Assembly (NCBI RefSeq): GCF_024462775.1
Contig: NZ_JANGCE010000004.1
Span: forward strand, 1 to 64,000
Direction: 5' to 3'
Source of the DNA: Butyricicoccus faecihominis
GTDB taxonomy: Bacteria; Bacillota; Clostridia; Oscillospirales; Butyricicoccaceae
DNA length: 64,000 nt
Shown here piece after piece: positions 1 through 64,000 of this stretch (position 1 is the stretch's first letter; the number at the start of each line of letters is the position of its first letter). Under the pieces are notes generated by a model, which was not told where the DNA came from, did no database searches, and saw only the letters and a program-made list of their open reading frames with translations. A program made the translations under genes and the position numbers.

Positions 1-91
1 CGCCAAAAATCATTTTTGCGTTGTGGAACGCGGTGGTGTGCGCCTTGCCCATCCAGCCAGCGCCAATCAAACCAATGCGAATTTCTTTCAT
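1..91 (-). CDS. Gfo/Idh/MocA family oxidoreductase, N-terminal fragment
   Basis: The first 30 residues of a minus-strand gene that runs off the left edge. The start is an ATG at 91 behind GGGAGG. The translation opens MKEIRIGLIGAGWMGKAH, a beta strand plus the GxGxxG nucleotide-binding turn typical of the NAD(P)-dependent Gfo/Idh/MocA family, which oxidises or reduces sugars, inositols and related polyols. The gene diverges from the AraC regulator at 350, a common arrangement for a sugar-catabolism gene and its activator. Substrate cannot be told from this fragment. Confidence 0.85.
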   Translation of the reverse strand, partial: MKEIRIGLIGAGWMGKAHTTAFHNAKMIFG

Positions 92-231
92 GTCATATTC
101 CTCCCAAATGATCGCTCTCTCAAATTTTCCTCTTCGTTATATCAAGAAATGATATTGGCATCTTTTCCGTGTGCTCTTCTTTTTACCAATGAACAATCAG
201 AAAAAAGGCCTGCAAACCGGTGCTTTTTTGC

Positions 232-261
232 TTGCTTTTGTTTGCAGCCCTATCGTATAAT
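232..261 (+). promoter_or_regulatory. Promoter of the AraC-family gene
   Basis: A TTGCTT -35 box (232-237), an 18-base spacer and a perfect TATAAT -10 box (256-261) lie about 90 bases before the AraC start codon. It looks like a housekeeping sigma-A promoter. Confidence 0.6.
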
Positions 262-349
262 ATTTACTATCAGAAATCACTACATAATCTTGATATAAAA
301 CATCAAAAAATCATACTGTTTTATGGAAGCGCGAAAGGAAGGTTTCTTT

Positions 350-1195
350 ATGCTGAAGGACGTTGGCGTACTGCCCGATTCCATCCGCTTTTACCGCGAA
401 CCGGATACCTTTACCGCCGCTAACCTTTGCCATGCGCCGCACGCCGGGATCTACCACTGCGACCGCCAGTATGTGGTACAGCGAGACGAGCCGCTCCATG
501 CCTGCCAGATCATCATTGTGGACGCGGGCGAGCTTGGCTGCGAATATTTGGGCCAACACAAGACCGTGCCCTCCGGCGCGATCCTGCTGCTCGACTGCCG
601 TACGCCGCACCGCTATTACGCCGTGACGGACGACCTGCGCATGCGCTGGTTCCATATGGTCGGCGGCGGAAGCGAAGCCTATACCCAGCTGATCCTGCAA
701 AGCCAAGGCTTTGTGCTGCCCATCGCCCACAGCGCCGCGATAGAGACCTGCTGCGAGCGCGTGCTCACCGTAATTCGCCGCAAGGTGGACGAACCGCACA
801 TGCTTTCCGTCGCGCTGAACGATCTGCTGGCGCATTTGGCGATCATGGCGAACGCCAGCCCCAAGAGCGAGTTGGAACAAGCGATCCAGTCCTCCGCCGC
901 ATATATGGATACGCACTTTGCGGATAAAACCACCTCGGTAGAGCAGCTTGCCCACCGGGCCGCCATGAGCACCTGCTATTATCTGCGCAAATTCAAGGAA
1001 TACCGCGCGGTCACTCCGCACCAATATTTACTGAACGTCCGTCTGCGCGCGGCCAAGGAGCAGCTGACCACCACCTCCCGCAGCGTTGAGGAGATCGCCG
1101 AAGCATGTGGTTTTTGCAGCACCTCCCACCTTGTTTCGGCCTTTCGCAAAGGCACCGGCCTTACCCCCCTGCAATTTCGCATCAAATGGCGATAA
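350..1195 (+). CDS. AraC family transcriptional regulator
   Basis: A 281-residue DNA-binding regulator. The N-terminal half (about 1-150) has the beta-rich pattern of an AraC cupin sensor, including a GAILLLDCRTPHRYYA stretch. The C-terminal 100 residues hold two helix-turn-helix motifs ending in the family signature EEIAEACGFCSTSHLVSAFRK. An in-frame ATG exists at 323, but the ATG at 350 has AAGGAAGG at the right distance and gives the natural N-terminus. It is divergent from the Gfo/Idh oxidoreductase, which it probably controls in response to a sugar or sugar derivative. The ligand is unknown. Confidence 0.88.
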   Translation: MLKDVGVLPDSIRFYREPDTFTAANLCHAPHAGIYHCDRQYVVQRDEPLHACQIIIVDAGELGCEYLGQHKTVPSGAILLLDCRTPHRYYAVTDDLRMRWFHMVGGGSEAYTQLILQSQGFVLPIAHSAAIETCCERVLTVIRRKVDEPHMLSVALNDLLAHLAIMANASPKSELEQAIQSSAAYMDTHFADKTTSVEQLAHRAAMSTCYYLRKFKEYRAVTPHQYLLNVRLRAAKEQLTTTSRSVEEIAEACGFCSTSHLVSAFRKGTGLTPLQFRIKWR

Positions 1196-1200
1196 AATGC

Positions 1201-1235
1201 GCGAAGGCCGCGCCCCAATGGGGCGCGGCCTTCGC
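1201..1235. terminator. Bidirectional terminator
   Basis: A perfect 16-bp stem (1201-1216 with 1220-1235) and a 3-base loop separate the convergent AraC and cytidylate-kinase-like genes. A pyrimidine-rich TTCTTCTCTTCTCT tract follows on the plus strand. It probably serves both genes. Confidence 0.8.
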
Positions 1236-1266
1236 GTTCTTCTCTTCTCTCTTCTTTATGATACGC

Positions 1267-1878
1267 TCACTTCTTGAGCTTATCAACATAGGACATAATG
1301 ACTTCCACTGCATTTTCCACGCCCAGACGGCCCGCGTTGATGCAAAGGTCGTAATGGTCGCACTTGCCCCACACCTTGCCGGTGTAGTAGTTGTAATAAG
1401 TAGAACGCTGTTTATCCATCTTTTCGAGCGCAGCCTCCGGCGTTTTGCCTTCGATCTCGTAATCGCCGCAGGTCTGAATGCGTTTGACGCGGTCTTCGAT
1501 GGAACCATGGATGAAGAAATCGAACCGGTTTTCAAAATCCCGTAGGACGTGGTCGGCGCAGCGGCCAACGACGACACAGGGGCCCGCCTCCGCGAGTTCG
1601 CGGATGGTGTTGGCTTGCGCCAGATAAAGCTGATCGGTCAGGCTCATGCCGTTCAGGCCGACCGAACCAAACATGGTAAGCGAATACAGGAAGCTGTTGG
1701 TGGCCCGCTTGTCGAGCTGTTCAAACAGCTTTTCATCAAAGCCGGTTTTCTTGGCTGCGCGCGTGATGAGCTCGCGGTCATAGAACGCAATGCCCAGACG
1801 GAGGGCCAATTTCTGGCCGATTTCCCGACCACCTGTGCCATATTCACGGCCTATCGTGATAACTAAGTTCTGATTCAT
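1267..1878 (-). CDS. Cytidylate kinase-like family protein
   Basis: A 203-residue P-loop protein of the Cytidylate_kin2 type. The N-terminus MNQNLVITIGREYGTGGREI carries the nucleotide-binding loop (GREYGTGG, about residues 10-17). FYDRELITRAAKKTGF and a later IRELAEAGPCVVVGRCADHVL stretch are typical of this family. These proteins resemble CMP kinase, but their cellular substrate is mostly unassigned, so phosphoryl transfer to a nucleotide is inference. It has a strong AAAGGAGGGTG ribosome binding site and its own promoter at 1935-1963. It is convergent with the AraC gene and not in an operon. Confidence 0.85.
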   Translation of the reverse strand: MNQNLVITIGREYGTGGREIGQKLALRLGIAFYDRELITRAAKKTGFDEKLFEQLDKRATNSFLYSLTMFGSVGLNGMSLTDQLYLAQANTIRELAEAGPCVVVGRCADHVLRDFENRFDFFIHGSIEDRVKRIQTCGDYEIEGKTPEAALEKMDKQRSTYYNYYTGKVWGKCDHYDLCINAGRLGVENAVEVIMSYVDKLKK

Positions 1879-2198
1879 AACGCACCCTCCTTTTGTCCTG
1901 CCAACTATACAAAGTGTACAATCTTGATAACCATAGTATGCACCAGTTTATGATTTTTGTCAAGAGGATTTCACTATTTTATTCTAATTCATGGAAACGC
2001 ATAGCGTTGCATCAACATAGGGCCCAAACATCTGTTTTCGCGTTCACCTCGAACAAGTACTCTATTTCTTCCAGTTGATAAACGGCTAAATTTAATATAC
2101 AATTACGCTAAGAAAAACGTTTTGGGGTGCTGTTAGGCATGGTACCTAGTCTAATCTAAAAATAATATAAAGTAAATTGCGGATGATTCCGCGGAAAG
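1879..2198. other. AT-rich divergent intergenic region
   Basis: 320 bases between the kinase-like gene and the AraC-GH39 gene. It contains the minus-strand promoter at 1935-1963 and many TA-rich tracts towards the right end. No convincing -35/-10 pair for the rightward gene, no terminator and no short ORF with a ribosome binding site was found. Confidence 0.5.
1935..1963 (-). promoter_or_regulatory. Sigma-A promoter of the cytidylate kinase-like gene
   Basis: Read on the minus strand: TTGACA (1958-1963), a 17-base spacer and CATACT (1935-1940), followed by a dyad-rich ATTGTACACTTTGTATAGT stretch before the start codon. Confidence 0.7.
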
Positions 2199-4661
2199 AT
2201 GGTGATTTCGTTGGAACATTCACAGGATCAAATATGCTTCTACATCTGTAATGCGGAAAAAAGCAATTTATTCTTTGGAAACGGAATTGATGTTGTGCTG
2301 TCCACCGCTGGGCACAACAGTATTATGGTAAGTGGAAAGATATATGAATTGCAGCAAGGCGGGCTATACGTCGTTAATCGTTTTGAGTTATCCTATTGTG
2401 AATGCGCAGCAGATGGTAAAATTATTTATTTACATATTCCATATGAATATCTGCACCTATCAGGCGTGGAAAACTGTATATTTTCTTGTTATGTGCTTGA
2501 TGATGCCGCCGGTGTTGACGGTCGGTTCGATGCGGTTCGCAAATTGCTCTCAAATGTATTTCAGACCTATTTCCGCGAGCCGGACAATCGAATCCCGACG
2601 ACACAGCACACCATTCGCCTTCTCAACTTTTTGCAAGAGAACTTTTTACAATTAGATAGCGGTAATGCAAAAGCAATTAAAATGGACACGATGCGGCGGA
2701 TCGAGCATTTGCTGTCGTACATTCATCAGCATTGGAATGAGGATTTGCGAGTTGCTGATTTAGCGGCACGTGAGTTCTTATCCCCTAACTATCTGGCACG
2801 ACTGGTGCAAAAAACGCTACACTGTACGTTGACCGAATATATTACTCGTCTCCGTTTGCTACAGGCTCAGCATGAACTGTTGCGAACCGATCATTCCGTC
2901 ACACACATCAGCTACGCATGCGGTTTTAAGAATACCGCATCTTTTATTCACTATTTTAAAACACAGCATGGGATGACACCAAACGAATATCGTAAACAGC
3001 ATCCGATAGAAAGTGTTTTTCAAAAGAGCAGCGAACTGCAACTAATGGATATGTCATATTTGCTGCAATTTGCTGATAATGACGAGGAGACTTCTGCTGA
3101 AGACGTACCCGCTGTAAGCACGGAGCGCTTTCATTTACGCCTTTCTTATACAGCAGAAGGTCGCGCACTGCGGCACACATGGAAGAACCTATTAAATGTC
3201 GGTTATGCACACGATATTTTAATTCAGGTCGTGCAGGATCAGATTATTCAAGCTCAGCAAGAAATCGGCTTTCAATATTTGAGATTTCACGGCATTCTAG
3301 ACGACGATATGGGGCTTTATAATGAAGATGCAGAAGGAAACTTACGGCTGAGTTTTATCAATGTTGATCTGGTACTTGATTTTATCGTATCTGCTGGCCT
3401 GCGTCCTTTTATAGAGTTGAGCTATGTGCCAATGGGGTTAGCTAAAACGCCTAGAACACCATTTCGCCGACGCAGCTTTTATTCCGTTGCCAATGACCGA
3501 CTGAAATGGGAGCGGATGATTTATGGATTGGTCATTCATTTATTGGAACGATATGGGGCAACCGAAGTACGTACTTGGCGCTTCGAGACGATGAGCTTTT
3601 CGATTGTTATGACGGAATGGATCAGTTTTGAAGAATGTTGTGAAATGTATGAGGCGAGCTATCGGGCAGTCAAGCGGGCTGATAAGCAGCTTTTATTTGG
3701 CGGCCCGTCCACGCATGCAAGTGCTGTATATGAAAACGACCATATTGGATGGTTCATAGAGTTTGCTAAAAACCATAATTGCCTTCCAGATTTTTTTACA
3801 CTCAAAAATTATCCGTATCAGACTATCCAACGCGACCCCGATTTTGCAAAGTTTTCACTATCTCAGATGTCGGCTCCTTCCATACTGTCACGCGACACAA
3901 ACTTTACACAAAACATTTTGTCGGAAATCTATAAGCTATTACACACACTCGGCATGGACGGCTCGGAAGTCTGGTTGGTCGAATGGAGTTCAACGCTATG
4001 GCAACGCGATCTCGCGGCAGAGACCTGCTATAAGTCCTCTTGGATTGTACAGACAATTTGCCGAAATTATGACCGGTCCGAATCATTCGGTTATTGGTTG
4101 CTGACAGACTATTTGGAGGAGCATGACATGGATGGGACATTCCATGGCGGACCTGGGCTGTTTACCTATAACGGAATCCCCAAAGCCGGCTGGCAAGCCA
4201 TGCGCTTATTGAATCGTCTCGGCGAACGCATACTGGGCAGCGGAGATGGTTATTTCGTGACAGCCGGTGAGAACTGTGTGCAGCTTTTATTTTATAACTG
4301 CACACAGTATGATAATCTTTACCGCTATCGCTACTGTACGCTGCAAAATCCAGCGGACGCATATAGTGTTTTTATCAACAATCCGGATAGCACCTTTTCC
4401 GTTTTGATACAAAATCTCCCGGCGGGGATATGGCGTTTACGACGCTATCAAATCAGTCGGCAGAATGGTTCTACCTTTGACCATTGGCTTTCGATGGGGG
4501 CTCCCGCGTATTTGCGGGCTGAACAGGCAGATAAATTAAGGCGTTATGCAGATCAGCTCCTGATCGAGGATAAAAATCTATCCATCGATGATGAAATCCA
4601 GCTATCTGCATGTTTAAAAACTCATGAAGTTGAAATGATTATCCTAGAAAAGGAATTATAA
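2199..4661 (+). CDS. AraC-type HTH protein fused to a GH39-like domain
   Basis: An 820-residue fusion. Residues 1-150 form a cupin-like sensor. Residues 165-265 form an AraC double helix-turn-helix (VTHISYACGFKNTASFIHYF). About 290-780 resemble a family 39 glycoside hydrolase TIM barrel (beta-xylosidase/iduronidase type). Known GH39 enzymes have a W-x-F-E-x-W-N-E-P acid/base strand. Here the matching stretch from W460 reads WRFETMSFS, so the NEP acid/base is gone, while a nucleophile-like E595 in WLVEWSS remains. The domain may therefore bind sugar rather than cleave it, making this a sugar-sensing activator of the esterase-TRAP genes downstream. The start is uncertain: ATG 2199 has a weak ribosome binding site, and TTG 2211 is an alternative. 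It is AT-richer than the flanking chromosome. Confidence 0.82.
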   Translation: MVISLEHSQDQICFYICNAEKSNLFFGNGIDVVLSTAGHNSIMVSGKIYELQQGGLYVVNRFELSYCECAADGKIIYLHIPYEYLHLSGVENCIFSCYVLDDAAGVDGRFDAVRKLLSNVFQTYFREPDNRIPTTQHTIRLLNFLQENFLQLDSGNAKAIKMDTMRRIEHLLSYIHQHWNEDLRVADLAAREFLSPNYLARLVQKTLHCTLTEYITRLRLLQAQHELLRTDHSVTHISYACGFKNTASFIHYFKTQHGMTPNEYRKQHPIESVFQKSSELQLMDMSYLLQFADNDEETSAEDVPAVSTERFHLRLSYTAEGRALRHTWKNLLNVGYAHDILIQVVQDQIIQAQQEIGFQYLRFHGILDDDMGLYNEDAEGNLRLSFINVDLVLDFIVSAGLRPFIELSYVPMGLAKTPRTPFRRRSFYSVANDRLKWERMIYGLVIHLLERYGATEVRTWRFETMSFSIVMTEWISFEECCEMYEASYRAVKRADKQLLFGGPSTHASAVYENDHIGWFIEFAKNHNCLPDFFTLKNYPYQTIQRDPDFAKFSLSQMSAPSILSRDTNFTQNILSEIYKLLHTLGMDGSEVWLVEWSSTLWQRDLAAETCYKSSWIVQTICRNYDRSESFGYWLLTDYLEEHDMDGTFHGGPGLFTYNGIPKAGWQAMRLLNRLGERILGSGDGYFVTAGENCVQLLFYNCTQYDNLYRYRYCTLQNPADAYSVFINNPDSTFSVLIQNLPAGIWRLRRYQISRQNGSTFDHWLSMGAPAYLRAEQADKLRRYADQLLIEDKNLSIDDEIQLSACLKTHEVEMIILEKEL

Positions 4662-4802
4662 CGGCAACATTGTGCAGTTTGTACAAGAAATATCTATCCA
4701 CGCTGCGTGCAAAATCTATCCTGCTATAATATCCCACCAAAAAGTGGTCAGTTTTTAGAAAGAATCCGGTACAAAATGAAATCGCTGAACCCTCTTGGCG
4801 TT

Positions 4803-4811
4803 TGGTATACT
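4803..4811 (+). promoter_or_regulatory. Extended -10 promoter of the esterase-TRAP operon
   Basis: TGGTATACT, an extended -10 element (TGn plus TATACT at 4806-4811), lies 63 bases before the TTG start at 4874. No good -35 box is visible at 16-18 bases, which suits an activator-dependent promoter. The AraC-GH39 protein upstream is the obvious candidate. Confidence 0.45.
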
Positions 4812-4873
4812 TCAATCATAGAAGATACATCAAACGACCACGCAGCTAATACTGCGCAAAGGAGGGTTCAGTT

Positions 4874-6760
4874 TTGTTTGACCATCAGGAGAGAAGTATC
4901 GATCCTGTCCATCCATATATTCCGTTATTCCAAGGTGCATATGAAGAATCCATCGTAATAAATGGTCAAAAACGCAGATTTTTGCTCTATATTCCAGAGG
5001 AGACTCGGGAATCGTGCGCAGGTCTAATGATTTTACCGGAAAACGGCGTGCGACTTGAACAAGTCTATAATGAAAGCTTGTGGCGATTTATTGCGGATAC
5101 AGAGGAAAGTCTAGAGAAGATGGTGCTGATTTTTCTTGAGCCACTAGATAAAGGCTGGAATACCAATGAGTCTTATGCCGACCCGACTGGTGACGTGGCT
5201 TACATTGATACAGTGGCCGGTCTAGCTCGGCAGCGTGGTAAATGCTGTGTTCACGAATCAAAACTGTATATTACCGGTTGTCGTCAAGGCGGTGTGCTTG
5301 CAAATATGGCGGTAATGTGGAATCCTACTTTTTATGCCGGCATTGTTGCTGTGGGCGGATCGTTAATTGCCGCTGATTATCTTGCCGCCGCTCAAAACGA
5401 TGTTTGCAACAAGTTGTGCGGTTACACAGATGTTTCATCTCGTAATTCGTATCGCAAAGGTGCAATCCCTGTGCCAGCATGGATAATCGACGATCCCTTA
5501 TCCCCGATCGGAGAGGACAGCCAAACTATCGCATATTGGCAACACGCGTGCGGTGTTTCGGGCAAGAAGCATAGAATCAGCCCCGATACTGTTGAATATC
5601 GACGAAAATGTGAGACCGCTTATCCCCGCAATCAAGATTGCAAAGCTTATGTAGTTCGGCACAGTATCATCCCTAAAAGCTCGGCCACATTCGCAAATTT
5701 ACTGCTGCGCCGTATTTGGAAAGGATTCTTGTACCGCCATCGCCGCTGGATGGCAGACCCCGAGGGGGACCTGCGTGTCACCTTAGATCCGATTAACGAT
5801 CTGGAAATGGAATATCATTGCGAGGTAATTGAAGGTTGGATGCGCGAATGGTATGTATATGTGCCAGAATCGGTGCTGGATACACCGCAAAAACCGGTGC
5901 CACTGGTATTCGCGATGCATGGCTACTCTTGCAACGGCGCGGTCTACGCTGGTAACTCCGGGTGGGATCGGGTCGCTCGGGATCGAGGTTTTATTCTTGC
6001 ACTACCGACAGCACTGTACGGAAAGCCGACTCATCGCCATCCTGATTCGGGCGCCGGGCCGGACAATATGCCATTACCCACTTGGAATTTTCTCGGCAAT
6101 GTAGAAAACGGACCGAAAGAGGAACATTTCTTTAAAGCCATGATTGAGCAAATTTGTTGCGAACATGCCATTGATCGATCCCGCATGTATATTACCGGAC
6201 ATTCGCATGGTTCTATGATGGTGCAAGCACTGGCTATGACCATGAGCAAATACTTCGCTGCCGCAGCGCCGTGTTCGGGCACGATGCTTCAGCTCGACTT
6301 TGCCCGTCCCGGACTGCTTGAGCGTGAGGATATCAAAAGCAGAGAGGACTGCGAAATCCCTATTTGGATGTTTTGCGGTGAGATGGAACCGTGGCTGATT
6401 CCTCATCTTCCAGCTGATGGAAACACCACAGCGCTTGCATTGACCACTTGGCGCAAAAATAACCACTTGAATCCGGAAACTCCAGATAATTGGACGGATG
6501 GCTGGACTCGCCATGGTGACCGATGGCACGACCTAACATATCGCAATGTGGACGGAGTCCCGATGGTGCGTTTTAGCTGGATTGAGTTTTTTCCTCATGC
6601 TACCATGCCGGAAATGTCCTACCGTATTTGGGATGAGCATTTTAGCCGCTTCTCTCGGGAAAACGGCTCGGTGGTTTATCACGATAGATCTTATGAGACC
6701 TGCTTACGCGCCAAACTTGACAGCAAACATATTAAAATTAGTAAGGAGAGAACAAAATGA
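4874..6760 (+). CDS. Two-domain alpha/beta-hydrolase (PHB depolymerase-like esterase)
   Basis: A 628-residue protein with a TTG start nine bases after GGAGG. The C-terminal half (about 320-628) matches the PHB depolymerase/feruloyl-esterase type of alpha/beta hydrolase. It has an oxyanion region (VFAMHGYSCNG), the nucleophile elbow GHSHGS and a late His-rich FFPHATMP stretch. The N-terminal half (about 25-240) has the same layout (an elbow-like ITGCRQGGVLANMAV), but the catalytic Ser position is occupied by Arg (GCRQGG), so it is probably inactive. No signal peptide is visible, so action in the cytoplasm on an imported ester or acylated sugar is inferred. Its stop overlaps the next start (ATGA), indicating translational coupling to the TRAP binding protein. 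Confidence 0.8.
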   Translation: MFDHQERSIDPVHPYIPLFQGAYEESIVINGQKRRFLLYIPEETRESCAGLMILPENGVRLEQVYNESLWRFIADTEESLEKMVLIFLEPLDKGWNTNESYADPTGDVAYIDTVAGLARQRGKCCVHESKLYITGCRQGGVLANMAVMWNPTFYAGIVAVGGSLIAADYLAAAQNDVCNKLCGYTDVSSRNSYRKGAIPVPAWIIDDPLSPIGEDSQTIAYWQHACGVSGKKHRISPDTVEYRRKCETAYPRNQDCKAYVVRHSIIPKSSATFANLLLRRIWKGFLYRHRRWMADPEGDLRVTLDPINDLEMEYHCEVIEGWMREWYVYVPESVLDTPQKPVPLVFAMHGYSCNGAVYAGNSGWDRVARDRGFILALPTALYGKPTHRHPDSGAGPDNMPLPTWNFLGNVENGPKEEHFFKAMIEQICCEHAIDRSRMYITGHSHGSMMVQALAMTMSKYFAAAAPCSGTMLQLDFARPGLLEREDIKSREDCEIPIWMFCGEMEPWLIPHLPADGNTTALALTTWRKNNHLNPETPDNWTDGWTRHGDRWHDLTYRNVDGVPMVRFSWIEFFPHATMPEMSYRIWDEHFSRFSRENGSVVYHDRSYETCLRAKLDSKHIKISKERTK

Positions 6761-7803
6761 AAAAGCACACGAAACGATTTTGTACCTTGGGTCTAGCTAC
6801 TGTTATGCTATTCAGCGCATTGACTGGTTGCGGTAGCAACGCGAAAGTAGAATCCACAGATGAGAATTCTGAAAAGTCTGGCGGCAAAACTATCTCTATC
6901 AAATTAGCCAGCATGAACGGTGAAGACCACGCTTCCGGTAATGCATGGCGCTATATCAAGGATGAACTGGAGTCACGCACAGATGGCACGCTAAAGTGCG
7001 AAATATATTGGAATGGTGCCCTCGGAGCAGATATGGACAATATAGAGCAGGTACAAAATGGCGCTCCGATGATCGCTTGTGCAGGTTCACCATTGCTGGG
7101 CGACTTAGTGCCTGATATCTCTATTGTTGGCGCGCCTTATATTTACGATGATCTGTACGATTACGAAAAACTAAACGCCTCTGAATGGTGGGATTCCATT
7201 CAAGCGACGTTATCCGAGCAAGGAATGCACGCATATGACATGATGTACTGCGGCCCTCGCGTAGTATGCTCCAACAAAACTATCAAGTCGCCAGCCGATA
7301 TGCAGGGCATGAAACTTCGTGCACCGTCTAGCCCGATGTACTGGGAAATCTGCCAAGCTATGACCGGCGGTTCAGCAACCACATTGTCTTTCTCGGAGCA
7401 ATATAACGGGCTTCAACAGAAAGTGGTGGACGCATGTGAGCCTTCCTACCCCGATCTATATGATTGCAAGCTATATGAAGTAACCTCACATGTCGCGGAG
7501 ACCAATCATATGATTTTAACCTCGATTTACTATACCTCGGAGGAGCTTTACAATTCGCTCCCCGACGAATATAAAGCTGTTTTTGACCAAGTATTAACCG
7601 AAGCAGGCGTTATCTACAGCGATGATAACAAGGCGCTCAATGATGAGGTGAAGGACAAGCTAACCAATGAATTTGGTATTCAAATTGATGAAGTTGACCT
7701 TGATGCGTTTAAAGAGGCCACTGAAGTAGTTTACACCAAGTTCCCCGAGTGGTCCGATGGCCTGCGTGAAACGGTACGAACCGCAATGGGTTACGAGAAC
7801 TAA
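6757..7803 (+). CDS. dctP: TRAP transporter substrate-binding lipoprotein (DctP family)
   Basis: A 348-residue extracytoplasmic solute receptor. The N-terminus has a lysine-rich lipoprotein signal with lipobox LTGC (Cys25), so it is membrane-anchored outside the cell. The DctP fold is seen in the GMKLRAPSSPMYWE region, where R188 matches the family arginine that salt-bridges a substrate carboxylate. The ligand is therefore probably an organic or sugar acid. It overlaps the esterase gene by four bases, and the DctQ and DctM permeases follow. A GC-rich hairpin after the stop codon may raise the level of this protein relative to the permeases. Confidence 0.93.
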   Translation: MKKHTKRFCTLGLATVMLFSALTGCGSNAKVESTDENSEKSGGKTISIKLASMNGEDHASGNAWRYIKDELESRTDGTLKCEIYWNGALGADMDNIEQVQNGAPMIACAGSPLLGDLVPDISIVGAPYIYDDLYDYEKLNASEWWDSIQATLSEQGMHAYDMMYCGPRVVCSNKTIKSPADMQGMKLRAPSSPMYWEICQAMTGGSATTLSFSEQYNGLQQKVVDACEPSYPDLYDCKLYEVTSHVAETNHMILTSIYYTSEELYNSLPDEYKAVFDQVLTEAGVIYSDDNKALNDEVKDKLTNEFGIQIDEVDLDAFKEATEVVYTKFPEWSDGLRETVRTAMGYEN

Positions 7804-7816
7804 ACGAATGGTATGT

Positions 7817-7846
7817 GGCGCGGCCCATAGCCCTATGAGCCGCGCC
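7817..7846 (+). promoter_or_regulatory. Intercistronic hairpin between dctP and dctQ
   Basis: Arms 7817-7824 and 7839-7846 pair perfectly over 8 bp, with an inner CATAG/CTATG stem. No T-run follows, so it fits an mRNA-stabilising or partial-attenuation element better than a full terminator. Confidence 0.55.
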
Positions 7847-7875
7847 CATTTAACACAACGAAAGGGGGATTTCAA

Positions 7876-8358
7876 GTGGACTCAGTAAAAAAAATACTTA
7901 AAAATTTGGATATTATCATTACGGGCATTCTTTTTACGCTGGTCGTCGGCTTAACGATTGTCAATGTGTTCTTTCGTTATTTCTTTTCGACAATTAACTT
8001 TGGTTGGGCATCAGAAACCATTACCATGCTATATGTCTGGTGCATATTTGTCGGTGCAGCTGCTGTTTACCGTTCGCGCGGCCATATCAGCATTGAAGCA
8101 GCTATGGAACTGCTGCCCGCAAAGATACAGAAAGCGATAACCGTATTCGTTGATATCGCCATGCTTGTGATTTTTGCTTATGTTGCATGGCTTGCACTTG
8201 ACTATACCTTAAACGGATCGGTCAAGGTCATGGGGGTATTGCGGCTCTCATATGCCTATGAGTATGCCGCAATGCCTGTTGGGTTCGGTTTGATGTCTGT
8301 TTACACCATTCCGCATATTATTGAAGATTTTCGGCTTTTGAAAGAAGGGGATGCGTGA
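7876..8358 (+). CDS. dctQ: TRAP transporter small permease (DctQ family)
   Basis: A 160-residue membrane protein with four hydrophobic helices (about 13-35, 48-66, 88-110 and 130-150), the usual size and topology of DctQ. It carries the family stretch FFRYFFSTINFGWASE. The GTG start at 7876 is placed by AAAGGGGG seven to ten bases upstream. Its stop codon overlaps the DctM start (TGATG). DctQ partners DctM to form the sodium-driven carrier that accepts substrate from DctP. Confidence 0.9.
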   Translation: MDSVKKILKNLDIIITGILFTLVVGLTIVNVFFRYFFSTINFGWASETITMLYVWCIFVGAAAVYRSRGHISIEAAMELLPAKIQKAITVFVDIAMLVIFAYVAWLALDYTLNGSVKVMGVLRLSYAYEYAAMPVGFGLMSVYTIPHIIEDFRLLKEGDA

Positions 8359-9656
8359 TGAATGATTTTATGATTTGGCTGCCCCTTATTATCTGTGTTG
8401 TCATGTTTCTCATGAACTTTCCGGTTTATTCCTGCCTATTGGTACCCGGCATCTTTTATTTCGTTTTCATCAGCACAGATCTTGATGTCGGTATATGCTT
8501 TCAACGCATTGCGGTCGCAACAGAAAACTTCCCTTTGATGGCGGTACCGTTCTTCGTTATGGCTGGTGAGATTATGAATTATGCCGGCATCTCATCGCGT
8601 ATGATGAAATTTGCCCGCATGATCGTTTCACGGTTTACCGGCGGTTTGGCGCAAGTAAACGTACTGCTCAGCGCGCTCATGGGCGGTGTATCCGGTTCTG
8701 CATTAGCAGACTGCGCCAACGAATGTAAAATTCTTGTTCCCGATATGGTCAAGGACGGTTATCCCAAAAGCTTTTCGACCGCGCTTTCATCCATCAGTTC
8801 AATCGTTACACCTATTATTCCCCCCGGCATTTCACTGATTATGTACGCGTTTTATGCTAACTGCTCAGTCGGAGATATGTTTCTTGCCGGATATATTCCA
8901 GCAATCGTGATAGCCGCTTGCTTAATGTTCACTGTGTGGTATCTCAGCAAAAGAAACCATTGGGGCATCAAGTCTGATCGAAGATATTCTCCAAAGGAGT
9001 GGTTGCTCTCACTCAAGGACTCCATTTGGGCGCTGATTATGCCGATTGGCCTGCTCGGCGGTATGCGTATTGGCTTATTCACCGCCACTGAGGGCGGCGC
9101 GATGTGCGTGCTGTATGCTTCCATTATCGGCCTGTTCGTATACCGTGAAATGAAATTTTCCGATTTTAAAAAAATCATTGTCAGTTCTGCTAAGAGCACG
9201 GCCTCTATCCTCATTATTGTCGGATGCGCCGCGGCGCTCGGTTATTATCTTTCGTGGGAAGCAATACCACAGCGTGTTACTGAGTTGCTGCTTAGCGTTT
9301 CTACCAACAAGTACGTAATCTTACTCATTATTAATATTTTCCTGCTCATTATCGGCATGTTTATGGAAGGTAACGTGGTCACTGTACTTATCTTGCCGCT
9401 GCTGCTTCCAGTACTCGGCGAAGTCGGGATAAACATCGTGCACTTTGGCATTCTGTATTCGGTCAACGGGCTAATAGGTGCATGTACACCGCCATTTGGT
9501 ACGGTTATGTTTACCGCCTGCCAAACAACCGGTATTACAGTAAAGGAATATACCAAAGCTGCCATGCCACTTTTCGCCGCGGGCATCGTGGCATTAGCGA
9601 TCATCACCTATGTGCCGGCCCTCTCTCTCTTTTTACCGTCCATTTTCGGCGGATAA
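8358..9656 (+). CDS. dctM: TRAP transporter large permease (DctM family)
   Basis: A 432-residue, roughly 12-helix membrane protein of the DctM/SiaM family. Recognisable motifs are FPLMAVPFFVMAGEIMN near residues 50-70, the GGVSGSALAD loop, the PIIPPGISLIMY segment and the C-terminal GACTPPFGTVMF. It is the main ion-coupled transport channel of the TRAP system. The ATG at 8358 overlaps the dctQ stop by one base and has GAAGGGG upstream. A GTG at 8355 is possible but less likely. Confidence 0.93.
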   Translation: MNDFMIWLPLIICVVMFLMNFPVYSCLLVPGIFYFVFISTDLDVGICFQRIAVATENFPLMAVPFFVMAGEIMNYAGISSRMMKFARMIVSRFTGGLAQVNVLLSALMGGVSGSALADCANECKILVPDMVKDGYPKSFSTALSSISSIVTPIIPPGISLIMYAFYANCSVGDMFLAGYIPAIVIAACLMFTVWYLSKRNHWGIKSDRRYSPKEWLLSLKDSIWALIMPIGLLGGMRIGLFTATEGGAMCVLYASIIGLFVYREMKFSDFKKIIVSSAKSTASILIIVGCAAALGYYLSWEAIPQRVTELLLSVSTNKYVILLIINIFLLIIGMFMEGNVVTVLILPLLLPVLGEVGINIVHFGILYSVNGLIGACTPPFGTVMFTACQTTGITVKEYTKAAMPLFAAGIVALAIITYVPALSLFLPSIFGG

Positions 9657-9703
9657 GTTGTATTGGCACGCTTCCCTCTTTTCTTTTTCTACTCTTTTGA
9701 ATA

Positions 9704-9735
9704 GCAAACGGCCGGCTAAGCAGCCGGCCGTTTGC
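9704..9735 (+). terminator. Terminator or attenuator between dctM and the AspT-like gene
   Basis: A perfect 14-bp stem (9704-9717 with 9722-9735) and a 4-base loop, followed by TTTGG. It ends only a few bases before the GGAGG of the next gene. It can stop TRAP transcription, and if read through it could also mask or set the distance of that ribosome binding site. Confidence 0.65.
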
Positions 9736-9752
9736 TTTGGAGGTAAATTATT

Positions 9753-10898
9753 GTGTTCACATTTAATCAAACTACATTAACAATAATGTGTGTGTTCGGC
9801 ATTGCGCTTCTGGGCTACTTTCTGGGATCAATACGAATAAAAGGCATTGGGCTAGGCACCGCCGCTATTTTTCTTGTTGGACTTGTATTTGGACACTTGG
9901 GTGTCGAATTACCTGAGATTTTACAAACGGTTGGACTTGTTCTCTTTATTACTTCCGTGGGCTTTAGCGCTGGGCCGGGATTTTTGCAGCGTTTAAAGAA
10001 AAACGGCTTGTCCTATGTAATTTTGTGTCTTGTAACCGCTACGGTAGGATATTGCCTGTGCCTTGCAGTCATCCATATTGGAAAAGTCGATGCGCCGCTT
10101 GCCGTTGGTATTATGACCGGAGCCTTTACGACTTCGCCCGGCTTTGCAGCAGCCAAAGAGGCAGTCGCTGCTTCCTCCAATGCGGCCACTGTGGTGGCAG
10201 CGGGATATGGTATCGTGTATCCTGTGGGGGTAGTTTGTAAGGTTTTATTTATACAGTTGATTCCAAAAATACTTCATGCCAACATGTCACAAGAGCGTGC
10301 GCTGATTGCGCAGCCTACTGCTACAGCTGAAAAAAATAGCCGTAAAAATCTGCTTCAGTTTGAGAAATTGGGGTTGTTTCCGTTTGCTATTGCTGTGCTG
10401 ATCGGCATTCCGCTTGGCGCGCTTCACCTAACATTACCCAGTGGCGGCGCCTTCGCTCTTGGAGTTACCGGAGGCCCTCTATTAGCCAGTCTATTGCTCA
10501 GCGGCATTGGCCACTTAGGCAGAATAGATCTGCGATGTTCCTCAGCACTCATCATCCCAGCCAAAGAGCTAGGTCTGCTATTATTCTATTCCGGCGCAGG
10601 TGTTCAAGGCGGACATGGGGTATCGGAGATATTTCACCTATATGGGATCTGGCCTGTTTTATATGGGTTTCTTTTTGTCATTGTTCCGTTATTTTCTGGA
10701 TTTGCGGTGTTTCGCTATCTGCTGAAATTGCCATTGCTGAACGGTCTAGGCGCAATGACAGCCAGCATGACCTGTACGCCTTCACTCGCGGCGTTAACAC
10801 AAGCAGCAGAAACTGATGATGTTGTTGCCGCCTATGCAACCACCTATCCGGTCGCATTAATCACGTTAGTTTTGGTTGTACAGTTTCTTTTATCTTAG
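9753..10898 (+). CDS. AspT/YidE-type duplicated-domain antiporter
   Basis: A 381-residue membrane carrier with about ten helices in two similar halves, as in the AspT/YidE/YbjL duplication family. Half 1 has GFSAGPGFLQRL and GAFTTSPGFAAAKEA. Half 2 has GLGAMTASMTCTPSLAALT, followed by VVAAYATTYPVALI. The cytoplasmic TrkA-C domains of AspT and YidE, which make those proteins about 550 residues, are absent, so this is a compact form. AspT exchanges aspartate for alanine. Here a carboxylate or amino-acid exchange linked to the preceding catabolic genes is only inferred. It has a GTG start with GGAGG upstream. Confidence 0.82.
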   Translation: MFTFNQTTLTIMCVFGIALLGYFLGSIRIKGIGLGTAAIFLVGLVFGHLGVELPEILQTVGLVLFITSVGFSAGPGFLQRLKKNGLSYVILCLVTATVGYCLCLAVIHIGKVDAPLAVGIMTGAFTTSPGFAAAKEAVAASSNAATVVAAGYGIVYPVGVVCKVLFIQLIPKILHANMSQERALIAQPTATAEKNSRKNLLQFEKLGLFPFAIAVLIGIPLGALHLTLPSGGAFALGVTGGPLLASLLLSGIGHLGRIDLRCSSALIIPAKELGLLLFYSGAGVQGGHGVSEIFHLYGIWPVLYGFLFVIVPLFSGFAVFRYLLKLPLLNGLGAMTASMTCTPSLAALTQAAETDDVVAAYATTYPVALITLVLVVQFLLS

Positions 10899-11016
10899 AA
10901 ATGTATCCCTCTTAAATACATTCTGGTTACCAATTAACGAATGATTATGAACAGTAGCAGCTTAAACTCAACGGTACTTCCCTGCCTTAAGTCCTTGTCG
11001 CATACTTTTACACCAC

Positions 11017-11068
11017 AGCGGACACAAAAAGGTCACCTTAAAAAACGGGTGGCCTTTTTGTGTCCGCT
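11017..11068. terminator. Terminator after the AspT-like gene
   Basis: A 21-bp stem (11017-11037 with 11048-11068, one G-T wobble) around a 10-base loop. It stands between two convergent genes and probably ends both. The rest of 10899-11145 shows nothing else recognisable. Confidence 0.7.
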
Positions 11069-11145
11069 ATGGATTTATTAATTTTCCCTTTTGCTTTTCC
11101 AAAAGTGGGCTCTTAAAAGCTATTTCTCAAATAATTGCGTGTATT

Positions 11146-12327
11146 TTATTGGCCACATGCATACGAACGCTCATAGATCCCCGCACATTCCTCGGCACTG
11201 AGCGGCACCCGGTCACATGCGAACAGGCCGCCCATGGTAGCGCGGGCATTTTCAGCCAAGGTCATAAACTCGTCGCTCCGGATACCGTAATCGGACATTT
11301 TAAGGTTTTCTACGCCGCATTCCTTTTGAAGCTGCCCCAACCGCTTGACAAAGTCCATCGGTTCCTTGGCTTCGGCCATGCCCAAAGCTTTCGCCATACG
11401 GACAAACCGCTCGTCACAGGCGTGATGGTCGATGAACCATGTATAATACGCTTTAGAGATCATGATGAGACCCGCGCCGTGGGGCAGTTCCGGGTGATAG
11501 GCGCTCATCGCATGCTCCATAGAGTGCTCGCTGGTGCAGGCGCTGACCGTCATCACCACGCCGGACAGGGTATTGGCAAAGGCCACGCCCGCTCTTGCTT
11601 CTCGGTCGCCACCATTCTTCACCGCCCGTGCTAGATATTTACCGATATGCTCAATCGCCGTGAGCGCATACATATCCCCCATGGGGTTGGCTGCGGCGGA
11701 TATATAGCATTCGGTGGCGTGAAACAGCGCGTCGAAGCCCTGATAGGCGGTGAACTTGGGGGGAACGGTTGCCATCAGTTCCGGATCTACGACAGCCAAT
11801 ACGGGAAACAGGCTGTCCATGCCGCCGCAGCCGATCTTTTCATTGGTTTCCGGATTGGTGACCACGCCCCACTGATCCACCTCAGATCCGGTGCCCGCGG
11901 TGGTGGTGATACAGATCACGGGCAAAGCCGCCTCCTCTAAGGGGCGGTTTTTGCCTGTCGCTCCCGCGACATAGTCCCAAAGCTCGCCGGGCTGGAGCGC
12001 ATACATCGCCATGATCTTCGCCGCGTCCATCACGGAGCCCCCGCCCAGCGCTGTGACGAAGTCGCAGCCACTGTCCTTTGCTAATTTAGCCCCTTCTTCC
12101 ACTGTGGCTTTGAGCGGATTGGCGCCTACCTTGTCAAACAAAACGGTCTCCACACCGGCCATACGCAGCTGCTCTTCCGTACGCTTCAGTGCGCCGTTCT
12201 CCCGGACAGATCTCCCGTTAGAAATGACCAGCAGGGCCTTTTTACCCGGCATGGTCTGGTTGTGCAGCTCATTCAGTTTTCCCTCGCCGAACAAAATGCG
12301 GGTCGGTACATACATTTCAAAATTCAT
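11146..12327 (-). CDS. Iron-containing alcohol dehydrogenase
   Basis: A 393-residue group III (Fe-dependent) alcohol dehydrogenase that interconverts alcohols and aldehydes or ketones with NAD(P). The nucleotide-binding motif ALGGGSVMDAAK is present, as are the metal-site regions FTAYQGFDALFHATECY and SMEHAMSAYHPELPHGAGL with conserved Asp/His ligands. The ATG at 12327 is chosen because GGAGG lies eight bases before it. A more upstream ATG would place that GGAGG inside the coding region. It follows the carboxymuconolactone-decarboxylase-like gene by 81 bases with no terminator, so both are probably transcribed from the MerR-type promoter at 13232. Confidence 0.93.
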   Translation of the reverse strand: MNFEMYVPTRILFGEGKLNELHNQTMPGKKALLVISNGRSVRENGALKRTEEQLRMAGVETVLFDKVGANPLKATVEEGAKLAKDSGCDFVTALGGGSVMDAAKIMAMYALQPGELWDYVAGATGKNRPLEEAALPVICITTTAGTGSEVDQWGVVTNPETNEKIGCGGMDSLFPVLAVVDPELMATVPPKFTAYQGFDALFHATECYISAAANPMGDMYALTAIEHIGKYLARAVKNGGDREARAGVAFANTLSGVVMTVSACTSEHSMEHAMSAYHPELPHGAGLIMISKAYYTWFIDHHACDERFVRMAKALGMAEAKEPMDFVKRLGQLQKECGVENLKMSDYGIRSDEFMTLAENARATMGGLFACDRVPLSAEECAGIYERSYACGQ

Positions 12328-12408
12328 GTCATAGTCCTCCATTAACGAAAATCATAGGTTTATTACTATCAGCCGTATCAGTCCGCCTTTCCCTGATCGA
12401 CATGCTGC

Positions 12409-13170
12409 TTATGTTCCCTCCTTTTCGGCAGCCTCGTTGACACAACGAAGGGCGTTTAAACTGCGAGGATAGCCGATGTAGGGAAGGCACTGTGAAACGA
12501 TTTTGATCAAAAACGCCTTATCGTTGCCCACTCGCAGATTGGCGGCGGCATGGCTGACGAGTTGCGGCTCACACCCGCCCTGCGCAGCCAGAAAACAGAA
12601 CGTAATCATCTCACGCTGTCGGTAATCCAATCCCCCGCGGGTATAGAAATCGCCAAAACAGTTGGCGGCCAACCAGCGGTTGATGTGGCGGCTCTCCTCA
12701 GGACCGGACTGCCAGAAATCCCGCATCCCTTCGCCAAAGATATCCACTTGCGCCTGAATACCGGCTGCCAACCGGGTGTCCATGGTGGTTTTTGCCTGCG
12801 CCTCTAGGGGCAGGCGTTCACCGCGCGCCGTCAGCGCCTCGTTCAGCGTGTTTAGAAAAGGAAACACCCTTCCCATTCCCAGATAGTCCACGGCCTGATA
12901 GACGATCTCCCGAATTTCTATCGGTGTAACGCCAAAGTTTAACGCCGCGGGAAGCATATCCCGAAACAGGTCCGTACCCTGACAGCCCAACAGCGCCGAC
13001 AGGATCGCTATAAAACGGGTACGCCCATCTAAATCGTCGCTATTCACCACCTCGTCAAAAGCAAAGTTTTGAAACCGTTCGATCAACTCCGGGTCGGTCG
13101 TGCATAGGTGCGTTTGATGACCGGGAAACATTTTTTCATAGTAGTGTTTTGAATAATCCGAGAGCTCCAT
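12409..13170 (-). CDS. Carboxymuconolactone decarboxylase-like (AhpD-fold) protein
   Basis: A 253-residue protein with two CMD/AhpD-type helical domains: about 50-120 with ILSALLGCQGTDLFRDML, and about 165-245 with FCFLAAQGGCEPQLVSHAAA. Each repeat has one cysteine rather than the CxxC pair of true AhpD peroxidoreductases, so a peroxidase role is doubtful. In Bacillus the YraC protein of this family sits with alcohol dehydrogenase AdhA under the MerR-type regulator AdhR, in the aldehyde-stress response. The same gene pair and an AdhR-like operator occur here, so aldehyde or electrophile handling is a reasonable inference. The true substrate is unknown. Confidence 0.83.
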   Translation of the reverse strand: MELSDYSKHYYEKMFPGHQTHLCTTDPELIERFQNFAFDEVVNSDDLDGRTRFIAILSALLGCQGTDLFRDMLPAALNFGVTPIEIREIVYQAVDYLGMGRVFPFLNTLNEALTARGERLPLEAQAKTTMDTRLAAGIQAQVDIFGEGMRDFWQSGPEESRHINRWLAANCFGDFYTRGGLDYRQREMITFCFLAAQGGCEPQLVSHAAANLRVGNDKAFLIKIVSQCLPYIGYPRSLNALRCVNEAAEKEGT

Positions 13171-13231
13171 ACGCTTTCCTCCTGCTGCTTTATTTCTTTG
13201 AAGATTTCTTGCTCACAGCTTTCTGATATGA

Positions 13232-13262
13232 CTGTACCACTTGGAGTAAACTCCATGTCAAG
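13232..13262 (-). promoter_or_regulatory. MerR/AdhR-type promoter with 19-bp spacer and operator dyad
   Basis: On the minus strand: TTGACA (13257-13262), a 19-base spacer and TACAGT (13232-13237). Inside the spacer lies a dyad (13241-13248 with 13251-13258; CTTGGAGT/ACTCCATG, one mismatch). Over-long spacers with a centred dyad are the hallmark of promoters activated by MerR-family regulators, which untwist the DNA. No merR gene lies next to it. Confidence 0.75.
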
Positions 13263-13316
13263 AGAAAATTTGAAATTTATTTTTCCGCGCAGCGTCGTTC
13301 TTTTCCGGACTATATG

Positions 13317-13357
13317 AAAACCTCCAGTCATAGTTTGATCCTACGACTGGAGGTTTT
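13317..13357 (-). terminator. Terminator of the BlaI-M56 operon
   Basis: A 13-bp stem (13317-13329 with 13345-13357) with a loop that itself partly pairs, flanked by A-runs and T-runs on both sides. It is downstream of the second M56 gene and upstream of the CMD-like gene's promoter. Confidence 0.7.
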
Positions 13358-13424
13358 TTACACGATTCATTGCTATGTCGAAACCTGATACATCGCCTTA
13401 AACGCATGGCCAAAGCCTTTTCCA

Positions 13425-15878
13425 CTACGAATTTAAACCGACCGGCAGCCAATAATCGCCGTCCTTGTGCATATGTACATCGACTGAGCCGCTGCTGTCG
13501 TCAAATGTGAGCCGCACGACGGCGTCGCTCTCATTTTGGGATAGGATTAAAGTTTCACCATGAAATTGACTATACCATTCTAAATTCGTATAAGTAGTGG
13601 ATTGCAGCGCGGTATCCGGCTGGCGCAATGTGGAAAGATCGGGCCCATTATAACATCCGGCATCACCCGCCCGAATATTTAAAGCATATTCCAGCAACGG
13701 CCAACCCAACCCCGTTCCGTAATATAAGTTAAATTTATCACTTTGCGTATATTCCAAATCACTTATATTTTCTATAGCGGTAATGACCGAGCGGCCGTTT
13801 TCCTGTCCGGTTGTGACGCGGTACGCCACTCGCCCATCGCTGGACCCTCCGCCATAGCTTTGCAGCACGGCGATACAGGCTTTGGGGTCGTCCGTCGATA
13901 CAATGACATAATCCCGGAACGCGGGCGACGAACCGCCCAGTTTCGTATACCATACTTCTTTTTTGTCCGGCGTGGCATCAGCCGACAAACGCAACTGATA
14001 ATTGACCAATTTCTGCCGCTGTTCCTTGGATTGTACGGTGTAAAGAGGCCATACCGACTTATGATAAGCCGATCGTGCAAACTGCCGTGTCAAATCTGCG
14101 GCGGTGCGGCTGTTCTCGCCCTTTTCGGTCGTCCAGTCTTGCGGCAACCATACCTTCTTATCACCATTTGAAGAGGCGGCTAGCACCGGAGCCATGGTCA
14201 AGCGCACGACGCTATTATCTGCAAAGACATAGCGAACCTCGGCAAGGTCGTTCGTTCCGTCGTTCGTTGCATCCCACATACGGATTAACGATCCCTCGCC
14301 GCCATTAAGCTGTAATATGGCAACCGCCGCCTGCACGGGATCGCACATCGTTTCCGGCGGTTCATCCCAAATGTGCTGTCCGGAACTTCCCGGCGCATGA
14401 TCTGGCAAACCAAGATCATTTTGGTACAAAGTGCAGAATGCTTCCAAGCTATTCGCCTTTTGCATAAACGGCGTGTCATTGATATAAGGGTTGCCTTCCA
14501 CCTTATCTACCTTCCATGTACCGTTTTGTTGCCGAAAATGCAGTCGCTCGGCAATCCGCGTCGGCACGCTGTCAGTCCCGCCCCACTCCGTTACCAAAAT
14601 CACCTGTTGCGTTATTTCATCCGGAAGTACGGTAAACCGTTCCACATGCGGGTTGGACGCACCGATGCGCCACAAAGGCTCGCCCGGTATCGCACCCCCC
14701 AATTCACCGACTTGCTTGCCGTAGTCCACTTGCTTATCGTACAACTGTTTTGCCAGATCATCGGTCAGCAGCCGATACCACGGCTCTGCGTCACGGTAGC
14801 TTCCGCTCATCCATTGTCGTCCAAGCTCAACCAATTCTGCATCCGTCAAGCTTTCCGTTTTCTCACGGATCGAAAAACCGCAGCCCAACGTGCCGACCAG
14901 CACGGCGGCCGCGACGACCAGCGCCGCGCCGCGTTTTTTCACCCGCGTATCAAACAAACCCTCAAACCGCCGCATCAGCGTTTTCTTATCCCCGGTAAAG
15001 CACGATACCAGTGAACGGCGTTTGGCCTTATCGATCGCCGAGCGCAAGATCGTCTCACCGTACGCACGGCGTTCCGCGCTGTCCAAATTCTTTGCGACCG
15101 CGTCGTCACACGCCATTTCGATATCCTCACAGGCAAACCGCGCCATTAGATGGATTAGCGGATTGAACCACTGCATGGACCGTGCCAGCACGAGCAGCAG
15201 CTTGATCCACAGATCGCCGTGCCGATAGTGTATCAGCTCATGCCGGAAGATGAACGCCGCGTCCTCACGCAAAAGCGCCTCCCCCGGCAAGTAGAGCGTG
15301 GGACTGATCAATCCGGCCAGCATGGGACAGTCCGCCGCGCCGCTGACCAACAGCGGAATGTCCCGCGAAATGCCAAGCGCTTGCTTTTCCCGCATGAACA
15401 CTGCGTTAAGGAATTCATTTTTCATCACGCACGCGTTTTTCCTCAGCCGCCGGCGGAATAACAAATACATGACCGCCTGCCAAGCAGCGAAGCCCATAGC
15501 GCCCGCAAGCCATATCCAAGCGACCATCGGCCCCACATGAAGAGTGGTGATGGAAGCCGTGTCTTGCTCGCCCAGCGCTGCCGCCTGCCGCTTATCCAGC
15601 CAGTGACTGTCCAGCGAGTCCAATGTCGTTTCGTTCTGCTGCGGTAACGCCACCTCATGCAGCAAATAATAGGTGTGCGGCGTCACCTGTACCGGCGGTT
15701 CAGGCAATGTCAGCTGCACTGGTATAAGCAGACGAACCGCGAGCAACGCCCACACCAGACACATGGCCCGCGCGGGGTAGCGTTTTTTCAGCACCCGGCG
15801 CAGCACGATCGGAATCAGCGCGACCGCCGAAACGGTTAGCCCGATTTGCAATAGATCAAAAAGTAGGTTCTCCCACAT
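13425..15878 (-). CDS. M56 (BlaR1/MecR1-type) sensor metallopeptidase, shorter paralogue
   Basis: An 817-residue membrane protein. The first 330 residues are an M56 domain: helices near 10-28 and 35-55, a third near 120-140, and a zinc site HELIH (H212, E213, H216) with a downstream E in ARFACEDIEMACDDA. A fourth helix (about 325-345) ends in a lipobox-like LVGTLGC. The remaining roughly 470 residues lie outside the cell and are not a penicillin-binding domain. They contain a module shared with the neighbouring 1307-residue paralogue, including RTAADLTxQFAR and KSVWPLY. By analogy with BlaR1, sensing outside would activate the inner protease to cleave the BlaI-type repressor at 19846. The signal is unknown. 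It starts 24 bases after the larger paralogue. Confidence 0.85.
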   Translation of the reverse strand: MWENLLFDLLQIGLTVSAVALIPIVLRRVLKKRYPARAMCLVWALLAVRLLIPVQLTLPEPPVQVTPHTYYLLHEVALPQQNETTLDSLDSHWLDKRQAAALGEQDTASITTLHVGPMVAWIWLAGAMGFAAWQAVMYLLFRRRLRKNACVMKNEFLNAVFMREKQALGISRDIPLLVSGAADCPMLAGLISPTLYLPGEALLREDAAFIFRHELIHYRHGDLWIKLLLVLARSMQWFNPLIHLMARFACEDIEMACDDAVAKNLDSAERRAYGETILRSAIDKAKRRSLVSCFTGDKKTLMRRFEGLFDTRVKKRGAALVVAAAVLVGTLGCGFSIREKTESLTDAELVELGRQWMSGSYRDAEPWYRLLTDDLAKQLYDKQVDYGKQVGELGGAIPGEPLWRIGASNPHVERFTVLPDEITQQVILVTEWGGTDSVPTRIAERLHFRQQNGTWKVDKVEGNPYINDTPFMQKANSLEAFCTLYQNDLGLPDHAPGSSGQHIWDEPPETMCDPVQAAVAILQLNGGEGSLIRMWDATNDGTNDLAEVRYVFADNSVVRLTMAPVLAASSNGDKKVWLPQDWTTEKGENSRTAADLTRQFARSAYHKSVWPLYTVQSKEQRQKLVNYQLRLSADATPDKKEVWYTKLGGSSPAFRDYVIVSTDDPKACIAVLQSYGGGSSDGRVAYRVTTGQENGRSVITAIENISDLEYTQSDKFNLYYGTGLGWPLLEYALNIRAGDAGCYNGPDLSTLRQPDTALQSTTYTNLEWYSQFHGETLILSQNESDAVVRLTFDDSSGSVDVHMHKDGDYWLPVGLNS

Positions 15879-15902
15879 TTTACGCCCCTCCGTCTCTTGG
15901 GT

Positions 15903-18900
15903 TCAGGCCGCTTTTTTATGTGCTTCCCATAGCTCACGCAGCGCACTGTTCCCCGACCAATCGATGGACGCATCGACCGCGTCGTCCACCTCTTCCGGGT
16001 CGCTGGCATACCGGCGGTCCAGTTCTGCAAGGATGTCATCGGTGTATGGGTCAGCCCAGCCCATATCCAAATACCAGAGCAGTTCATTCGTATCACGGTA
16101 GGGATAATAATCGACCGCTTCCGCAAGCAGCACATCGTAGGGACTGTATTGGCGGCCCAGCATGCCGATCGTTTCACCTTTTGCGTTATAAAGCGACCAA
16201 TCATCTGGTACGTAGATTGCAGGGCGTTCCGTCGTCAACTGTATGCGGCGCAGGTTGAGCCGCAGCGTCGGCCCATCGGACAGCTTACCGGTCAACGTTA
16301 CATTCTCTTCGTCCGCCGCCGTCGTATCGCGTGACCATTTGATGTTCCGTGTGCCGAGCACGGTATCCGCCGCATGCTCAGGCGTATCCAGACCGCCCGC
16401 TTGCAGATCGGTCTGCGCATATCCCAACACCATCGGGCTAAGCGTTGGGAACCACGAGCCGCCTCGGTACAGCGTTAAAAAATCCGCTGAAGAGGTCACG
16501 CCGTCGCGGCTGTCGCCCAGCGGCTCAGTGCGCGCGATCTCCCCGTTTTCCTGAAAGTATACCCGTTCGGCGGTATAAAGCAGCACTTTTTCTCCACTTT
16601 CGCTGCTCCATTGCACGCGTACTGTGCAGGCGTTTGCATCCGGCTCCGGCGTAATCTCCCAGCTATCAATAAATAGCCCCTCTGCCGTTCTGTCTTGGCT
16701 ATACATGTACTGTTCTCCCTGCTTTTTCAGGCGAAGCGTCTTGCACGCTTGTTTCTGCGCCTCTGTCTGGCTGGCAAAGGAAAGGGATTGCGGACCCAGC
16801 CGCGCCGCATCGCGCCGCATGGTCTGATAAGCTGCAGCTATATCTGAATTATGCGTATCATACTGTACATCGGAAGCAAAGGCCAGAAAATAGGTCAAAC
16901 CGTCCCGTTCGGCAAGCTTGGTGCAAGGCACCGGATAGTTAGCTTCCCAGTTTTCTCCAAAATTTTCATAAAGCACTGCTGTTAAATCCATGTTCAGCCA
17001 CATGATAGCGCCGTAGTCGGTCTCATTTTCCACATCCTTACCCATTGCGTATTGCAGCCCGAACCGCGGCAATCCCTCTTTAACCAGTAGATAGCCGCGC
17101 CCAAGGAAGCTTTCAGGCAAAGTAAGCGTGTAGCCATAGGTCGGATCGTAATACGTGGCTGAAGAAATGGAATGGTCTTCCTCTACCGGTGCGTTTTCAT
17201 TTTCCGTGCGGAACACAAAGGAGGCCGTATAGCGTGTGCCTTCCGCTTCGTACCGGACGGTTATGCCGCGATAGGTATATCGTTTGATCGTGGAAGCTAA
17301 TAATTCAGCAAAATTCGGTTCCACAACAAACTGACATCCGCTTCCGTCCTGCGCAAACTGGATTTCTTTGTGCTCCGTCACGCGCTCGTCATATTGCAGG
17401 GCGCCGTCCTCGCGAACGACCGCGTCCGTCACCGTAGCGTTTATGGGAGCCGCTTTTCCGTCAAGCGGCTCCAGCTTGATCTTCACGCCTTCAGGCAGGA
17501 TCGGGATATCTCCGGCAGCGGCTGCCACAGCTTCTTCTACTGTCGCGCCGGTTGGCAGGGCTTTGCCGTCGATCCACGCGTGAAAGCTTTCGTCAAACCG
17601 GTCGACAAGGCCGGTCGGCAGCCAATAATCGCCAGCCTTCTGCATGCCGATATCGACCGATCCGCTGCCGTCGTCAAACGTGAGCCGCACGACCGCATTG
17701 CTTGCGGTTTGGGAAAGAAGCTCTACCCCGGCGAGCCACGACCGAAACGAGGTGTCCGCGCCGTTTTCCGTTTGCTTCGTAACCCATTCGCCAAAGTAGC
17801 CGAATACGGTTTCCGCCGCGCTCAGCGGCTGCGCCAAATCGGCGTAATGACCGCTGTTATAACTGTATTCCAACGGGATATCTGCTTTCGCCGTGGGCCA
17901 CGGCAGGCCGGAATTGTAATATATATCAAACAATTCATTTCGCGTGAGCCCGGTTATTCGCGCCGCCATGTCGTCCATATCTTCCAATAGGAAAGCCAGA
18001 TGGGTATCGTATTCTTCAAAGCCTGTGATGACCGAGCGGCCGTTCTCCTTGCCCACAATCACTTTCACCGCGGTGCGGAAGTCTGTCGTACCGCCGCCGT
18101 GTCCCTGAAAAACAGCAATGCAGGCATTTGGGTCTTCCGTCGGTACGATGACGAACGCATCAAACGTCGGCGACGAACCGCCGAACTTGCTATACCAAAC
18201 GCCGCCCGGCTCGCTATCCGCCCATCTCCGTTGATGGTTCGCCAAGGCTTGCCCTTCATTGGGCAGCACCGGATACAGCGGCCACACCGATTTGTGCGAG
18301 ACCGCGCGGGCAAACTGCTGCGTGAGGTCGGCGGCCGTACGGTTATTCGTACCATCCGCCGCCGTCCAGTCCCCTCCCACGAAGATCACGACGCTGCCGT
18401 CGGCAAAGGTATACCGCGTTTCGGCCATATCGTCTTCCCCGTTGCCCGTTGCGTCCCATTCCCGGATCACTTCCGCCGTAGCGCCTTGCAGGAAATCGGA
18501 TTCTGAAACACGGTCGGGCAGGCCAAGGTCATTTTCATACAGCATACGGAAGGTTTCCAGACTGTCCGCCTTGGTGGCGACGGTTTCGCTTCTCGCAACG
18601 CTCCAGCTGTTACCGTTTTTTTCAAAATACAGCCGCTCCGCAACGCGCGGCTCTGCGCCCACGGTTTCGTCTTCCCTTGCTAGGATAAGCAGCGCCGTAT
18701 CCTCTTCCGGTACGACCGTATAGCGGGTATAGCCGCTTTGCTGCTTTTCCACGGCCACAGCGGCTGCCAAACGCAGCATTTCTTCTTTTTCCGGGCCGCC
18801 GCTGCCCGCGCGCACGGAAAACGCACACCCCAGCGTGCCGACCAACACGGCGACCGCGACGACAAGGGCCACGCCGCGTTTTTTCACCCGTGTATCAAAC

Positions 18901-19826
18901 AGCCCCTCAAACCGCCGCATCAGAGTTTTTTTATCCCCGGTAAAGCATGAAACCAGCACGCGGCGTTTGGCCTGCGCCACAGCCGAGCGCAAAATAGCCT
19001 CGCCGTACGCGCGGCGTTCGGCGCCGTCCATCTCCTTTGCGACCGCATCGTCGCACGCCAGCTCAATATCCTCGTAAGCAAACCGCGCCATCAGATGAAC
19101 CAGCGGATTAAACCACTGCATCGCCCGCGCCAGCACGAGCAGCAATTTGAGCCATAGATCCCCGCGCTTGCAATGCGTCAGTTCATGCCGAAAGATAAAC
19201 GCCGCATCGGGCGCGCTAAGGCTTTCATCCGGCAGGAAGATCGCGGGCCTTGCAAACCCCGCCAGCATGGGGCAATCCGCCGCGCCGCTGACCAGCAAAG
19301 GAATCTCCCGTGCAATGCCGAGCGACTGCTTTTCTTCCTCAAAGACCGCCCGCAGTATGGGATTTTTCACATCCGTTGCTTGTTCATTCAGCGCCTGCCT
19401 AAAGCGAAGGTAGCCGCGCCACTGCCGAAAGACGAACAGCGCCATGCCAAGCAGCCATATGTAAAACAAGATATTGCCCCAATAGGTTCTGATCCAGCTA
19501 TTTTCCCCAGCCGCGCCGGCATACTGATCGGCTTCGGCGGCCGTCATCCAACGGCCTGCGGATTCAATCTGCTGAAGCTTTTGATTGGCGGTCTGCGGCT
19601 GCGTCATCCGCACATAATTGACGCGCGGCGTGACCTGTACCGGCGGTTCGGGCAGCGTCAGCTGCACCGGGATAAGCAGCCGTATCGCGAGCAGCGCCCA
19701 CACCAGACACATGGCCCGCGCGGGGTAGCGCTTTTTCAGTACCCGGCGCAGTACGATCGGGATCAGCGCCACCAATGAAACCGTCAGCCCAATTTGCAAC
19801 AAATTAAAAAGAAGGTTTTCCCACAT
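15903..19826 (-). CDS. M56 (BlaR1/MecR1-type) sensor metallopeptidase, 1307-residue paralogue
   Basis: An unusually long sensor peptidase; BlaR1 and MecR1 have about 600 residues. The N-terminal M56 part is nearly identical to the adjacent paralogue: MWENLLFNLLQIGLTVS, zinc motif HELTH, then ARFAYEDIELACDDA. After the fourth helix and LVGTLGC come about 950 extracellular residues. First comes the module shared with the paralogue, ending in VDIGMQKAGDYWLPTG. A unique 650-residue extension follows. It has no penicillin-binding SxxK/KTG pattern that I can place. The ATG at 19826 has GGAGGGG eight bases upstream. It follows blaI by 19 bases and so is probably co-transcribed from the BlaI-operated promoter. 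Confidence 0.83.
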   Translation of the reverse strand: MWENLLFNLLQIGLTVSLVALIPIVLRRVLKKRYPARAMCLVWALLAIRLLIPVQLTLPEPPVQVTPRVNYVRMTQPQTANQKLQQIESAGRWMTAAEADQYAGAAGENSWIRTYWGNILFYIWLLGMALFVFRQWRGYLRFRQALNEQATDVKNPILRAVFEEEKQSLGIAREIPLLVSGAADCPMLAGFARPAIFLPDESLSAPDAAFIFRHELTHCKRGDLWLKLLLVLARAMQWFNPLVHLMARFAYEDIELACDDAVAKEMDGAERRAYGEAILRSAVAQAKRRVLVSCFTGDKKTLMRRFEGLFDTRVKKRGVALVVAVAVLVGTLGCAFSVRAGSGGPEKEEMLRLAAAVAVEKQQSGYTRYTVVPEEDTALLILAREDETVGAEPRVAERLYFEKNGNSWSVARSETVATKADSLETFRMLYENDLGLPDRVSESDFLQGATAEVIREWDATGNGEDDMAETRYTFADGSVVIFVGGDWTAADGTNNRTAADLTQQFARAVSHKSVWPLYPVLPNEGQALANHQRRWADSEPGGVWYSKFGGSSPTFDAFVIVPTEDPNACIAVFQGHGGGTTDFRTAVKVIVGKENGRSVITGFEEYDTHLAFLLEDMDDMAARITGLTRNELFDIYYNSGLPWPTAKADIPLEYSYNSGHYADLAQPLSAAETVFGYFGEWVTKQTENGADTSFRSWLAGVELLSQTASNAVVRLTFDDGSGSVDIGMQKAGDYWLPTGLVDRFDESFHAWIDGKALPTGATVEEAVAAAAGDIPILPEGVKIKLEPLDGKAAPINATVTDAVVREDGALQYDERVTEHKEIQFAQDGSGCQFVVEPNFAELLASTIKRYTYRGITVRYEAEGTRYTASFVFRTENENAPVEEDHSISSATYYDPTYGYTLTLPESFLGRGYLLVKEGLPRFGLQYAMGKDVENETDYGAIMWLNMDLTAVLYENFGENWEANYPVPCTKLAERDGLTYFLAFASDVQYDTHNSDIAAAYQTMRRDAARLGPQSLSFASQTEAQKQACKTLRLKKQGEQYMYSQDRTAEGLFIDSWEITPEPDANACTVRVQWSSESGEKVLLYTAERVYFQENGEIARTEPLGDSRDGVTSSADFLTLYRGGSWFPTLSPMVLGYAQTDLQAGGLDTPEHAADTVLGTRNIKWSRDTTAADEENVTLTGKLSDGPTLRLNLRRIQLTTERPAIYVPDDWSLYNAKGETIGMLGRQYSPYDVLLAEAVDYYPYRDTNELLWYLDMGWADPYTDDILAELDRRYASDPEEVDDAVDASIDWSGNSALRELWEAHKKAA

Positions 19827-19845
19827 TATGTCCGCCCCTCCGTTC

Positions 19846-20217
19846 TTATCGTCCCTGCGCGTCAAGGAAGGCGCGCAGTTCGTCGATATCGCTGTCGGTC
19901 AGCTCGCCCGCGTCCGACAGACTGGCCACCAAATTTTTGACCGACCCACCGCACAGCCGCCTGACAAAGCTGGCGCTCTCGCGCTGCAAATAAGCTTCCC
20001 GCCCGATCAACGGCGTGTAAAAGTTCTGCCGCCCCTCTTTTTCGCACCGCAGGAAGCCCTTTTCACACAGGCGCGATAAAAAGGTAAGCACGCTTGTGGC
20101 CTTCCAGTCCTTCGCGGCGTTCTGCTGTACGTCAGCCGCGGTGATCGGCGGCGAATGCGCCCATATGATCTGCATGACCTCCAGCTCGGCGTCGGATAAC
20201 CGCTTGATCTCCTGCAT
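19846..20217 (-). CDS. blaI: BlaI/MecI/CopY family transcriptional repressor
   Basis: A 123-residue winged-helix repressor. Residues 1-70 are the DNA-binding domain (ELEVMQIIWAHSPPITAADV, then a WKATSVLTFLSRLCEKGFL recognition region). The C-terminal third is the dimerisation helix pair. In BlaI the partner protease cuts at an Asn-Phe bond in this region; here the likely equivalent reads VKNLVASL. It heads the operon with the two M56 sensor peptidases, and its own promoter is covered by two matching dyad operators, so it is autoregulated. No beta-lactamase or copper ATPase lies nearby, so the regulon is elsewhere or is this operon alone. Confidence 0.92.
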   Translation of the reverse strand: MQEIKRLSDAELEVMQIIWAHSPPITAADVQQNAAKDWKATSVLTFLSRLCEKGFLRCEKEGRQNFYTPLIGREAYLQRESASFVRRLCGGSVKNLVASLSDAGELTDSDIDELRAFLDAQGR

Positions 20218-20231
20218 CCCGTCCCCTCCTT

Positions 20232-20247
20232 TTCTATGTTTGTAGAA
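20232..20247. promoter_or_regulatory. BlaI operator 2
   Basis: TTCTAT-N4-GTAGAA, one mismatch from the perfect dyad in operator 1. It lies between the -10 box and the ribosome binding site of the blaI-like gene. Confidence 0.7.
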
Positions 20248-20260
20248 TTCTTTCTGGCTA

Positions 20261-20290
20261 TATTCTACATCAGTAGAATATAGCTGTCAA
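20261..20290 (-). promoter_or_regulatory. blaI promoter with embedded operator 1
   Basis: On the minus strand: TTGACA (20285-20290), 17-base spacer, TAGAAT (20262-20267). A perfect 8-bp dyad TATTCTAC-N4-GTAGAATA (20261-20280) covers the -10 box. The TACA/TGTA-type half-sites fit BlaI/MecI operators, so repressor binding would block RNA polymerase directly. Confidence 0.82.
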
Positions 20291-20322
20291 GTATGCGCAG
20301 TTTACAATTTGGAAGCACGCAA

Positions 20323-20357
20323 ACAGCCCGCGTTCGGTCAAGCCGAATGCGGGCTGT
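20323..20357 (-). terminator. Terminator of the murC-smr unit
   Basis: A 15-bp stem (20323-20337 with 20343-20357, one mismatch near the centre) and a short loop, directly after the Smr-domain gene. The T-tract is weak (TTTGCGTGC), so efficiency may be partial. Confidence 0.65.
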
Positions 20358-20381
20358 CTGCGTTGTATGGATATCGGTACG

Positions 20382-20723
20382 TCAAACCACCAAGATCGTG
20401 ATGCCGTTGTTATGTCGCTCTAAATCGCGGTCCTGCCGCAGCGCGGGCGCGAGGTCGAGCGCCCGCCGGGTGTCCGCGTCGAAAATAGAGAGCTTCTCGC
20501 CCGTGATAAAAAAGGAAATACGCCCGGACTGCTGCATCCGTTCCAGCTTACGCCGTACCTCGATACGGATGCGGCCGCCGGTGCCCGAAGAGCCGTAACC
20601 ATGGATCAGCTTGATTACCTGACCCCGGCGGCAGCTTTCCAGCGTGTGCAGCAGCCTGCCGATGGCCTGCGCGGCGGTCGGCAGACCCTCTTCCAAATTT
20701 AAGACCTGATAATTTTCAGCCAT
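20382..20723 (-). CDS. Smr-domain protein
   Basis: A 113-residue stand-alone Smr domain. Smr domains, as at the C-terminus of MutS2, are small nucleases or nucleic-acid-binding units. The diagnostic HGYGSSGTGG (HGxGxG) loop is near residue 41, preceded by a helix that collects VIKLI. MutS2 itself is absent, so the protein acts alone or with an unknown partner. It begins ten bases after murC and is probably co-transcribed. Which nucleic acid it cuts or binds cannot be told. Confidence 0.75.
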   Translation of the reverse strand: MAENYQVLNLEEGLPTAAQAIGRLLHTLESCRRGQVIKLIHGYGSSGTGGRIRIEVRRKLERMQQSGRISFFITGEKLSIFDADTRRALDLAPALRQDRDLERHNNGITILVV

Positions 20724-20733
20724 GTCCCTGCCC

Positions 20734-22113
20734 TTACGAAGCGCCTGAGACCAGCATCGGGCCCACCTCGTTGATGTTGCCCGCGCCCATCGTCAGCACC
20801 AGATCGTTCGGGCCCGCTTCGCGCGCAAGATAAGCCGCGATCTCCTCAAAGCTGTCCAGCGCGACCGCGCCGGGCACCTTTTCCGCCAGATCGTGCGAGG
20901 AAATGCCCACGGTATTTTTTTCCCGCGCGGCGTAAATCGGCGCGAGCACCGCCTGATCGCACAGGGAAAGCGAATGCACGAATTCATCAAACAGCGCCTT
21001 GGTGCGGGTATAGGTGTGCGGCTGGAACGCGCACAGAATGCGGTCGAAGTTCATTTGGCGCGCGGCGTCCAGCGTGGCGCGCATTTCGCTCGGGTGGTGC
21101 GCGTAATCGTCCACCACCGTCGCGCCGCAGGGCATTTTGCCCATCAGCTGGAACCGGCGGGAAGAGCCGGTAAACGCCGAAAGCCCCGCCGCGGCCTTAT
21201 CGCCGGGCACGCCGAGATATTCAGCCGCCGCGCAGCAAGCCAGCGCGTTCATCATATTATGCCGCCCCGGCACGGAAAGGCGCACCTTTGCGTAGGGGGC
21301 GCCGTCCACCAGTACGGTAAAACGATAGTATCCGTTTTCCTCCAATATCTCAGCGGCGCGCACATCGGCGTTTTCCGAAAGGCCAAAGGTGCGCACGCGG
21401 CGCTTCAGCCCATCGATGCAGCGCATGACGTTTGCATCGTCCGCGTTCGCAACAACGAGACCGCCCTCCGGCGTCAGCTCGCAGAACGAACGGAACGAAT
21501 GGATGATGTCGCTGAGATCCTTGAAGAAGTCTAAGTGATCCTCCTCAATATTGAGCACGACCGTAACCGTGGGCGCGAAATTCAAAAAGGAGTTGCAGTA
21601 TTCGCAGCTTTCCGCGACAAAGTAGCCCTTACCGCCGATGCGCAGCGTGCCGTCGATCGCGGGCAGGCGGCTGCCGACCATAACGGTCGGATCGAGGCCG
21701 CCCTCAAGCGAAACGAGCGTCATCATCGAGGTCGAGGTGGTCTTGCCGTGCGTGCCGGAAAAGCATACGACGTTTTCATAATCGCGCATCAGATGGCCCC
21801 AAGCCTCGGCCCGCTCCATCACGGGAATGCCCTTTTCATGCGCGCGCACCATTTCGGGGTTATCGTCGTGCACGGCGGCCGTGCGGACGACCAGCGCCGC
21901 CCCTTCGACGTTTTCAGCCAGATGCGCGTAGGTGATTTTTGCGCCCAGCTGTTCCAGCCGGTCGGTCACTTCGGTATGGAGGCGGTCGGAGCCGGTGACC
22001 GGCACCCCCATAGAGAGCAGCAGCTCGGCCAGCGAGTTCATGGATACGCCGCCGATACCGGTCAGATGGATCGTTTCTTTCCGGTCGATATACGGTTTGA
22101 TTGAAAGGGCCAT
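20734..22113 (-). CDS. murC: UDP-N-acetylmuramate--L-alanine ligase
   Basis: A 459-residue Mur ligase that adds L-alanine to UDP-MurNAc using ATP, the first step of peptidoglycan stem-peptide synthesis in the cytoplasm. Visible features are the N-terminal GIGGVSMNSLAELL nucleotide-sugar loop, the ATP loop FSGTHGKTTSTS (about 110-121), the central EEDHLDFF and DDYAHHPSE motifs, and a C-terminal ligase domain. The frame is open upstream, but the ATG at 22113 has GGGAGG nine bases before it and matches the family N-terminus. The Smr-domain gene follows immediately. Confidence 0.95.
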   Translation of the reverse strand: MALSIKPYIDRKETIHLTGIGGVSMNSLAELLLSMGVPVTGSDRLHTEVTDRLEQLGAKITYAHLAENVEGAALVVRTAAVHDDNPEMVRAHEKGIPVMERAEAWGHLMRDYENVVCFSGTHGKTTSTSMMTLVSLEGGLDPTVMVGSRLPAIDGTLRIGGKGYFVAESCEYCNSFLNFAPTVTVVLNIEEDHLDFFKDLSDIIHSFRSFCELTPEGGLVVANADDANVMRCIDGLKRRVRTFGLSENADVRAAEILEENGYYRFTVLVDGAPYAKVRLSVPGRHNMMNALACCAAAEYLGVPGDKAAAGLSAFTGSSRRFQLMGKMPCGATVVDDYAHHPSEMRATLDAARQMNFDRILCAFQPHTYTRTKALFDEFVHSLSLCDQAVLAPIYAAREKNTVGISSHDLAEKVPGAVALDSFEEIAAYLAREAGPNDLVLTMGAGNINEVGPMLVSGAS

Positions 22114-22241
22114 TCGTGAGAGCCTCCCAGATTTTTTCATTCTTTTTATTGGTCTACGGTATATTATAATGCAGGATGCCCAAAATATATATAGGCAAAC
22201 AGACGAAATTGACATTTTATTTGGTAGCAAAGGAGTATACT

Positions 22242-22502
22242 ATGGAGATCACGGATATCAAATTTCGCCACCTTGAGGAATACGGGCGGTTGAAAGCGCT
22301 GGTTTCGGTTACATTCGACGGCGTGTTTGCGGTGCATGACATTAAGATCATCGACGGGCACGACCGTCTTTTTCTTGCTATGCCCTCGCGGCGAATGCCG
22401 GACGGCAAGTTCCGCGACATTGCGCATCCGGTCGGCAATGAGCTGCGCGAGGAACTGGAGCACCGCGTGCTGGACGCCTACCGCGCGACCATTATGGAAT
22501 GA
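22242..22502 (+). CDS. spoVG: Septation protein SpoVG family
   Basis: An 86-residue SpoVG protein, a small RNA/DNA-binding regulator best known from sporulation, septation and capsule control in Firmicutes. The family pattern is clear: MEITDIKFRHL, a DIKIIDG strand, then the signature AMPSRRMPDGKFRDIAHP and a final helix. The ATG at 22242 has AAAGGAG upstream; an open reading extension from 22176 is not supported. It is divergent from murC. Confidence 0.95.
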   Translation: MEITDIKFRHLEEYGRLKALVSVTFDGVFAVHDIKIIDGHDRLFLAMPSRRMPDGKFRDIAHPVGNELREELEHRVLDAYRATIME

Positions 22503-22542
22503 GCCTTGATCGGGCGCGCCATCACGGTTCGAATCGGTTTAT

Positions 22543-22571
22543 TTGCATTTTTCCCCACCTTCGTGTAAAAT
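22543..22571 (+). promoter_or_regulatory. Promoter of the diacylglycerol glycosyltransferase gene
   Basis: TTGCAT (22543-22548), 17-base spacer and TAAAAT (22566-22571), 25 bases before the ATG and just upstream of GGTGGAG. Confidence 0.65.
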
Positions 22572-22595
22572 AGCCTTATATGAGGTGGAGTTTAA

Positions 22596-23732
22596 ATGAG
22601 AGTATTGATTTTATCGGTAACGGCGGGCTTTGGCCACCACGCCACCGCCAAAGCGATCGGCGACATGCTTACCGCCAAGGGCGCGGAGGTGCACACGCTC
22701 GATGTTTACGCCTATATCAGCGGTCTTGTCAAAACAACGATCGACAAGGGCTATCTGTTTTCTTCCAAGCATATGCAAACGCTTTACCGCCTAGTCTATC
22801 AGCTGGCGGAAAATAACGGGCAGAGCTATCTTTCCGCGGGGCCGAGCATGATTAACGTTATCAACGCGCTCGGCGCTTCCAAGTTTGCCAAGGTGCTGGC
22901 GGGCTACGCACCGGATGTGATCCTGTGCACCCATGTTTTTGCCGCGCAAATGGTGGACGAGCTGAAAAAGCGGAAAAAGCTGCCCGATATCATGACCATC
23001 GGCATCGTGACGGATTACACCCTCCATCCCTATTGGGAGGATGTGCCGCGCGTGCAGTATATCGTCACCGCGAGCGAGTTATTAACCTACCGCTGCGTGG
23101 GGCGCGGCATACCGGCTTCGCGCATCCTGCCGTTCGGCATCCCGGTGCACCCTAAATTCAACCAGCCGCTCTCGCGCGAGGACGCGGCGGGGCAGCTCGG
23201 CATCGATCCAGCCCGGCCCACCATCCTGCTGATGGGCGGCTCAATGGGCTACGCGGACAATGCCAAGAATCTCGAAAAGCTGACCGAGATCGGTCTCCCC
23301 TTCCAGTTCCTTGTCGTATGCGGCAACAACAAAAAGCAGCTGCTCCGCGTTGAACAATACGCTTCCCGGTACGAGGGCGACTGTCTGGTAAAGCCCTACG
23401 GCTTTGTCGGCAATGTGGAAGTGATGATGAGCGCGGCGGACTGCATCGTATCCAAGCCGGGCGGACTGACCGTGAGCGAAGCGCTGGCCAAAAACCTGCC
23501 CATGCTTCTGGTCGACCCGATTCCGGGCCACGAGGAGCGCAACGTCGATTTTCTGGTCAACAACGGCATGGCCGCGCTGATCACCAAGCATTTTCCCATT
23601 GACGAAGCGGTCTATCAGCTGTTTCACAGTCCCGGCCGCTTAAACACGATTCGGCAAACCATGAACGCCGTCGCCCACCCGGACGCCACCGAGCGGCTGG
23701 CGGACTTTGTTCTAAACCTGAAAACGAAATAA
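22596..23732 (+). CDS. UgtP/MGDG synthase-type glycosyltransferase
   Basis: A 378-residue GT28-family enzyme of the MGDG-synthase/UgtP type, which transfers glucose or galactose from a UDP-sugar to diacylglycerol, giving glycolipids for the membrane and lipoteichoic-acid anchors. The N-terminal acceptor domain starts LILSVTAGFGHHATAKAI, with the lipid-linked GxGH loop. The C-terminal donor domain carries KPGGLTVSEALAKNLPMLL and a conserved DPIPGHEERN. It is a peripheral membrane protein with no transmembrane helix. The sugar donor and number of sugars added cannot be read from sequence. Confidence 0.88.
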   Translation: MRVLILSVTAGFGHHATAKAIGDMLTAKGAEVHTLDVYAYISGLVKTTIDKGYLFSSKHMQTLYRLVYQLAENNGQSYLSAGPSMINVINALGASKFAKVLAGYAPDVILCTHVFAAQMVDELKKRKKLPDIMTIGIVTDYTLHPYWEDVPRVQYIVTASELLTYRCVGRGIPASRILPFGIPVHPKFNQPLSREDAAGQLGIDPARPTILLMGGSMGYADNAKNLEKLTEIGLPFQFLVVCGNNKKQLLRVEQYASRYEGDCLVKPYGFVGNVEVMMSAADCIVSKPGGLTVSEALAKNLPMLLVDPIPGHEERNVDFLVNNGMAALITKHFPIDEAVYQLFHSPGRLNTIRQTMNAVAHPDATERLADFVLNLKTK

Positions 23733-23736
23733 AAGA

Positions 23737-23767
23737 GGGAGCGCAGCCTTTTTAGGGCCGCGCTCCC
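23737..23767 (+). terminator. Terminator of the glycosyltransferase gene
   Basis: An 8-bp GC-rich stem (GGGAGCGC at 23737-23744 with 23760-23767) right after the stop codon. The following T-tract is short. Confidence 0.55.
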
Positions 23768-23870
23768 TTGTCATATACCTCTGTCATTCTGAATGTAACG
23801 GAGTGAAATGAAGAATCCCGCGCGTACAGCGACACGGCAAGTCATTTCAAAACAAACGGGCGGCAAGCCT

Positions 23871-23968
23871 CGCCCCAGACAGCGCAAGGGGAAAGGATGG
23901 AGATCAAAGGGGAAGGGAAAACCGCACGGTTTTCCCTTCCCCTTTGTTCCCGCGGCGGACGCCGCACG
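23871..23968. repeat. Dispersed intergenic repeat, copy 1, with a perfect 20-bp hairpin
   Basis: About 98 bases that align over their whole length with 30241-30341. Shared blocks include CGCCCC, a purine-rich GGGGAAAG-type stretch, GGGAAAACCG, and CCCGCGG followed by GCGCC-like bases. The centre forms a perfect 20-bp stem (23905-23924 with 23927-23946). It abuts the 3' end of the TetR gene and may serve as that gene's terminator. The bases before it (23768-23870) hold no gene. Confidence 0.7.
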
Positions 23969-24526
23969 CTATTTCTCCAACTGGATGAGCGGCGAGAGCA
24001 CATGCTCCATCAGTACGACGATATCCCTGCTTGAAATTTCGTCGCCGCTGCTGATCCACTTTTCCAGCATGCCAATCACGCCGCTGGCGATGAAGCGCGC
24101 CACATACCGGTCCTCCACCGTCCGCCCGGGCGTGATGGCAAGGCGGCATTCCTCCACTACCTCGATCAGCTTGCGTCCAAAGCCCTCCGGGGCGGATGTG
24201 CGCATCAGCACGGTCACCGCGTCGCGGTTTTCCTCTAGATAATCGACCGCGCGCGCCAGCATGGGGCGCAGCGAGGTATTGCGCTCGGTCGGTCGGAAGC
24301 CGTCGATCATGGCGCGGAAATCCGCGATCATCTCCTCCTCGATGCGTTCGCGCAGGTCATATACATCCCGGTAATGCGCATAGAAGGTACCGCGGTTGAT
24401 ATCGGCTTCGCGCACGACATCGGTCACAGTGATGCTCTGAAAATCCTTTTGCTGCATCAATGTCGTCAGCGCCTGCCGCAGCAGCTTTTTGGTACGCCGG
24501 ATTCGTTTGTCCTCTTGTGGTTCCAT
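23969..24526 (-). CDS. TetR/AcrR family regulator
   Basis: A 185-residue regulator. Residues 10-60 are the TetR helix-turn-helix (SITVTDVVREADINRGTFYAHYRDVYDL) and the rest is a helical ligand-binding domain. The ATG at 24526 (MEPQEDKRIRRTKK) is preferred over upstream open frame because AAGGAGG lies 11 bases before it. It is divergent from the MMPL transporter operon, the usual layout of a TetR repressor controlling an exporter. The inducer is unknown. Confidence 0.88.
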   Translation of the reverse strand: MEPQEDKRIRRTKKLLRQALTTLMQQKDFQSITVTDVVREADINRGTFYAHYRDVYDLRERIEEEMIADFRAMIDGFRPTERNTSLRPMLARAVDYLEENRDAVTVLMRTSAPEGFGRKLIEVVEECRLAITPGRTVEDRYVARFIASGVIGMLEKWISSGDEISSRDIVVLMEHVLSPLIQLEK

Positions 24527-24625
24527 AGGTGCGCCATCCTCCTTTTGCTGTGAAAATATTTGTCCGCAAACATACATTAACTATACACTTTGTTCATTAT
24601 CATATATTTAATACATATTTAGCTC

Positions 24626-24654
24626 TTGTGTTCAGTAATCTTATGCTATATACT
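24626..24654 (+). promoter_or_regulatory. Promoter of the MMPL operon
   Basis: TTGTGT (24626-24631), 17-base spacer, TATACT (24649-24654), in the AT-rich gap between the divergent TetR and MMPL genes, where repressor binding is expected. Confidence 0.6.
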
Positions 24655-24712
24655 ATAACACGAAAAGAAAACGAACGCAACGTCTATTTTTCGGAAGAGT
24701 GGTGTTTTTCTT

Positions 24713-27025
24713 GTGAAACTTAAGGGACACAGCCCTGTCGACCTGATCATTAACCATCGCAAGCTGATTGAAAAGATATTTGCCATATGCGTGTTGTTCA
24801 GCCTGCTCAGCGTGCCTTTCGTGGGCGTTAACTACGATTTGACCAAATACCTGCCGGATTCCACGCCCTCCGCGCAGGCGCTCGATATCATGAAAGAGGA
24901 ATTCACTTACCCCGGCATCGGCCGCGTCATGCTAAACGATGTAACGCTGTATGAAGCCAAATCCATCAAGGACCGCATTGCCGATGTGGACGGCGTAGAC
25001 CTAATCCTTTGGTGCGATACCTCGACCAACATTTACGGTTCCAGCCAGTTTATCGACTATTCCAAGATAGACGATTACTACAAAGACGGTTCAGCCTATA
25101 TGGACCTCACCTTTGCGGAGAGCGACTCCTCCTCCCGCACACACCGCGCGGTAAAGGAGATTCGCGAGATCGTGGGCGACCGGGGGCTCGTCGCGGGCTC
25201 GGCCGCGTCGGACACCGATTTAGGGCCGACGATCAACGGCGAGGTCGCGCGCGTGATGGTGCTCGCGGTCATATTCATCTTTATCATCCTGACGCTCACC
25301 ACCACTTCGTGGTTCGAGCCGGTGCTCTTTCTCTCGGTCATGGGCATTGCAATCGTGATGAATATGGGCACGAACATTATATTCGGCGAGATCTCGTTCC
25401 TGTCCAACGCGGTGGGCGCGGTGTTGCAGCTCGCTTGCTCAATGGACTATTCCATCTTCCTGCTGCACTCGTTCACGCATGAAAAGGCCAACGGCATCGA
25501 ACCCGAGCAAGCCATGGCCAACGCGCTGCGCAGCGCCTTTACCTCGATCGGCGCGTCCGGCGCGACCACCGTCGTCGGCTTTCTGGCGCTGGCGCTCATG
25601 CGCTTCGGTATCGGACCGGATATGGGCTTTGTGCTGGCCAAGGGCATTATTCTAAGCCTTGTCACCGTCCTGCTGCTCATGCCCGCGCTTATCCTTCGTT
25701 TCCAAAAGCTGATTGACCGAACGCAGCACCGCTCCTTCATGCCGTCGTTTCGCCGTTTCGGCGAATTCGCGTATAAAATCCGCAAGCCGGTCTTTATCCT
25801 TGTGATGCTGCTGGTGCTCCCCTGCTACATCGGGCAGGGCATGGCGGATTTTACATATGGCAACGAAGCGGTATCCAATTCGCCCGGCACGCCCGTGTAC
25901 GCGGCGGAACAGCAAATGAACGCCAAGTTTGGGCAGAGCAATATGATGCTCGCCCTCATTCCCGCCGGCGACAACGTGACCGAAAAGGAAATGTCAGACG
26001 AGATAGGCGACCTGCCCTATGTCAAGGCGGCGCTCGGCCTGTCCTCTGTTTTGCCGGACGGCATTCCCGAAAGCTTTTTGCCGCACAGCTTGACCAGCCA
26101 GCTCCACGGCGATAATTGGGCGCGCGTTATCGTAAACGTCCGTTCCGCAGGCGAAAGCGACGCCGCGTTCCGCTATTCGGACGAGATCCGCGCCATCATC
26201 GAGCGGTATTACCCCGATCAGCAGACCTATCTTGTCGGCGTCACGCCCTCGACGCAGGATATCAAGGCCATCATCACCACGGACTATTCGTTCGTCAATA
26301 TCATTTCGCTGCTCGGCGTTGCGATCGTCGTCGCGATCACGTTTAAATCCATCGTGCTGCCGCTCGTCGTGCTGATTCCAATCGAGGCCGCCGTGTTCAT
26401 CAACACCGCGCTGCCCTACATCACCGGCACGCGGACCATGTTCCTCGGCTTTATTATTGTTTCTTGTGTGCAGCTCGGCGCGACGATCGACTATTCCATT
26501 TTACTTACCAACAACTATCTGGACGCCCGCGCGCAGGGCGACAAAAAGGAAGCCGCCATTCGCGCCGTCACGTCGAGCGCGCTGTCCGTGCTCACCTCGG
26601 GCATTATCCTGATGACGGTGGCCTACGGCCTGTATTTCATGTCCTCGATCGAAGCGATCGGCGGGCTCGGCCATTTGATCGGCCGCGGCGCGCTACTTTC
26701 CATGATCTTGGTGCTGCTGATGCTGCCCGTCTGCCTGATGTTGTTTGACCGCTTCATCGTCAAGCCGGACTACGCGCAGAAGAAGCACGCCCGCATGAAC
26801 CGTATCCGCGCGCGCAAGATCAAGCTGCCCACGATCGACAAGCTGCGCGAGCAGCGCTTGCAGCTGCAATCCCAGATCCGCGAAAACCGCCGCGCGCGGC
26901 ATAAGGCCATCCGCGACCGGTTGGCGCGATATACCAAGTGCGCCAAACAGGACGCGCCGACTGATCCGCCCCAAAACGACTCCACCCCTACCGCCGAGGA
27001 GGAAAACGACCATGAAAAGAAATAA
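24713..27025 (+). CDS. MMPL/RND-type membrane transporter
   Basis: A 770-residue exporter with the two-fold RND/MMPL layout. One helix (about 17-37) is followed by an extracytoplasmic domain, then five helices (about 180-330), a helix near 358, a second outer domain (380-525) and five helices to about 690. Each membrane half has the charged DYSIFLLHSF / DYSILLTNNY segment typical of proton-driven MMPL proteins. The C-terminal 80 residues are very basic and probably cytoplasmic. The start is GTG at 24713 with only a weak, distant GGAAGAG. It overlaps the next gene by 14 bases. MMPL proteins export lipids or drugs; the cargo here is not known. Confidence 0.88.
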   Translation: MKLKGHSPVDLIINHRKLIEKIFAICVLFSLLSVPFVGVNYDLTKYLPDSTPSAQALDIMKEEFTYPGIGRVMLNDVTLYEAKSIKDRIADVDGVDLILWCDTSTNIYGSSQFIDYSKIDDYYKDGSAYMDLTFAESDSSSRTHRAVKEIREIVGDRGLVAGSAASDTDLGPTINGEVARVMVLAVIFIFIILTLTTTSWFEPVLFLSVMGIAIVMNMGTNIIFGEISFLSNAVGAVLQLACSMDYSIFLLHSFTHEKANGIEPEQAMANALRSAFTSIGASGATTVVGFLALALMRFGIGPDMGFVLAKGIILSLVTVLLLMPALILRFQKLIDRTQHRSFMPSFRRFGEFAYKIRKPVFILVMLLVLPCYIGQGMADFTYGNEAVSNSPGTPVYAAEQQMNAKFGQSNMMLALIPAGDNVTEKEMSDEIGDLPYVKAALGLSSVLPDGIPESFLPHSLTSQLHGDNWARVIVNVRSAGESDAAFRYSDEIRAIIERYYPDQQTYLVGVTPSTQDIKAIITTDYSFVNIISLLGVAIVVAITFKSIVLPLVVLIPIEAAVFINTALPYITGTRTMFLGFIIVSCVQLGATIDYSILLTNNYLDARAQGDKKEAAIRAVTSSALSVLTSGIILMTVAYGLYFMSSIEAIGGLGHLIGRGALLSMILVLLMLPVCLMLFDRFIVKPDYAQKKHARMNRIRARKIKLPTIDKLREQRLQLQSQIRENRRARHKAIRDRLARYTKCAKQDAPTDPPQNDSTPTAEEENDHEKK

Positions 27026-29114
27026 AACGCGCCTGACCGCCATGGCGCTCGCCCTGATCCTGCTGTTCACCAGTGCGGCCACCGCCGCGCCGCCGACGGT
27101 GGAGACCGACGAGGTCGTATATGTTAACCTTGACTATTACGGCGTGCCGCACGACACGCGCATCGTCAAGGGCGTCAGCCTGAACGGACAGGATACTTTT
27201 ACCGATTACGGCAATTATGCCGATGTCTACAACATGACCTCGCACGACCAGCCGGAGCTGGCGGACGGTTCGGTGACTTGGAACCTGAACAGCGACGAGC
27301 GCCAGCGTTTTTACTATGAATGCATCCCGAACGAGACCGAGACCATGCAAATGCCGTGGGATTTCGACGTATCCTACAAGCTGAACGGCGTGCCCACCAC
27401 GGCGGAAAAGTGCGCCGGGGCGGACGGTCTGGTGGAGATCACTCTGCACGCGCTGCCGAACGACGCGGCCAGCGAATACTACAAAAACAATATGATGCTG
27501 ATCGCCGCGACCGGTATCGACACCTCCAAGGCCCTTTCGATTGACGCGCCCGGCGCGCAGATTCAATCGGTCGGCACGTACAAGATCGTCTTCTTCATGG
27601 GCCTGCCCGGCGAAGAAAACACCTTTACCGTGCGCATCGGTTCAAACAGCTTTGAAAGCATGGGTCTGATCCTGTTCATGGCGCCCGCCACGCTTTCCTC
27701 GCTGAATCTGCTTTCCGATATGCGCGATATCAAGGACCGCATCGGCGATTCTGGCGACAGCCTGTATCAGGGCTTATCCGACATGCTCAAGACCATGCAG
27801 TCGATGCAGGGCGGACTGAACACCATGAGTCAGGGCATCGCGGGCATCAACGAGGTGCGCCGCCAGCTAATCGATTCGCGCGGCACGCTCGACCCGGAGG
27901 CCGATGAAGCCCTCGCCGCGCTGGACGCGCTCGCGGGGCAGTCCGATTCCCTGATCCCGGAGCTGAACTCGATGCAAACCACGCTTACCTCGCTCAACGC
28001 GACGGTAAACAGCATGCTTGGCACGCTTTCCGATTCTAACCCCACGGTATCCGGCTATCAAAAGCTGTTGCAGGACCTGTATAAGACGCTCGGCAATCTG
28101 GACGATATGCTGGAAGAGTTACGGGAGAAAAAGGAAGCGAACGACTGGCTTTACATCAATGATTTACAGGAATCGATCAGCGGTCTGGAAAAAGATCTGA
28201 CCACGCTGCAAGGCGATATGAAGACCATGCGCGAGCGGCTGGACAGCCTCGCCGGCCGGCTTGTCGCCCTGCGCGGCCAAATCGACGACGCGCCGCTCGG
28301 CGACGAGCTGCGCGGCCTGCTGGATGTTTTTCTCGGAAGCGCGGAAGACCTGACCGATTCGCTCATGGGTACGCTGAAGACACTGTCCGACGCGACCGGC
28401 AGGCTCAGTTCTTTGATGGGCACGTCGGATTCGATGCTGGACACTCTGGATGATATGAACGACATTCTGACCGATTACGACGGTATCTCCGGCGATCTGA
28501 TTGGCGAAGGACAGGATTTCACCCGTCTGGCCGAAAGCTCGCTGGAAATGGTCGGCAAGCTGCTGGCCGATATCCCCGCGCTGTCCGTTTCGCTGGAACA
28601 GCTCACCTCGGACGCGAACGCAATGGCGGATAAAGGCTCCAATATGATGGTATCCCTCACCAAAACGCTCGCTTCCGCGACCAAGTTGATGCAATCCGCG
28701 CAGGACACGCTGCGCTCGGTGCGGGATAAGTCGGACGCAAGCATGCAGACCTCAATCGACGGCCTGCTCGACGTATTGGAGCGCGCGGCCGGTTCCAGCT
28801 CTTCCAGCAGCCTGCAATCCGCAACCGATTCCATCCACAACGCGATCGACGAGGGCAAAAAGGATCTGGAAGAGGACACCAACGTTCTCAACATCGACGC
28901 CGAGGCCGATCTGCAATCGGTCACCTCGTCGGAAAATCCCTCTCCCGCCAGCCTGCAATTCATTTTGCGCACCGATGAAATATCGGTGGATGAACTGGAA
29001 GACGACGCGCAAAACGAACCCGAAACCGCAGACGAAGGCGTGTTCGCCCGCATCGCCAACATCTTCAAAAAGCTCTTCTCCGCCATTGCGGGCGTATTCA
29101 CATCGGAGGAGTAA
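27012..29114 (+). CDS. Secreted helical-repeat protein paired with the MMPL exporter
   Basis: A 700-residue protein I cannot assign to a named family. It has a signal peptide (MKRNKTRLTAMALALILLFTSAATAA) and a beta-rich N-terminal domain to about residue 220. About 240-620 is a long predominantly helical region rich in Leu, Asp, Ser and Met at heptad-like spacing, so a coiled coil is likely. The C-terminal tail is acidic and ends in a short amphipathic or hydrophobic segment (VFARIANIFKKLFSAIAGVF). The start overlaps the MMPL gene, so the two are translated together. A periplasmic-adaptor-like or wall-spanning partner role for the exporter is inference from this coupling and the coiled-coil look. 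Confidence 0.75.
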   Translation: MKRNKTRLTAMALALILLFTSAATAAPPTVETDEVVYVNLDYYGVPHDTRIVKGVSLNGQDTFTDYGNYADVYNMTSHDQPELADGSVTWNLNSDERQRFYYECIPNETETMQMPWDFDVSYKLNGVPTTAEKCAGADGLVEITLHALPNDAASEYYKNNMMLIAATGIDTSKALSIDAPGAQIQSVGTYKIVFFMGLPGEENTFTVRIGSNSFESMGLILFMAPATLSSLNLLSDMRDIKDRIGDSGDSLYQGLSDMLKTMQSMQGGLNTMSQGIAGINEVRRQLIDSRGTLDPEADEALAALDALAGQSDSLIPELNSMQTTLTSLNATVNSMLGTLSDSNPTVSGYQKLLQDLYKTLGNLDDMLEELREKKEANDWLYINDLQESISGLEKDLTTLQGDMKTMRERLDSLAGRLVALRGQIDDAPLGDELRGLLDVFLGSAEDLTDSLMGTLKTLSDATGRLSSLMGTSDSMLDTLDDMNDILTDYDGISGDLIGEGQDFTRLAESSLEMVGKLLADIPALSVSLEQLTSDANAMADKGSNMMVSLTKTLASATKLMQSAQDTLRSVRDKSDASMQTSIDGLLDVLERAAGSSSSSSLQSATDSIHNAIDEGKKDLEEDTNVLNIDAEADLQSVTSSENPSPASLQFILRTDEISVDELEDDAQNEPETADEGVFARIANIFKKLFSAIAGVFTSEE

Positions 29115-29126
29115 GAAAATCAAACA

Positions 29127-29161
29127 AATAAAAACGCCGCATGATAGCGGCGTTTTTATTT
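29127..29161. terminator. Bidirectional terminator
   Basis: A 14-bp stem AAATAAAAACGCCGC / GCGGCGTTTTTATTT around a 6-base loop, with A-run and T-run on either side. It ends the MMPL operon on the plus strand and the broken XRE gene on the minus strand. Confidence 0.88.
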
Positions 29162-29172
29162 GTTTCATCCCT

Positions 29173-29385
29173 TTATATCATCTTTTCGCTTTCTTTAAGC
29201 GTAAAGATCCCATCATCATCACAGTCTAACGCTGCCGCGATCTCGCGCAGCTCTTTTTCGGAAAAATTGTCACACGCCAGCTTATTGCTCAGGTTGTTTC
29301 AGTTTGTCCCAATCCTTGTGGCAAGCTCCTTGATCGTCATATCCCGCTCCAGCAGCACCGTTCTGATTTTCTTTGCCATTCCCAT
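29173..29385 (-). pseudogene. XRE-family HTH regulator interrupted by an in-frame TGA
   Basis: Too short and broken for a simple ORF search. From an ATG at 29385 with GGAGG nine bases upstream the frame reads MGMAKKIRTVLLERDMTIKE and on to GTN, then TGA at 29299-29301, then NNLSNKLACDNFSEKELREI and the rest, to a TAA at 29173. The two halves together make a complete 70-residue helix-turn-helix protein. Intact members of this small XRE family that I recall have a Ser or Gln at the stop position (GTSQxNL-type turn). The promoter, ribosome binding site and rest of the frame are intact, so the inactivation is recent, or the stop is a sequencing error. Confidence 0.8.
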
Positions 29386-29416
29386 TTGTGTAATCCTCCA
29401 TCTATATGTCACAAAT

Positions 29417-29445
29417 TGTATACCAAAATAGCGATTCTTCAACAA
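29417..29445 (-). promoter_or_regulatory. Promoter of the broken XRE gene
   Basis: On the minus strand: TTGTTG (29440-29445), 17-base spacer, TATACA (29417-29422), about 30 bases before the ATG. Confidence 0.6.
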
Positions 29446-29559
29446 ATTTTGTTATTTATATATAAAAGCGGGTTTCACCATATGACATCCTCTCGTATTC
29501 AACTGTAAAATATTATATCGCACAAAATAGCTATAGTTAATATTATTGATAACTACTCT

Positions 29560-29588
29560 TCGACAAACGTAAAAATTATCGGTATAGT
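29560..29588 (+). promoter_or_regulatory. Promoter of the intact XRE gene
   Basis: TCGACA (29560-29565), 17-base spacer, TATAGT (29583-29588), 60 bases before the ATG. Confidence 0.6.
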
Positions 29589-29648
29589 AAAACAAAAAGA
29601 TAAGTTGTAGGAATGAATAAACAATAGAACTAAAAAGAGGGGTTAAAC

Positions 29649-29966
29649 ATGAAGCTTTTGATGGGGCAACGCTTGAAAAAAGCACGAATCAGCCGTGGAC
29701 TGACCGGCGAACAATTAGCGGAATTATGTCACATCAATGCGACTTATCTTCGCCAAATCGAAGCAGAGCGAAAGACGCCCAGTCTGCCGGTATTTATCAG
29801 CTTATGCGACGAACTTAAAGTATCGCCAACCTACTTACTTACCGAAGTGCTGATAGAAAACGAACTAAGCAATTTTGGCGTACTTTCGGATCTATGGCAG
29901 AGCGCAACGCCTATTCAAATTCAAATTGTGACCGCTATGGTGCGCAGTGCATTGGAGCAACTGTAG
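29649..29966 (+). CDS. XRE-family helix-turn-helix regulator
   Basis: A 105-residue DNA-binding protein. Residues 5-62 are a lambda-repressor-like helix-turn-helix (RLKKARISRGLTGEQLAELC, then TYLRQIEAERKTPSLPVFISLCDELKVSPTYLL). The remaining 40 residues are helical and may dimerise. AAAAGAGGGG precedes the ATG. It is a short, AT-rich gene next to another, broken XRE gene and to intergenic repeats, which suggests a remnant of mobile or accessory DNA. Its targets are unknown. Confidence 0.85.
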   Translation: MKLLMGQRLKKARISRGLTGEQLAELCHINATYLRQIEAERKTPSLPVFISLCDELKVSPTYLLTEVLIENELSNFGVLSDLWQSATPIQIQIVTAMVRSALEQL

Positions 29967-30432
29967 TTTGGCATACCAAGAATCGGCGGAGCGGGGGCAC
30001 TCCGCCCTACAAGCGGGTTACGCTTGGCTGTCGTAGGGCGGCGTGACTCACGCCGCCGCACGCGGCTACTGCCGCGCATTTCATTGTGAGCGCAGCGAAC
30101 CACCAATCAAGCGGAGCGCCGGCAAATGTGGGCGCGCAAAGCAGGCCGGTCCGGCCGAGCGGAGGCACCTGTCCACCGAATCCCTAGGCACCCGATACAG
30201 CGCCACAAAACGTCATACAGGTACAAAGGGGCGGCGCGCGCCGCCCCAAACGGCATAAGGGAAAAGCGTGGAAGTCAAGAGGGAGGGGAAAACCGTTTAG
30301 GTTGTCCCCTCCCTTTTGCCCCCGCGGTGGGCGCCGTAACGTTCCCCCGCGGCTACCGCCGCGCATGAAATTGTGAGCGCAGCGAGCCACCAATACAAAA
30401 AGGACGCGCCAAAGCGCATCCTTTTCATTTCA
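29967..30432. repeat. Composite intergenic repeat cassette
   Basis: 466 bases without a gene. It contains a 47-base direct repeat (30061-30107 and 30348-30394; 42 of 47 bases identical by eye), each starting CGCGGCTAC and ending CCACCAAT, and copy 2 (30241-30341) of the repeat also found at 23871-23968. Inverted repeats are frequent, for example GGGCGGCGTGAC near CACGCCGCC and the stem 30281-30314. It looks like accumulated non-autonomous repeat DNA. Confidence 0.7.
30241..30341. repeat. Dispersed intergenic repeat, copy 2
   Basis: Aligns with 23871-23968 from CGCCCC to the CCCGCGG block. The central hairpin is kept as structure (GGGAGGGG paired with CCCCTCCC near 30282-30314), although many bases differ, so the stem seems to be what is conserved. 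Confidence 0.68.
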
Positions 30433-32220
30433 TCAGTTGGCCGCTTCGATCGCGTCCACCTGCGTTAAATATTTTTGCTGGTAGTATTTCAGCTTGTCCG
30501 CAAACTGGCGGGTCTTCTTGTACTCCTCCTTGGCGTACTGGTGCGTATCGAATTCGGACGCGCCCTCGCCGAGCTGGATGGTATAGATCGCGATGTTGGA
30601 GCAGTGATCGCTGATCTTCTCCAAATCGTGTACGATATCGAGGAAATGGATGCCGGTCTGCATCGTGCAGTCGCCCGCGCCAAGCCGCTCAATATGGCGG
30701 CTCTTGAGGCGCTCCTTGAGCGTATCGACAACCTCTTCGACCGGCTCGACCGTACGGGCTACGGAGACCGAACGGGTCACATAGCCCTCTACCGTCAAAT
30801 CGAGCGCTTCGCCCACTGCCTGACACATGACGTGCAGCTCCTGCGAAGCGGAATCAGAAAAGCTGAGTTCGCTTTGGCGGAACGCTTCCATGCGGTCGAA
30901 AATATTCTGCGCATAGTCGCCGATCTTTTCAAAATCAGAAAGCGAATGCATCATCTCCGCCGACTGGCGGCGCTGATCCACCGAACGGATGTTATGAACA
31001 TTCAGCAGATACTTGCCGATCTCGACTTCGGCACGGTCCAAAAACGCCTCGTGCTCGCGGAAGGTCTCATCATCCGGCTGCTCGTTGCCAAACAGCGGAT
31101 CGGTCGCAAGGCGGAAGTTGCGCTTGGCCGCGTCGCCCATTTCGGCGATGCAGCGCTGCGCCTGCTCCAGCGCCAGCGACGGCGTGGTCAGGAAGCGAGG
31201 CTCCAGCTTGGAGAGCGGGTCCTCCTTCTGCTCGCCCGTGGGCACGCTCCACTCCGCCAGACGAACCAAAAACCCGGTAAAGGGCAGGAACACCAACGTA
31301 CAGGCCACGTTGAACAGCGTGTGGAAGTTTGCAATGCCGCCCTTATCGATCGCCGTGTCCCAGAAGGAGAAGCCGATCGCGGCGTTTAGCCCGTATATCG
31401 CGGTTAAAAACACGATGGAACCGATTAGGTTGAAGTAAAAGTGCACCATCGCCGTGCGGCGCGCGTTTTTCGAGCCGCCGAGCGAGGACAGAAACGCGGT
31501 AATACAGGTACCGATATTCTGGCCCAGAATGATCGGCACGGCGGCGGCATAGGTAATGACGCCCGTGGTGGACAGCGCCTGCAAAATACCGACCGACGCG
31601 GAGGAGGACTGGATGATCGCGGTAACGCCCGCGCCGACCAGCACGCCCAGAATCGGGTTGGAAATCGCGGCGAACAACTGCGAGAACTGCGGCAGGTCGG
31701 CCAGCGGCGCGACCGATTTTTCCATAATCGACATACCGATAAACAGAATACCGAAGCCGGAGAAAATATCCGCAATATCGCGCGTGCGGCGTTTCTTCGC
31801 CAGCATCATCACGATAACGCCGACCAAGACGATCACATACGCGAGGTTGGCCGGCTTTAGCATTTGCATAAACAGGTTGCCGCTCAACCCGCCGCCCGAA
31901 TCGAGCCGCAGGATCTGCGCGGTGATGGTGGTGCCGATATTGGCGCCGAGAATGACGCCGACCGACTGCCGCAGTGTCATAATGCCGGCGTTAACAAAAC
32001 CGACCACCATAACGGTCGTCGCCGAGGACGACTGAATGACCATGGTGACGACCATGCCCATCAGCAAGGCTTTGCCGACGTTGCTGGTCATTTTTTCAAG
32101 CGTTTTTTCCAATTTGGCGCCCGCGGCGCGTTCGAGGCCCTTCCCCATTGTCGTCATGCCGTAGATAAACAGCGCCAAACCGCCTACCAACTGCACGAGC
32201 GAGAGCACATTGAACTCCAT
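30433..32220 (-). CDS. Na/Pi cotransporter family protein with PhoU-like domain
   Basis: A 595-residue NptA-type protein. The membrane half (1-310) has the duplicated Na/Pi motif: GANIGTTITAQ and QSSSATTVMVVGFVNAG in the first repeat, GQNIGTCITAFL and QSSSASVGILQALS in the second. The C-terminal half (about 345-595) is a helical PhoU-like domain (HSLSDFEKIGDYAQNIFDRME). It imports or exports phosphate with sodium, and the PhoU-like part probably gates it. The ATG at 32220 has GGAGG six bases upstream. It stands alone between the repeat cassette and the divergent C26 gene. Confidence 0.92.
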   Translation of the reverse strand: MEFNVLSLVQLVGGLALFIYGMTTMGKGLERAAGAKLEKTLEKMTSNVGKALLMGMVVTMVIQSSSATTVMVVGFVNAGIMTLRQSVGVILGANIGTTITAQILRLDSGGGLSGNLFMQMLKPANLAYVIVLVGVIVMMLAKKRRTRDIADIFSGFGILFIGMSIMEKSVAPLADLPQFSQLFAAISNPILGVLVGAGVTAIIQSSSASVGILQALSTTGVITYAAAVPIILGQNIGTCITAFLSSLGGSKNARRTAMVHFYFNLIGSIVFLTAIYGLNAAIGFSFWDTAIDKGGIANFHTLFNVACTLVFLPFTGFLVRLAEWSVPTGEQKEDPLSKLEPRFLTTPSLALEQAQRCIAEMGDAAKRNFRLATDPLFGNEQPDDETFREHEAFLDRAEVEIGKYLLNVHNIRSVDQRRQSAEMMHSLSDFEKIGDYAQNIFDRMEAFRQSELSFSDSASQELHVMCQAVGEALDLTVEGYVTRSVSVARTVEPVEEVVDTLKERLKSRHIERLGAGDCTMQTGIHFLDIVHDLEKISDHCSNIAIYTIQLGEGASEFDTHQYAKEEYKKTRQFADKLKYYQQKYLTQVDAIEAAN

Positions 32221-32334
32221 GCGCTTCCTCCGTTTCACACATTCCTTACACGTTTCTTACCATTTCTCCATACGTTATAAGTATACAGTACTACGCAAAC
32301 CCAGTCAACGGGTAAACGTGGAAGGAGGAAAAAC

Positions 32335-33000
32335 ATGGCGAAATGCCCACTGATCTTAGTATCCACCGGCCGCGGGATGGGAGAATTGTCAGTTTTTCGC
32401 CGTCAAAGTGAGCTTTACGGCGATTCTGTCGACCGCGCGGGCGGCGCGGCGGTGCTTGCGAGCGGCGGCAGCGCGCACATTTTGGCCGCACGGATGGACG
32501 GCCTGCTGCTCGCGGGCGGCGGCGATCTGCACCCAGCCCTATACGGCGAAGCGCGCAATAGCGACCGGCTTTCCATCGACACCACGCGCGACGCGGAAGA
32601 GCTGGCGCTTTTCGAGGCCTTTTATGCCTGCGGCAAGCCCATCTTCGGCATCTGTCGCGGCATACAAGCCATCAACGTTTTTTTAGGCGGCACGCTGCAC
32701 CAGCATATCGAGGATCACGGCGAGGGCTGTCATCCCGTATGCTGCACAGCCCTTCTCGGCGCGCGTATCGGCGCGGCGCCCATGGTGAACAGCTACCACC
32801 ACCAAGCCTGCGCGCGCATCGCGCCGGGGCTGACGGTTGCCGCCCGCGCGTCGGACGGCACAGTGGAGGCTCTGGTGGGCGGCAGCGCGCCCTTGCTCGG
32901 CGTACAGTGGCACCCGGAGCGCATGGCGCCGCCCCTTTGCGAGGACGTCAAAGGGGCCGACCATCTGCCGCTGTTTACCTGGTTGATCGAGCGCTGCTGA
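32335..33000 (+). CDS. Class I glutamine amidotransferase-like (peptidase C26, PuuD-type)
   Basis: A 221-residue gamma-glutamyl-gamma-aminobutyrate-hydrolase-type enzyme. The nucleophile elbow GICRG places Cys107, and the catalytic His lies in QWHPE near residue 196. A GLLLAGGGDLHPALYGE stretch is diagnostic of the PuuD branch. Such enzymes cut gamma-glutamyl amides, as in putrescine breakdown. No other putrescine genes are near, so the substrate is open. It is slightly shorter than PuuD (about 250). A GGAGG precedes the ATG. Confidence 0.87.
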   Translation: MAKCPLILVSTGRGMGELSVFRRQSELYGDSVDRAGGAAVLASGGSAHILAARMDGLLLAGGGDLHPALYGEARNSDRLSIDTTRDAEELALFEAFYACGKPIFGICRGIQAINVFLGGTLHQHIEDHGEGCHPVCCTALLGARIGAAPMVNSYHHQACARIAPGLTVAARASDGTVEALVGGSAPLLGVQWHPERMAPPLCEDVKGADHLPLFTWLIERC

Positions 33001-33017
33001 CACACCTTCCAAAAAAG

Positions 33018-33050
33018 GACCCGCGCGGCTGACGGAACGCCGCGCGGGTC
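33018..33050 (-). terminator. Terminator of the dgt-dnaG-rpoD unit
   Basis: A perfect 12-bp stem (33018-33029 with 33039-33050). On the minus strand it is followed by CCTTTTTTGG, a proper T-run, so it ends transcription coming from rpoD. Confidence 0.75.
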
Positions 33051-33051
33051 T

Positions 33052-33084
33052 CAGACTGTCAAAAAATTATTTTTTGACAGTCTG
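33052..33084. repeat. Solo copy of the S5 hairpin (terminator-like)
   Basis: A 15-bp stem CAGACTGTCAAAAAA / TTTTTTGACAGTCTG with a 3-base loop. The same CAGACTGTCAAAA...TTTTGACAGTCTG hairpin is the last unit of both structured elements at 53.3 and 61.2 kb. Here it stands alone, between the rpoD terminator and another hairpin (33085-33112, GCGGC-x-TGCTCC with GGAGCA-x-GCCGC). Confidence 0.8.
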
Positions 33085-33131
33085 GCGGCCTGCTCCCAAC
33101 GGAGCAAGCCGCTTTACCATAATTGTATCGT

Positions 33132-34295
33132 TTAGTTTAAAAAATCCTTTAGCTTCTTGCTTCTGGACGGATGGCGTAGCTTGCGCAGCGCCTTGGCTTC
33201 GATCTGGCGGATGCGTTCGCGGGTGACGTTGAATTCCTTGCCCACCTCTTCCAGCGTGCGGGTGTGGCCGTCCTCGATGCCGAAGCGCAGACGCAGCACC
33301 TTTTCCTCACGCGGGGTCAGCGTTTTGAGCACCTCGACCAGCTGCTCCTTGAGCAGCATAAAGGATGCGGCCTCCGCCGGTTCGGGCGCGTCGTCGTCCG
33401 GGATAAAATCGCCCAGATGGGAATCCTCTTCCTCGCCGATCGGCGTTTCAAGCGAAACCGGCTCCTGCGCGATCTTCAAAATATCGCGCACGCGGTCCAC
33501 CGGCATCGACATTTCCTTGGCGATCTCCTCCGGGCTGGGGTCGTGTCCCAGCTCCTGCAGCAGCTGGCGGGAAACGCGGATGACCTTATTGATCGTTTCC
33601 ACCATGTGCACCGGAATGCGGATGGTACGCGCCTGATCCGCGATCGCGCGGGTGATGGCCTGACGGATCCACCACGTCGCATAGGTGGAGAACTTAAAGC
33701 CCTTGGTGCTGTCGAACTTTTCGACCGCCTTAATCAGGCCCAGATTGCCTTCTTGGATCAGGTCGAGAAACAGCATGCCGCGGCCCACATAACGCTTGGC
33801 AATGGAAACGACCAGACGAAGGTTTGCCTCGGCCAGACGCTTTTTGGCCTGCTCGCCGGGATAGCCGCCGGCGGCCATTTTTTCCGCCAGCGCGATCTCT
33901 TCCTCCGGCGAGAGCAGATCGACCTTGCCGATCTCCTTCAAATACATACGCACCGGGTCGTCGATCGCAAAGGTCTCGGCCATGGCGGAGGTGTCAACCA
34001 GCTCCTCCTCGGGGACCTCTTCCACTTCCTCGGGCTCGAACACCTCGTCGTCGTCATTACCAAGCGCCTTTTCCAAAACGCCCTCGGCTTCGATCTCGAT
34101 GCCCATGCCTTCCATGGTTTCGTACAGCTTATCGATGTCCTCGCTCTCCAGCTCCAGCTGGGAGAGCGCGTCGGCGATCTCCTTGAGCGTCAGCTTGCCG
34201 TTTTTCTTGCCCAGCGCGAGCAGATCGGTCAAAACCTTCTGCTGCTGCTCCATATCCGGCGCGCCGCCCTTTGCGTTCGTATTGCTCATCGTCAT
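33132..34295 (-). CDS. rpoD: RNA polymerase primary sigma factor (sigma-A)
   Basis: A 387-residue housekeeping sigma factor. Region 1.2 reads [19 protein letters not shown]. Region 2 includes [20 protein letters not shown] and the -10 reading helix [19 protein letters not shown]. Region 3 follows. Region 4.2 ([20 protein letters not shown]) reads the -35 box. The acidic stretch at about 75-110 belongs to the variable region 1.1. It overlaps the end of dnaG by four bases (ATGA), the usual macromolecular-synthesis arrangement, with GGAGG nine bases before the start. Confidence 0.97.
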
Positions 34296-36058
34296 ATCGT
34301 TTGTCCTCCAGCGTTTTGTTTTTTCATGCGTCCAAAGGTCAGCAGCGGATCCTCGCCCTGCTCGGCGGTCGTGCCGTCCTTGACACGCTGCAGCCTGATG
34401 GTATTTATGTATTCTAATAGCGCTTTTTGTTGCTCCGCGGCGGGAACGCCTTCGTTCAGCACACGGGTCAGGTGGCTCATTTCCCCCGGCTCCAGATAGC
34501 CTTCAAAGGCCACGACGTCCACCATGTGCCCTTCGGCGTCCAGTTCCAGTGCGCGCTCGTATATCTTACGCAGCACCGGCGCGGAGAACCACGCGGCGGG
34601 CAAATCTTTTTTCAGCCCCGCCACCAGCTTTTGATCGGAAAAGATCAGGCGCAGCACGCCCTCCTCCGCCTTGGCCGATTTAATATCCGGATAGGTGAGG
34701 GAGCGGTCCTTGGGCTGCGCCATGCCCACGGGCGAGCGGATCTCGCGCCGCTCGGCGGTTTTCCGTTTTTTCAGGCGAATGCCAAGCTCGCGCTTGACTT
34801 CGACCAGCATGGCTTCCGGCGTGACGCCCGCCATGCGCGCCGCCTTGCCCGCGTACACCTCGCGCTCGACTCCGCTGTCGATACCCGCGAGCATACGCGC
34901 CGCGTCCTTCAGGAACAGCACGCGCGCCTCGTCGTCCTCCAAATCGTACTTGGAGGCGATCTGCTCCAGCCGGTAAGCGTTGTGGTTTTCACTCCGCTCG
35001 ATCAAAGCGCGGAACGCATCCGGCCCTTTTTCGCGCAGAAACTCGTCCGGGTCCTTTGCGCCCGGTATTTTCAGCACCTTGACCTGCAAATCGCAGCGCC
35101 CCAGAATATCGATCGCGCGCTGGGCGGCGGCCTGCCCGGCCCCGTCCGCGTCGTAGGAGATCACGATCTCACTCGTATGCCGCGCCATCATGCGGGCCTG
35201 ATCCTCGGTCAGCGAGGTGCCGAGCGAGGCGACCGCCGAATCGAACCCCGCCTGATGCAGGGCAATGACGTCCATATACCCTTCCGCCAATATAAAGTAA
35301 CCGTTTCGCGTGGTTTTAGCCAAATTCAGCGCAAAAAGGTTGCGGCTCTTGTGAAAAATCGGCGTTTCGGGTGAATTCAGGTACTTTGGTTTGGAATCAT
35401 CCATCACGCGGCCGCCGAAGGCGATCACATTGCCGCGCACATCGATGATGGGAAACATCACGCGGCCCCGGAACCGGTCGTACACGCGCCCCTTTTCGGA
35501 TTTGCTTAAAAGCCCGGCGTCCAGCATTTCCTCCCGCGTGTAGCCCTTGGCCTTCATCGCGTCCAAAAGCGCGGAAAAGTTGTCCGGCGCATAACCCAGA
35601 CCAAAACGGTTCATCGTACGCCGGTGCAGGCCGCGGTTGAAAAAATATTGCTGCACCGCCCGGTTTTCGGGCTGCCAAAGCGTATCGTAAAAAAAGCGCG
35701 CGGCGTCCTTGCACAAGGCATACAGCCGGTCGCGGCGGCGGGCCGCCTGCCGGTCGGCCTCGCCCTGCGTGGGCACCTCCATACCGGCCTTTCCTGCCAA
35801 AAAGCGTACGGCGTCCGGGAATTCCAGCCCCTCCGCCTTCATCACAAAGGTGATTACGCTGCCGCCCGCCCCGCAGCCAAAGCAGTGAAAGATCTGCTTA
35901 TCCGGTGCAACGGAAAACGACGCCGTTTTTTCATTGTGAAACGGACACAAGCCAAAATAGTTTGCTCCGCTCTTTTTCAGCTGTACATACTGAGAGACGA
36001 TATCGACGATATCGTTTCGCGCGGCCAGCTCGTCCAAAAACACACGGTCGAACGGCAC
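34292..36058 (-). CDS. dnaG: DNA primase
   Basis: A 588-residue primase that lays RNA primers at the replication fork. The N-terminal CHC2 zinc finger has C38, H41, C59 and C62 ([18 protein letters not shown]). The catalytic TOPRIM core follows ([16 protein letters not shown] with the metal Glu, then [13 protein letters not shown] with paired Asp). The C-terminal 150 residues are the helicase-binding domain for DnaB. It is coupled to rpoD by a four-base overlap and follows dgt by 38 bases. Confidence 0.97.
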
Positions 36059-36096
36059 TTCCCGTCACCTCTTTTCTCTATAGCATACCCATTTCG

Positions 36097-37098
36097 TCAG
36101 GCTTCTATTTTATTCCAGCTTTTCGGGATGAATATTCGCTTATAGGTCGCGATCGAGTAGCGGTCCGTCATGCAGGCGATATAATCGCAAACGGCGCGCT
36201 CCCGCGGGTCGCCCTCGCGCATCAGGCGCTGGTAATCCTCCGGCAGCTCCTCCGGGTGGGCGTCAAAGTATTCATAGAGCATGCGCAGCATATTTCTGGC
36301 GCGCTGCTCCTCGCTCTGCGCCTCGGTGCCCTGATAGACATGGTTAAACATGAACTCGCGCAGCGCCATCATATCGTCATGTACGCGGCTGTCCATGCCG
36401 ATTTCGCGGTGCTGCTGCCCGTAGGAGATCATCGCGGTCACCATGGTGTCGATACGGCGGCCGTGCGAATCCCCCAAGCTATCAAGTAGCGAGCCCGGGA
36501 TATCCTCGGCGGCGATTAGCCCGCCGCGCACCGCGTCGTCGATATCGTGGTTGATGTAGGCGATGCGGTCGGCGTAATGGATGATGCGCCCTTCCGGCGT
36601 ATCCGCTTTTTTCGCGCCGGTGTGGCAAACGATGCCGTCCCGCACCTCATAGGTAAGGTTCAGTTCCTCCAGCCGGTCCACCATGCGCAGGCTCTGTTCG
36701 TTATGGTGGAAGCCGAGGGGGCACACCTCGTCCAGCGCGCGCTCGCCCGCGTGGCCGAAGGGCGTATGGCCAAGATCGTGGCCAAGGGCGATCGCCTCGG
36801 TCAGATCCTCGTTCAGGCCCAGCGCGCGCGCGACCGTGCGCGCGATCTGCGCCACCTCCAACGTATGCGTCAGCCGGGCGCGGTAGTGGTCGCCTTCGGG
36901 CGAAATAAAAACCTGCGTTTTATTCGAGAGCCGGCGAAACGCCTTGGAGTGGATGATCCGGTCCCGGTCGCGCTGAAAGCAGGTGCGGTAGGGGCACTCG
37001 GCCATCGGCCGCTGCCGCCCATGCGAGGTGGAGGACGGCGTGGCCCAGTCCGCTAAAATAAGCGCTTCCCGCTCCTGCTGCTGTTCCCTGACGGTCAT
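36097..37098 (-). CDS. dgt: Deoxyguanosinetriphosphate triphosphohydrolase family (dGTPase)
   Basis: A 333-residue HD-domain enzyme that cleaves a dNTP to deoxynucleoside and triphosphate. The N-terminus CFQRDRDRIIHSKAFRRLSN is the family hallmark. HD metal ligands are in THTLEVAQIARTVARAL and GHDLGHTPFGHAGE, with a third in IVCHTG-type sequence. It is the usual length of the Firmicutes short form. It precedes dnaG and rpoD and is probably transcribed with them, which fits control of dNTP pools near replication genes. Confidence 0.93.
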   Translation of the reverse strand: MTVREQQQEREALILADWATPSSTSHGRQRPMAECPYRTCFQRDRDRIIHSKAFRRLSNKTQVFISPEGDHYRARLTHTLEVAQIARTVARALGLNEDLTEAIALGHDLGHTPFGHAGERALDEVCPLGFHHNEQSLRMVDRLEELNLTYEVRDGIVCHTGAKKADTPEGRIIHYADRIAYINHDIDDAVRGGLIAAEDIPGSLLDSLGDSHGRRIDTMVTAMISYGQQHREIGMDSRVHDDMMALREFMFNHVYQGTEAQSEEQRARNMLRMLYEYFDAHPEELPEDYQRLMREGDPRERAVCDYIACMTDRYSIATYKRIFIPKSWNKIEA

Positions 37099-37191
37099 AG
37101 GATTTCCTCCCTTTTGACACAGCGAAAATGTCTTGCATATTGGTTATACCGCGCGCGCGGAGAAAATCCTCTTTTTTCGTAAAGAATATTT

Positions 37192-37830
37192 TTAGAAAAT
37201 TTTGCGGCCCATGAACCGGGTCTCGATGGTCTCCGCATAGACCGCACCCGCCGTCGCCTCGGCCAGCGCCTCGTTCAGCGCCGTTTCTCCGCCCGCGGGC
37301 ACGGTGGCGGTCAGCGTCACATCCGCGCCGAAATCGGTATCCTGCACCGCGCAGTCAAAATCGGGCAGCAGGCGCTGCACCTTGTCAAAAAGCGGATACG
37401 GACAGGCGATGAGCACCTCGGCGTAAAGACTCATCCGCTGTACGCCCGCCGCTTCCACGGCCACTTGCGCGCCCTTGGTGTACGCGCGCACCAGTCCGCC
37501 CGTGCCAAGCAAAACGCCGCCGAAATACCGCGTTACCACGCAGAGCACGTTTGTCAGCTCCATATGGCGCAGCACGTCCAGAATGGGCATACCCGCCGTG
37601 CCCTGCGGTTCGCCGTCGTCCGAGTATCGCATCAGGTTGCCTTCGCGGATCAGGTAGGCCCAGCAGTGGTGGTTGGCGTCCCGGTGCGCCTCGCGCACCT
37701 CGCGCAAACGGGCGAGCGCCTCGTCCGCCGTTTCCACCCGCCATAGCCTGCCGATGAATTTTGAGCGTTTTTCCTCAAACCCATCCTCGCCAAACGGAGC
37801 GGCGGGTACAAAATAATCTTTTTCCGTCAT
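37192..37830 (-). CDS. yigZ: YigZ/IMPACT family protein
   Basis: A 212-residue UPF0029/IMPACT protein. Residues 10-120 contain the family core: EEKRSKFIGRLWRVE, ANHHCWAYLI, SDDGEPQGTAGMPIL and VTRYFGGVLLGTGGLVRAYT. The C-terminal third is the DUF1949 ferredoxin-like domain. Members bind nucleic acids or ribosomes, but no firm reaction is known. Start choice: ATG 37830 with GGTGG upstream; a GTG at 37848 overlapping the hflX stop is the alternative. It follows hflX directly and is probably co-transcribed. Confidence 0.92.
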   Translation of the reverse strand: MTEKDYFVPAAPFGEDGFEEKRSKFIGRLWRVETADEALARLREVREAHRDANHHCWAYLIREGNLMRYSDDGEPQGTAGMPILDVLRHMELTNVLCVVTRYFGGVLLGTGGLVRAYTKGAQVAVEAAGVQRMSLYAEVLIACPYPLFDKVQRLLPDFDCAVQDTDFGADVTLTATVPAGGETALNEALAEATAGAVYAETIETRFMGRKIF

Positions 37831-37844
37831 AAGGGCACCACCGG

Positions 37845-39116
37845 TCACTCTTCAATTAAATATGCGGCCACGCGGCCGAACGTTTTATCATCCACCACGG
37901 CTTCGACCAGCGTGCCGTTTTCGACGTATTCCGTGCGCTCAATCTGCGCCTCGCGGTGCAGCAGGTCGAGCACCGCGCCCTCGCTGTAAGGAACGAGCAG
38001 CCGGACCGGATGCTTACCCCGGCCGAGCGCCTGCTCGACCGCCGCCAGCAGCCCGTCCAGTCCCGCGCCCGTTTTAGCCGAAATTTTCACGCCCTCCTTG
38101 GGGTCTATAAAGGGCAGCACATCCGGATCGCACCTATCCGCCTTGTTGAAAACAAGGATGCGCGGGATCTCCTTCGCGCCCAGCTGGCCGATGACCTTTT
38201 CCACCGTTTCGGCCTGCCCGCGCCAATCCTCGTCGGATACGTCGATGACGTGCAGCAGCAGATCGGCATAGGTCAGCTCCTCAAGCGTTGCCTTGAAGGC
38301 CGAGATCAAATGGTGCGGCAGCTTGCGGATAAAGCCCACCGTATCGGACAGCAGGATCTCCTGCGTATCCGAAATGCGCTTTTTGCGCGTTGTCGGATCG
38401 AGCGTGTCAAACAGGCGGTCGTTCGCTTCGATACCCGCGCCCGTCAACTGATTGAGCAGCGTGCTTTTGCCCGCGTTTGTGTAGCCGACGATCGCCACCA
38501 TGGGCAGCTCGGTCTTTTTGCGCTGGCGGCGCTGTACGGCGCGCACCTGACGCACCTGCTCCAGCTCCTCCTTCAGCTTATCGATACGGCGGCGGATATG
38601 CCGCCGGTCGCTTTCCAGCTTGCTTTCGCCCGGGCCGCGCGTGCCGATGCCGCCGCCAAGGCGGCTCATCGTTTTGCCGAGACCGGCAAGGCGCGGCAGG
38701 ATATACTGGTACTGCGCCAGCTCGACCTGCAGCTTGCCCTCGCCCGTGCGGGCGCGTTGGGCGAAAATATCGAGAATCAGCCCCGAGCGGTCGAGCACCG
38801 GCAGGCCGGTCTCCTCTTCGAGCACGCGCATCTGCGAGGGGGACAGCTCGTTGTCAAACACGATCAGGTCGGCCCCCTCGGCCTCGGCCAGCTGCCGTAC
38901 CTCGAGCGCCTTGCCCTCGCCGATAAACGTGCGCGCATCGGGCGCGGGACGGCGCTGCAGCGTCATCGCGGCGGCTTCGCCGCCCGCTGTTTCCACCAGC
39001 GCGCGCAGCTCGTCCATCGTGCGCTCGTCCGTGTCCTCCTCCCGGCTAAAGCCGGGGCAGGACAGGCCGACCAGCACCGCCCGTTCTATTTTTTTCTCTT
39101 CTTTTCTTTCGTTCAT
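37845..39116 (-). CDS. hflX: Ribosome-associated GTPase HflX
   Basis: A 423-residue GTPase that binds and splits stalled ribosomes. The N-terminal HflX domain carries ADLIVFDNELSPSQMRVLEE and GGGIGTRGPGESKLE. A charged helical linker follows, then the GTPase domain: VGYTNAGKSTLLN (P-loop), LSDTVGFI (switch II) and FNKADRCD (guanine specificity). The ATG at 39116 (MNERKEEKK) has GGGAGG nine bases upstream; the open frame before it is not used. yigZ follows it with stop/start contact. Confidence 0.96.
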   Translation of the reverse strand: MNERKEEKKIERAVLVGLSCPGFSREEDTDERTMDELRALVETAGGEAAAMTLQRRPAPDARTFIGEGKALEVRQLAEAEGADLIVFDNELSPSQMRVLEEETGLPVLDRSGLILDIFAQRARTGEGKLQVELAQYQYILPRLAGLGKTMSRLGGGIGTRGPGESKLESDRRHIRRRIDKLKEELEQVRQVRAVQRRQRKKTELPMVAIVGYTNAGKSTLLNQLTGAGIEANDRLFDTLDPTTRKKRISDTQEILLSDTVGFIRKLPHHLISAFKATLEELTYADLLLHVIDVSDEDWRGQAETVEKVIGQLGAKEIPRILVFNKADRCDPDVLPFIDPKEGVKISAKTGAGLDGLLAAVEQALGRGKHPVRLLVPYSEGAVLDLLHREAQIERTEYVENGTLVEAVVDDKTFGRVAAYLIEE

Positions 39117-39206
39117 AAAAAAATTCCTCCCTTTCGGGACGCCGCGCGCATAAGGCGCGCATGTTAAAAATCGCAAAGCGACCGCATCTGTTCCGACCGA
39201 AACAAA

Positions 39207-39237
39207 AAACCATCGAAAACAGACGTTTCGATGGTTT
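39207..39237 (-). terminator. Terminator of rpmE
   Basis: A 12-bp stem AAACCATCGAAA / TTTCGATGGTTT, followed on the minus strand by TTTTTTG. It separates rpmE from hflX. Confidence 0.85.
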
Positions 39238-39244
39238 CCCGTAA

Positions 39245-39448
39245 TTACTTATCCAGATTGAAACGCTTCTTGAAGCGATCAACACGTCCGCCGGTGTCTA
39301 CCAGCTTCTGCTTACCCGTGAAGAAGGGGTGGCACTTGGAGCAAACGTCAACGACGATGTTCTCCTTGGTGGAGCCGGTCTCAATGACATTGCCGCAGGC
39401 ACAGCGGATGGTCGTCTGCTTGTACTCGGGATGGATGCCCTGTTTCAT
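39245..39448 (-). CDS. rpmE: 50S ribosomal protein L31 (zinc type)
   Basis: A 67-residue L31 starting [20 protein letters not shown]. The CxC pair (RCACGN) and the later [13 protein letters not shown] pair form the zinc site of the C+ form, which is made when zinc is plentiful. The length is typical and a strong AAAGAGGTG ribosome binding site precedes it. It is a single gene with its own terminator. Confidence 0.97.
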
Positions 39449-39526
39449 GTTGTTTCACCTCTTTCCACGATAAATATCTCAAAGTCGTAAAATCATGATA
39501 TCACATATGTTTGCAAAATGCAAGAA

Positions 39527-39985
39527 TTATTTTTGATAAACGAGTTTTTCCTCGCTCCAATCCTGCAATACCGGTATCATGGACGCGGCCAGCTTTTTCG
39601 CTCCGGCCAGATCGTGCAGCAGATAATTGCCGCATTCCACGCGGCTCGCGCCCGGGATCTCGCCCTCGTACGCCGCGACAAAGTCCATCGTTTCGCGTAC
39701 CAGCGCGATCGCGTCGGCCGGCTTAAGATCGCGCACCAGAAAATAAAAGCCGGTCTGGCAGCCCATGGGCCCGCAGTAAATAATGTTTTCCGCAAACCGC
39801 GAATTGCGCGCATAGGTTGCGAACAAATGCTCAAACGTATGGCTGGCGGCGGGCGAAAGATACGTGCCCGCGTTCGGATAGACCATGCGGATGTCATAAG
39901 TCGTGATATCGCCGTCCACACGGGAAACATACATGCCCGGCGTGAGCTTATCATGGTTTACTTCAAAGCTTGCAATGCGTTTCAT
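39527..39985 (-). CDS. luxS: S-ribosylhomocysteine lyase
   Basis: A 152-residue LuxS, which cleaves S-ribosylhomocysteine to homocysteine and the autoinducer-2 precursor DPD. The metal site is H49 and H53 (SHTFEHLFATYARNS) with C118 (RVECGNYL). The catalytic Cys76 is in GPMGCQTGFYF, and E52 is the general base. Length matches the family and AAAGGAG precedes the ATG. It is divergent from the MerR-TipAS regulator and ends just before rpmE. It recycles methyl-donor by-products and may also signal. Confidence 0.96.
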   Translation of the reverse strand: MKRIASFEVNHDKLTPGMYVSRVDGDITTYDIRMVYPNAGTYLSPAASHTFEHLFATYARNSRFAENIIYCGPMGCQTGFYFLVRDLKPADAIALVRETMDFVAAYEGEIPGASRVECGNYLLHDLAGAKKLAASMIPVLQDWSEEKLVYQK

Positions 39986-40033
39986 GCTACCGTCTCCTTT
40001 TCCGTACTGGAAAAATTAAAATATAAATAAGTA

Positions 40034-40064
40034 TTGACTCTCACGCATCGTGATAGTGTACAGT
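40034..40064 (+). promoter_or_regulatory. MerR-type autoregulated promoter with 19-bp spacer
   Basis: TTGACT (40034-40039), a 19-base spacer and TACAGT (40059-40064), with a nine-base imperfect dyad (40037-40045 with 40049-40057, one mismatch) in the spacer. This is the classic layout for activation by the MerR-family protein encoded just downstream. Confidence 0.75.
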
Positions 40065-40128
40065 AGAAGTTGTAAAACCGGTTTACAAAGCCCTCCCCAT
40101 TCTGCTGGAAAGAAGGTATGCCCTTTTT

Positions 40129-40992
40129 ATGATGACGGTCAAACAAGTCTCTTTGCTGACAGGCGTCAGCATCCGCTCGCTGCAATTCTACGACGAAATC
40201 GGCTTATTAAAGCCAACGCAAACCACCGCCGCGGGATACCGCCTGTATGACGACGCTGCGCTCGAAAAGCTGCAGCAAATCCTATTTTTCAAAGAACTTG
40301 AGTTCACGCTCAAGGAAATCAAAACGATCATGTCAGAACCCGCGTTCGACAAAGCGGCCGCCTTTGCAAAGCAGCGCGAGCTGCTCGAACTCAAACGCGA
40401 CCGGCTCTCCGCCATGCTGGGGCTGCTTGACAAACTGATCAAAGGAGAAGCTTGTATGGATTTCAAAACGTTTGATATGCGAGAATACTACCGTATCCTA
40501 GACGACTTCAAACGCACCCACACCGAGGCCATCACCACGCGGCTCGGCAGTATGGAGCGTTTTGACGAAATGGTGCGGGAGCTGCAGGGCAATGAAAACG
40601 AGATCGCCGAAATGGCAGAAAAGCAATTCGGCAGCCTGAGCGGCTACACCAACGCCATGGAAAAAAATCTTGCCGCGTTTTTGGAGAACGGCCCTTCCGT
40701 GTCCCCGGCGGACGCGGAAGGCCTCAGCCGCAAAACGGATGAACTGACCCAAAGGCTGACCGCGCTTCAGGACCGCGACGAAAACGCAGCGGAAGTGCGG
40801 TCGGCGGTCGGTGAGCTGATTGAATTCGTAAACGCCTGCAACGGCGATATGGAAATGGGCGAAAACTATTGGCCCTTTATGGCGGAGCTCTATCTCTCAA
40901 ACCCCGCCTTTATCCAAGCGACGGATCAGAAATACGGCGCCGGCGCGTCCCGTTTTATCGGGCGCGCCATCCGGGCGTATCTCGGCGGGTAG
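40129..40992 (+). CDS. MerR family regulator with TipAS ligand-binding domain
   Basis: A 287-residue regulator. Residues 3-70 are the MerR winged helix (VKQVSLLTGVSIRSLQFYDEIGLLKP, AAGYRLYDDAALEKLQQI). About 75-110 is the dimerising coiled coil. About 120-287 is a TipAS-like globin-type domain (LGSMERFDEMVRELQGNENEIAEMA), which in TipA binds thiopeptide or other bulky drugs. The neighbouring MATE exporter, convergent with it, may be a target. The promoter at 40034 suggests autoactivation. The ribosome binding site (AGAAGG) is rather far from the ATG. Confidence 0.9.
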   Translation: MMTVKQVSLLTGVSIRSLQFYDEIGLLKPTQTTAAGYRLYDDAALEKLQQILFFKELEFTLKEIKTIMSEPAFDKAAAFAKQRELLELKRDRLSAMLGLLDKLIKGEACMDFKTFDMREYYRILDDFKRTHTEAITTRLGSMERFDEMVRELQGNENEIAEMAEKQFGSLSGYTNAMEKNLAAFLENGPSVSPADAEGLSRKTDELTQRLTALQDRDENAAEVRSAVGELIEFVNACNGDMEMGENYWPFMAELYLSNPAFIQATDQKYGAGASRFIGRAIRAYLGG

Positions 40993-40998
40993 GCCCTG

Positions 40999-42375
40999 TC
41001 AGTCGCCGTCGCCGAGCGTGCGCAGCTCGGTACGGTAAATACGGTAAAGCAGCGCGTAGGAGATAAAGAAGGCCGCGATCTCCGCGATCGGGAACGAATA
41101 CCAAATGGCCGAAAGACCTTTCCACTGTCCCAGCAGCCAAGCCACGGGCAGAATGATGACGAGCTGGCGGCAGACCGAAACGATCAAACTGGCCATGCCC
41201 CGGCCAACCGCCTGAAAGATAGTCGAGTTGATGATACCGAACGCCGCGCCAAGGAAGGATAGGCTGATGATCTTCAGCGCGGGCACGCCCACCGCCAGCA
41301 TTTCCTGCGCGGCAGCCGCGTCGTTCTTGTCCACAAACATCATCAGCATGTTTTCGGAAAACAGCTGGAACACGATCAGACCCAGCACCATGATGGCGAC
41401 CGCCCCGCCGAGCGTAATTTTATACGCGCTGCCCAGCCGCTTTTTGTTGCGCGCGCCGTAGTTGTAGCCCATGACGGGCAGCGCGCCCTGATTGAGGCCG
41501 AACACCGGCATAAACACAAAGGTTTGCAGCTTAAAGTACACGCCGAGCACGTTGACGGCGGTTTGCGAAAAACCGATGAGGATGCCGTTCAGGCCCGCCG
41601 TCATCACGGAAACGACGCTTTGCATGACGATGCCGGGCAGGCCGACGCGGTAAATATCCTGCACGGTGCGCGCGCGCCACTTGAACTCGCGCATTTTTAC
41701 CTGCAAGATTTTCTGGTGCACAAACACACCCCACAGGCCGATCACCATGCCTGCGATCTGGCCAACGACGGTCGCGATCGCCGCGCCCTGCACGCCCAGA
41801 CGCGGGAACGGGCCGATGCCGAAGATCAGCAGCGGGTCGAGGATGATGTTGATGATCGCGCCGGTCAGGCCCTGCACCATCGGGATCATCATGTTGCCCG
41901 TGGACTGCTGGATCTTTTCACACATCATGGAGATCAGCACGAATACGCTGAGGCCCACCGCGATATGCGAATACTGCACCGCCTGCGTGTATACCTCCTC
42001 CGAGGCTTTGAACGCGCCGAGGAACGGCCCGGCCAGCACGAAGCCGATGATGATGAACGCCGCGCCGCCGATCACCGATAGCGCGATGCCGTGCTCCGCG
42101 GCGGAGTTCGCGTGCAGCTGGCGCTTTTCGCCGAGCCGTCTGGCGATCAGCGAGTTGACGCCCACGCCGGTGCCGACGCCCAGCGCGATCACCAGCGTTT
42201 GCAGCGGAAATACCAGCGAGACCGCGGCCAGCGCACTCTGCGAATACTGGGCCACAAAGATACTGTCCACGATGTTGTACAGCGCGTTGATCAGCATCGA
42301 GATCATCGCGGGCAGCGCCATTGAAAAAATCAGCGGACCCATACGGGCGGTGCCCATCTTATTGGTTTGTTCCAA
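40999..42375 (-). CDS. MATE family efflux transporter
   Basis: A 458-residue, 12-helix multidrug and toxin extrusion exporter. It has the family start MGPLIFSMALPAMISMLINALYNIVDSIFVAQ, and the second half repeats the fold (LPGIVMQSVVSVMTAGLNGIL, VFGLNQGALPVMGYNYGA). It moves cationic drugs or metabolites out with Na+ or H+. It ends six bases from the convergent MerR-TipAS gene. AGGAGGG precedes the ATG. The substrate is unknown. Confidence 0.94.
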   Translation of the reverse strand: MEQTNKMGTARMGPLIFSMALPAMISMLINALYNIVDSIFVAQYSQSALAAVSLVFPLQTLVIALGVGTGVGVNSLIARRLGEKRQLHANSAAEHGIALSVIGGAAFIIIGFVLAGPFLGAFKASEEVYTQAVQYSHIAVGLSVFVLISMMCEKIQQSTGNMMIPMVQGLTGAIINIILDPLLIFGIGPFPRLGVQGAAIATVVGQIAGMVIGLWGVFVHQKILQVKMREFKWRARTVQDIYRVGLPGIVMQSVVSVMTAGLNGILIGFSQTAVNVLGVYFKLQTFVFMPVFGLNQGALPVMGYNYGARNKKRLGSAYKITLGGAVAIMVLGLIVFQLFSENMLMMFVDKNDAAAAQEMLAVGVPALKIISLSFLGAAFGIINSTIFQAVGRGMASLIVSVCRQLVIILPVAWLLGQWKGLSAIWYSFPIAEIAAFFISYALLYRIYRTELRTLGDGD

Positions 42376-42399
42376 ACAAAAACCCTCCTGTCAAAATGC

Positions 42400-42427
42400 G
42401 GCTGCGGCGGAATTCTCCGCCGCAGCC
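42400..42427 (-). terminator. Terminator of the HAD gene
   Basis: A perfect 11-bp stem GGCTGCGGCGG / CCGCCGCAGCC with a 6-base loop between the HAD gene and the MATE start, with GCATTTTG following on the minus strand. Confidence 0.75.
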
Positions 42428-42486
42428 GTCAAGCTTTTCTCATACGTATAGTGTAAGGCATAATCCTACGCTTTTCAAGGGGTTTT

Positions 42487-43143
42487 TTACATTTTCCCTG
42501 AAAGTTCGTCAAAAGAACGCTCGACGAACCAGTCGCTCGCCGCGCGGAGCAGGCGCTCCCCTTCGGCGTAGGCCGGTTCGGCCATGCCGCACACGCGAAA
42601 GCCCGCTTTCTTCGCGGTCTGCCCCGCATAGGGCGCATCCTCGAATACGACGCAGCAAGCGGGGCGCAGCCCCAGCCGGTCCGCCGCCGCAAGATAAATA
42701 TCCGGCTCGCGTTTGGATACGCCCACATCCTCGATCGTGAGCATGAACTCAAAATATTGCAAAAGTCCCCGGTCGCGCAGCGCCTTTTCCGCGTGGTGAC
42801 GCGCGGTCAGCGTCGCGATCGCCAGCTTTACGCCGCGCGCCCGCAGCCCTTCAAGAAAGGGGCGTACGCCGTCCTTGGGCCGCGCAAGCTGCTCGTACCG
42901 CGCGGTGATCAGCTGATCCAGCCCGGCAATCAGCGTTTCCGCGGTCAGCGGCAGAAAGGGATAGGTATCGATAAAGTACTGCGCGCCTTGCAGCTGGGTC
43001 GTGCCCTCGATCGCTTCGTAATCCGCCTTGGTCACGTCAACGCCGTACTGTCCCAAAAAACGCTGGCTGAGCTGATCCCAAACCGGCATGGAATCCAAAA
43101 GGGTGCCGTCCATATCAAAAATCGCACCCTGTATTTCGGTCAT
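42487..43143 (-). CDS. HAD-superfamily hydrolase (phosphatase/phosphoglucomutase-like)
   Basis: A 218-residue HAD protein of subfamily IA with a helical cap. Motif I is FDMDGTLLDS (nucleophile Asp10), motif II is IATLTARH, the motif III Lys is in SKREPD, and motif IV is VVFEDAPYAG. It removes phosphate from, or isomerises, a small phosphorylated metabolite. The class is close to beta-phosphoglucomutase, but substrate cannot be decided. It is a single gene. Confidence 0.9.
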   Translation of the reverse strand: MTEIQGAIFDMDGTLLDSMPVWDQLSQRFLGQYGVDVTKADYEAIEGTTQLQGAQYFIDTYPFLPLTAETLIAGLDQLITARYEQLARPKDGVRPFLEGLRARGVKLAIATLTARHHAEKALRDRGLLQYFEFMLTIEDVGVSKREPDIYLAAADRLGLRPACCVVFEDAPYAGQTAKKAGFRVCGMAEPAYAEGERLLRAASDWFVERSFDELSGKM

Positions 43144-43165
43144 TCTTCACTTCCCCCTTCTTTTG

Positions 43166-43292
43166 ATAATTAGTAGTTAGTAATTAGTAATTTGGTGACG
43201 AACGGTCAGTAGCTGACACTGAAGCCGACTCGTCCTTATTCTAATACAGCGAGCATACGCGAGCTTCCTCAACTCCTAATTCCTAATTATTT
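43166..43292. repeat. Possible small inverted-repeat element
   Basis: 127 bases between the HAD and ClC genes. They start with ATAATTAGTAGTTAGTAATT-like sequence and end with the inverse-complement-like CTAATTCCTAATTATT. The imperfect inverted termini and lack of coding potential resemble a MITE-sized insertion, but only one copy is in the window. Confidence 0.35.
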
Positions 43293-43293
43293 G

Positions 43294-44559
43294 TCACTTC
43301 GTTTTCCGGTCGATAAACTGCGGCCGCATTTTGGAGTAGATGATCTTCTGTTCGCTGTACAGGCCGTAATAGCCGGACAGCATGTAGGCGATCGCGATCA
43401 CGTACGCATACATCGGCAGGCCCGAGCCGCCGAACAGCTCATAGGCCAAAAACATCGAGGTCAGCGGCGAGTTGGTCACCCCGCAGAACACCGCCACCAT
43501 GCCGAGCGCCGCGCCGAACGAGGGGGTAAGGCCCAGCAGCCCGCCCGCCACGCAGCCGAACGTCGCGCCCATGAAGAACACGGGCACAATCTCGCCGCCC
43601 TTGTAGCCCACGCCGATGGTCACAGCGGTAAACAGCAGCTTCCAGAAGAACGCGAGCGGCGAAGCCTGCCCTAAGAGCGCCCGCTCGATCACCTGCATGC
43701 CCGCGCCGTTGTAATCGTGCGTCTGCAAAAGAAGCGTCAGCGCGATCACGATCACGCCGCCCAGCGCGATACACAGGTACCGGTTCGGGCACGCCCGCTT
43801 TAACAGTCCGCCGATGCGGTGGAACAGAATACAGACCAGCGCCGCGAACACCGCGCACAAAACGCCCAGCACGGTAAGCCGCACCAGCACGGCAACGCCC
43901 ACTGCGTCGCCCGAAGGCACGCCCATGATGGCGTATTCCTTCGCGAACACGCCAAGGCGGGCGGCCACCAATCTGGCGATCATGGCGGAAAGCACGCACG
44001 GAAACAGCGCGGCGTAGTACATCACGCCCACGCTGATGACCTCCATTGCGAAAACGACGGCCGCGAGCGGCGTGCCGAACAGCGCGGTAAAGCCCGCCGC
44101 CATGCCGCACATGGTAATCGTGCGGGCGTCCCGGTCGTCCAGTCGCATCCAGTGGCCGATATTGCCCGAAATAGAGCCGCCCAGCTGCAGCGCCGCGCCC
44201 TCGCGCCCCGCCGAACCGCCGCACAGGTGCGTGAGCACCGTGCCCACGACGATCAGCGGCGCCATACGCAGCCGCACCGGGTGGTTTTCCCGCACAGAGG
44301 TCAAAATAAAATTGGTGCCGCGCTCGAGCGGCAGATCGGCCTTTTCATACAAAAAAGCGATTATGATGCCGATGACCGGCAGCAGATACAGCAGCGCCCA
44401 ATGGTGATCCCTCGTTTCGCCCGCCCAGTCGAGCGCATGGTGGAACCCCGCGCCCGCCGCGCCGACGGTCACGCCGATGATCGCCCCGAACACACACCAT
44501 CGCAAAAAAATAAGCCCGTTTTTCGCCTGCCGTTTGAAATACTCCCTCGGCGTCTCCAT
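43294..44559 (-). CDS. ClC family anion channel/antiporter
   Basis: A 421-residue, many-helix ClC protein. The anion-gate segment GSAGREGAALQLGGSISGNIG is clear, with gating Glu in GREG. The canonical GSGIP loop is not seen; the corresponding region reads LERGTNFILTSV. That is closer to my memory of fluoride/proton antiporter (CLC-F) relatives than of chloride ones. The ATG at 44559 has GGGGG six bases upstream; the open frame before it overlaps IMP dehydrogenase and is not used. The upstream gap is only 61 bases and holds no fluoride riboswitch that I recognise. Ion choice is therefore uncertain. Confidence 0.88.
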   Translation of the reverse strand: METPREYFKRQAKNGLIFLRWCVFGAIIGVTVGAAGAGFHHALDWAGETRDHHWALLYLLPVIGIIIAFLYEKADLPLERGTNFILTSVRENHPVRLRMAPLIVVGTVLTHLCGGSAGREGAALQLGGSISGNIGHWMRLDDRDARTITMCGMAAGFTALFGTPLAAVVFAMEVISVGVMYYAALFPCVLSAMIARLVAARLGVFAKEYAIMGVPSGDAVGVAVLVRLTVLGVLCAVFAALVCILFHRIGGLLKRACPNRYLCIALGGVIVIALTLLLQTHDYNGAGMQVIERALLGQASPLAFFWKLLFTAVTIGVGYKGGEIVPVFFMGATFGCVAGGLLGLTPSFGAALGMVAVFCGVTNSPLTSMFLAYELFGGSGLPMYAYVIAIAYMLSGYYGLYSEQKIIYSKMRPQFIDRKTK

Positions 44560-44583
44560 GATTATCCCCCATTTCGGCCAAAA

Positions 44584-44611
44584 TTGCCCCGCGGCCAAGG
44601 CTGCGGGGCAA
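44584..44611 (-). terminator. Terminator of IMP dehydrogenase
   Basis: A perfect 9-bp GC-rich stem (44584-44592 with 44603-44611), preceded and followed by A/T runs, right after guaB and just before ClC. On the minus strand TTTTGG follows. Confidence 0.75.
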
Positions 44612-44620
44612 AAAAGTGTT

Positions 44621-46126
44621 TTATTTGGAAGTGGAAGCAGTTTCCTTCGGCACCACGTCGTGCGCGCCGCCCTCGACGATCGAGGTGGCGGAAACGAGCG
44701 TGATCTTGGCCTTCTTCTGAAAATCCGCAATGTTCAGCGCGCCGCAGTTGCACATGGTGGAACGCACCTTGTTGAGCGTCAGCGTCACGTTGTCCTTCAA
44801 AGAACCTGCGTACGGCACGTAGGAATCGACGCCCTCCTCGAAGGAAAGCTTTTTATCGCCGCCCATATCGTAGCGCTGCCAGTTGCGCGCACGGGAAGAG
44901 CCCTCGCCCCAGTATTCCTTCATATAGCTGCCGTTTACATTGACCTTGTTGGTCGGCGATTCGTCGAATCGGGAGAAATAGCGGCCCAGCATCAGGAAAT
45001 CCGCGCCCATGGCGAGCGCCATGGTGCAGTGGTAATCGTGCACGATACCGCCGTCCGAGCAAACGGGAATATAAATGCCGGTCTCAAGGAAGTACTCGTC
45101 GCGCGCGGCGGCTACCTCGATCAATGCGGTGGCCTGTCCGCGGCCAATGCCCTTTTGCTCGCGCGTGATGCAGATCGAACCGCCGCCGATACCGACCTTG
45201 ATGAAATCCGCCCCGGCTTCGGCCAAAAAGCGGAAGCCCTCGCGGTCCACCACGTTGCCCGCGCCGATCTTGACGCTTTCGCCGTAGTTCTCGCGGACCC
45301 AAGCGATCGTGCGGCTCTGCCATTCGGAAAAGCCCTCGGAGGAGTCGATGCAGAGCACATCGGCCCCGGCTTCGACCAGCGCCGGCACGCGCTCGGTAAA
45401 ATCGCGGGTGTTGACGCCCGCGCCGACCACGTAACGCTTTTGCGCGTCGAGCAGCTCAAGGGAGTTGGCCTTGTGGCTGTCGTAATCCTTGCGGAAAACC
45501 ATATAGACAAGGCGCTGGTTTTCATCGACCAGCGGCAGCGCGTTAAGCTTGTGATCCCAGATGATGTCGTTGGCCGTTTTCAGGCTGGTGTCCGCCGGGG
45601 CGGTGATCAGCTTTTCAAACGGAGTCATGAACTCGGTGACCGGCACGTTTTTCTCCATGCGGGAAACGCGGTAATCGCGGCTGGTGATGATGCCGAGCAG
45701 CTTGCCGGTGGCCGTGCCGTCCTCGGTCACGGCCACGGTGGAGTGTCCGGTGCGCTCCTTGAGCGCCAAAACGTCCGCCAAGGTCTGGTTCGGCATAACG
45801 TTGGAATCGGATACGATAAAGCCCGCCTTGTAGCTCTTGACGCGGGCGACCATGGCGGCCTCGCTCTCGATGGACTGCGAGCCGTAAATGAAGGAAATGC
45901 CGCCTTCCTGCGCCAAGGCGATGGCCATACGGTCGTCCGAGACCGCCTGCATGATGGCTGAGACCAGCGGGATGTTGGCGTACAGGGCGGATTCGCCGCC
46001 CTTTTTAAACTTGACGATCGGCGTGCGCAGGCTCACGTTCGCGGGGATACATTCCGCGGAGGAATAGCCGGGCACGAGCAGATATTCGCTGAAGGTGCGC
46101 GATGGTTCCTTGAAGTAAAAAGCCAT
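44621..46126 (-). CDS. guaB: Inosine-5'-monophosphate dehydrogenase
   Basis: A 501-residue enzyme that oxidises IMP to XMP with NAD+, the committed step to guanine nucleotides. Two CBS domains (about 95-215) interrupt the barrel. [17 protein letters not shown] and the catalytic loop [15 protein letters not shown] with its active Cys are present. The ATG at 46126 (MAFYFKEPS) has AAAGGAG upstream; further open frame overlaps the promoter. It has its own promoter and terminator, and so is a single-gene unit. Confidence 0.93.
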
Positions 46127-46175
46127 GGATACTGCTCCTTTTCTCTTTCCTGTCTTAAAGTTATTATTGGTATTT

Positions 46176-46204
46176 ATTATATCCTTTTCCCCGCGCAAAG
46201 TAAA
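46176..46204 (-). promoter_or_regulatory. guaB promoter
   Basis: On the minus strand: TTTACT (46199-46204), 17-base spacer, perfect TATAAT (46176-46181). It lies 50 bases before the ATG. Confidence 0.7.
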
Positions 46205-46265
46205 GCATGCTTGTGACGGTTTTTGCGGCCTTTTGTCACTTACCGCTTATGCAATCGGCATAAAG

Positions 46266-49200
46266 CTATACTTCACACTGCGCGCCCGTATGCAGGAAAT
46301 ACAAAAGCTTTTGATACGCGGGCTTGCCGAATATCTCATTTACCGCGAGCGCGTAGGCCTCCATCTGAGGGCGGTAGCGCGCGGCGCGGGCGGCAACGCC
46401 GTCCGCCGCGACCCGGTCGGTCTTAAAATCGAGAAGGACAAAGCCCGCGTCCGTTTCGATCAAACAGTCGATGACGCCTTGCAGCAGCACGCGCTCGTCC
46501 GGGGCCGCCTTGGCTTCCGGCCAATACAGTGCCGCCGGCACAAGAATGGAAAATTTGAATTCCCGCCGCACCCGGCCCTTCCGCATGGTCTCGCGGAAAA
46601 GGGGGCTTTCAAAAAAGCGGGCTATTTTTGCGGCGTCCACCGCGTCCGCCTGCGCGGGCGACAGAATGGCGCGCTCGCGCAGGCGCTGCCGCTCCCGCTC
46701 GATTCCGCCCGGCGTTTGCGCGGTTTCAAAATCACAAAACTGTAAAAACAGGTGGTGGGCCGTGCCGATCTCCGCCGGGGAAAGCTTTACCTGCCCCGCC
46801 TCAAACAGCGGCACGCGCAGCTGTTTTTCGCGCCGGGGCGCGGGCGTTTGCTCGGCCGCCTCCGCCGCCCGGTACCCCCGGCCAATGCCGGTCGCGGTCA
46901 GCTTGCTGGGCAGGTCGCTCAAAAACGCCTGCGGATAGGGCTTTGCTGGCGGCACTTGAAGCGTTTCCCCCGCCCCGTCCGCAAAGCGCAAAACCTCCGC
47001 TTCGGCGGGCGGCGCAAGCTCGCCCGCCGGGATCACGCGCACGGTGAAAACATCCGGCGCGCCCGGCGCTTCGGGCACGGTTAGTCCGTACTGCTCGCGC
47101 AATTCGCGCGTGCACGGGTGGCGCAGCAGCGGCGTCATCAGCCAAGCGAGCGGCGCGCGCACCGCGCCCATCGCGTATTGCGGCAAGCGGGGCAGCGCGG
47201 CGAGCAGCGCCCACTTTTGCAGGTTTGCTGAGAGCGTGCCGCTCGCGCAGGTGACGATCAGCTTTTCCTTGGCCCGCGTCATGGCGACGTACAAAACGCG
47301 CAGCTCCTCGGATACCATCTCGCGCCGCTGCGCGGCGGCGACCGCCGCGCGCTCGGCCGTGTCGTATTGCACGCCGCGCGCCGTATCGCGGCACTTGCAG
47401 CCAAAGCCCAGTTCGCTGTGCACCAGCACCGCCTGCCGCAGGTCGCTTTCGTTAAAGCGCTTGGCGCAGTCCGCGAGCAAAACGATGGGAAATTCCAAGC
47501 CCTTGGATTTATGGATGGACATGATGCGCACCACGCCGCCCGAAGCGGCGGCGTCCACCCGCTGGTAATCCTCGCCGGTCTCCAGCATACCGCGCAGGCG
47601 GCGCACAAAGGCGAACAGCCCGCGGCTGCCCGCAGCCTCGAACGCGCGCGCCCGCTCGAAAAAGGCGTATAGGTTCTGCCGCCGCTGCACGCCGTTCGGC
47701 TGGGCGGCCACAAAACCCAGCGCGCCGGTATCCTGATACAGCCGCCAGATCAGGCGGCACACAGGCGCGTCGCACGCATAGTCGCGCCACGCGGCAAGGC
47801 GCGCGAGAAAGGAAGCGCACGCCGCATCGTCCGCCGCCGCGCGCCGCACCGCGTCGTAAAAGCTGGCCGATCGATCGAGCAGCCGGATATCGGCCAAATG
47901 CTGCTCGGTAAAGCCCATAAGAGGCGAGCGCATCACGCCGATCAGCTCCACATCCTGCCGGGGATTGTCAATCACCGAAAGGAGCGATACCATGAGCGAC
48001 ACCTCGCTCGTTTCCAAAAGCCCGCCGCGCTCCTCCGCCGAGGCCGCGACGCCGTACGCCTCCAGCGCGTCGACATAGACGCGCGCCTTGGTCCGGGGCG
48101 AGCGCAGCAAAATCACCACATCGCCCGGCGAAGCGGGCCGGAGGGCTCCGGTCTCCTTATCCAGCACGGGAAAGCCCTCGTCCAGCAGCGCGCGGATACG
48201 GCGGGCGGCCAAACGCGCCTCCAGCGCGGTCTTATCCTCCGCGTCGTCGTCCTCGCCCGCGGCGGCGGCGTCCGCGAGCAGCACCTCGGTCTTATAGCGC
48301 GCCGCGCCCGGTTCCGGAAAGGCCGCGCCGAGATACAGCGCTTCGCGCGCCGTATAGGTAAGACCGCCCACCGTGTCGCCCATCACAGCTTCAAAGATAA
48401 AATTGCAGGCGTCCAATACGGAGGCGCGGGAGCGAAAGTTTTGCCCCAGCACAACGCGGCGCGGCGCGCCGTCCGCCGCCTCGCCCGCGTCTGAAAACGC
48501 GCGGTATTTAGCCAGAAAGATCGAAGGGTCGGCCAGTCGGAAGCCATATATGCTCTGCTTGACGTCGCCCACCATGAACAGGTTGCGTCCCTCCTGCGAC
48601 AGCGCGCCGAAGATCGCGTCCTGCACGGCGTTGGTATCCTGATATTCATCCACCAGTATTTCCGCGTAGCGCTCGCGCAGCGAAAGGGCCAGCGCGCTCG
48701 GCGCGCCGTCCTTCAATAGCAGGCGCACCGCGAAATGCTCCAGATCGTTGAAATCCGCGGCGTTCCGCTGCCGCTTGGCGGCGGCGAACGCTTCGTCAAA
48801 GGCGTTCACCGTGTCGATCAGCGCGTTCATCGCCGGGGCAATCAGGCTGCGGTCGTACACCGCGTCGTTCGTACCCACGGCGAGCCATTTGCCTGAAATC
48901 GTCTTGGCCGCGGTTTTCCACTCCTCGCGCAGCGCCTTGATATGCTCCAAAAACGCTTTGTCCTCAAAGCCGCGCGCGGCTTTCAGCCGGTCGAAGGATA
49001 TCTCCTGCGCGGCGGATACCGCCGCGTCCCAATCCCCGGAATCGATCGCCGCGAGCAGGCTTTCGGCCCCGCGCAGGTCGCTTGTCAGCGCGGGCAAATA
49101 CGCGTCCTGTAGCTGGTCTATGCCAGCCAGCTCCTCCACCGCCTGCCGCAAAAACGCCGCGCCGTGCGCCGCCGCCTCGCGCGACTGGGTGAGCAGCACG

Positions 49201-49826
49201 CGCGCGTGCGGGGTGTTCATGTCGCCCGCGTACAGGCCGCGCCGCACGGCTTCCAAAAACGCGCGCGGGTCGGGGTGCGCCTGTATTTTTTCATGGGTGG
49301 CGAGCACGGTCTCGGCAAGCCGCGCGTCGTCCCGCCCGGCGGAGAGCAGGTCGGACAGGGCGAAAAAGCCCGCGTCCTCGCGCTCATACGCGGCTTCCAG
49401 CACGGTTTCGAGCACCTCGGCGCGCAGCAGCTTGCCTTCCTGCTCGTCCAGCACGCGAAAATCCGGCGCGATACCAAGCTCCGCCGCCTGCTCGCGCGCC
49501 AGCCGCTGGCACAGCGCGTGCACGGTCGTGATCTGCGCGCGGTGCGTCAAAAACAGTTGGCGGCGCAGCCGCGTGTCGGACGGGCGCCCCGCCGCCGCTT
49601 GGGCGATCGCGGCGGCGATGCGCTCTCGCATCTCGGCCGCGGCGGCCGAGGTAAAGGTCATTAGCAGCAGCCGGTCGATATCCACGGGGTCACGCTCATC
49701 GGTCAGGCGGCGCAGCACCCGTTCGACCAGCACGGCGGTCTTGCCGGAGCCCGCCGCCGCCGATACCAGCAGCGCGCCGCCCCGGTCCTCGATCGCGCGG
49801 CGTTGGTCACTTGTCCACTGCGGCAT
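46266..49826 (-). CDS. addA: ATP-dependent helicase/nuclease subunit A
   Basis: A 1186-residue AddA. The N-terminal UvrD-type helicase has SAAAGSGKTAVLVERV (Walker A), LLLMTFTSAAAAEMRERI and, later, ILVDEYQDTN (Walker B). The helicase C-terminal part contains VRIMSIHKSKGLEFPIVLL and RVLYVAMTRAKEKL-like sequence. The last 200 residues are the RecB-type nuclease with LLDFKTDRV. With AddB it processes double-strand breaks for RecA loading. The ATG at 49826 has GGGGG upstream and lies inside the last codons of addB (20-base overlap). Confidence 0.96.
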   Translation of the reverse strand: MPQWTSDQRRAIEDRGGALLVSAAAGSGKTAVLVERVLRRLTDERDPVDIDRLLLMTFTSAAAAEMRERIAAAIAQAAAGRPSDTRLRRQLFLTHRAQITTVHALCQRLAREQAAELGIAPDFRVLDEQEGKLLRAEVLETVLEAAYEREDAGFFALSDLLSAGRDDARLAETVLATHEKIQAHPDPRAFLEAVRRGLYAGDMNTPHARVLLTQSREAAAHGAAFLRQAVEELAGIDQLQDAYLPALTSDLRGAESLLAAIDSGDWDAAVSAAQEISFDRLKAARGFEDKAFLEHIKALREEWKTAAKTISGKWLAVGTNDAVYDRSLIAPAMNALIDTVNAFDEAFAAAKRQRNAADFNDLEHFAVRLLLKDGAPSALALSLRERYAEILVDEYQDTNAVQDAIFGALSQEGRNLFMVGDVKQSIYGFRLADPSIFLAKYRAFSDAGEAADGAPRRVVLGQNFRSRASVLDACNFIFEAVMGDTVGGLTYTAREALYLGAAFPEPGAARYKTEVLLADAAAAGEDDDAEDKTALEARLAARRIRALLDEGFPVLDKETGALRPASPGDVVILLRSPRTKARVYVDALEAYGVAASAEERGGLLETSEVSLMVSLLSVIDNPRQDVELIGVMRSPLMGFTEQHLADIRLLDRSASFYDAVRRAAADDAACASFLARLAAWRDYACDAPVCRLIWRLYQDTGALGFVAAQPNGVQRRQNLYAFFERARAFEAAGSRGLFAFVRRLRGMLETGEDYQRVDAAASGGVVRIMSIHKSKGLEFPIVLLADCAKRFNESDLRQAVLVHSELGFGCKCRDTARGVQYDTAERAAVAAAQRREMVSEELRVLYVAMTRAKEKLIVTCASGTLSANLQKWALLAALPRLPQYAMGAVRAPLAWLMTPLLRHPCTRELREQYGLTVPEAPGAPDVFTVRVIPAGELAPPAEAEVLRFADGAGETLQVPPAKPYPQAFLSDLPSKLTATGIGRGYRAAEAAEQTPAPRREKQLRVPLFEAGQVKLSPAEIGTAHHLFLQFCDFETAQTPGGIERERQRLRERAILSPAQADAVDAAKIARFFESPLFRETMRKGRVRREFKFSILVPAALYWPEAKAAPDERVLLQGVIDCLIETDAGFVLLDFKTDRVAADGVAARAARYRPQMEAYALAVNEIFGKPAYQKLLYFLHTGAQCEV

Positions 49827-52800
49827 TCGGCGTTCCCCCAATCTCGTCCCAAAATTCCTCGTTCGTCAAATGGCGCAGCAGGCGCGCGCGGTCGCCCGCG
49901 CTCTCATCGAACCGGCAGGCCGCGCGGTAATCGCACCAATCGCAATAGCTCGATACCTTGTCCTTTTTGCGCGGATCGGCACCTATGCTGCCCGCGCGCA
50001 GCTCGCGCCCCATTTCCAGCAGCTTTTGCCGCGTGTAGCGCGCCAGTCTGCCGAACTTCGCCAGATCGGCCACAGCCGAACGGGCGGTGAGCGTCGGCTC
50101 GTCCTCGCCCTTTTTCACCTTGACGGAAACGGGCAAAAAACGTCCGTCGCCCGAAAGGCCGCGCTCCATCGCGTCCAGCAGCTCCATATCGTCGGATACC
50201 AGACCGGAACGGCGCAGCGCCTTGTCGCGCATGTCGCGCAGCGTTTCTTCATCCACATCCCGGGCGGCTTCGGGCAGCTCGTCCCTGACAGGTACGTACA
50301 GAATGCCCGCGGGCACGATCTCGTTTAGCTCGGCCGCCAGCCGTTCGCGGTAGCGGTCCAGACCCTCCTGCTGCAAGGCGTACAGATAGATGATCATCTG
50401 CATGTTCAGGCCGTACCACACGTCGGACAGCGAAAACGACTTTTTGCCGCTTTTATAGTCCATCACGCGCAGATACAGGCGGCCGTCCTTTACATAGCCG
50501 TCCACCCGGTCGACCTTGCCGGAAAGCGCGACCTCCACGCCCGCGTCCTCGCACGAGATGGGCGGCAGATCGCCGGAGCGCGAAAAGTCCACCTCGTAAT
50601 CAATGGGCGCGAAGTCGGAAACGCGCAATTCCTCCAGCACATTATCCAAAATTTCCTCTGCGGTTTTGGTCAGCCTGCGGAAGAGATAGCGAAAGCGCGC
50701 GGTCTGCCCTTCCAGTCCGCCCAGCTCGTCCCGCACATAAGCGCGCACCGCCTCGCGGCAGGCGCGCTTTGCCTGCTCGGCCGTGGCCGCCGCCGCGCCG
50801 CCCGGCTTTTCGCCCAGCGCGGTGAGCGCGTGTTCCAGCACATAATGAAGAAAGGTGCCGGTCTGCATCGCGTCGAATTTCGCCACGCGGCGCTTTTTCG
50901 CTTTCAAACCGTACTGCATGAAAAACGCGAACCGGCAGGAATAGAACGTATCCACGCGCGACGCGGTCAGGTTCAGCTGCTTGCCGTACAGCCCGTCGAT
51001 CGTGTGCCGGTTTTCGAGCGGGCCGCGCGCAAGCCGCTGGCTTTTCGCGGCGAGCACCCGTTCCTCTCCCCGGTAGGCTTCAAAGGCCGCGCGCGCGGCG
51101 GGCGTATGGTCGCCCGCGAGATAGGCGCAGGCCAGCTCGATCGCCGGGCCTTCGGCCTCCAGCCGGTCGGCGCTGCCGTGAAAATCCTTCATCGGCACGC
51201 CCGGCAGCAGGCTGCGCACCGCGCCGATGAAGTAAGAGGGCCGCGCCTCCTTGCCCGCCGCGTCCGCCGCGTGCCAACAAAGGGTTAGGCTCTCCGTTGG
51301 GCAGGCCAGCGCGCGGTAAAGCGTTTCCTGCTCCATCAGCAGCCGTTCCGCCCCGTAGCTTTTCAGTTCCACGCCGAGGGCGTCCAGCTTTTCCCGGTCA
51401 AAATCCGTCAACAGTCCCGCGCCCGCGCCGGTGCGCGGAATCAGCCCGTCGTTCACGCCAAGCAGGATCACATGCTTGGCGTTTTCGCCGCAGGCGCGGT
51501 CGATATCGCCGCAGGTCACCCGGTCGAGCGATACCGGGATGGTGCCCACCTCGTACTCGCCCAGCACCAGCCGAAACAAGGCGGAGAACCGCTCGGCCGT
51601 AAGCGGTATCTCTCCGCATACCCAAGCAAATTGCTCCATCGCGGAAACCAGAATGTCCCATAGCTGGCGGTATTCATCGGCCAGCTGCGGCCGCCCAGCC
51701 TCCTCGTGCGCTTCGGCGCGCTGCGAAAGGCGCTCGGGCGCGCGCACCGCGCACAAAAAGGCGTAGAGCGCGCGCACGCAATCCACCGCCGCGTTTTCGC
51801 CCGCAAGGGACGCGCGCAGCGCCGCAAACGGCGCGATCGCTTTTTCCCGCAGCGCGTTCAGTTCGGCCAAACGCGCGGAGGCGGCCTCGTCCATGGGCAG
51901 GCCGTAGCCGTCCGGATGCGCTTCCCACGGGCGCTCCCACGCGCCGCCGCGCAGGCCCCAAGTGAGCGCATAGTTTTCCAGCTTGTCGATCTCGTCCCAA
52001 GAAAGCGCGGTCAGGCCGGTCTTGAAGCAGCCGAACAGCTCTTCATAGTGGTAATGCGTGCGCACCGCCTCAAGCGCGAGGGCAACCAGCGCGATCGGCG
52101 GGCGGGAAAGCAGATCGGGCTTTTCGGCCAAAAAGCAGGGCACGCCGTACCGCTCCATCGCCATGGCGAGCGGAGCCTCGTACCCCGCCATATCGCGCGC
52201 GGCCACCACAAAATCACGGTACCGAAGTCCCTCCTCCCGCACGCGGCGGCGGATGAGCGCGGCCGCGTGCTCGCATTCCTCAAACACGGTCTCGGCGGCA
52301 TAGATGCAAACGCCCTGCCCCTCTGCCGGACGCGGTGTGCGCAGCGGCAGCAGACCTTCCGCTTCCAGCGCCGCCAAATCGGCCGGGCGGGGTATTTTAC
52401 TTTCGCCCAAGTCTATTTTTTCGGCTTCCTTGCCATGCCGCGCCGCCATGCGCGAAAGGGCCTTTACCGTGCGGCAGCCGGTCACGAACACATCGGGGTA
52501 GCGCAAATCACCCGTCACCGCCACGGTGAGCGGCACGCCGCAGGCAAGCATCGTGTCCAGCACCTGTGTTTCCTGCGGGGTGAAGCTCAAAAAGCCATCC
52601 AGATAGACGGCAGCGCCGTCCAGCACGCCCGACGCCGCGAGGCCGTCCCGCAGCAGGGTCAGCCGGTCGCGCGGATCGGGCAGCGACTCGTCGCAAAGCC
52701 GGTCGTAGGCGGTGAGCAGCACCGCCAGATCGGATAGCTTGGCCGCAAGCGCCGTGTCCTCCGCCTCGCCCGAAGCTTCAAAAAGCGACTGCGGCGGCAC

Positions 52801-53190
52801 GGCGCAGGTCTTGCACTCATCGATCAGCGCCAGCGCCTCGCGCAGCAGCTCAGGCTTATCCGCAAGGCCGGGCCACGCTTGGATGCTGGTTTGCACGGTA
52901 AGCGCGGCGCGCTGCAGGGTGAGCAGCCGCCCCGCGTCCGTCAGCGCCTGCTGCGCCAAGCCGCCCACGGCGGCCAGCACCCGGTCGGTCAGCCGCGAAA
53001 AGGTGAGCACTTCGGCGGTGCGCGCGCCATGGTTATTCGTGAATTTCGCGAGCCTCCGTTCGTATATGTGGGAATTCAGCTCAGGCACCAGAAGAATCTG
53101 CCGCCCCTCGCCCCGCTCGCAGCATCCGGCGATCTCGCGGAGCAGAAACGTGCTTTTCCCGCTGCCCGCCCGGCCGGTCAGGATACGCAT
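49807..53190 (-). CDS. addB: ATP-dependent helicase/deoxyribonuclease subunit B
   Basis: A 1127-residue AddB. MRILTGRAGSGKSTFLLREI carries the only ATP loop; the helicase-like body (to about 780) recognises the Chi-like site in this family. The C-terminal nuclease (VMDYKSGKK) is locked by a 4Fe-4S cluster: one Cys in FYSCRFAFF and three in SYCDWCDYRAACRF. The ATG at 53190 has AAAGGAGG seven bases upstream. It precedes and overlaps addA. Its upstream gap holds the structured repeat element A. Confidence 0.95.
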   Translation of the reverse strand: MRILTGRAGSGKSTFLLREIAGCCERGEGRQILLVPELNSHIYERRLAKFTNNHGARTAEVLTFSRLTDRVLAAVGGLAQQALTDAGRLLTLQRAALTVQTSIQAWPGLADKPELLREALALIDECKTCAVPPQSLFEASGEAEDTALAAKLSDLAVLLTAYDRLCDESLPDPRDRLTLLRDGLAASGVLDGAAVYLDGFLSFTPQETQVLDTMLACGVPLTVAVTGDLRYPDVFVTGCRTVKALSRMAARHGKEAEKIDLGESKIPRPADLAALEAEGLLPLRTPRPAEGQGVCIYAAETVFEECEHAAALIRRRVREEGLRYRDFVVAARDMAGYEAPLAMAMERYGVPCFLAEKPDLLSRPPIALVALALEAVRTHYHYEELFGCFKTGLTALSWDEIDKLENYALTWGLRGGAWERPWEAHPDGYGLPMDEAASARLAELNALREKAIAPFAALRASLAGENAAVDCVRALYAFLCAVRAPERLSQRAEAHEEAGRPQLADEYRQLWDILVSAMEQFAWVCGEIPLTAERFSALFRLVLGEYEVGTIPVSLDRVTCGDIDRACGENAKHVILLGVNDGLIPRTGAGAGLLTDFDREKLDALGVELKSYGAERLLMEQETLYRALACPTESLTLCWHAADAAGKEARPSYFIGAVRSLLPGVPMKDFHGSADRLEAEGPAIELACAYLAGDHTPAARAAFEAYRGEERVLAAKSQRLARGPLENRHTIDGLYGKQLNLTASRVDTFYSCRFAFFMQYGLKAKKRRVAKFDAMQTGTFLHYVLEHALTALGEKPGGAAAATAEQAKRACREAVRAYVRDELGGLEGQTARFRYLFRRLTKTAEEILDNVLEELRVSDFAPIDYEVDFSRSGDLPPISCEDAGVEVALSGKVDRVDGYVKDGRLYLRVMDYKSGKKSFSLSDVWYGLNMQMIIYLYALQQEGLDRYRERLAAELNEIVPAGILYVPVRDELPEAARDVDEETLRDMRDKALRRSGLVSDDMELLDAMERGLSGDGRFLPVSVKVKKGEDEPTLTARSAVADLAKFGRLARYTRQKLLEMGRELRAGSIGADPRKKDKVSSYCDWCDYRAACRFDESAGDRARLLRHLTNEEFWDEIGGTPNAAVDK

Positions 53191-53252
53191 GCCGCCGCCT
53201 CCTTTCAAAAACATGATATTTCTTTATATGGTAGCACGGAACAGAAAAAGAA

Positions 53253-53537
53253 GCAAGGTATAGTGTTTTCCACTATACCTTGCCTCACAGCGTATCAAAG
53301 AACTCCCTCGCGCCGCAGCGCGCATAAAATAGAATTTTGCCGTTTGCGGCAAAATTCATAAAAACCGGGAGCATGTATCTCGGTTTTTATACAAACCGAC
53401 TTCAAGTGTGCCTGTAAGGCGCGCGCAGAAGTCGGAATTCTCGATCGAAATGGGGCTATGTTTCGATCGACAGACTGTCAAAACTTGTTTTTTGACAGTC
53501 TGAGAGGCAAGGTATAGTGTTTTCCACTATCCCTTGC
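53253..53537. repeat. Structured repeat element, copy A, with duplicated flanking hairpins
   Basis: Left flank 53253-53283 and right flank 53507-53537 are the same 31-base hairpin (13-bp stem, starts GCAAGGTATAGTG; one mismatch between copies). Between them lie 223 bases with five hairpins. S1 is 53332-53342/53347-53357. S2 is 53360-53370/53378-53388, with loop GCATGTA. S3 is 53396-53403/53428-53435, with an inner stem 53406-53412/53418-53424. S4 is 53441-53450/53461-53470. S5 is 53471-53502. S2 ends in a T-run and would act as a terminator on the plus strand. No ORF is present. The core matches 61185-61399. Confidence 0.88.
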
Positions 53538-53550
53538 TTCAGGCTGTCCC

Positions 53551-56265
53551 CTATAAGTACCGTGATTCGTATTCCTCTATGGGGATCGGCTTGCTGAACA
53601 GATATCCCTGCACCAGCTCCACGCCGCAAGCGCGCAAAGCGCCCAGCTGTTCCTCTTGCTCAATGCCTTCGGCCACCAGTTGGATCCCCATCTTCTTGCA
53701 GCTATCCACGATCGATGTGATCATGGCCTGCGTTTTGGCGTTGCTCGCCACATCCTGCACCATGCTTTTATCCAGCTTTAGCACGTCGAATTCCACCGCC
53801 GTCAGCAACGCCAAGTTGGCGTAATCGGTGCCAAAATCGTCTATCGTGACCGCAAAGCCCTTCCTTCGCAGCTCCGTGACCAGACGGCTGATGTCGATCC
53901 CATCCACTTCCCGCACGCTTTCCGTGATCTCGATCTCCAAGTAAGTGGGCGAAATACCGTATTTCCGGCATATCTCGACCAACCGCTCGACAAAGTGCGG
54001 CTGAATCAGCGAGTAGCGGGAAAAGTTGATGGCAACCGGAAAACCGCTTTTGCCTTCCTTAAACCAAGAATCGATCTTGGAGCAGACCAGCTCGAAAACG
54101 TAAAAATCGATCTGGCTGATCGTCTTCGCTTCTTCCAAAAGCGGGAGAAAATTGCCCGGCAAAACCAACGCGCCGTCGCTGGACTGGTAACGGATCAGCG
54201 CCTCCGCGCCCACCGCCGTGCGGTCGGAGGACGATACCTTGGGCTGCAAGTAAACCACAAAACGTTCCCGGTTTATTTCTTCCCGCAGGATGTTCGGATC
54301 GGCCAGCTGCAGCACGTCGTCGCTGTGATAACGATAGCGGTTTGCCGCTTTGTTTTTTCTGTAAAACTCTTTTTTGTCTTCATACATTTTGGCGTCCGCA
54401 TCGGCCACGATCTGGTTGGGATTTTGGAAGCTTTCCGCCCAATGGGTGCCGATGGCCGCTTTACAGCGGGCATCAAACGCAAAGCTTTGTTTAAGCTGCG
54501 CCACCTTTTCTTCAAACCGATCCTCGGGTATATTCAGGCAGATGACGACAAATTCATCGCCGCCCACCCGGTAACAATCCGATTGCCGGAACACCGCCTT
54601 TATTTTACCGGCCGCCTCGATCAGCAGCTGGTCGCCGCTGGCGTGCCCCTGCTTGTCATTTACCGCCTTCAACCCGTTTACGTCGAGATAGACGATGCCG
54701 ACAGACACGTTTTCATCCGCCAACGAATCCAGATCTTTGATAAACCGGTTGCGGTTATAAAACGAAGTCAGAGTATCGTAAAAGCTCAAATGCGAAAGCT
54801 GCTGTTCATTTTCCGCGCGGCGAAACGCCAGCATCATGAAGTAGCAGAGCGTTTGCAGCAGCGACGCAATATTCCACAGCTTATCCTTCGGCGGATTATC
54901 CACGCCCAGACAGCCGGTAAGCTTGCCGTCGCGTTCCAGCGGCGCCACAACAAGGCTATTGATGCCCTGCACCGCAAGCGTTTGGTATTCCTCCGGATCG
55001 CTTACGCGGTAATCCTCCACATCCTCGATCACGACGCATTCCTGCTTTTCAAACGTCGGGATCCAGCGCCCGAAGGCGGACATCGGCACAGCCTGCAGGT
55101 TTTCCTTTTGCGGTGCAACGCCGGGCGCGCACCATTCATAATCATTAGAACTCGAACCGCTGTGGAAACTGAAAATATAGGCGCGCTCCGCCCCTAAAAA
55201 AGTAGTGACCTGTTCCAGCATCCGGTGGATATCGTTATCCAGATCGCGCCCTTGGTAAAGAATCCGGATGCATTCCATCACCATATTTTCCGTGTCCAGC
55301 GCGTATTTCAGCTTTTGCTTCTCTTGCTCCACCTGCGTCATATCAAAGGCGATTTCCAGACGGGCCATGCGTCCATCCCATTCGACCAGCCGGTCCTTGA
55401 GCATATAATGGCGCTTGGTCAGCGGGTTGGTGGTTTCCCAGCTATAATTTTCTCCCGGCTTCAGCTTGGAGTTCGTGCAGTACGGACACGGGCTGTCCCT
55501 GCCCTGCAGCGCCTGATAGCACATCTGGCCGTTCACCTCGTCCAGATGGAACGTTTTTTTGCCCGCCTCGTTGACAAACAGCAACTCGTAGGTTTCAATA
55601 TCCGACACGTAGATGAGTTCGGATATTTCATTGATGGGCGCCTGCAGCGCCTTGGTCATCTGCGTCAGATGCTCGCTTCTCTTTTCGTTTTCATTCTGCG
55701 CTTTTTCAAGCGCCTTTTCCCGTTTATTTTGCACCGAGCTGAGCCAGATCAGAAATACCGCCACGACCATAAAGACAGCAGCCAAGATTAAAAAGCAGAT
55801 CTTGACGATGCGCGCGTTGCGCGCCGAATACGCCTCCGCCTCGGATACCGTACGGTCCGCAAGGTCGAAATACTGTTCGCTCAGCTCGAACAGCCGCCGG
55901 TCGTCCGCGCCCTGCCGCACATGTAGAATCTCGGTTTTCAGCTCCGCCCATTCGCCTTCCATTTCGAGCATCAGCTGCTGGAACGCCGCGTCATTGAGCC
56001 GGATCAGCCCAAGCTCGCCTTCACCGGTTTTCAGTTCCTCTATGATGGCGTCCAGACGCCGCATCAGCGCGTCGTTGTTCATGCCCTGCATTTCCTGCTT
56101 GATCAGCCTTTGCGTCGCGCCGCGCACCACGCCCGCGTAATTGATGACGCGGGCGTTGCCTTGCAGCCTTTCAATGAATACAATGGACAGCAAGCCCACC
56201 GCAGCCAAAGCGATTGATAAAACAATGGCAATTAGTTTCTTTCGCCATGCATTGCCGCCCGTCAT
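53551..56265 (-). CDS. Membrane GGDEF-EAL protein (cyclic di-GMP turnover)
   Basis: A 904-residue sensor. Helix 1 (about 8-33), an outer helical sensor of about 115 residues (NYAGVVRGATQRLIKQEM, a PilJ/NarX-like start), helix 2 (152-176), a PAS domain with a CPYC cysteine pair (about 200-310) and a GAF domain (330-480). A GGDEF domain follows (GGDEF at about 568-572, intact), then a C-terminal EAL domain (EALIR, Glu688; later NFSRYSL, EITES, IDDFGTDYANL, DKSMVQD and EGIEQEEQ). Both catalytic sites look complete, so it could make and break cyclic di-GMP. The ATG at 56265 has GGGGGG upstream. A long leader with an intrinsic terminator precedes it. Confidence 0.92.
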   Translation of the reverse strand: MTGGNAWRKKLIAIVLSIALAAVGLLSIVFIERLQGNARVINYAGVVRGATQRLIKQEMQGMNNDALMRRLDAIIEELKTGEGELGLIRLNDAAFQQLMLEMEGEWAELKTEILHVRQGADDRRLFELSEQYFDLADRTVSEAEAYSARNARIVKICFLILAAVFMVVAVFLIWLSSVQNKREKALEKAQNENEKRSEHLTQMTKALQAPINEISELIYVSDIETYELLFVNEAGKKTFHLDEVNGQMCYQALQGRDSPCPYCTNSKLKPGENYSWETTNPLTKRHYMLKDRLVEWDGRMARLEIAFDMTQVEQEKQKLKYALDTENMVMECIRILYQGRDLDNDIHRMLEQVTTFLGAERAYIFSFHSGSSSNDYEWCAPGVAPQKENLQAVPMSAFGRWIPTFEKQECVVIEDVEDYRVSDPEEYQTLAVQGINSLVVAPLERDGKLTGCLGVDNPPKDKLWNIASLLQTLCYFMMLAFRRAENEQQLSHLSFYDTLTSFYNRNRFIKDLDSLADENVSVGIVYLDVNGLKAVNDKQGHASGDQLLIEAAGKIKAVFRQSDCYRVGGDEFVVICLNIPEDRFEEKVAQLKQSFAFDARCKAAIGTHWAESFQNPNQIVADADAKMYEDKKEFYRKNKAANRYRYHSDDVLQLADPNILREEINRERFVVYLQPKVSSSDRTAVGAEALIRYQSSDGALVLPGNFLPLLEEAKTISQIDFYVFELVCSKIDSWFKEGKSGFPVAINFSRYSLIQPHFVERLVEICRKYGISPTYLEIEITESVREVDGIDISRLVTELRRKGFAVTIDDFGTDYANLALLTAVEFDVLKLDKSMVQDVASNAKTQAMITSIVDSCKKMGIQLVAEGIEQEEQLGALRACGVELVQGYLFSKPIPIEEYESRYL

Positions 56266-56301
56266 GCCGCTCCCCCCATGTATCCTAAATCTGTTTATAG
56301 C

Positions 56302-56334
56302 AAAAAACCGCCTGTCACATAGCGCGAAACAGGC
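56302..56334 (-). promoter_or_regulatory. Terminator-like hairpin in the leader of the GGDEF-EAL gene
   Basis: On the minus strand a GCCTGT/ACAGGC stem (56310-56315 with 56329-56334) is followed by six T (56302-56307) and lies 36 bases before the start codon, inside the transcribed leader. Upstream leader bases can form other hairpins (ATTTGCATAC with GTATACAAAT; GCGGG with CCCGC). The set looks like a transcription attenuator or unknown riboswitch. The known cyclic di-GMP riboswitch motifs are not seen. Confidence 0.6.
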
Positions 56335-56447
56335 CGGTAAAGATGCGTTAAAATACGATAAGCGGGAACAATATCCCCGCCAATTTGTATACCATTTTAG
56401 TATGCAAATGGATGCCATCCTAAAAACTGATACCGTTTTCAAGACTC

Positions 56448-56476
56448 AGTATAGCACAGGAAACAAGCTTTTGCAA
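56448..56476 (-). promoter_or_regulatory. Promoter of the GGDEF-EAL gene
   Basis: On the minus strand: TTGCAA (56471-56476), 17-base spacer, TATACT (56448-56453). It gives a leader of roughly 175 bases. Confidence 0.7.
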
Positions 56477-56503
56477 ACATTGATTATGCCCCCGGAAACA
56501 CGG

Positions 56504-56535
56504 CGCGCGCCGCAGGCTAAAACCTGCGGCGCGCC
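56504..56535 (-). terminator. Terminator of the CcdA-TlpA gene
   Basis: A GC-rich stem of about 12 bp (56505-56516 with 56523-56534), right after the stop codon and before the promoter of the GGDEF-EAL gene. The T-tract is weak. Confidence 0.6.
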
Positions 56536-56547
56536 AGTTCTTCCGCC

Positions 56548-57864
56548 TTATTGCGCGGCGGAGCCTTCCATCGTTTGCTTGACGATGCTTTCCATCATAT
56601 CCGCGGAAAGAGATTGCACAATATAGCCGAAAACATTGCCGTCCTTATCGATCATAAAGGTGGTCGGAAACGCGCTGACCGCGTAATCGGCGAACACATC
56701 GCCCGTTGTATCCATCACGACCGGATAGGAATAACCGTTATCCGTCAAAAACTGCGTCACCTCGGCCTCGCTCACATCCTGATTGTACGGATGTTCGTCG
56801 GTTTTTGGATTGGCTACGCCCAGCACCACCAAATCCTCCGCGTTTTTTCCGTAGCTTTCATAAAGCGCCTGAATATCCGGCATTTCGCGGCGGCACGGCG
56901 GGCACCAAGTGGCCCAAAAGTTGAGGAACACGGTCTTGCCCTTGTAATCCGATAGCGTATGCGTTTCGCCGAACTGATCGGTCAGCGTAAAATCGGGCGC
57001 TACGATAACGTCCTTATCCTCCGGCTGCGCGGCTGCGCCGTCCTGCGTTTCGCTCTCGTCCGGAGCGGGCTCGGCCGGCTCCGGCTCCTTGGGCTCGTTC
57101 GTTGTTGTTTGATCTTGCTGTCCCGCCAGCGAGCCCACGTTCGACAAGTAGCTGGTCACGCCGTTCATGAAGCCGGTGAGCGTCATCACGCCCATCAGGA
57201 TGAGCAGCGCGCCGCCTACCTTGACGGTGTAGCGCACCACCTGACCGTGCTTTTTGAAAAAGTCCAGCACCGCGCCGGTGAACAGGCCGACCGCGATAAA
57301 CGGCAGCACAAAGCCCAGCGTATACACGCCGATGAGCAGAAAGCCCATGGCGGAGGTGCCCGCGGAGGACGCCATCAGCAGCACGCTACCCAGCGCGGGG
57401 CCGACGCACGGCGTCCATGCAAAGCTGAACGTAAAGCCCAAAACAAAGGCCACGGCGGGGTTCATGGCGAACCGGTCGAGCCGGAACGGCAGCCGCCGCT
57501 CGCGCTCGATCGCGTTCGCGTGGCCAAACACGCCGAACTGGTACAGGCCGAACAGCACCATGATGATGCCGCTGATGCGCGCGAACCACGCGCGGTTACT
57601 GCTGAAAAACCGGCCCAGCGCCGTGAAGCCGAAGCCCAGCAAAAAGAAGGTGAAACTGACGCCGAGCACGAAAAACAGCGTATTAAGCAGCACCCGGCGG
57701 CGCGGGTAATGCACGGTACCGTCCTCGTCCACAGTTTTTGCGCCGCCCGCGAGGTAGCCGACATAAAGCGGCACCAGCGGCAGCACACAGGGCGAGAAAA
57801 AGCTTAAAATGCCCTGCAAGAATACGGTCAGCGCCGGCACGCCGGCGGATACGGTAAAGCCCAT
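56548..57864 (-). CDS. CcdA-TlpA fusion: thiol transporter plus extracellular thioredoxin
   Basis: A 438-residue fusion. Residues 1-245 are a six-helix CcdA/DsbD-type membrane domain, with its redox cysteines in SFFSPCVLPLVPLY and AWTPCVGPAL. A Thr/Pro/Glu-rich linker (about 250-280) leads to a TlpA/ResA thioredoxin (about 285-438) with FLNFWATWCPPCRREMP (C321 and C324). Electrons pass from cytosolic thioredoxin through CcdA to the outer thioredoxin, which reduces disulfides or sulfenic acids outside. It follows the RclA-like gene by 51 bases and may be part of that operon. AAGGAG precedes the ATG. Confidence 0.92.
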   Translation of the reverse strand: MGFTVSAGVPALTVFLQGILSFFSPCVLPLVPLYVGYLAGGAKTVDEDGTVHYPRRRVLLNTLFFVLGVSFTFFLLGFGFTALGRFFSSNRAWFARISGIIMVLFGLYQFGVFGHANAIERERRLPFRLDRFAMNPAVAFVLGFTFSFAWTPCVGPALGSVLLMASSAGTSAMGFLLIGVYTLGFVLPFIAVGLFTGAVLDFFKKHGQVVRYTVKVGGALLILMGVMTLTGFMNGVTSYLSNVGSLAGQQDQTTTNEPKEPEPAEPAPDESETQDGAAAQPEDKDVIVAPDFTLTDQFGETHTLSDYKGKTVFLNFWATWCPPCRREMPDIQALYESYGKNAEDLVVLGVANPKTDEHPYNQDVSEAEVTQFLTDNGYSYPVVMDTTGDVFADYAVSAFPTTFMIDKDGNVFGYIVQSLSADMMESIVKQTMEGSAAQ

Positions 57865-57915
57865 AGGGTTAACTCCTTATTCCATCGTTTCGGGTGGAAA
57901 GCGGTGCGCTGCTGC

Positions 57916-59286
57916 TCAGGAAAGAGCGGCAAACAGGTCGTTCAGCGCCTCACTCATCGTCGGGTGGGTGTAGATCGCGTCGCGCAGCACGGTGTACGGC
58001 AGCTTTGCGTCCATTGCCAGCTTAATCAGGTTGATCATCTCATGCGATTCCGCGCAAAACAGATGCGCGCCGAGAATCAGGCCGGTGTCCGCGTCCACGA
58101 TCGCCTTTAAAAAGCCGGTGGGCTGACGCAGCACCTGCGCCTTCGGGATCGCGGCGGCGGGCAGACGGGCGACCTTGATCGCATGGCCCTGCTTTTTCGC
58201 TTCGTCCTCGGTCATGCCGACGCGGGACAGCGGCGGATCGAGGAACACGCTGTAAGGAACCGCGCCGCGGTTCTCCGTGGTGCGCGTTCCGTCGCCCATG
58301 AGCTGGGATTTGACGATGCGGGAATCATCCAGCGAAATATAGGTGAACTGCAAGCCGCCTACCACGTCGCCCATGGCCCAAATGTTGTCCGCCGTGGTGC
58401 GTAACGTTTCATCCACCTGCACCGCGCCGCGCGGGGTAAGCTGCACGCCCGCCGCTTCCAGATTCAGACCGCCCACGTTAGGCCGACGGCCGGTCGCGAT
58501 CAGCACGGCTTCCGCCGGGTATTCGTCCGGCGCGCCGTCGCGCAAAACCGTGACGACGGCGTGACCCGTTTCATCCCGCACGCCCGCTACCTTAACGCCG
58601 CGCAGCACCTTGGCGCCGCGCGCTTCCAGACTTTCCAGTACCTTGGCGGCTACCTCGGCGTCCTCGCGCGGAATAAACGTCTCGCCGTCCTGCGCGATGG
58701 TCACTTCGGAGCCAAAGTTCAGGTAGTAGGAAGCAAACTCAAGGCCGATGTAGCCGCCGCCGACGATAAACAGGCGGCGGGGCAATTCTTCCAGCTCCAT
58801 CATGGCTTCGCTCACACGGGCGAAGCGGCTTTCGACTAGCCCTTCGATCGGCGGCACGAACGGACGCGCGCCGGTGTTGATCAATACCTTATCCGCGTTT
58901 AGCCGCTCTTCGCCGCCATCCGCAAGCTTTACCGAAATCGTGTGCGCGTCGACGAACGAAGCCGTGCCGACGATGACGGACACGCCCGCGCCAGCCGCCT
59001 TATCATAGTTCTTTTGGCGCAGCATGGCGGTCAATCTGCGCTTTTCCTCGATCGCGGCGCGGTAACGGGCCGCCTTGGCCGCAAAATCGCCGCCCTGCGC
59101 CGCGCTTAGGCGCGCCGCGTGCTCGAGCGACTTAGTCGGGATGCAGGCCACGTTGATGCAGGTGCCGCCGAACATTTGATCGCTCTGCTCCACAAGGGCC
59201 ACCTTTTGTCCCGCTCCGGCGAGCGCGCCCGCCATCGTCTTGCCGCCCTTGCCAAAACCGATCACTACGGTATCAAACTGTTTCAT
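57916..59286 (-). CDS. RclA-like pyridine nucleotide-disulfide oxidoreductase
   Basis: A 456-residue flavoenzyme. The FAD loop is VVIGFGKGGKTMAGALAGAG and the redox pair C43-x4-C48 lies in GGTCINVACIPTKSL. The NAD domain holds FIVGGGYIGLEFASYYLNFGSEV. The C-terminal dimer interface has DNIWAMGDVVGGLQFTYISLDD, VPYSVFLDPPLSRVGMTEDEA and YTHPTMSEALNDLF, which track E. coli RclA closely from memory. RclA is a copper reductase that protects against hypochlorous acid. It lies 13 bases after an Rrf2 regulator and near a rhodanese and CcdA-TlpA. Confidence 0.87.
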   Translation of the reverse strand: MKQFDTVVIGFGKGGKTMAGALAGAGQKVALVEQSDQMFGGTCINVACIPTKSLEHAARLSAAQGGDFAAKAARYRAAIEEKRRLTAMLRQKNYDKAAGAGVSVIVGTASFVDAHTISVKLADGGEERLNADKVLINTGARPFVPPIEGLVESRFARVSEAMMELEELPRRLFIVGGGYIGLEFASYYLNFGSEVTIAQDGETFIPREDAEVAAKVLESLEARGAKVLRGVKVAGVRDETGHAVVTVLRDGAPDEYPAEAVLIATGRRPNVGGLNLEAAGVQLTPRGAVQVDETLRTTADNIWAMGDVVGGLQFTYISLDDSRIVKSQLMGDGTRTTENRGAVPYSVFLDPPLSRVGMTEDEAKKQGHAIKVARLPAAAIPKAQVLRQPTGFLKAIVDADTGLILGAHLFCAESHEMINLIKLAMDAKLPYTVLRDAIYTHPTMSEALNDLFAALS

Positions 59287-59299
59287 GCAAAATCGCTCC

Positions 59300-59737
59300 T
59301 CACTTGTTGTCCGCGCCGGAAACCGGCTTTATGAATATCTTTTCGTCCAAATCCGCGATCGTGATCTGCCCCAGCCGCTCCATGCAGCGCGTGTTCAGAT
59401 CGTCGAACACATCCGCCATCAGATCGCCCATACCGCTCGCGATCAGGCACTCGAGCTCCTTGTCGCCGCTTTTCCACGCGGTATCGACAAACCGGATATC
59501 GAGCGCCTCGGCCAGCGCCGCGAGCGTTACGCCCGCCGGGTCGCGCTCAAAACGGTACCCGCCGGAAGAGCCCTCCCGGGTTTCCAAAAAGCCGCTCTTT
59601 TTCAGCTTTGCCATCACCTTGCGCACGCGCGCCGGGTTGGTGCAGATGTTTTGCGCCAGCTCCTCGCTGGATAAAACACACGCCTTATGATTCAAATAGA
59701 CCAGCGCGTGCACCGCCACGCAAAAATCACTCGTCAT
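59300..59737 (-). CDS. Rrf2 family transcriptional regulator
   Basis: A 145-residue winged-helix regulator. FCVAVHALVYLNHKACVLSSEELAQNICTNPARVRKVMAKLKKSGF and REGSSGGYRFERDPAGVTLAAL are the Rrf2 DNA-binding and wing segments. The CX5CX5C iron-sulfur site of IscR and NsrR is not present. Cysteines at C19, C32 and in ECLIAS and TRCMER could sense thiols or oxidants instead. It sits between a rhodanese lipoprotein (14 bases) and an RclA-like oxidoreductase (13 bases), so it is the likely autoregulator of the operon, acting at the dyad 60211-60230. Confidence 0.9.
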   Translation of the reverse strand: MTSDFCVAVHALVYLNHKACVLSSEELAQNICTNPARVRKVMAKLKKSGFLETREGSSGGYRFERDPAGVTLAALAEALDIRFVDTAWKSGDKELECLIASGMGDLMADVFDDLNTRCMERLGQITIADLDEKIFIKPVSGADNK

Positions 59738-59751
59738 ATCGTTCCCCCCAA

Positions 59752-60180
59752 TTATTCTTCACTGACCGTATCGTACGGCCAATCGGCGATCCCGCCGAAA
59801 TCGTAAACGTTTTGATACCCCAGCTCGACCAGCTTGTCGGAGGCCTGCTTGCTCCGCACGCCCGTGCGGCAATGCACCAGCAGCACCGCGTCCTTATCCG
59901 GCAGGGCCTCGGGCGCTTCGTCTCCGATCGACTCATTCGGTACAAGGATGGAATCCGGTATGTGTTCGGCGTTATACTCCTCCTCGGTGCGTACGTCGAC
60001 AATGGTCACGCCGCCCTCGTCGATCATCTTTTTGGCTTGCTCCGCGTCGATCTTGTGGTACGCTTCGCTCGCTCCGGGTTTCGTTTGATCCGCCGTGGCG
60101 GTATCCTGCTGCGCCGGTGCGCCGCAAGCGGCGAGCAACAGCAGTGTCAGCGCAGCTACGCCGCTGAAAAGTCGTTTCAT
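59752..60180 (-). CDS. Rhodanese-domain lipoprotein
   Basis: A 142-residue secreted sulfurtransferase-type protein. A lipoprotein signal (MKRLFSGVAALTLLLLAACG, Cys19) anchors it to the outside of the membrane. The single rhodanese domain (about 45-142) has DVRTEEEYNAEHIPDSILVP and the active-site loop VHCRTGVRSKQA, whose Cys carries a persulfide in the family. It is the first gene of the redox operon, behind promoter 60229-60257. Handling of sulfane sulfur or oxidised thiols at the surface is inferred. Confidence 0.9.
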   Translation of the reverse strand: MKRLFSGVAALTLLLLAACGAPAQQDTATADQTKPGASEAYHKIDAEQAKKMIDEGGVTIVDVRTEEEYNAEHIPDSILVPNESIGDEAPEALPDKDAVLLVHCRTGVRSKQASDKLVELGYQNVYDFGGIADWPYDTVSEE

Positions 60181-60210
60181 GGGGTCATCTCCTTAACTGT
60201 AATTTTCTCT

Positions 60211-60230
60211 GTTACATTTCGTACTGTAAC
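60211..60230. promoter_or_regulatory. Operator dyad of the redox operon
   Basis: GTTACA-N8-TGTAAC, a perfect 6-bp dyad at the transcription start region and touching the -10 box of the rhodanese-Rrf2-RclA operon. It is the right size and place for an Rrf2 dimer. Confidence 0.6.
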
Positions 60231-60257
60231 TATAACATATACAGATAAGACTGTCAA
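60229..60257 (-). promoter_or_regulatory. Promoter of the rhodanese-Rrf2-RclA operon
   Basis: On the minus strand: TTGACA (60252-60257), 17-base spacer, TATAGT (60229-60234). Confidence 0.78.
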
Positions 60258-60285
60258 GCGTTTGGTGAAAATTTTTACCTTTACA

Positions 60286-60314
60286 TTGACGCTGCGCCGA
60301 ACCGCGCTTATAAT
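60286..60314 (+). promoter_or_regulatory. Promoter of the EFR1-type ferredoxin gene
   Basis: TTGACG (60286-60291), 17-base spacer, perfect TATAAT (60309-60314), 35 bases before the ATG. It is divergent from the redox-operon promoter, with about 30 bases between -35 boxes. Confidence 0.8.
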
Positions 60315-60349
60315 GAAGCTTATATAAACCCGAAACGGAGGCTGCTATT

Positions 60350-61129
60350 ATGAACGGAACGGTTTACGCCTTATATTTTAGTCCGACGCATACCTCCCGC
60401 GCGGTTTCGCGCCGCGCGGCCCAATCTCTGGCGGAAGCGCTGAACCTGCCCTTTGAAGAGATCGATCTGACGCCGCCAGCCGCGCGCGGCAAGGCTTATC
60501 CCTTTTCCGCGGCGGATATCGTCGTGTTCGGTTTCCCGGTATACGGCGGCCGAATCCCCGCGCTTTTGGAGGATACGCTCTCGCTGATCGAGGGAAACGG
60601 CGCGGCCGCCGTGCCAGTGGCGGTATACGGCAACCGCGCGGTGGAGGACGCCCTCGCCGAGGCGGCGGACTGGCTCGAAGCGCGGCAGATGACGGTAATC
60701 GCGGCGGGCTCGTTCATTGGAGAGCATTCGTATACCGCCAAGGTGGGACACGCCCGGCCCGATGAAAGCGACCTTTCGCAGGCCGCCGCCTTTGGCGCGG
60801 CGATCGCGGAAAAGCTGGGGCGCGGCGACCGGTCTCCCGTGGCGGTGCCCGGCAACCGGCCCTATAAGGATCGCGCGCCCGCATCCCCCGGCGCGCCGGT
60901 CACGGCGGATACCTGCACCAAATGCGGCCTATGCGTCACCGGCTGCCCAATGGGCGTGATTGATAAGGACGATCCCGCGAAAATCGCGCCGGGCTGCATT
61001 AAGTGCTGCGCCTGCGTCAAGGTATGTCCGCTCGGCGCGAAGTCCTTTAAAGACGCGCGCGTGACCGCCATCACCAAAATGCTGGAACTGACCTGTAAAA
61101 AGCCCAAGGCTCCCGCATGGTTCGTCTAA
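60350..61129 (+). CDS. EFR1-type flavodoxin-ferredoxin fusion
   Basis: A 259-residue electron carrier. Residues 1-150 are a flavodoxin-like FMN domain (LYFSPTHTSRAV phosphate loop, VVFGFPVYGGRIP). The C-terminal part carries two 4Fe-4S motifs, CTKCGLCVTGCP from Cys189 and CIKCCACVKVCP from Cys216. It moves electrons between flavin and iron-sulfur partners in anaerobic metabolism. The partner is unknown. It is divergent from the redox-stress operon. AAACGGAGG precedes the ATG. Confidence 0.9.
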   Translation: MNGTVYALYFSPTHTSRAVSRRAAQSLAEALNLPFEEIDLTPPAARGKAYPFSAADIVVFGFPVYGGRIPALLEDTLSLIEGNGAAAVPVAVYGNRAVEDALAEAADWLEARQMTVIAAGSFIGEHSYTAKVGHARPDESDLSQAAAFGAAIAEKLGRGDRSPVAVPGNRPYKDRAPASPGAPVTADTCTKCGLCVTGCPMGVIDKDDPAKIAPGCIKCCACVKVCPLGAKSFKDARVTAITKMLELTCKKPKAPAWFV

Positions 61130-61147
61130 CCCCTTACATAGCCAAAA

Positions 61148-61436
61148 AGCAGATGGAAGAGAAACTTGTTCTCTTCCATCTGCTCAACTTGTCAAAGACC
61201 CCCTCGCGCCGCAGCGCGTAATAAAATTGAAAATTGAAGCTTTGCTTCAATTTGACCAAAAACCGGGAGCATGTATCTCGGTTTTTGAACAAACCGGCGG
61301 CGAAGTGTGCCCAAAGGGCGCGCGCCAGAGCCGGAATTCTCGATCGAAATGGGGCTTTGTTTCGATCGACAGACTGTCAAAAATATTTTTGACAGTCTGA
61401 GCAGATGGAAGAGAAACTTGTTCTCTTCCATCTGCT
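61148..61436. repeat. Structured repeat element, copy B, with duplicated flanking hairpins
   Basis: Left flank 61148-61184 and right flank 61400-61436 are identical 37-base hairpins (16-bp stem, starts AGCAGATGGAAGAG). The 215-base core (61185-61399) aligns with copy A. S1 is 61231-61240/61244-61253, with different bases but the same pairing as copy A. S2 is 61258-61268/61276-61286, with the same GCATGTA loop. S3 is 61294-61298/61330-61334, with an inner stem 61305-61312/61316-61323. S4 is 61340-61349/61360-61369. S5 is 61370-61399. Left of the left flank is an A-run and right of the right flank a T-run, as if one bidirectional terminator had been split by insertion and its hairpin copied. 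Confidence 0.9.
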
Positions 61437-61447
61437 TTTTTGGTTTG

Positions 61448-63343
61448 TTATTCCTCGCCGTCCTTGCGGTGGCCGAGCAGCGCGCCGACAGCGGCGGTGA
61501 GCAGGCCGAGCGGGAACAGCAGGCCCGGGGTAAGGCCGCCGGTCTGCGGCAGCTTTGCCGCCGCTTTCGGTACCTCTTCGTCGGGAAGCTCGACGGTTTT
61601 GCCGTCCTCTTCCTCCGCGCCGGGCGCGAGAGGCGTCTCCCCTTCCGGAATCTCCGTGGTATCGCCGGGGGAAAGCGGCGCCTCGCCGTCCGGGATCTCG
61701 GTTGTATCGCCGGGCGAGAGCGGTATTTCACCATCCGGGATATCGATCCCGCCGTCGGGTTGGCCCGGCTTATGGTTGTTATGGCCGCCGTCGTTACGGC
61801 TGGGCTCGCGTTCATTCATGACGGTCAGCGCTGCGCCATCGGCATGCGCCGTACCTTCCGTATCCAGACGGCGCACGGATATAGAACCGTTTTGCTCAAA
61901 AAGCTCGATGGGCCAAACGGCCTTTCGCTCGCTCTGTCCGGCGATCGATTCGCCCAAATAGTAACCGTCCGGCGCCTTGGTCTCGGTCAGCGTATACGCG
62001 CCTGTCGGCAGGTTCTGAAAGACGATGCGCCCGTTTTCATCGGTCGTGAGCGGCTTTTCCTCTGTGTATTTCGCGCCCGTTACGTCGTAATACGCGCCCG
62101 CGGCGTCTTTCAGGGTAAACACCGCGCCCGCGAGCGTATTGCCCAACTGGCTGTTCTCCTGCTCCGCATCACGCTTGACAATGGAAAGCGCGCCAAAGCG
62201 AACGTTTGTAATCGTGATCGCGCCGTTTTCCACCGCGGTCGCGCCTTCGCTGTCCGCCCGCTCGACAATGGGCGCGCCGTTCTCATCGCGCTTTACATTC
62301 AGCTTCCAAACGGTCTTGCGCGCGGTCTGCCCCTCCACCTGTTCACCGAGGTGATAGCCCGCGGGAGCGACGGTCTCGGTCAGCGTATAGCCGCCCATGG
62401 GCAGGTTTCTGAAAACAAGCTTGCCGTCCGCCTGCGTTTCCAGTTCGCGCGTTTCGCCTTCGCCGAGCTTGCCGGAAGCGCCGTAATAGTTCCCCTCGTC
62501 GTCCGCAAGCGTAAATTTCGCGCCAGCCAGAGCGCCAGCCGTTTCCGCATCGCGCTTCACGACGGTGATCGAGCCGTAGCGCTCGTTCGTAATGACCAGC
62601 TTGCCGTCCGTAAGCTGCATGTCTTCGCTGGAAACTATCGTATCGCCGTTTGCGTTTTGCTCCACCGTCAGTTTCCAGCTGGTCTTGCGCGGCGTTTGTC
62701 CATTCGCCATGCCAAGCTGGTATCCTTCCGGGGCGGCGGTCTCGGTCAGCGTGTATGTACCCACCGGCAGCTTGCCGAAGGCGATACGGCCGGCAGCGTC
62801 GGTCTCAAGCTCCTTTTTATCCGCCGATACCGCGCCGGTGGCATCGTAATACTTGCCGTGCGCGTCGGTCAGCGTAAACTTTGCGCCCGCAAGGACCGCG
62901 CCGTTTTCCGCATCCTGTTTTTCCACGGTCAGCGAACCGACCGGATCGTTTTTAATCGTTGCGGTAAGCGTCTTTTCGCCGTCGAATGCAAATACGTGTT
63001 CCGCGTTCTCCGGAAGTTGATAGCCGTCCGGCGCCTGTGTCTCCGTTAGCTTGACAAACTGGGTATCCTTCGGCAAGCCGCTGATCTTCAGCGTGCCGTC
63101 CGCCTTGGTTTTTAAGCCCGCCGCGAACGTGGTATAGGTTTGACCGTCCGCGGAATAGGCGGCGTCAAATTTCGCGCCCGCAAGCTTTAGCGCGGTGTTT
63201 TGGGAAGAAACCTTGGTCAATGTCAGGCTTTTGCGTTCGGCGGCCGTGCCGCCGTGGGGGCCGCCCGCGCCCCCCCCCCCCCGCCGGCCGCTTTTTTGCC
63301 CTGCGGGCGTAGAATCTCCAAAAGGCGGGTAGAGCGTGGGCAA
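61448..63343 (-). CDS. LPxTG-anchored SpaA/Cna_B-repeat surface protein, 5' end missing or disrupted
   Basis: A frame of 631 codons with a surface-protein body but no believable start. Four SpaA/Cna_B beta modules follow one another (each ends in LTETxAPxGYxLG, with isopeptide-type Lys and Glu). Next come three 15-residue repeats of the type IPDGEAPLSPGDTTE, then the sortase signal LPQTG, a hydrophobic helix and HRKDGEE. It would be covalently attached to peptidoglycan. The N-terminus lacks a signal peptide: the first in-frame start is a TTG (63343) without a ribosome binding site, and a run of 13 G on the minus strand (63270-63282) lies between it and the first module. It is truncated, phase-variable or misassembled. 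Confidence 0.72.
   Translation of the reverse strand: MPTLYPPFGDSTPAGQKSGRRGGGGAGGPHGGTAAERKSLTLTKVSSQNTALKLAGAKFDAAYSADGQTYTTFAAGLKTKADGTLKISGLPKDTQFVKLTETQAPDGYQLPENAEHVFAFDGEKTLTATIKNDPVGSLTVEKQDAENGAVLAGAKFTLTDAHGKYYDATGAVSADKKELETDAAGRIAFGKLPVGTYTLTETAAPEGYQLGMANGQTPRKTSWKLTVEQNANGDTIVSSEDMQLTDGKLVITNERYGSITVVKRDAETAGALAGAKFTLADDEGNYYGASGKLGEGETRELETQADGKLVFRNLPMGGYTLTETVAPAGYHLGEQVEGQTARKTVWKLNVKRDENGAPIVERADSEGATAVENGAITITNVRFGALSIVKRDAEQENSQLGNTLAGAVFTLKDAAGAYYDVTGAKYTEEKPLTTDENGRIVFQNLPTGAYTLTETKAPDGYYLGESIAGQSERKAVWPIELFEQNGSISVRRLDTEGTAHADGAALTVMNEREPSRNDGGHNNHKPGQPDGGIDIPDGEIPLSPGDTTEIPDGEAPLSPGDTTEIPEGETPLAPGAEEEDGKTVELPDEEVPKAAAKLPQTGGLTPGLLFPLGLLTAAVGALLGHRKDGEE
61625..61745. 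repeat. 45-bp tandem repeats in the surface-protein linker
   Basis: Three imperfect 45-base units encoding 15-residue repeats (IPDGEIPLSPGDTTE, IPDGEAPLSPGDTTE, IPEGETPLAPG) just before the LPQTG signal. Such wall-spanning linkers often vary in copy number. Confidence 0.65.
63270..63282. repeat. 13-base homopolymer (poly-C on plus, poly-G on coding strand)
   Basis: A run of 13 C near the 5' end of the surface-protein frame. Each gain or loss of a base would change which upstream frame joins the body. Confidence 0.85.
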
Positions 63344-63402
63344 ATTCGCTACATCTTGTACAAAAATCGGTTTTTGTTCCCGAATTAGCTGTGAAACCGC
63401 GC

Positions 63403-63418
63403 GGGAATGTGGTATACT
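63403..63418 (+). promoter_or_regulatory. Extended -10 promoter of the ABC-F gene
   Basis: TGG directly followed by TATACT (63413-63418) is an extended -10 element, 42 bases before the ABC-F start. A weak GTGAAA lies at -35. Confidence 0.5.
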
Positions 63419-63459
63419 GATACAGATTGAATATATGACAAACGGAGGATATCCTATCC

Positions 63460-64000
63460 ATGATCACTGTATCTGAATTAAGCCTGAACTTCAGCGGCGA
63501 GCCGCTGTTTAAAAACGTCAACATGAAATTTACCGAGGGCAACTGCTACGGTATTATCGGCGCGAACGGCGCGGGTAAATCTACTTTTTTGCGCATCCTC
63601 TCGGGCGATCTTGATTCCTCTTCCGGCACGGTATCCATCGCTTCCAAAGCGCGTATGTCCGTGCTCAAACAGGATCACTTCGAGTTTAACGAGGAAACCG
63701 TTTTGAACACCGTATTGGGCGGCAACCCGCGCCTGCTCGCCGTGATGCGCGAGAAGGACGAGCTGTACATGAAGGACCCCTTCACCGAGGAGGACGGCAA
63801 CAAGGCAGCCGATCTGGAAGCCGAATTCGCCGAAATGAACGGTTGGGATTCCGAGACCGAAGCGTCCCAGCTGCTGAACGGTCTGGGCCTTGACGCGGAC
63901 GCGATCCTGTACAGCGAAATGAAAACGCTGGGCGACACCGAAAAGGTAAAGGTGCTGCTGGCGCGCGCGCTGTTCGGCAAGCCCGATATCCTGCTGATGG
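63460..64000 (+). CDS. ABC-F family ATPase, N-terminal part
   Basis: The first 180 residues of a gene that runs off the right edge. ATG 63460 has GGAGG upstream. MITVSELSLNFSGEPLFKNVN leads to the Walker A GIIGANGAGKSTFLRIL, then the YbiT/Uup-type Q-loop (VLKQDHFEFNEETVL) and an inserted acidic helical arm. The signature region reads TLGDTEKVKVLLARALFGKPD, a variant of the LSGGEK/Q pattern. ABC-F proteins act on ribosomes, as translation factors or antibiotic protection, and have no membrane part. Which subclass it is depends on the missing half. Confidence 0.92.
   Translation, partial: MITVSELSLNFSGEPLFKNVNMKFTEGNCYGIIGANGAGKSTFLRILSGDLDSSSGTVSIASKARMSVLKQDHFEFNEETVLNTVLGGNPRLLAVMREKDELYMKDPFTEEDGNKAADLEAEFAEMNGWDSETEASQLLNGLGLDADAILYSEMKTLGDTEKVKVLLARALFGKPDILLM

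Follow-up and report, generated by a model that had tools for sequence, protein, structure and literature searches.

Evidence for a MITE-like element of Clostridia that duplicates whole hairpins on insertion and carries a structured core, probably RNA

What is the multi-hairpin stretch that occurs twice, between different genes, in the 64,000-nucleotide window (the whole stretch of Butyricicoccus faecihominis DNA analysed here)? The original prediction, made from the letters, described a dispersed non-coding element of about 220 nt with two copies, 53284-53506 and 61185-61399, and we found its sequences and hairpins where it had placed them. By BLAST, copy 2 aligned with copy 1 at 83% identity over query bases 12-221. 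Hairpins S2, S4 and S5 are common to both copies, while S1 and S3 are unlike, each with both arms altered. The folding energies of the two copies lie at z -16.0 and -15.1 relative to dinucleotide shuffles, the folded stretches including the flanking hairpins. We read this locus, with a probability of about 0.82, as a MITE-like non-autonomous transposable element that duplicates a hairpin on insertion, is mobilised by an IS1182-type transposase and carries a structured core that is probably RNA. The dispersed, folded nature of the element had thus been recognised; its transposable nature and its terminal inverted repeats had been missed, as had its insertion in terminator-like hairpins, the whole hairpin being the target duplication. 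The element proper covers about 53288-53502 in copy 1 and about 61185-61399 in copy 2. The parts are as follows (G004 is a one-contig genome of the same species).

53250-53286, no strand assigned: left duplicated hairpin of copy 1; T-rich tail and terminator-like call on the - strand, that of the EAL/GGDEF gene
53288-53303, + strand: left terminal inverted repeat, CAGCGTATCAAAGAAC
53309-53322, + strand: core hairpin S0 (CGCGCCGCAGCGCG)
53332-53357, + strand: core hairpin S1; sequence variable, arms covarying; also called terminator-like on the - strand
53358-53390, + strand: core hairpin S2, loop GCATGTA; most conserved part among distant relatives
53396-53435, + strand: core hairpin S3, AAGTGTGCC...GGCGCGCGCAG; covariation in the lower stem; G.U pairs nearly fixed at two positions
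53441-53470, + strand: core hairpin S4 (TCGATCGAAA/TTTCGATCGA); no variation in the stem among the 28 aligned copies from this genome, covariation from species to species
53471-53502, + strand: S5, the right terminal inverted repeat, palindrome CAGACTGTCAAAA...TTTTGACAGTCTG
53503-53541, no strand assigned: right duplicated hairpin of copy 1; 92% identity to the left one; terminator-like on neither strand
61148-61184, no strand assigned: left duplicated hairpin of copy 2; empty site in G004
61185-61399, + strand: element copy 2 (left repeat 61185-61200, core, right palindrome 61370-61399); locus empty in G004
61400-61436, no strand assigned: right duplicated hairpin of copy 2; 100% identity to the left one, then a T-tract
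33052-33084, no strand assigned: lone right-end palindrome with two different hairpins around it; possible remnant

S5 is the right terminal repeat folded upon itself. The same palindrome occurs alone, with neither core nor duplication, at 33052-33084 of the window and at about 1440-1475 of locus L056; these lone right ends may be a remnant or a minimal element. On the - strand, a protein with repeated SpaA (prealbumin-like) domains (61448-63343) adjoins copy 2.

The element proved far from confined to the two window copies. Across the whole genome (3.69 Mb in 56 contigs), BLAST located it at 40 distinct places, split pieces being counted once each. When the fetched loci were searched again, now also with copy 2 of the window as query, L053 was added and the number rose to 41, which excludes the window locus itself (L001). 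These places represent at most 40 insertions, since L002 and L003 share their flanks and may be one insertion duplicated along with its surroundings. Additional ends occur where contigs stop, the assembly being broken by repeats, and shortened or degenerate copies are also present. Plasmid and phage records gave no match to the element.

At its insertion sites the element is bracketed by two copies of one hairpin, which varies from locus to locus: 53250-53286 recurs at 53503-53541 and 61148-61184 at 61400-61436, and the hairpins of these two loci differ. Local alignment of left with right flank passed a fixed score at 33 of 41 places in this genome and, in the part of G004 that was sampled, for 31 of 40 copies (8 and 9 did not reach it), against 3 of 1640 and 2 of 1560 mispaired controls, respectively. 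The two sets are not independent, because the G004 stretches were partly picked around known hits and some insertions are common to both genomes. The duplicated unit measures 21-44 bases (median 33, n=64), and 62 of the 64 hairpins fold at -16 kcal/mol or below; the exceptions, L007 and L034, are shortened. We call these hairpins terminator-like. Between the two hairpin copies the loops may be mutually inverted (L031 compared with L184; also L024, L140, L166, L183 and L202), and at L031/L184 the flip postdates insertion, since the two strains differ there. In L013 (1501-1720) both arms of the left hairpin are altered relative to the empty site in L150, resembling hairpin-templated correction.

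Comparison with G004 was possible at 16 of the 41 places, those with both flanks within the fetched stretches; the other 25 were not comparable. The element is present in both genomes at eight loci, including the 53-kb window copy, and G004 is empty at the other eight, including that of the 61-kb copy, with a single hairpin at each. This eight to eight is not a rate, as the stretches were partly chosen around G004 copies. Among the filled loci we counted L031, where the element is in the G004 sequence although the computed gap is 176 or 546 depending on direction; at L025 the left hairpin and left end are lost. The empty sites are direct evidence for an insertion that duplicates a whole hairpin. 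Together with the flank duplications, they establish a mobile, non-autonomous element.

Insertion leaves the two hairpins unequal. Of the nine bases following the hairpin, six or more are T for 2 of 64 left and 30 of 64 right copies; the nine bases preceding it contain a mean of 5.6 A for left and 3.1 A for right copies. The old terminator keeps its outer halves outside the element, so that a neighbouring gene first meets a hairpin lacking its T-tract, next the element and last a hairpin that has the T-tract. A transcript of that gene probably reads across the element and stops at the second hairpin, since each hairpin copy has lost the old T-tract or A-tract on its inner side and retains it on its outer side. 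A sigma-70 scan found no promoter-like site inside the element, and with such read-through a promoterless element could be transcribed at any landing site. For the 53-kb copy the left hairpin and S1 were called terminator-like on the - strand (EAL/GGDEF gene, addB), and the right hairpin was uncalled. With genes called crudely as the longest ORFs, 40 copies here comprised 17 convergent, 11 sense, 8 antisense and 4 divergent insertions, and those of G004 14, 10, 8 and 8, respectively. As any orientation bias is unclear, a required sense role in the neighbour's message is disfavoured; a host small-RNA or 3′UTR role needing sense orientation is unsupported by these counts as a general case.

We then consider the core. 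It was aligned in 45 sequences (44 distinct), namely 41 of 90 matches of covariance model R1 and four further copies from this genome; doubled records, weak, opposite-strand and long-insert matches were left out. With the fold read off the window copy, 95.3% of cells pair and 39 of 54 pairs have changed on both sides, as expected of the selected fold already proposed from two copies; the rows were, however, found with a model already holding such a fold. None of 500 shuffles reached any of five covariation measures. Sliding the partner by 1-3 columns reduced pairing to 28-52%, a contrast due in part to the fold having been taken from a single row. The unpaired stretches are conserved as well. 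The core is thus under strong structural constraint, S2 and S3 being kept while the outer parts diverge. Optional inserts recur, a similar S2-loop insert being carried by L035, L037 and, in another species, L073. A pseudoknot between the S2 loop and a TACA in the linker was unsupported, by eye on alignment A3 alone.

The original prediction had no named family to offer for this order of hairpins, and the element matched none in Rfam 15, which gave no match in the window at gathering score and at most 15.5 bits on the window copy below it. Among 27 relative loci two matches were obtained, to T-box (L072) and skipping-rope (L217), both outside the element; below gathering, mir-504 scored 27.9 bits (gathering score 57, E 0.00065) against the - strand of an L219 hairpin. 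The skipping-rope match (L217, 1132-1228, - strand, 49.6 bits) lies near an element copy in another family and is followed by a hairpin and a T-tract. A possible link to that RNA was dropped.

The original prediction left open whether RNA or single-strand DNA is folded. Three G.U pairs are nearly fixed (40 of 43, 40 of 43 and 34 of 44 sequences), which favours a + strand RNA: in DNA these positions would be mismatches. The core could instead act as DNA, in the same mobile element and with no RNA function, by binding a hairpin-recognising transposase or through hairpin-templated repair during replication. Elsewhere in the fold, G.U and A.C cells are equally frequent (31 and 30), with no sign of RNA over DNA, and sense and antisense insertions are about equal. 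The paired changes in both arms of the L013 flanking hairpin, acquired after duplication, would also suit such repair, and IS ends carry hairpins beside their repeats (by eye). Against this, the unpaired stretches are conserved and the S2/S3 core is kept between families. We give the DNA alternative appreciable weight, well short of even odds, and regard the core as likely an RNA structure.

A moving enzyme was sought through the ends. Among the 56 contigs of this genome no complete IS1182 transposase gene was found; contig C9 starts with the 3′ part of one, downstream of which lie a right end and a terminator-like hairpin. G004 gave no match to PF13751, to relatives of the C9 fragment or to DUF772, though it holds at least as many scored element copies. 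Of the 25 genomes of the genus, 4 contain relatives of the C9 fragment and 12 the DUF772 domain, neither this genome nor G004 being among the 12. The profile NF033551 matched 3 of 14 element-bearing genomes, two of them above its cut-off. G045 holds a complete relative, L102, which encodes a 492-aa transposase (403.5 bits against NF033551, cut-off 270); its ends are CAGTCTGTCGAAAAAGTCC and CAGCCTGTCGAGAAACCC, and a perfect 30-bp palindrome lies on either side.

We further examined 16 IS1182 loci from 10 of 245 genomes of the order, picked by likeness to L102. The palindrome is duplicated in the same manner at ten of them; a single IS in a single genome accounts for five of these ten, and L197 is L102 again. 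At five others the script detected no duplication, and the remaining locus could not be scored. Compared with the best of seven IS ends, nine element ends were identical at 13-16 of 16 bases, a figure given without a chance control. The structured core was absent from the 37 IS or transposase loci examined, some of them overlapping, and the idea that it forms part of IS1182 elements was dropped. An IS1182-type transposase is the likely mobiliser, judging by the matching ends and the same duplication. If so, it would come and go among genomes. A mover of another kind, from a distinct DDE family or resident and host-encoded, would suit the many copy-rich genomes with no IS1182-family match, as well as the ends that have diverged to TGACAAA in family f76 (below). 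We consider it unlikely, given the agreement between element and IS ends and the palindrome duplication made by IS1182 elements themselves.

How far does the element extend? Model R1, with at most 33 candidates scored per genome, matched all 25 genomes of the genus (Agathobaculum) and 35 of 87 of the family (E up to 0.001), and in the order 15 of 245 genomes (E up to 0.0001). A second model, R2, was built from diverse copies on the model-fitted alignment A6, because in alignment A5 the f13 rows were out of register in the 3′ half of S3. Across the class, R2 matched 17 of 391 genomes, which belong to families f1, f13, f35, f44, f55 and f76, with S2 best preserved. Outside f1 and f13 homology is likely, not certain, as the matches (about 34-62 bits) rest largely on S2. 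A pattern scan of an 84,980-species collection, from which records near the window's own genome may be missing, returned 29 stretches, all from Agathobaculum, Intestinibacillus massiliensis or Eubacteriales S27M_St_5. The covariance-model search and Rfam comparison recommended at the outset thus widened the range of the element to several Clostridia families and left it unnamed, at gathering and lax thresholds alike. In L234 (G231), three R1 core matches stand head to tail at 707-1379.

Hairpin duplication was scored in these relatives too. It was detected at 5 of 20 loci taken one per genome (control 2 of 380), a set of 19 Agathobaculum loci and L072 of genus g5, with L081, L082 and L088 having no anchor and L078 left out. 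The counts were 3 of 6 in genus g6 (control 0 of 30), 5 of 14 in genus g197 of f76 (control 0 of 182) and 0 of 6 in g303. For f13, with shifted windows and L232 replacing L215, 3 of 12 were duplicated (control 0 of 132). Windows cutting the left hairpins had given 1 of 12 (control 5 of 132), and the duplication at L215 was rejected as a false internal palindrome. In g197 the ends have become TGACAAA, and several copies again have a palindromic right end. IS1182-type ends accompany the core in at least three families, f1, f13 and f76. The mobility of the element, its targeting of terminator-like hairpins, the duplication of whole hairpins and the selection on its fold are all solidly supported. 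The novelty lies in a core of conserved structure, probably an RNA, that such ends carry across wide distances.

Two further explanations are very improbable. Group IIC introns likewise insert next to intrinsic terminators and are structured RNAs; they are spliced ribozymes with a reverse transcriptase, and they leave no target duplication. A short relative of these introns, reverse transcribed into terminators, would account for the structured core and the terminator-like targets, and left ends do seem to vary slightly more than right ones (by eye). Such RNA-mediated mobility is largely refuted by matched inverted repeats at both ends, by the hairpin duplication and by DDE elements that share this signature; within the window, Rfam gave no match to group II introns or to any other family. 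HEARO and omega RNAs are structured RNAs inside IS200/IS605-type elements, tied to IscB/TnpB and inserted without target duplication. Here, duplication is present and Rfam gave no match, which sets the element apart from both groups. Finally, a host regulatory small-RNA family spread by ordinary duplication would fit the conserved structure and the duplication in only 5 of 20 one-per-genome loci of other species, but hardly the within-species insertion polymorphism with clean empty sites or the dozens of different contexts with unclear orientation bias.

We return to a transposon probably mobilised by IS1182-type enzymes. ISfinder gives IS1182 elements direct repeats of variable and sometimes great length, and long duplications as such may already be known for the family. 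In the excerpts of PMC5678879 and PMC4923244, IS1272 and TnSha1 of staphylococci (IS1182 family) target hairpins and terminators without primary-sequence preference, and the outcome reported for IS1272 is loss or replacement of the target hairpin, with no duplication; duplication of the whole hairpin is drawn as an alternative pathway (PMC5678879, Figure 13, pathway b). Transposase family and hairpin/terminator targeting are thus held in common. Unlike what those excerpts give for IS1272, whole-hairpin duplication is common here and the element is short, non-coding and structured. Bacterial MITEs, as outlined in part of the review PMC10969869, are likewise short, transposase-less and probably moved in trans, with inverted repeats, target duplication and a folded transcript. 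The present element differs from that outline in duplicating a whole palindrome of 21-44 bp (7-9 bp repeats in the QMITE2 example given there) and in an interior that keeps a covarying fold between bacterial families; the word IS1182 is absent from the main text of the review. Similarly, in the part of PMC3049150 considered, the pneumococcal BOX, RUP and SPRITE are folded dispersed repeats enriched between convergent genes, as here, and BOX is modular and expressed. SPRITE, from another lineage, itself resembles a terminator according to that part of PMC3049150, whereas the present element inserts into terminator-like hairpins and duplicates them. No description of the element was found in the open-access literature searched by title or abstract start.

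Transposition would then proceed as follows. Terminal inverted repeats of the form CAGNNTGTCRAA, read directly from the sequence, would be cut and joined in trans by an IS1182-family DDE transposase, a step for which we find strong indications, on a substrate that is perhaps an extruded cruciform. Entry takes place at both feet of a palindromic, terminator-like hairpin and leaves a whole hairpin on either side, as the flanks and empty sites show. The neighbour's transcript would enter the element and end at the second hairpin, and the core may act as a + strand RNA for the element itself, for example in binding the transposase or in shaping transcription through the ends. This would explain how the element enters a terminator yet leaves a whole-looking one. 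Natural genomes with empty sites indicate that hairpin-targeted insertion with IS1182-type ends often duplicates the whole palindrome, which PMC5678879, in the part cited, draws only as an alternative. They also reveal, in several Clostridia families, a structured core outside Rfam, and raise the question of what use a folded RNA is to a transposon that needs only its ends. Tentatively, and at somewhat under an even chance, we suggest a Clostridia-wide family of RNA-carrying transposons: a conserved ncRNA would keep borrowed IS1182-type ends, land in terminators for neighbour transcription and clean termination, and, as an RNA, take an active part in spreading itself or in controlling host genes.

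Two observations concern individual copies. In two species, L073 and L079 adjoin seemingly the same gene end (by eye) in opposite orientations, perhaps a recurrent target. In L033 (G000 C12, 192500-195600) and L095 (1-670), one copy of the element is interrupted by a foreign insertion with a transposase-like reading frame, apparently an IS3-type element.
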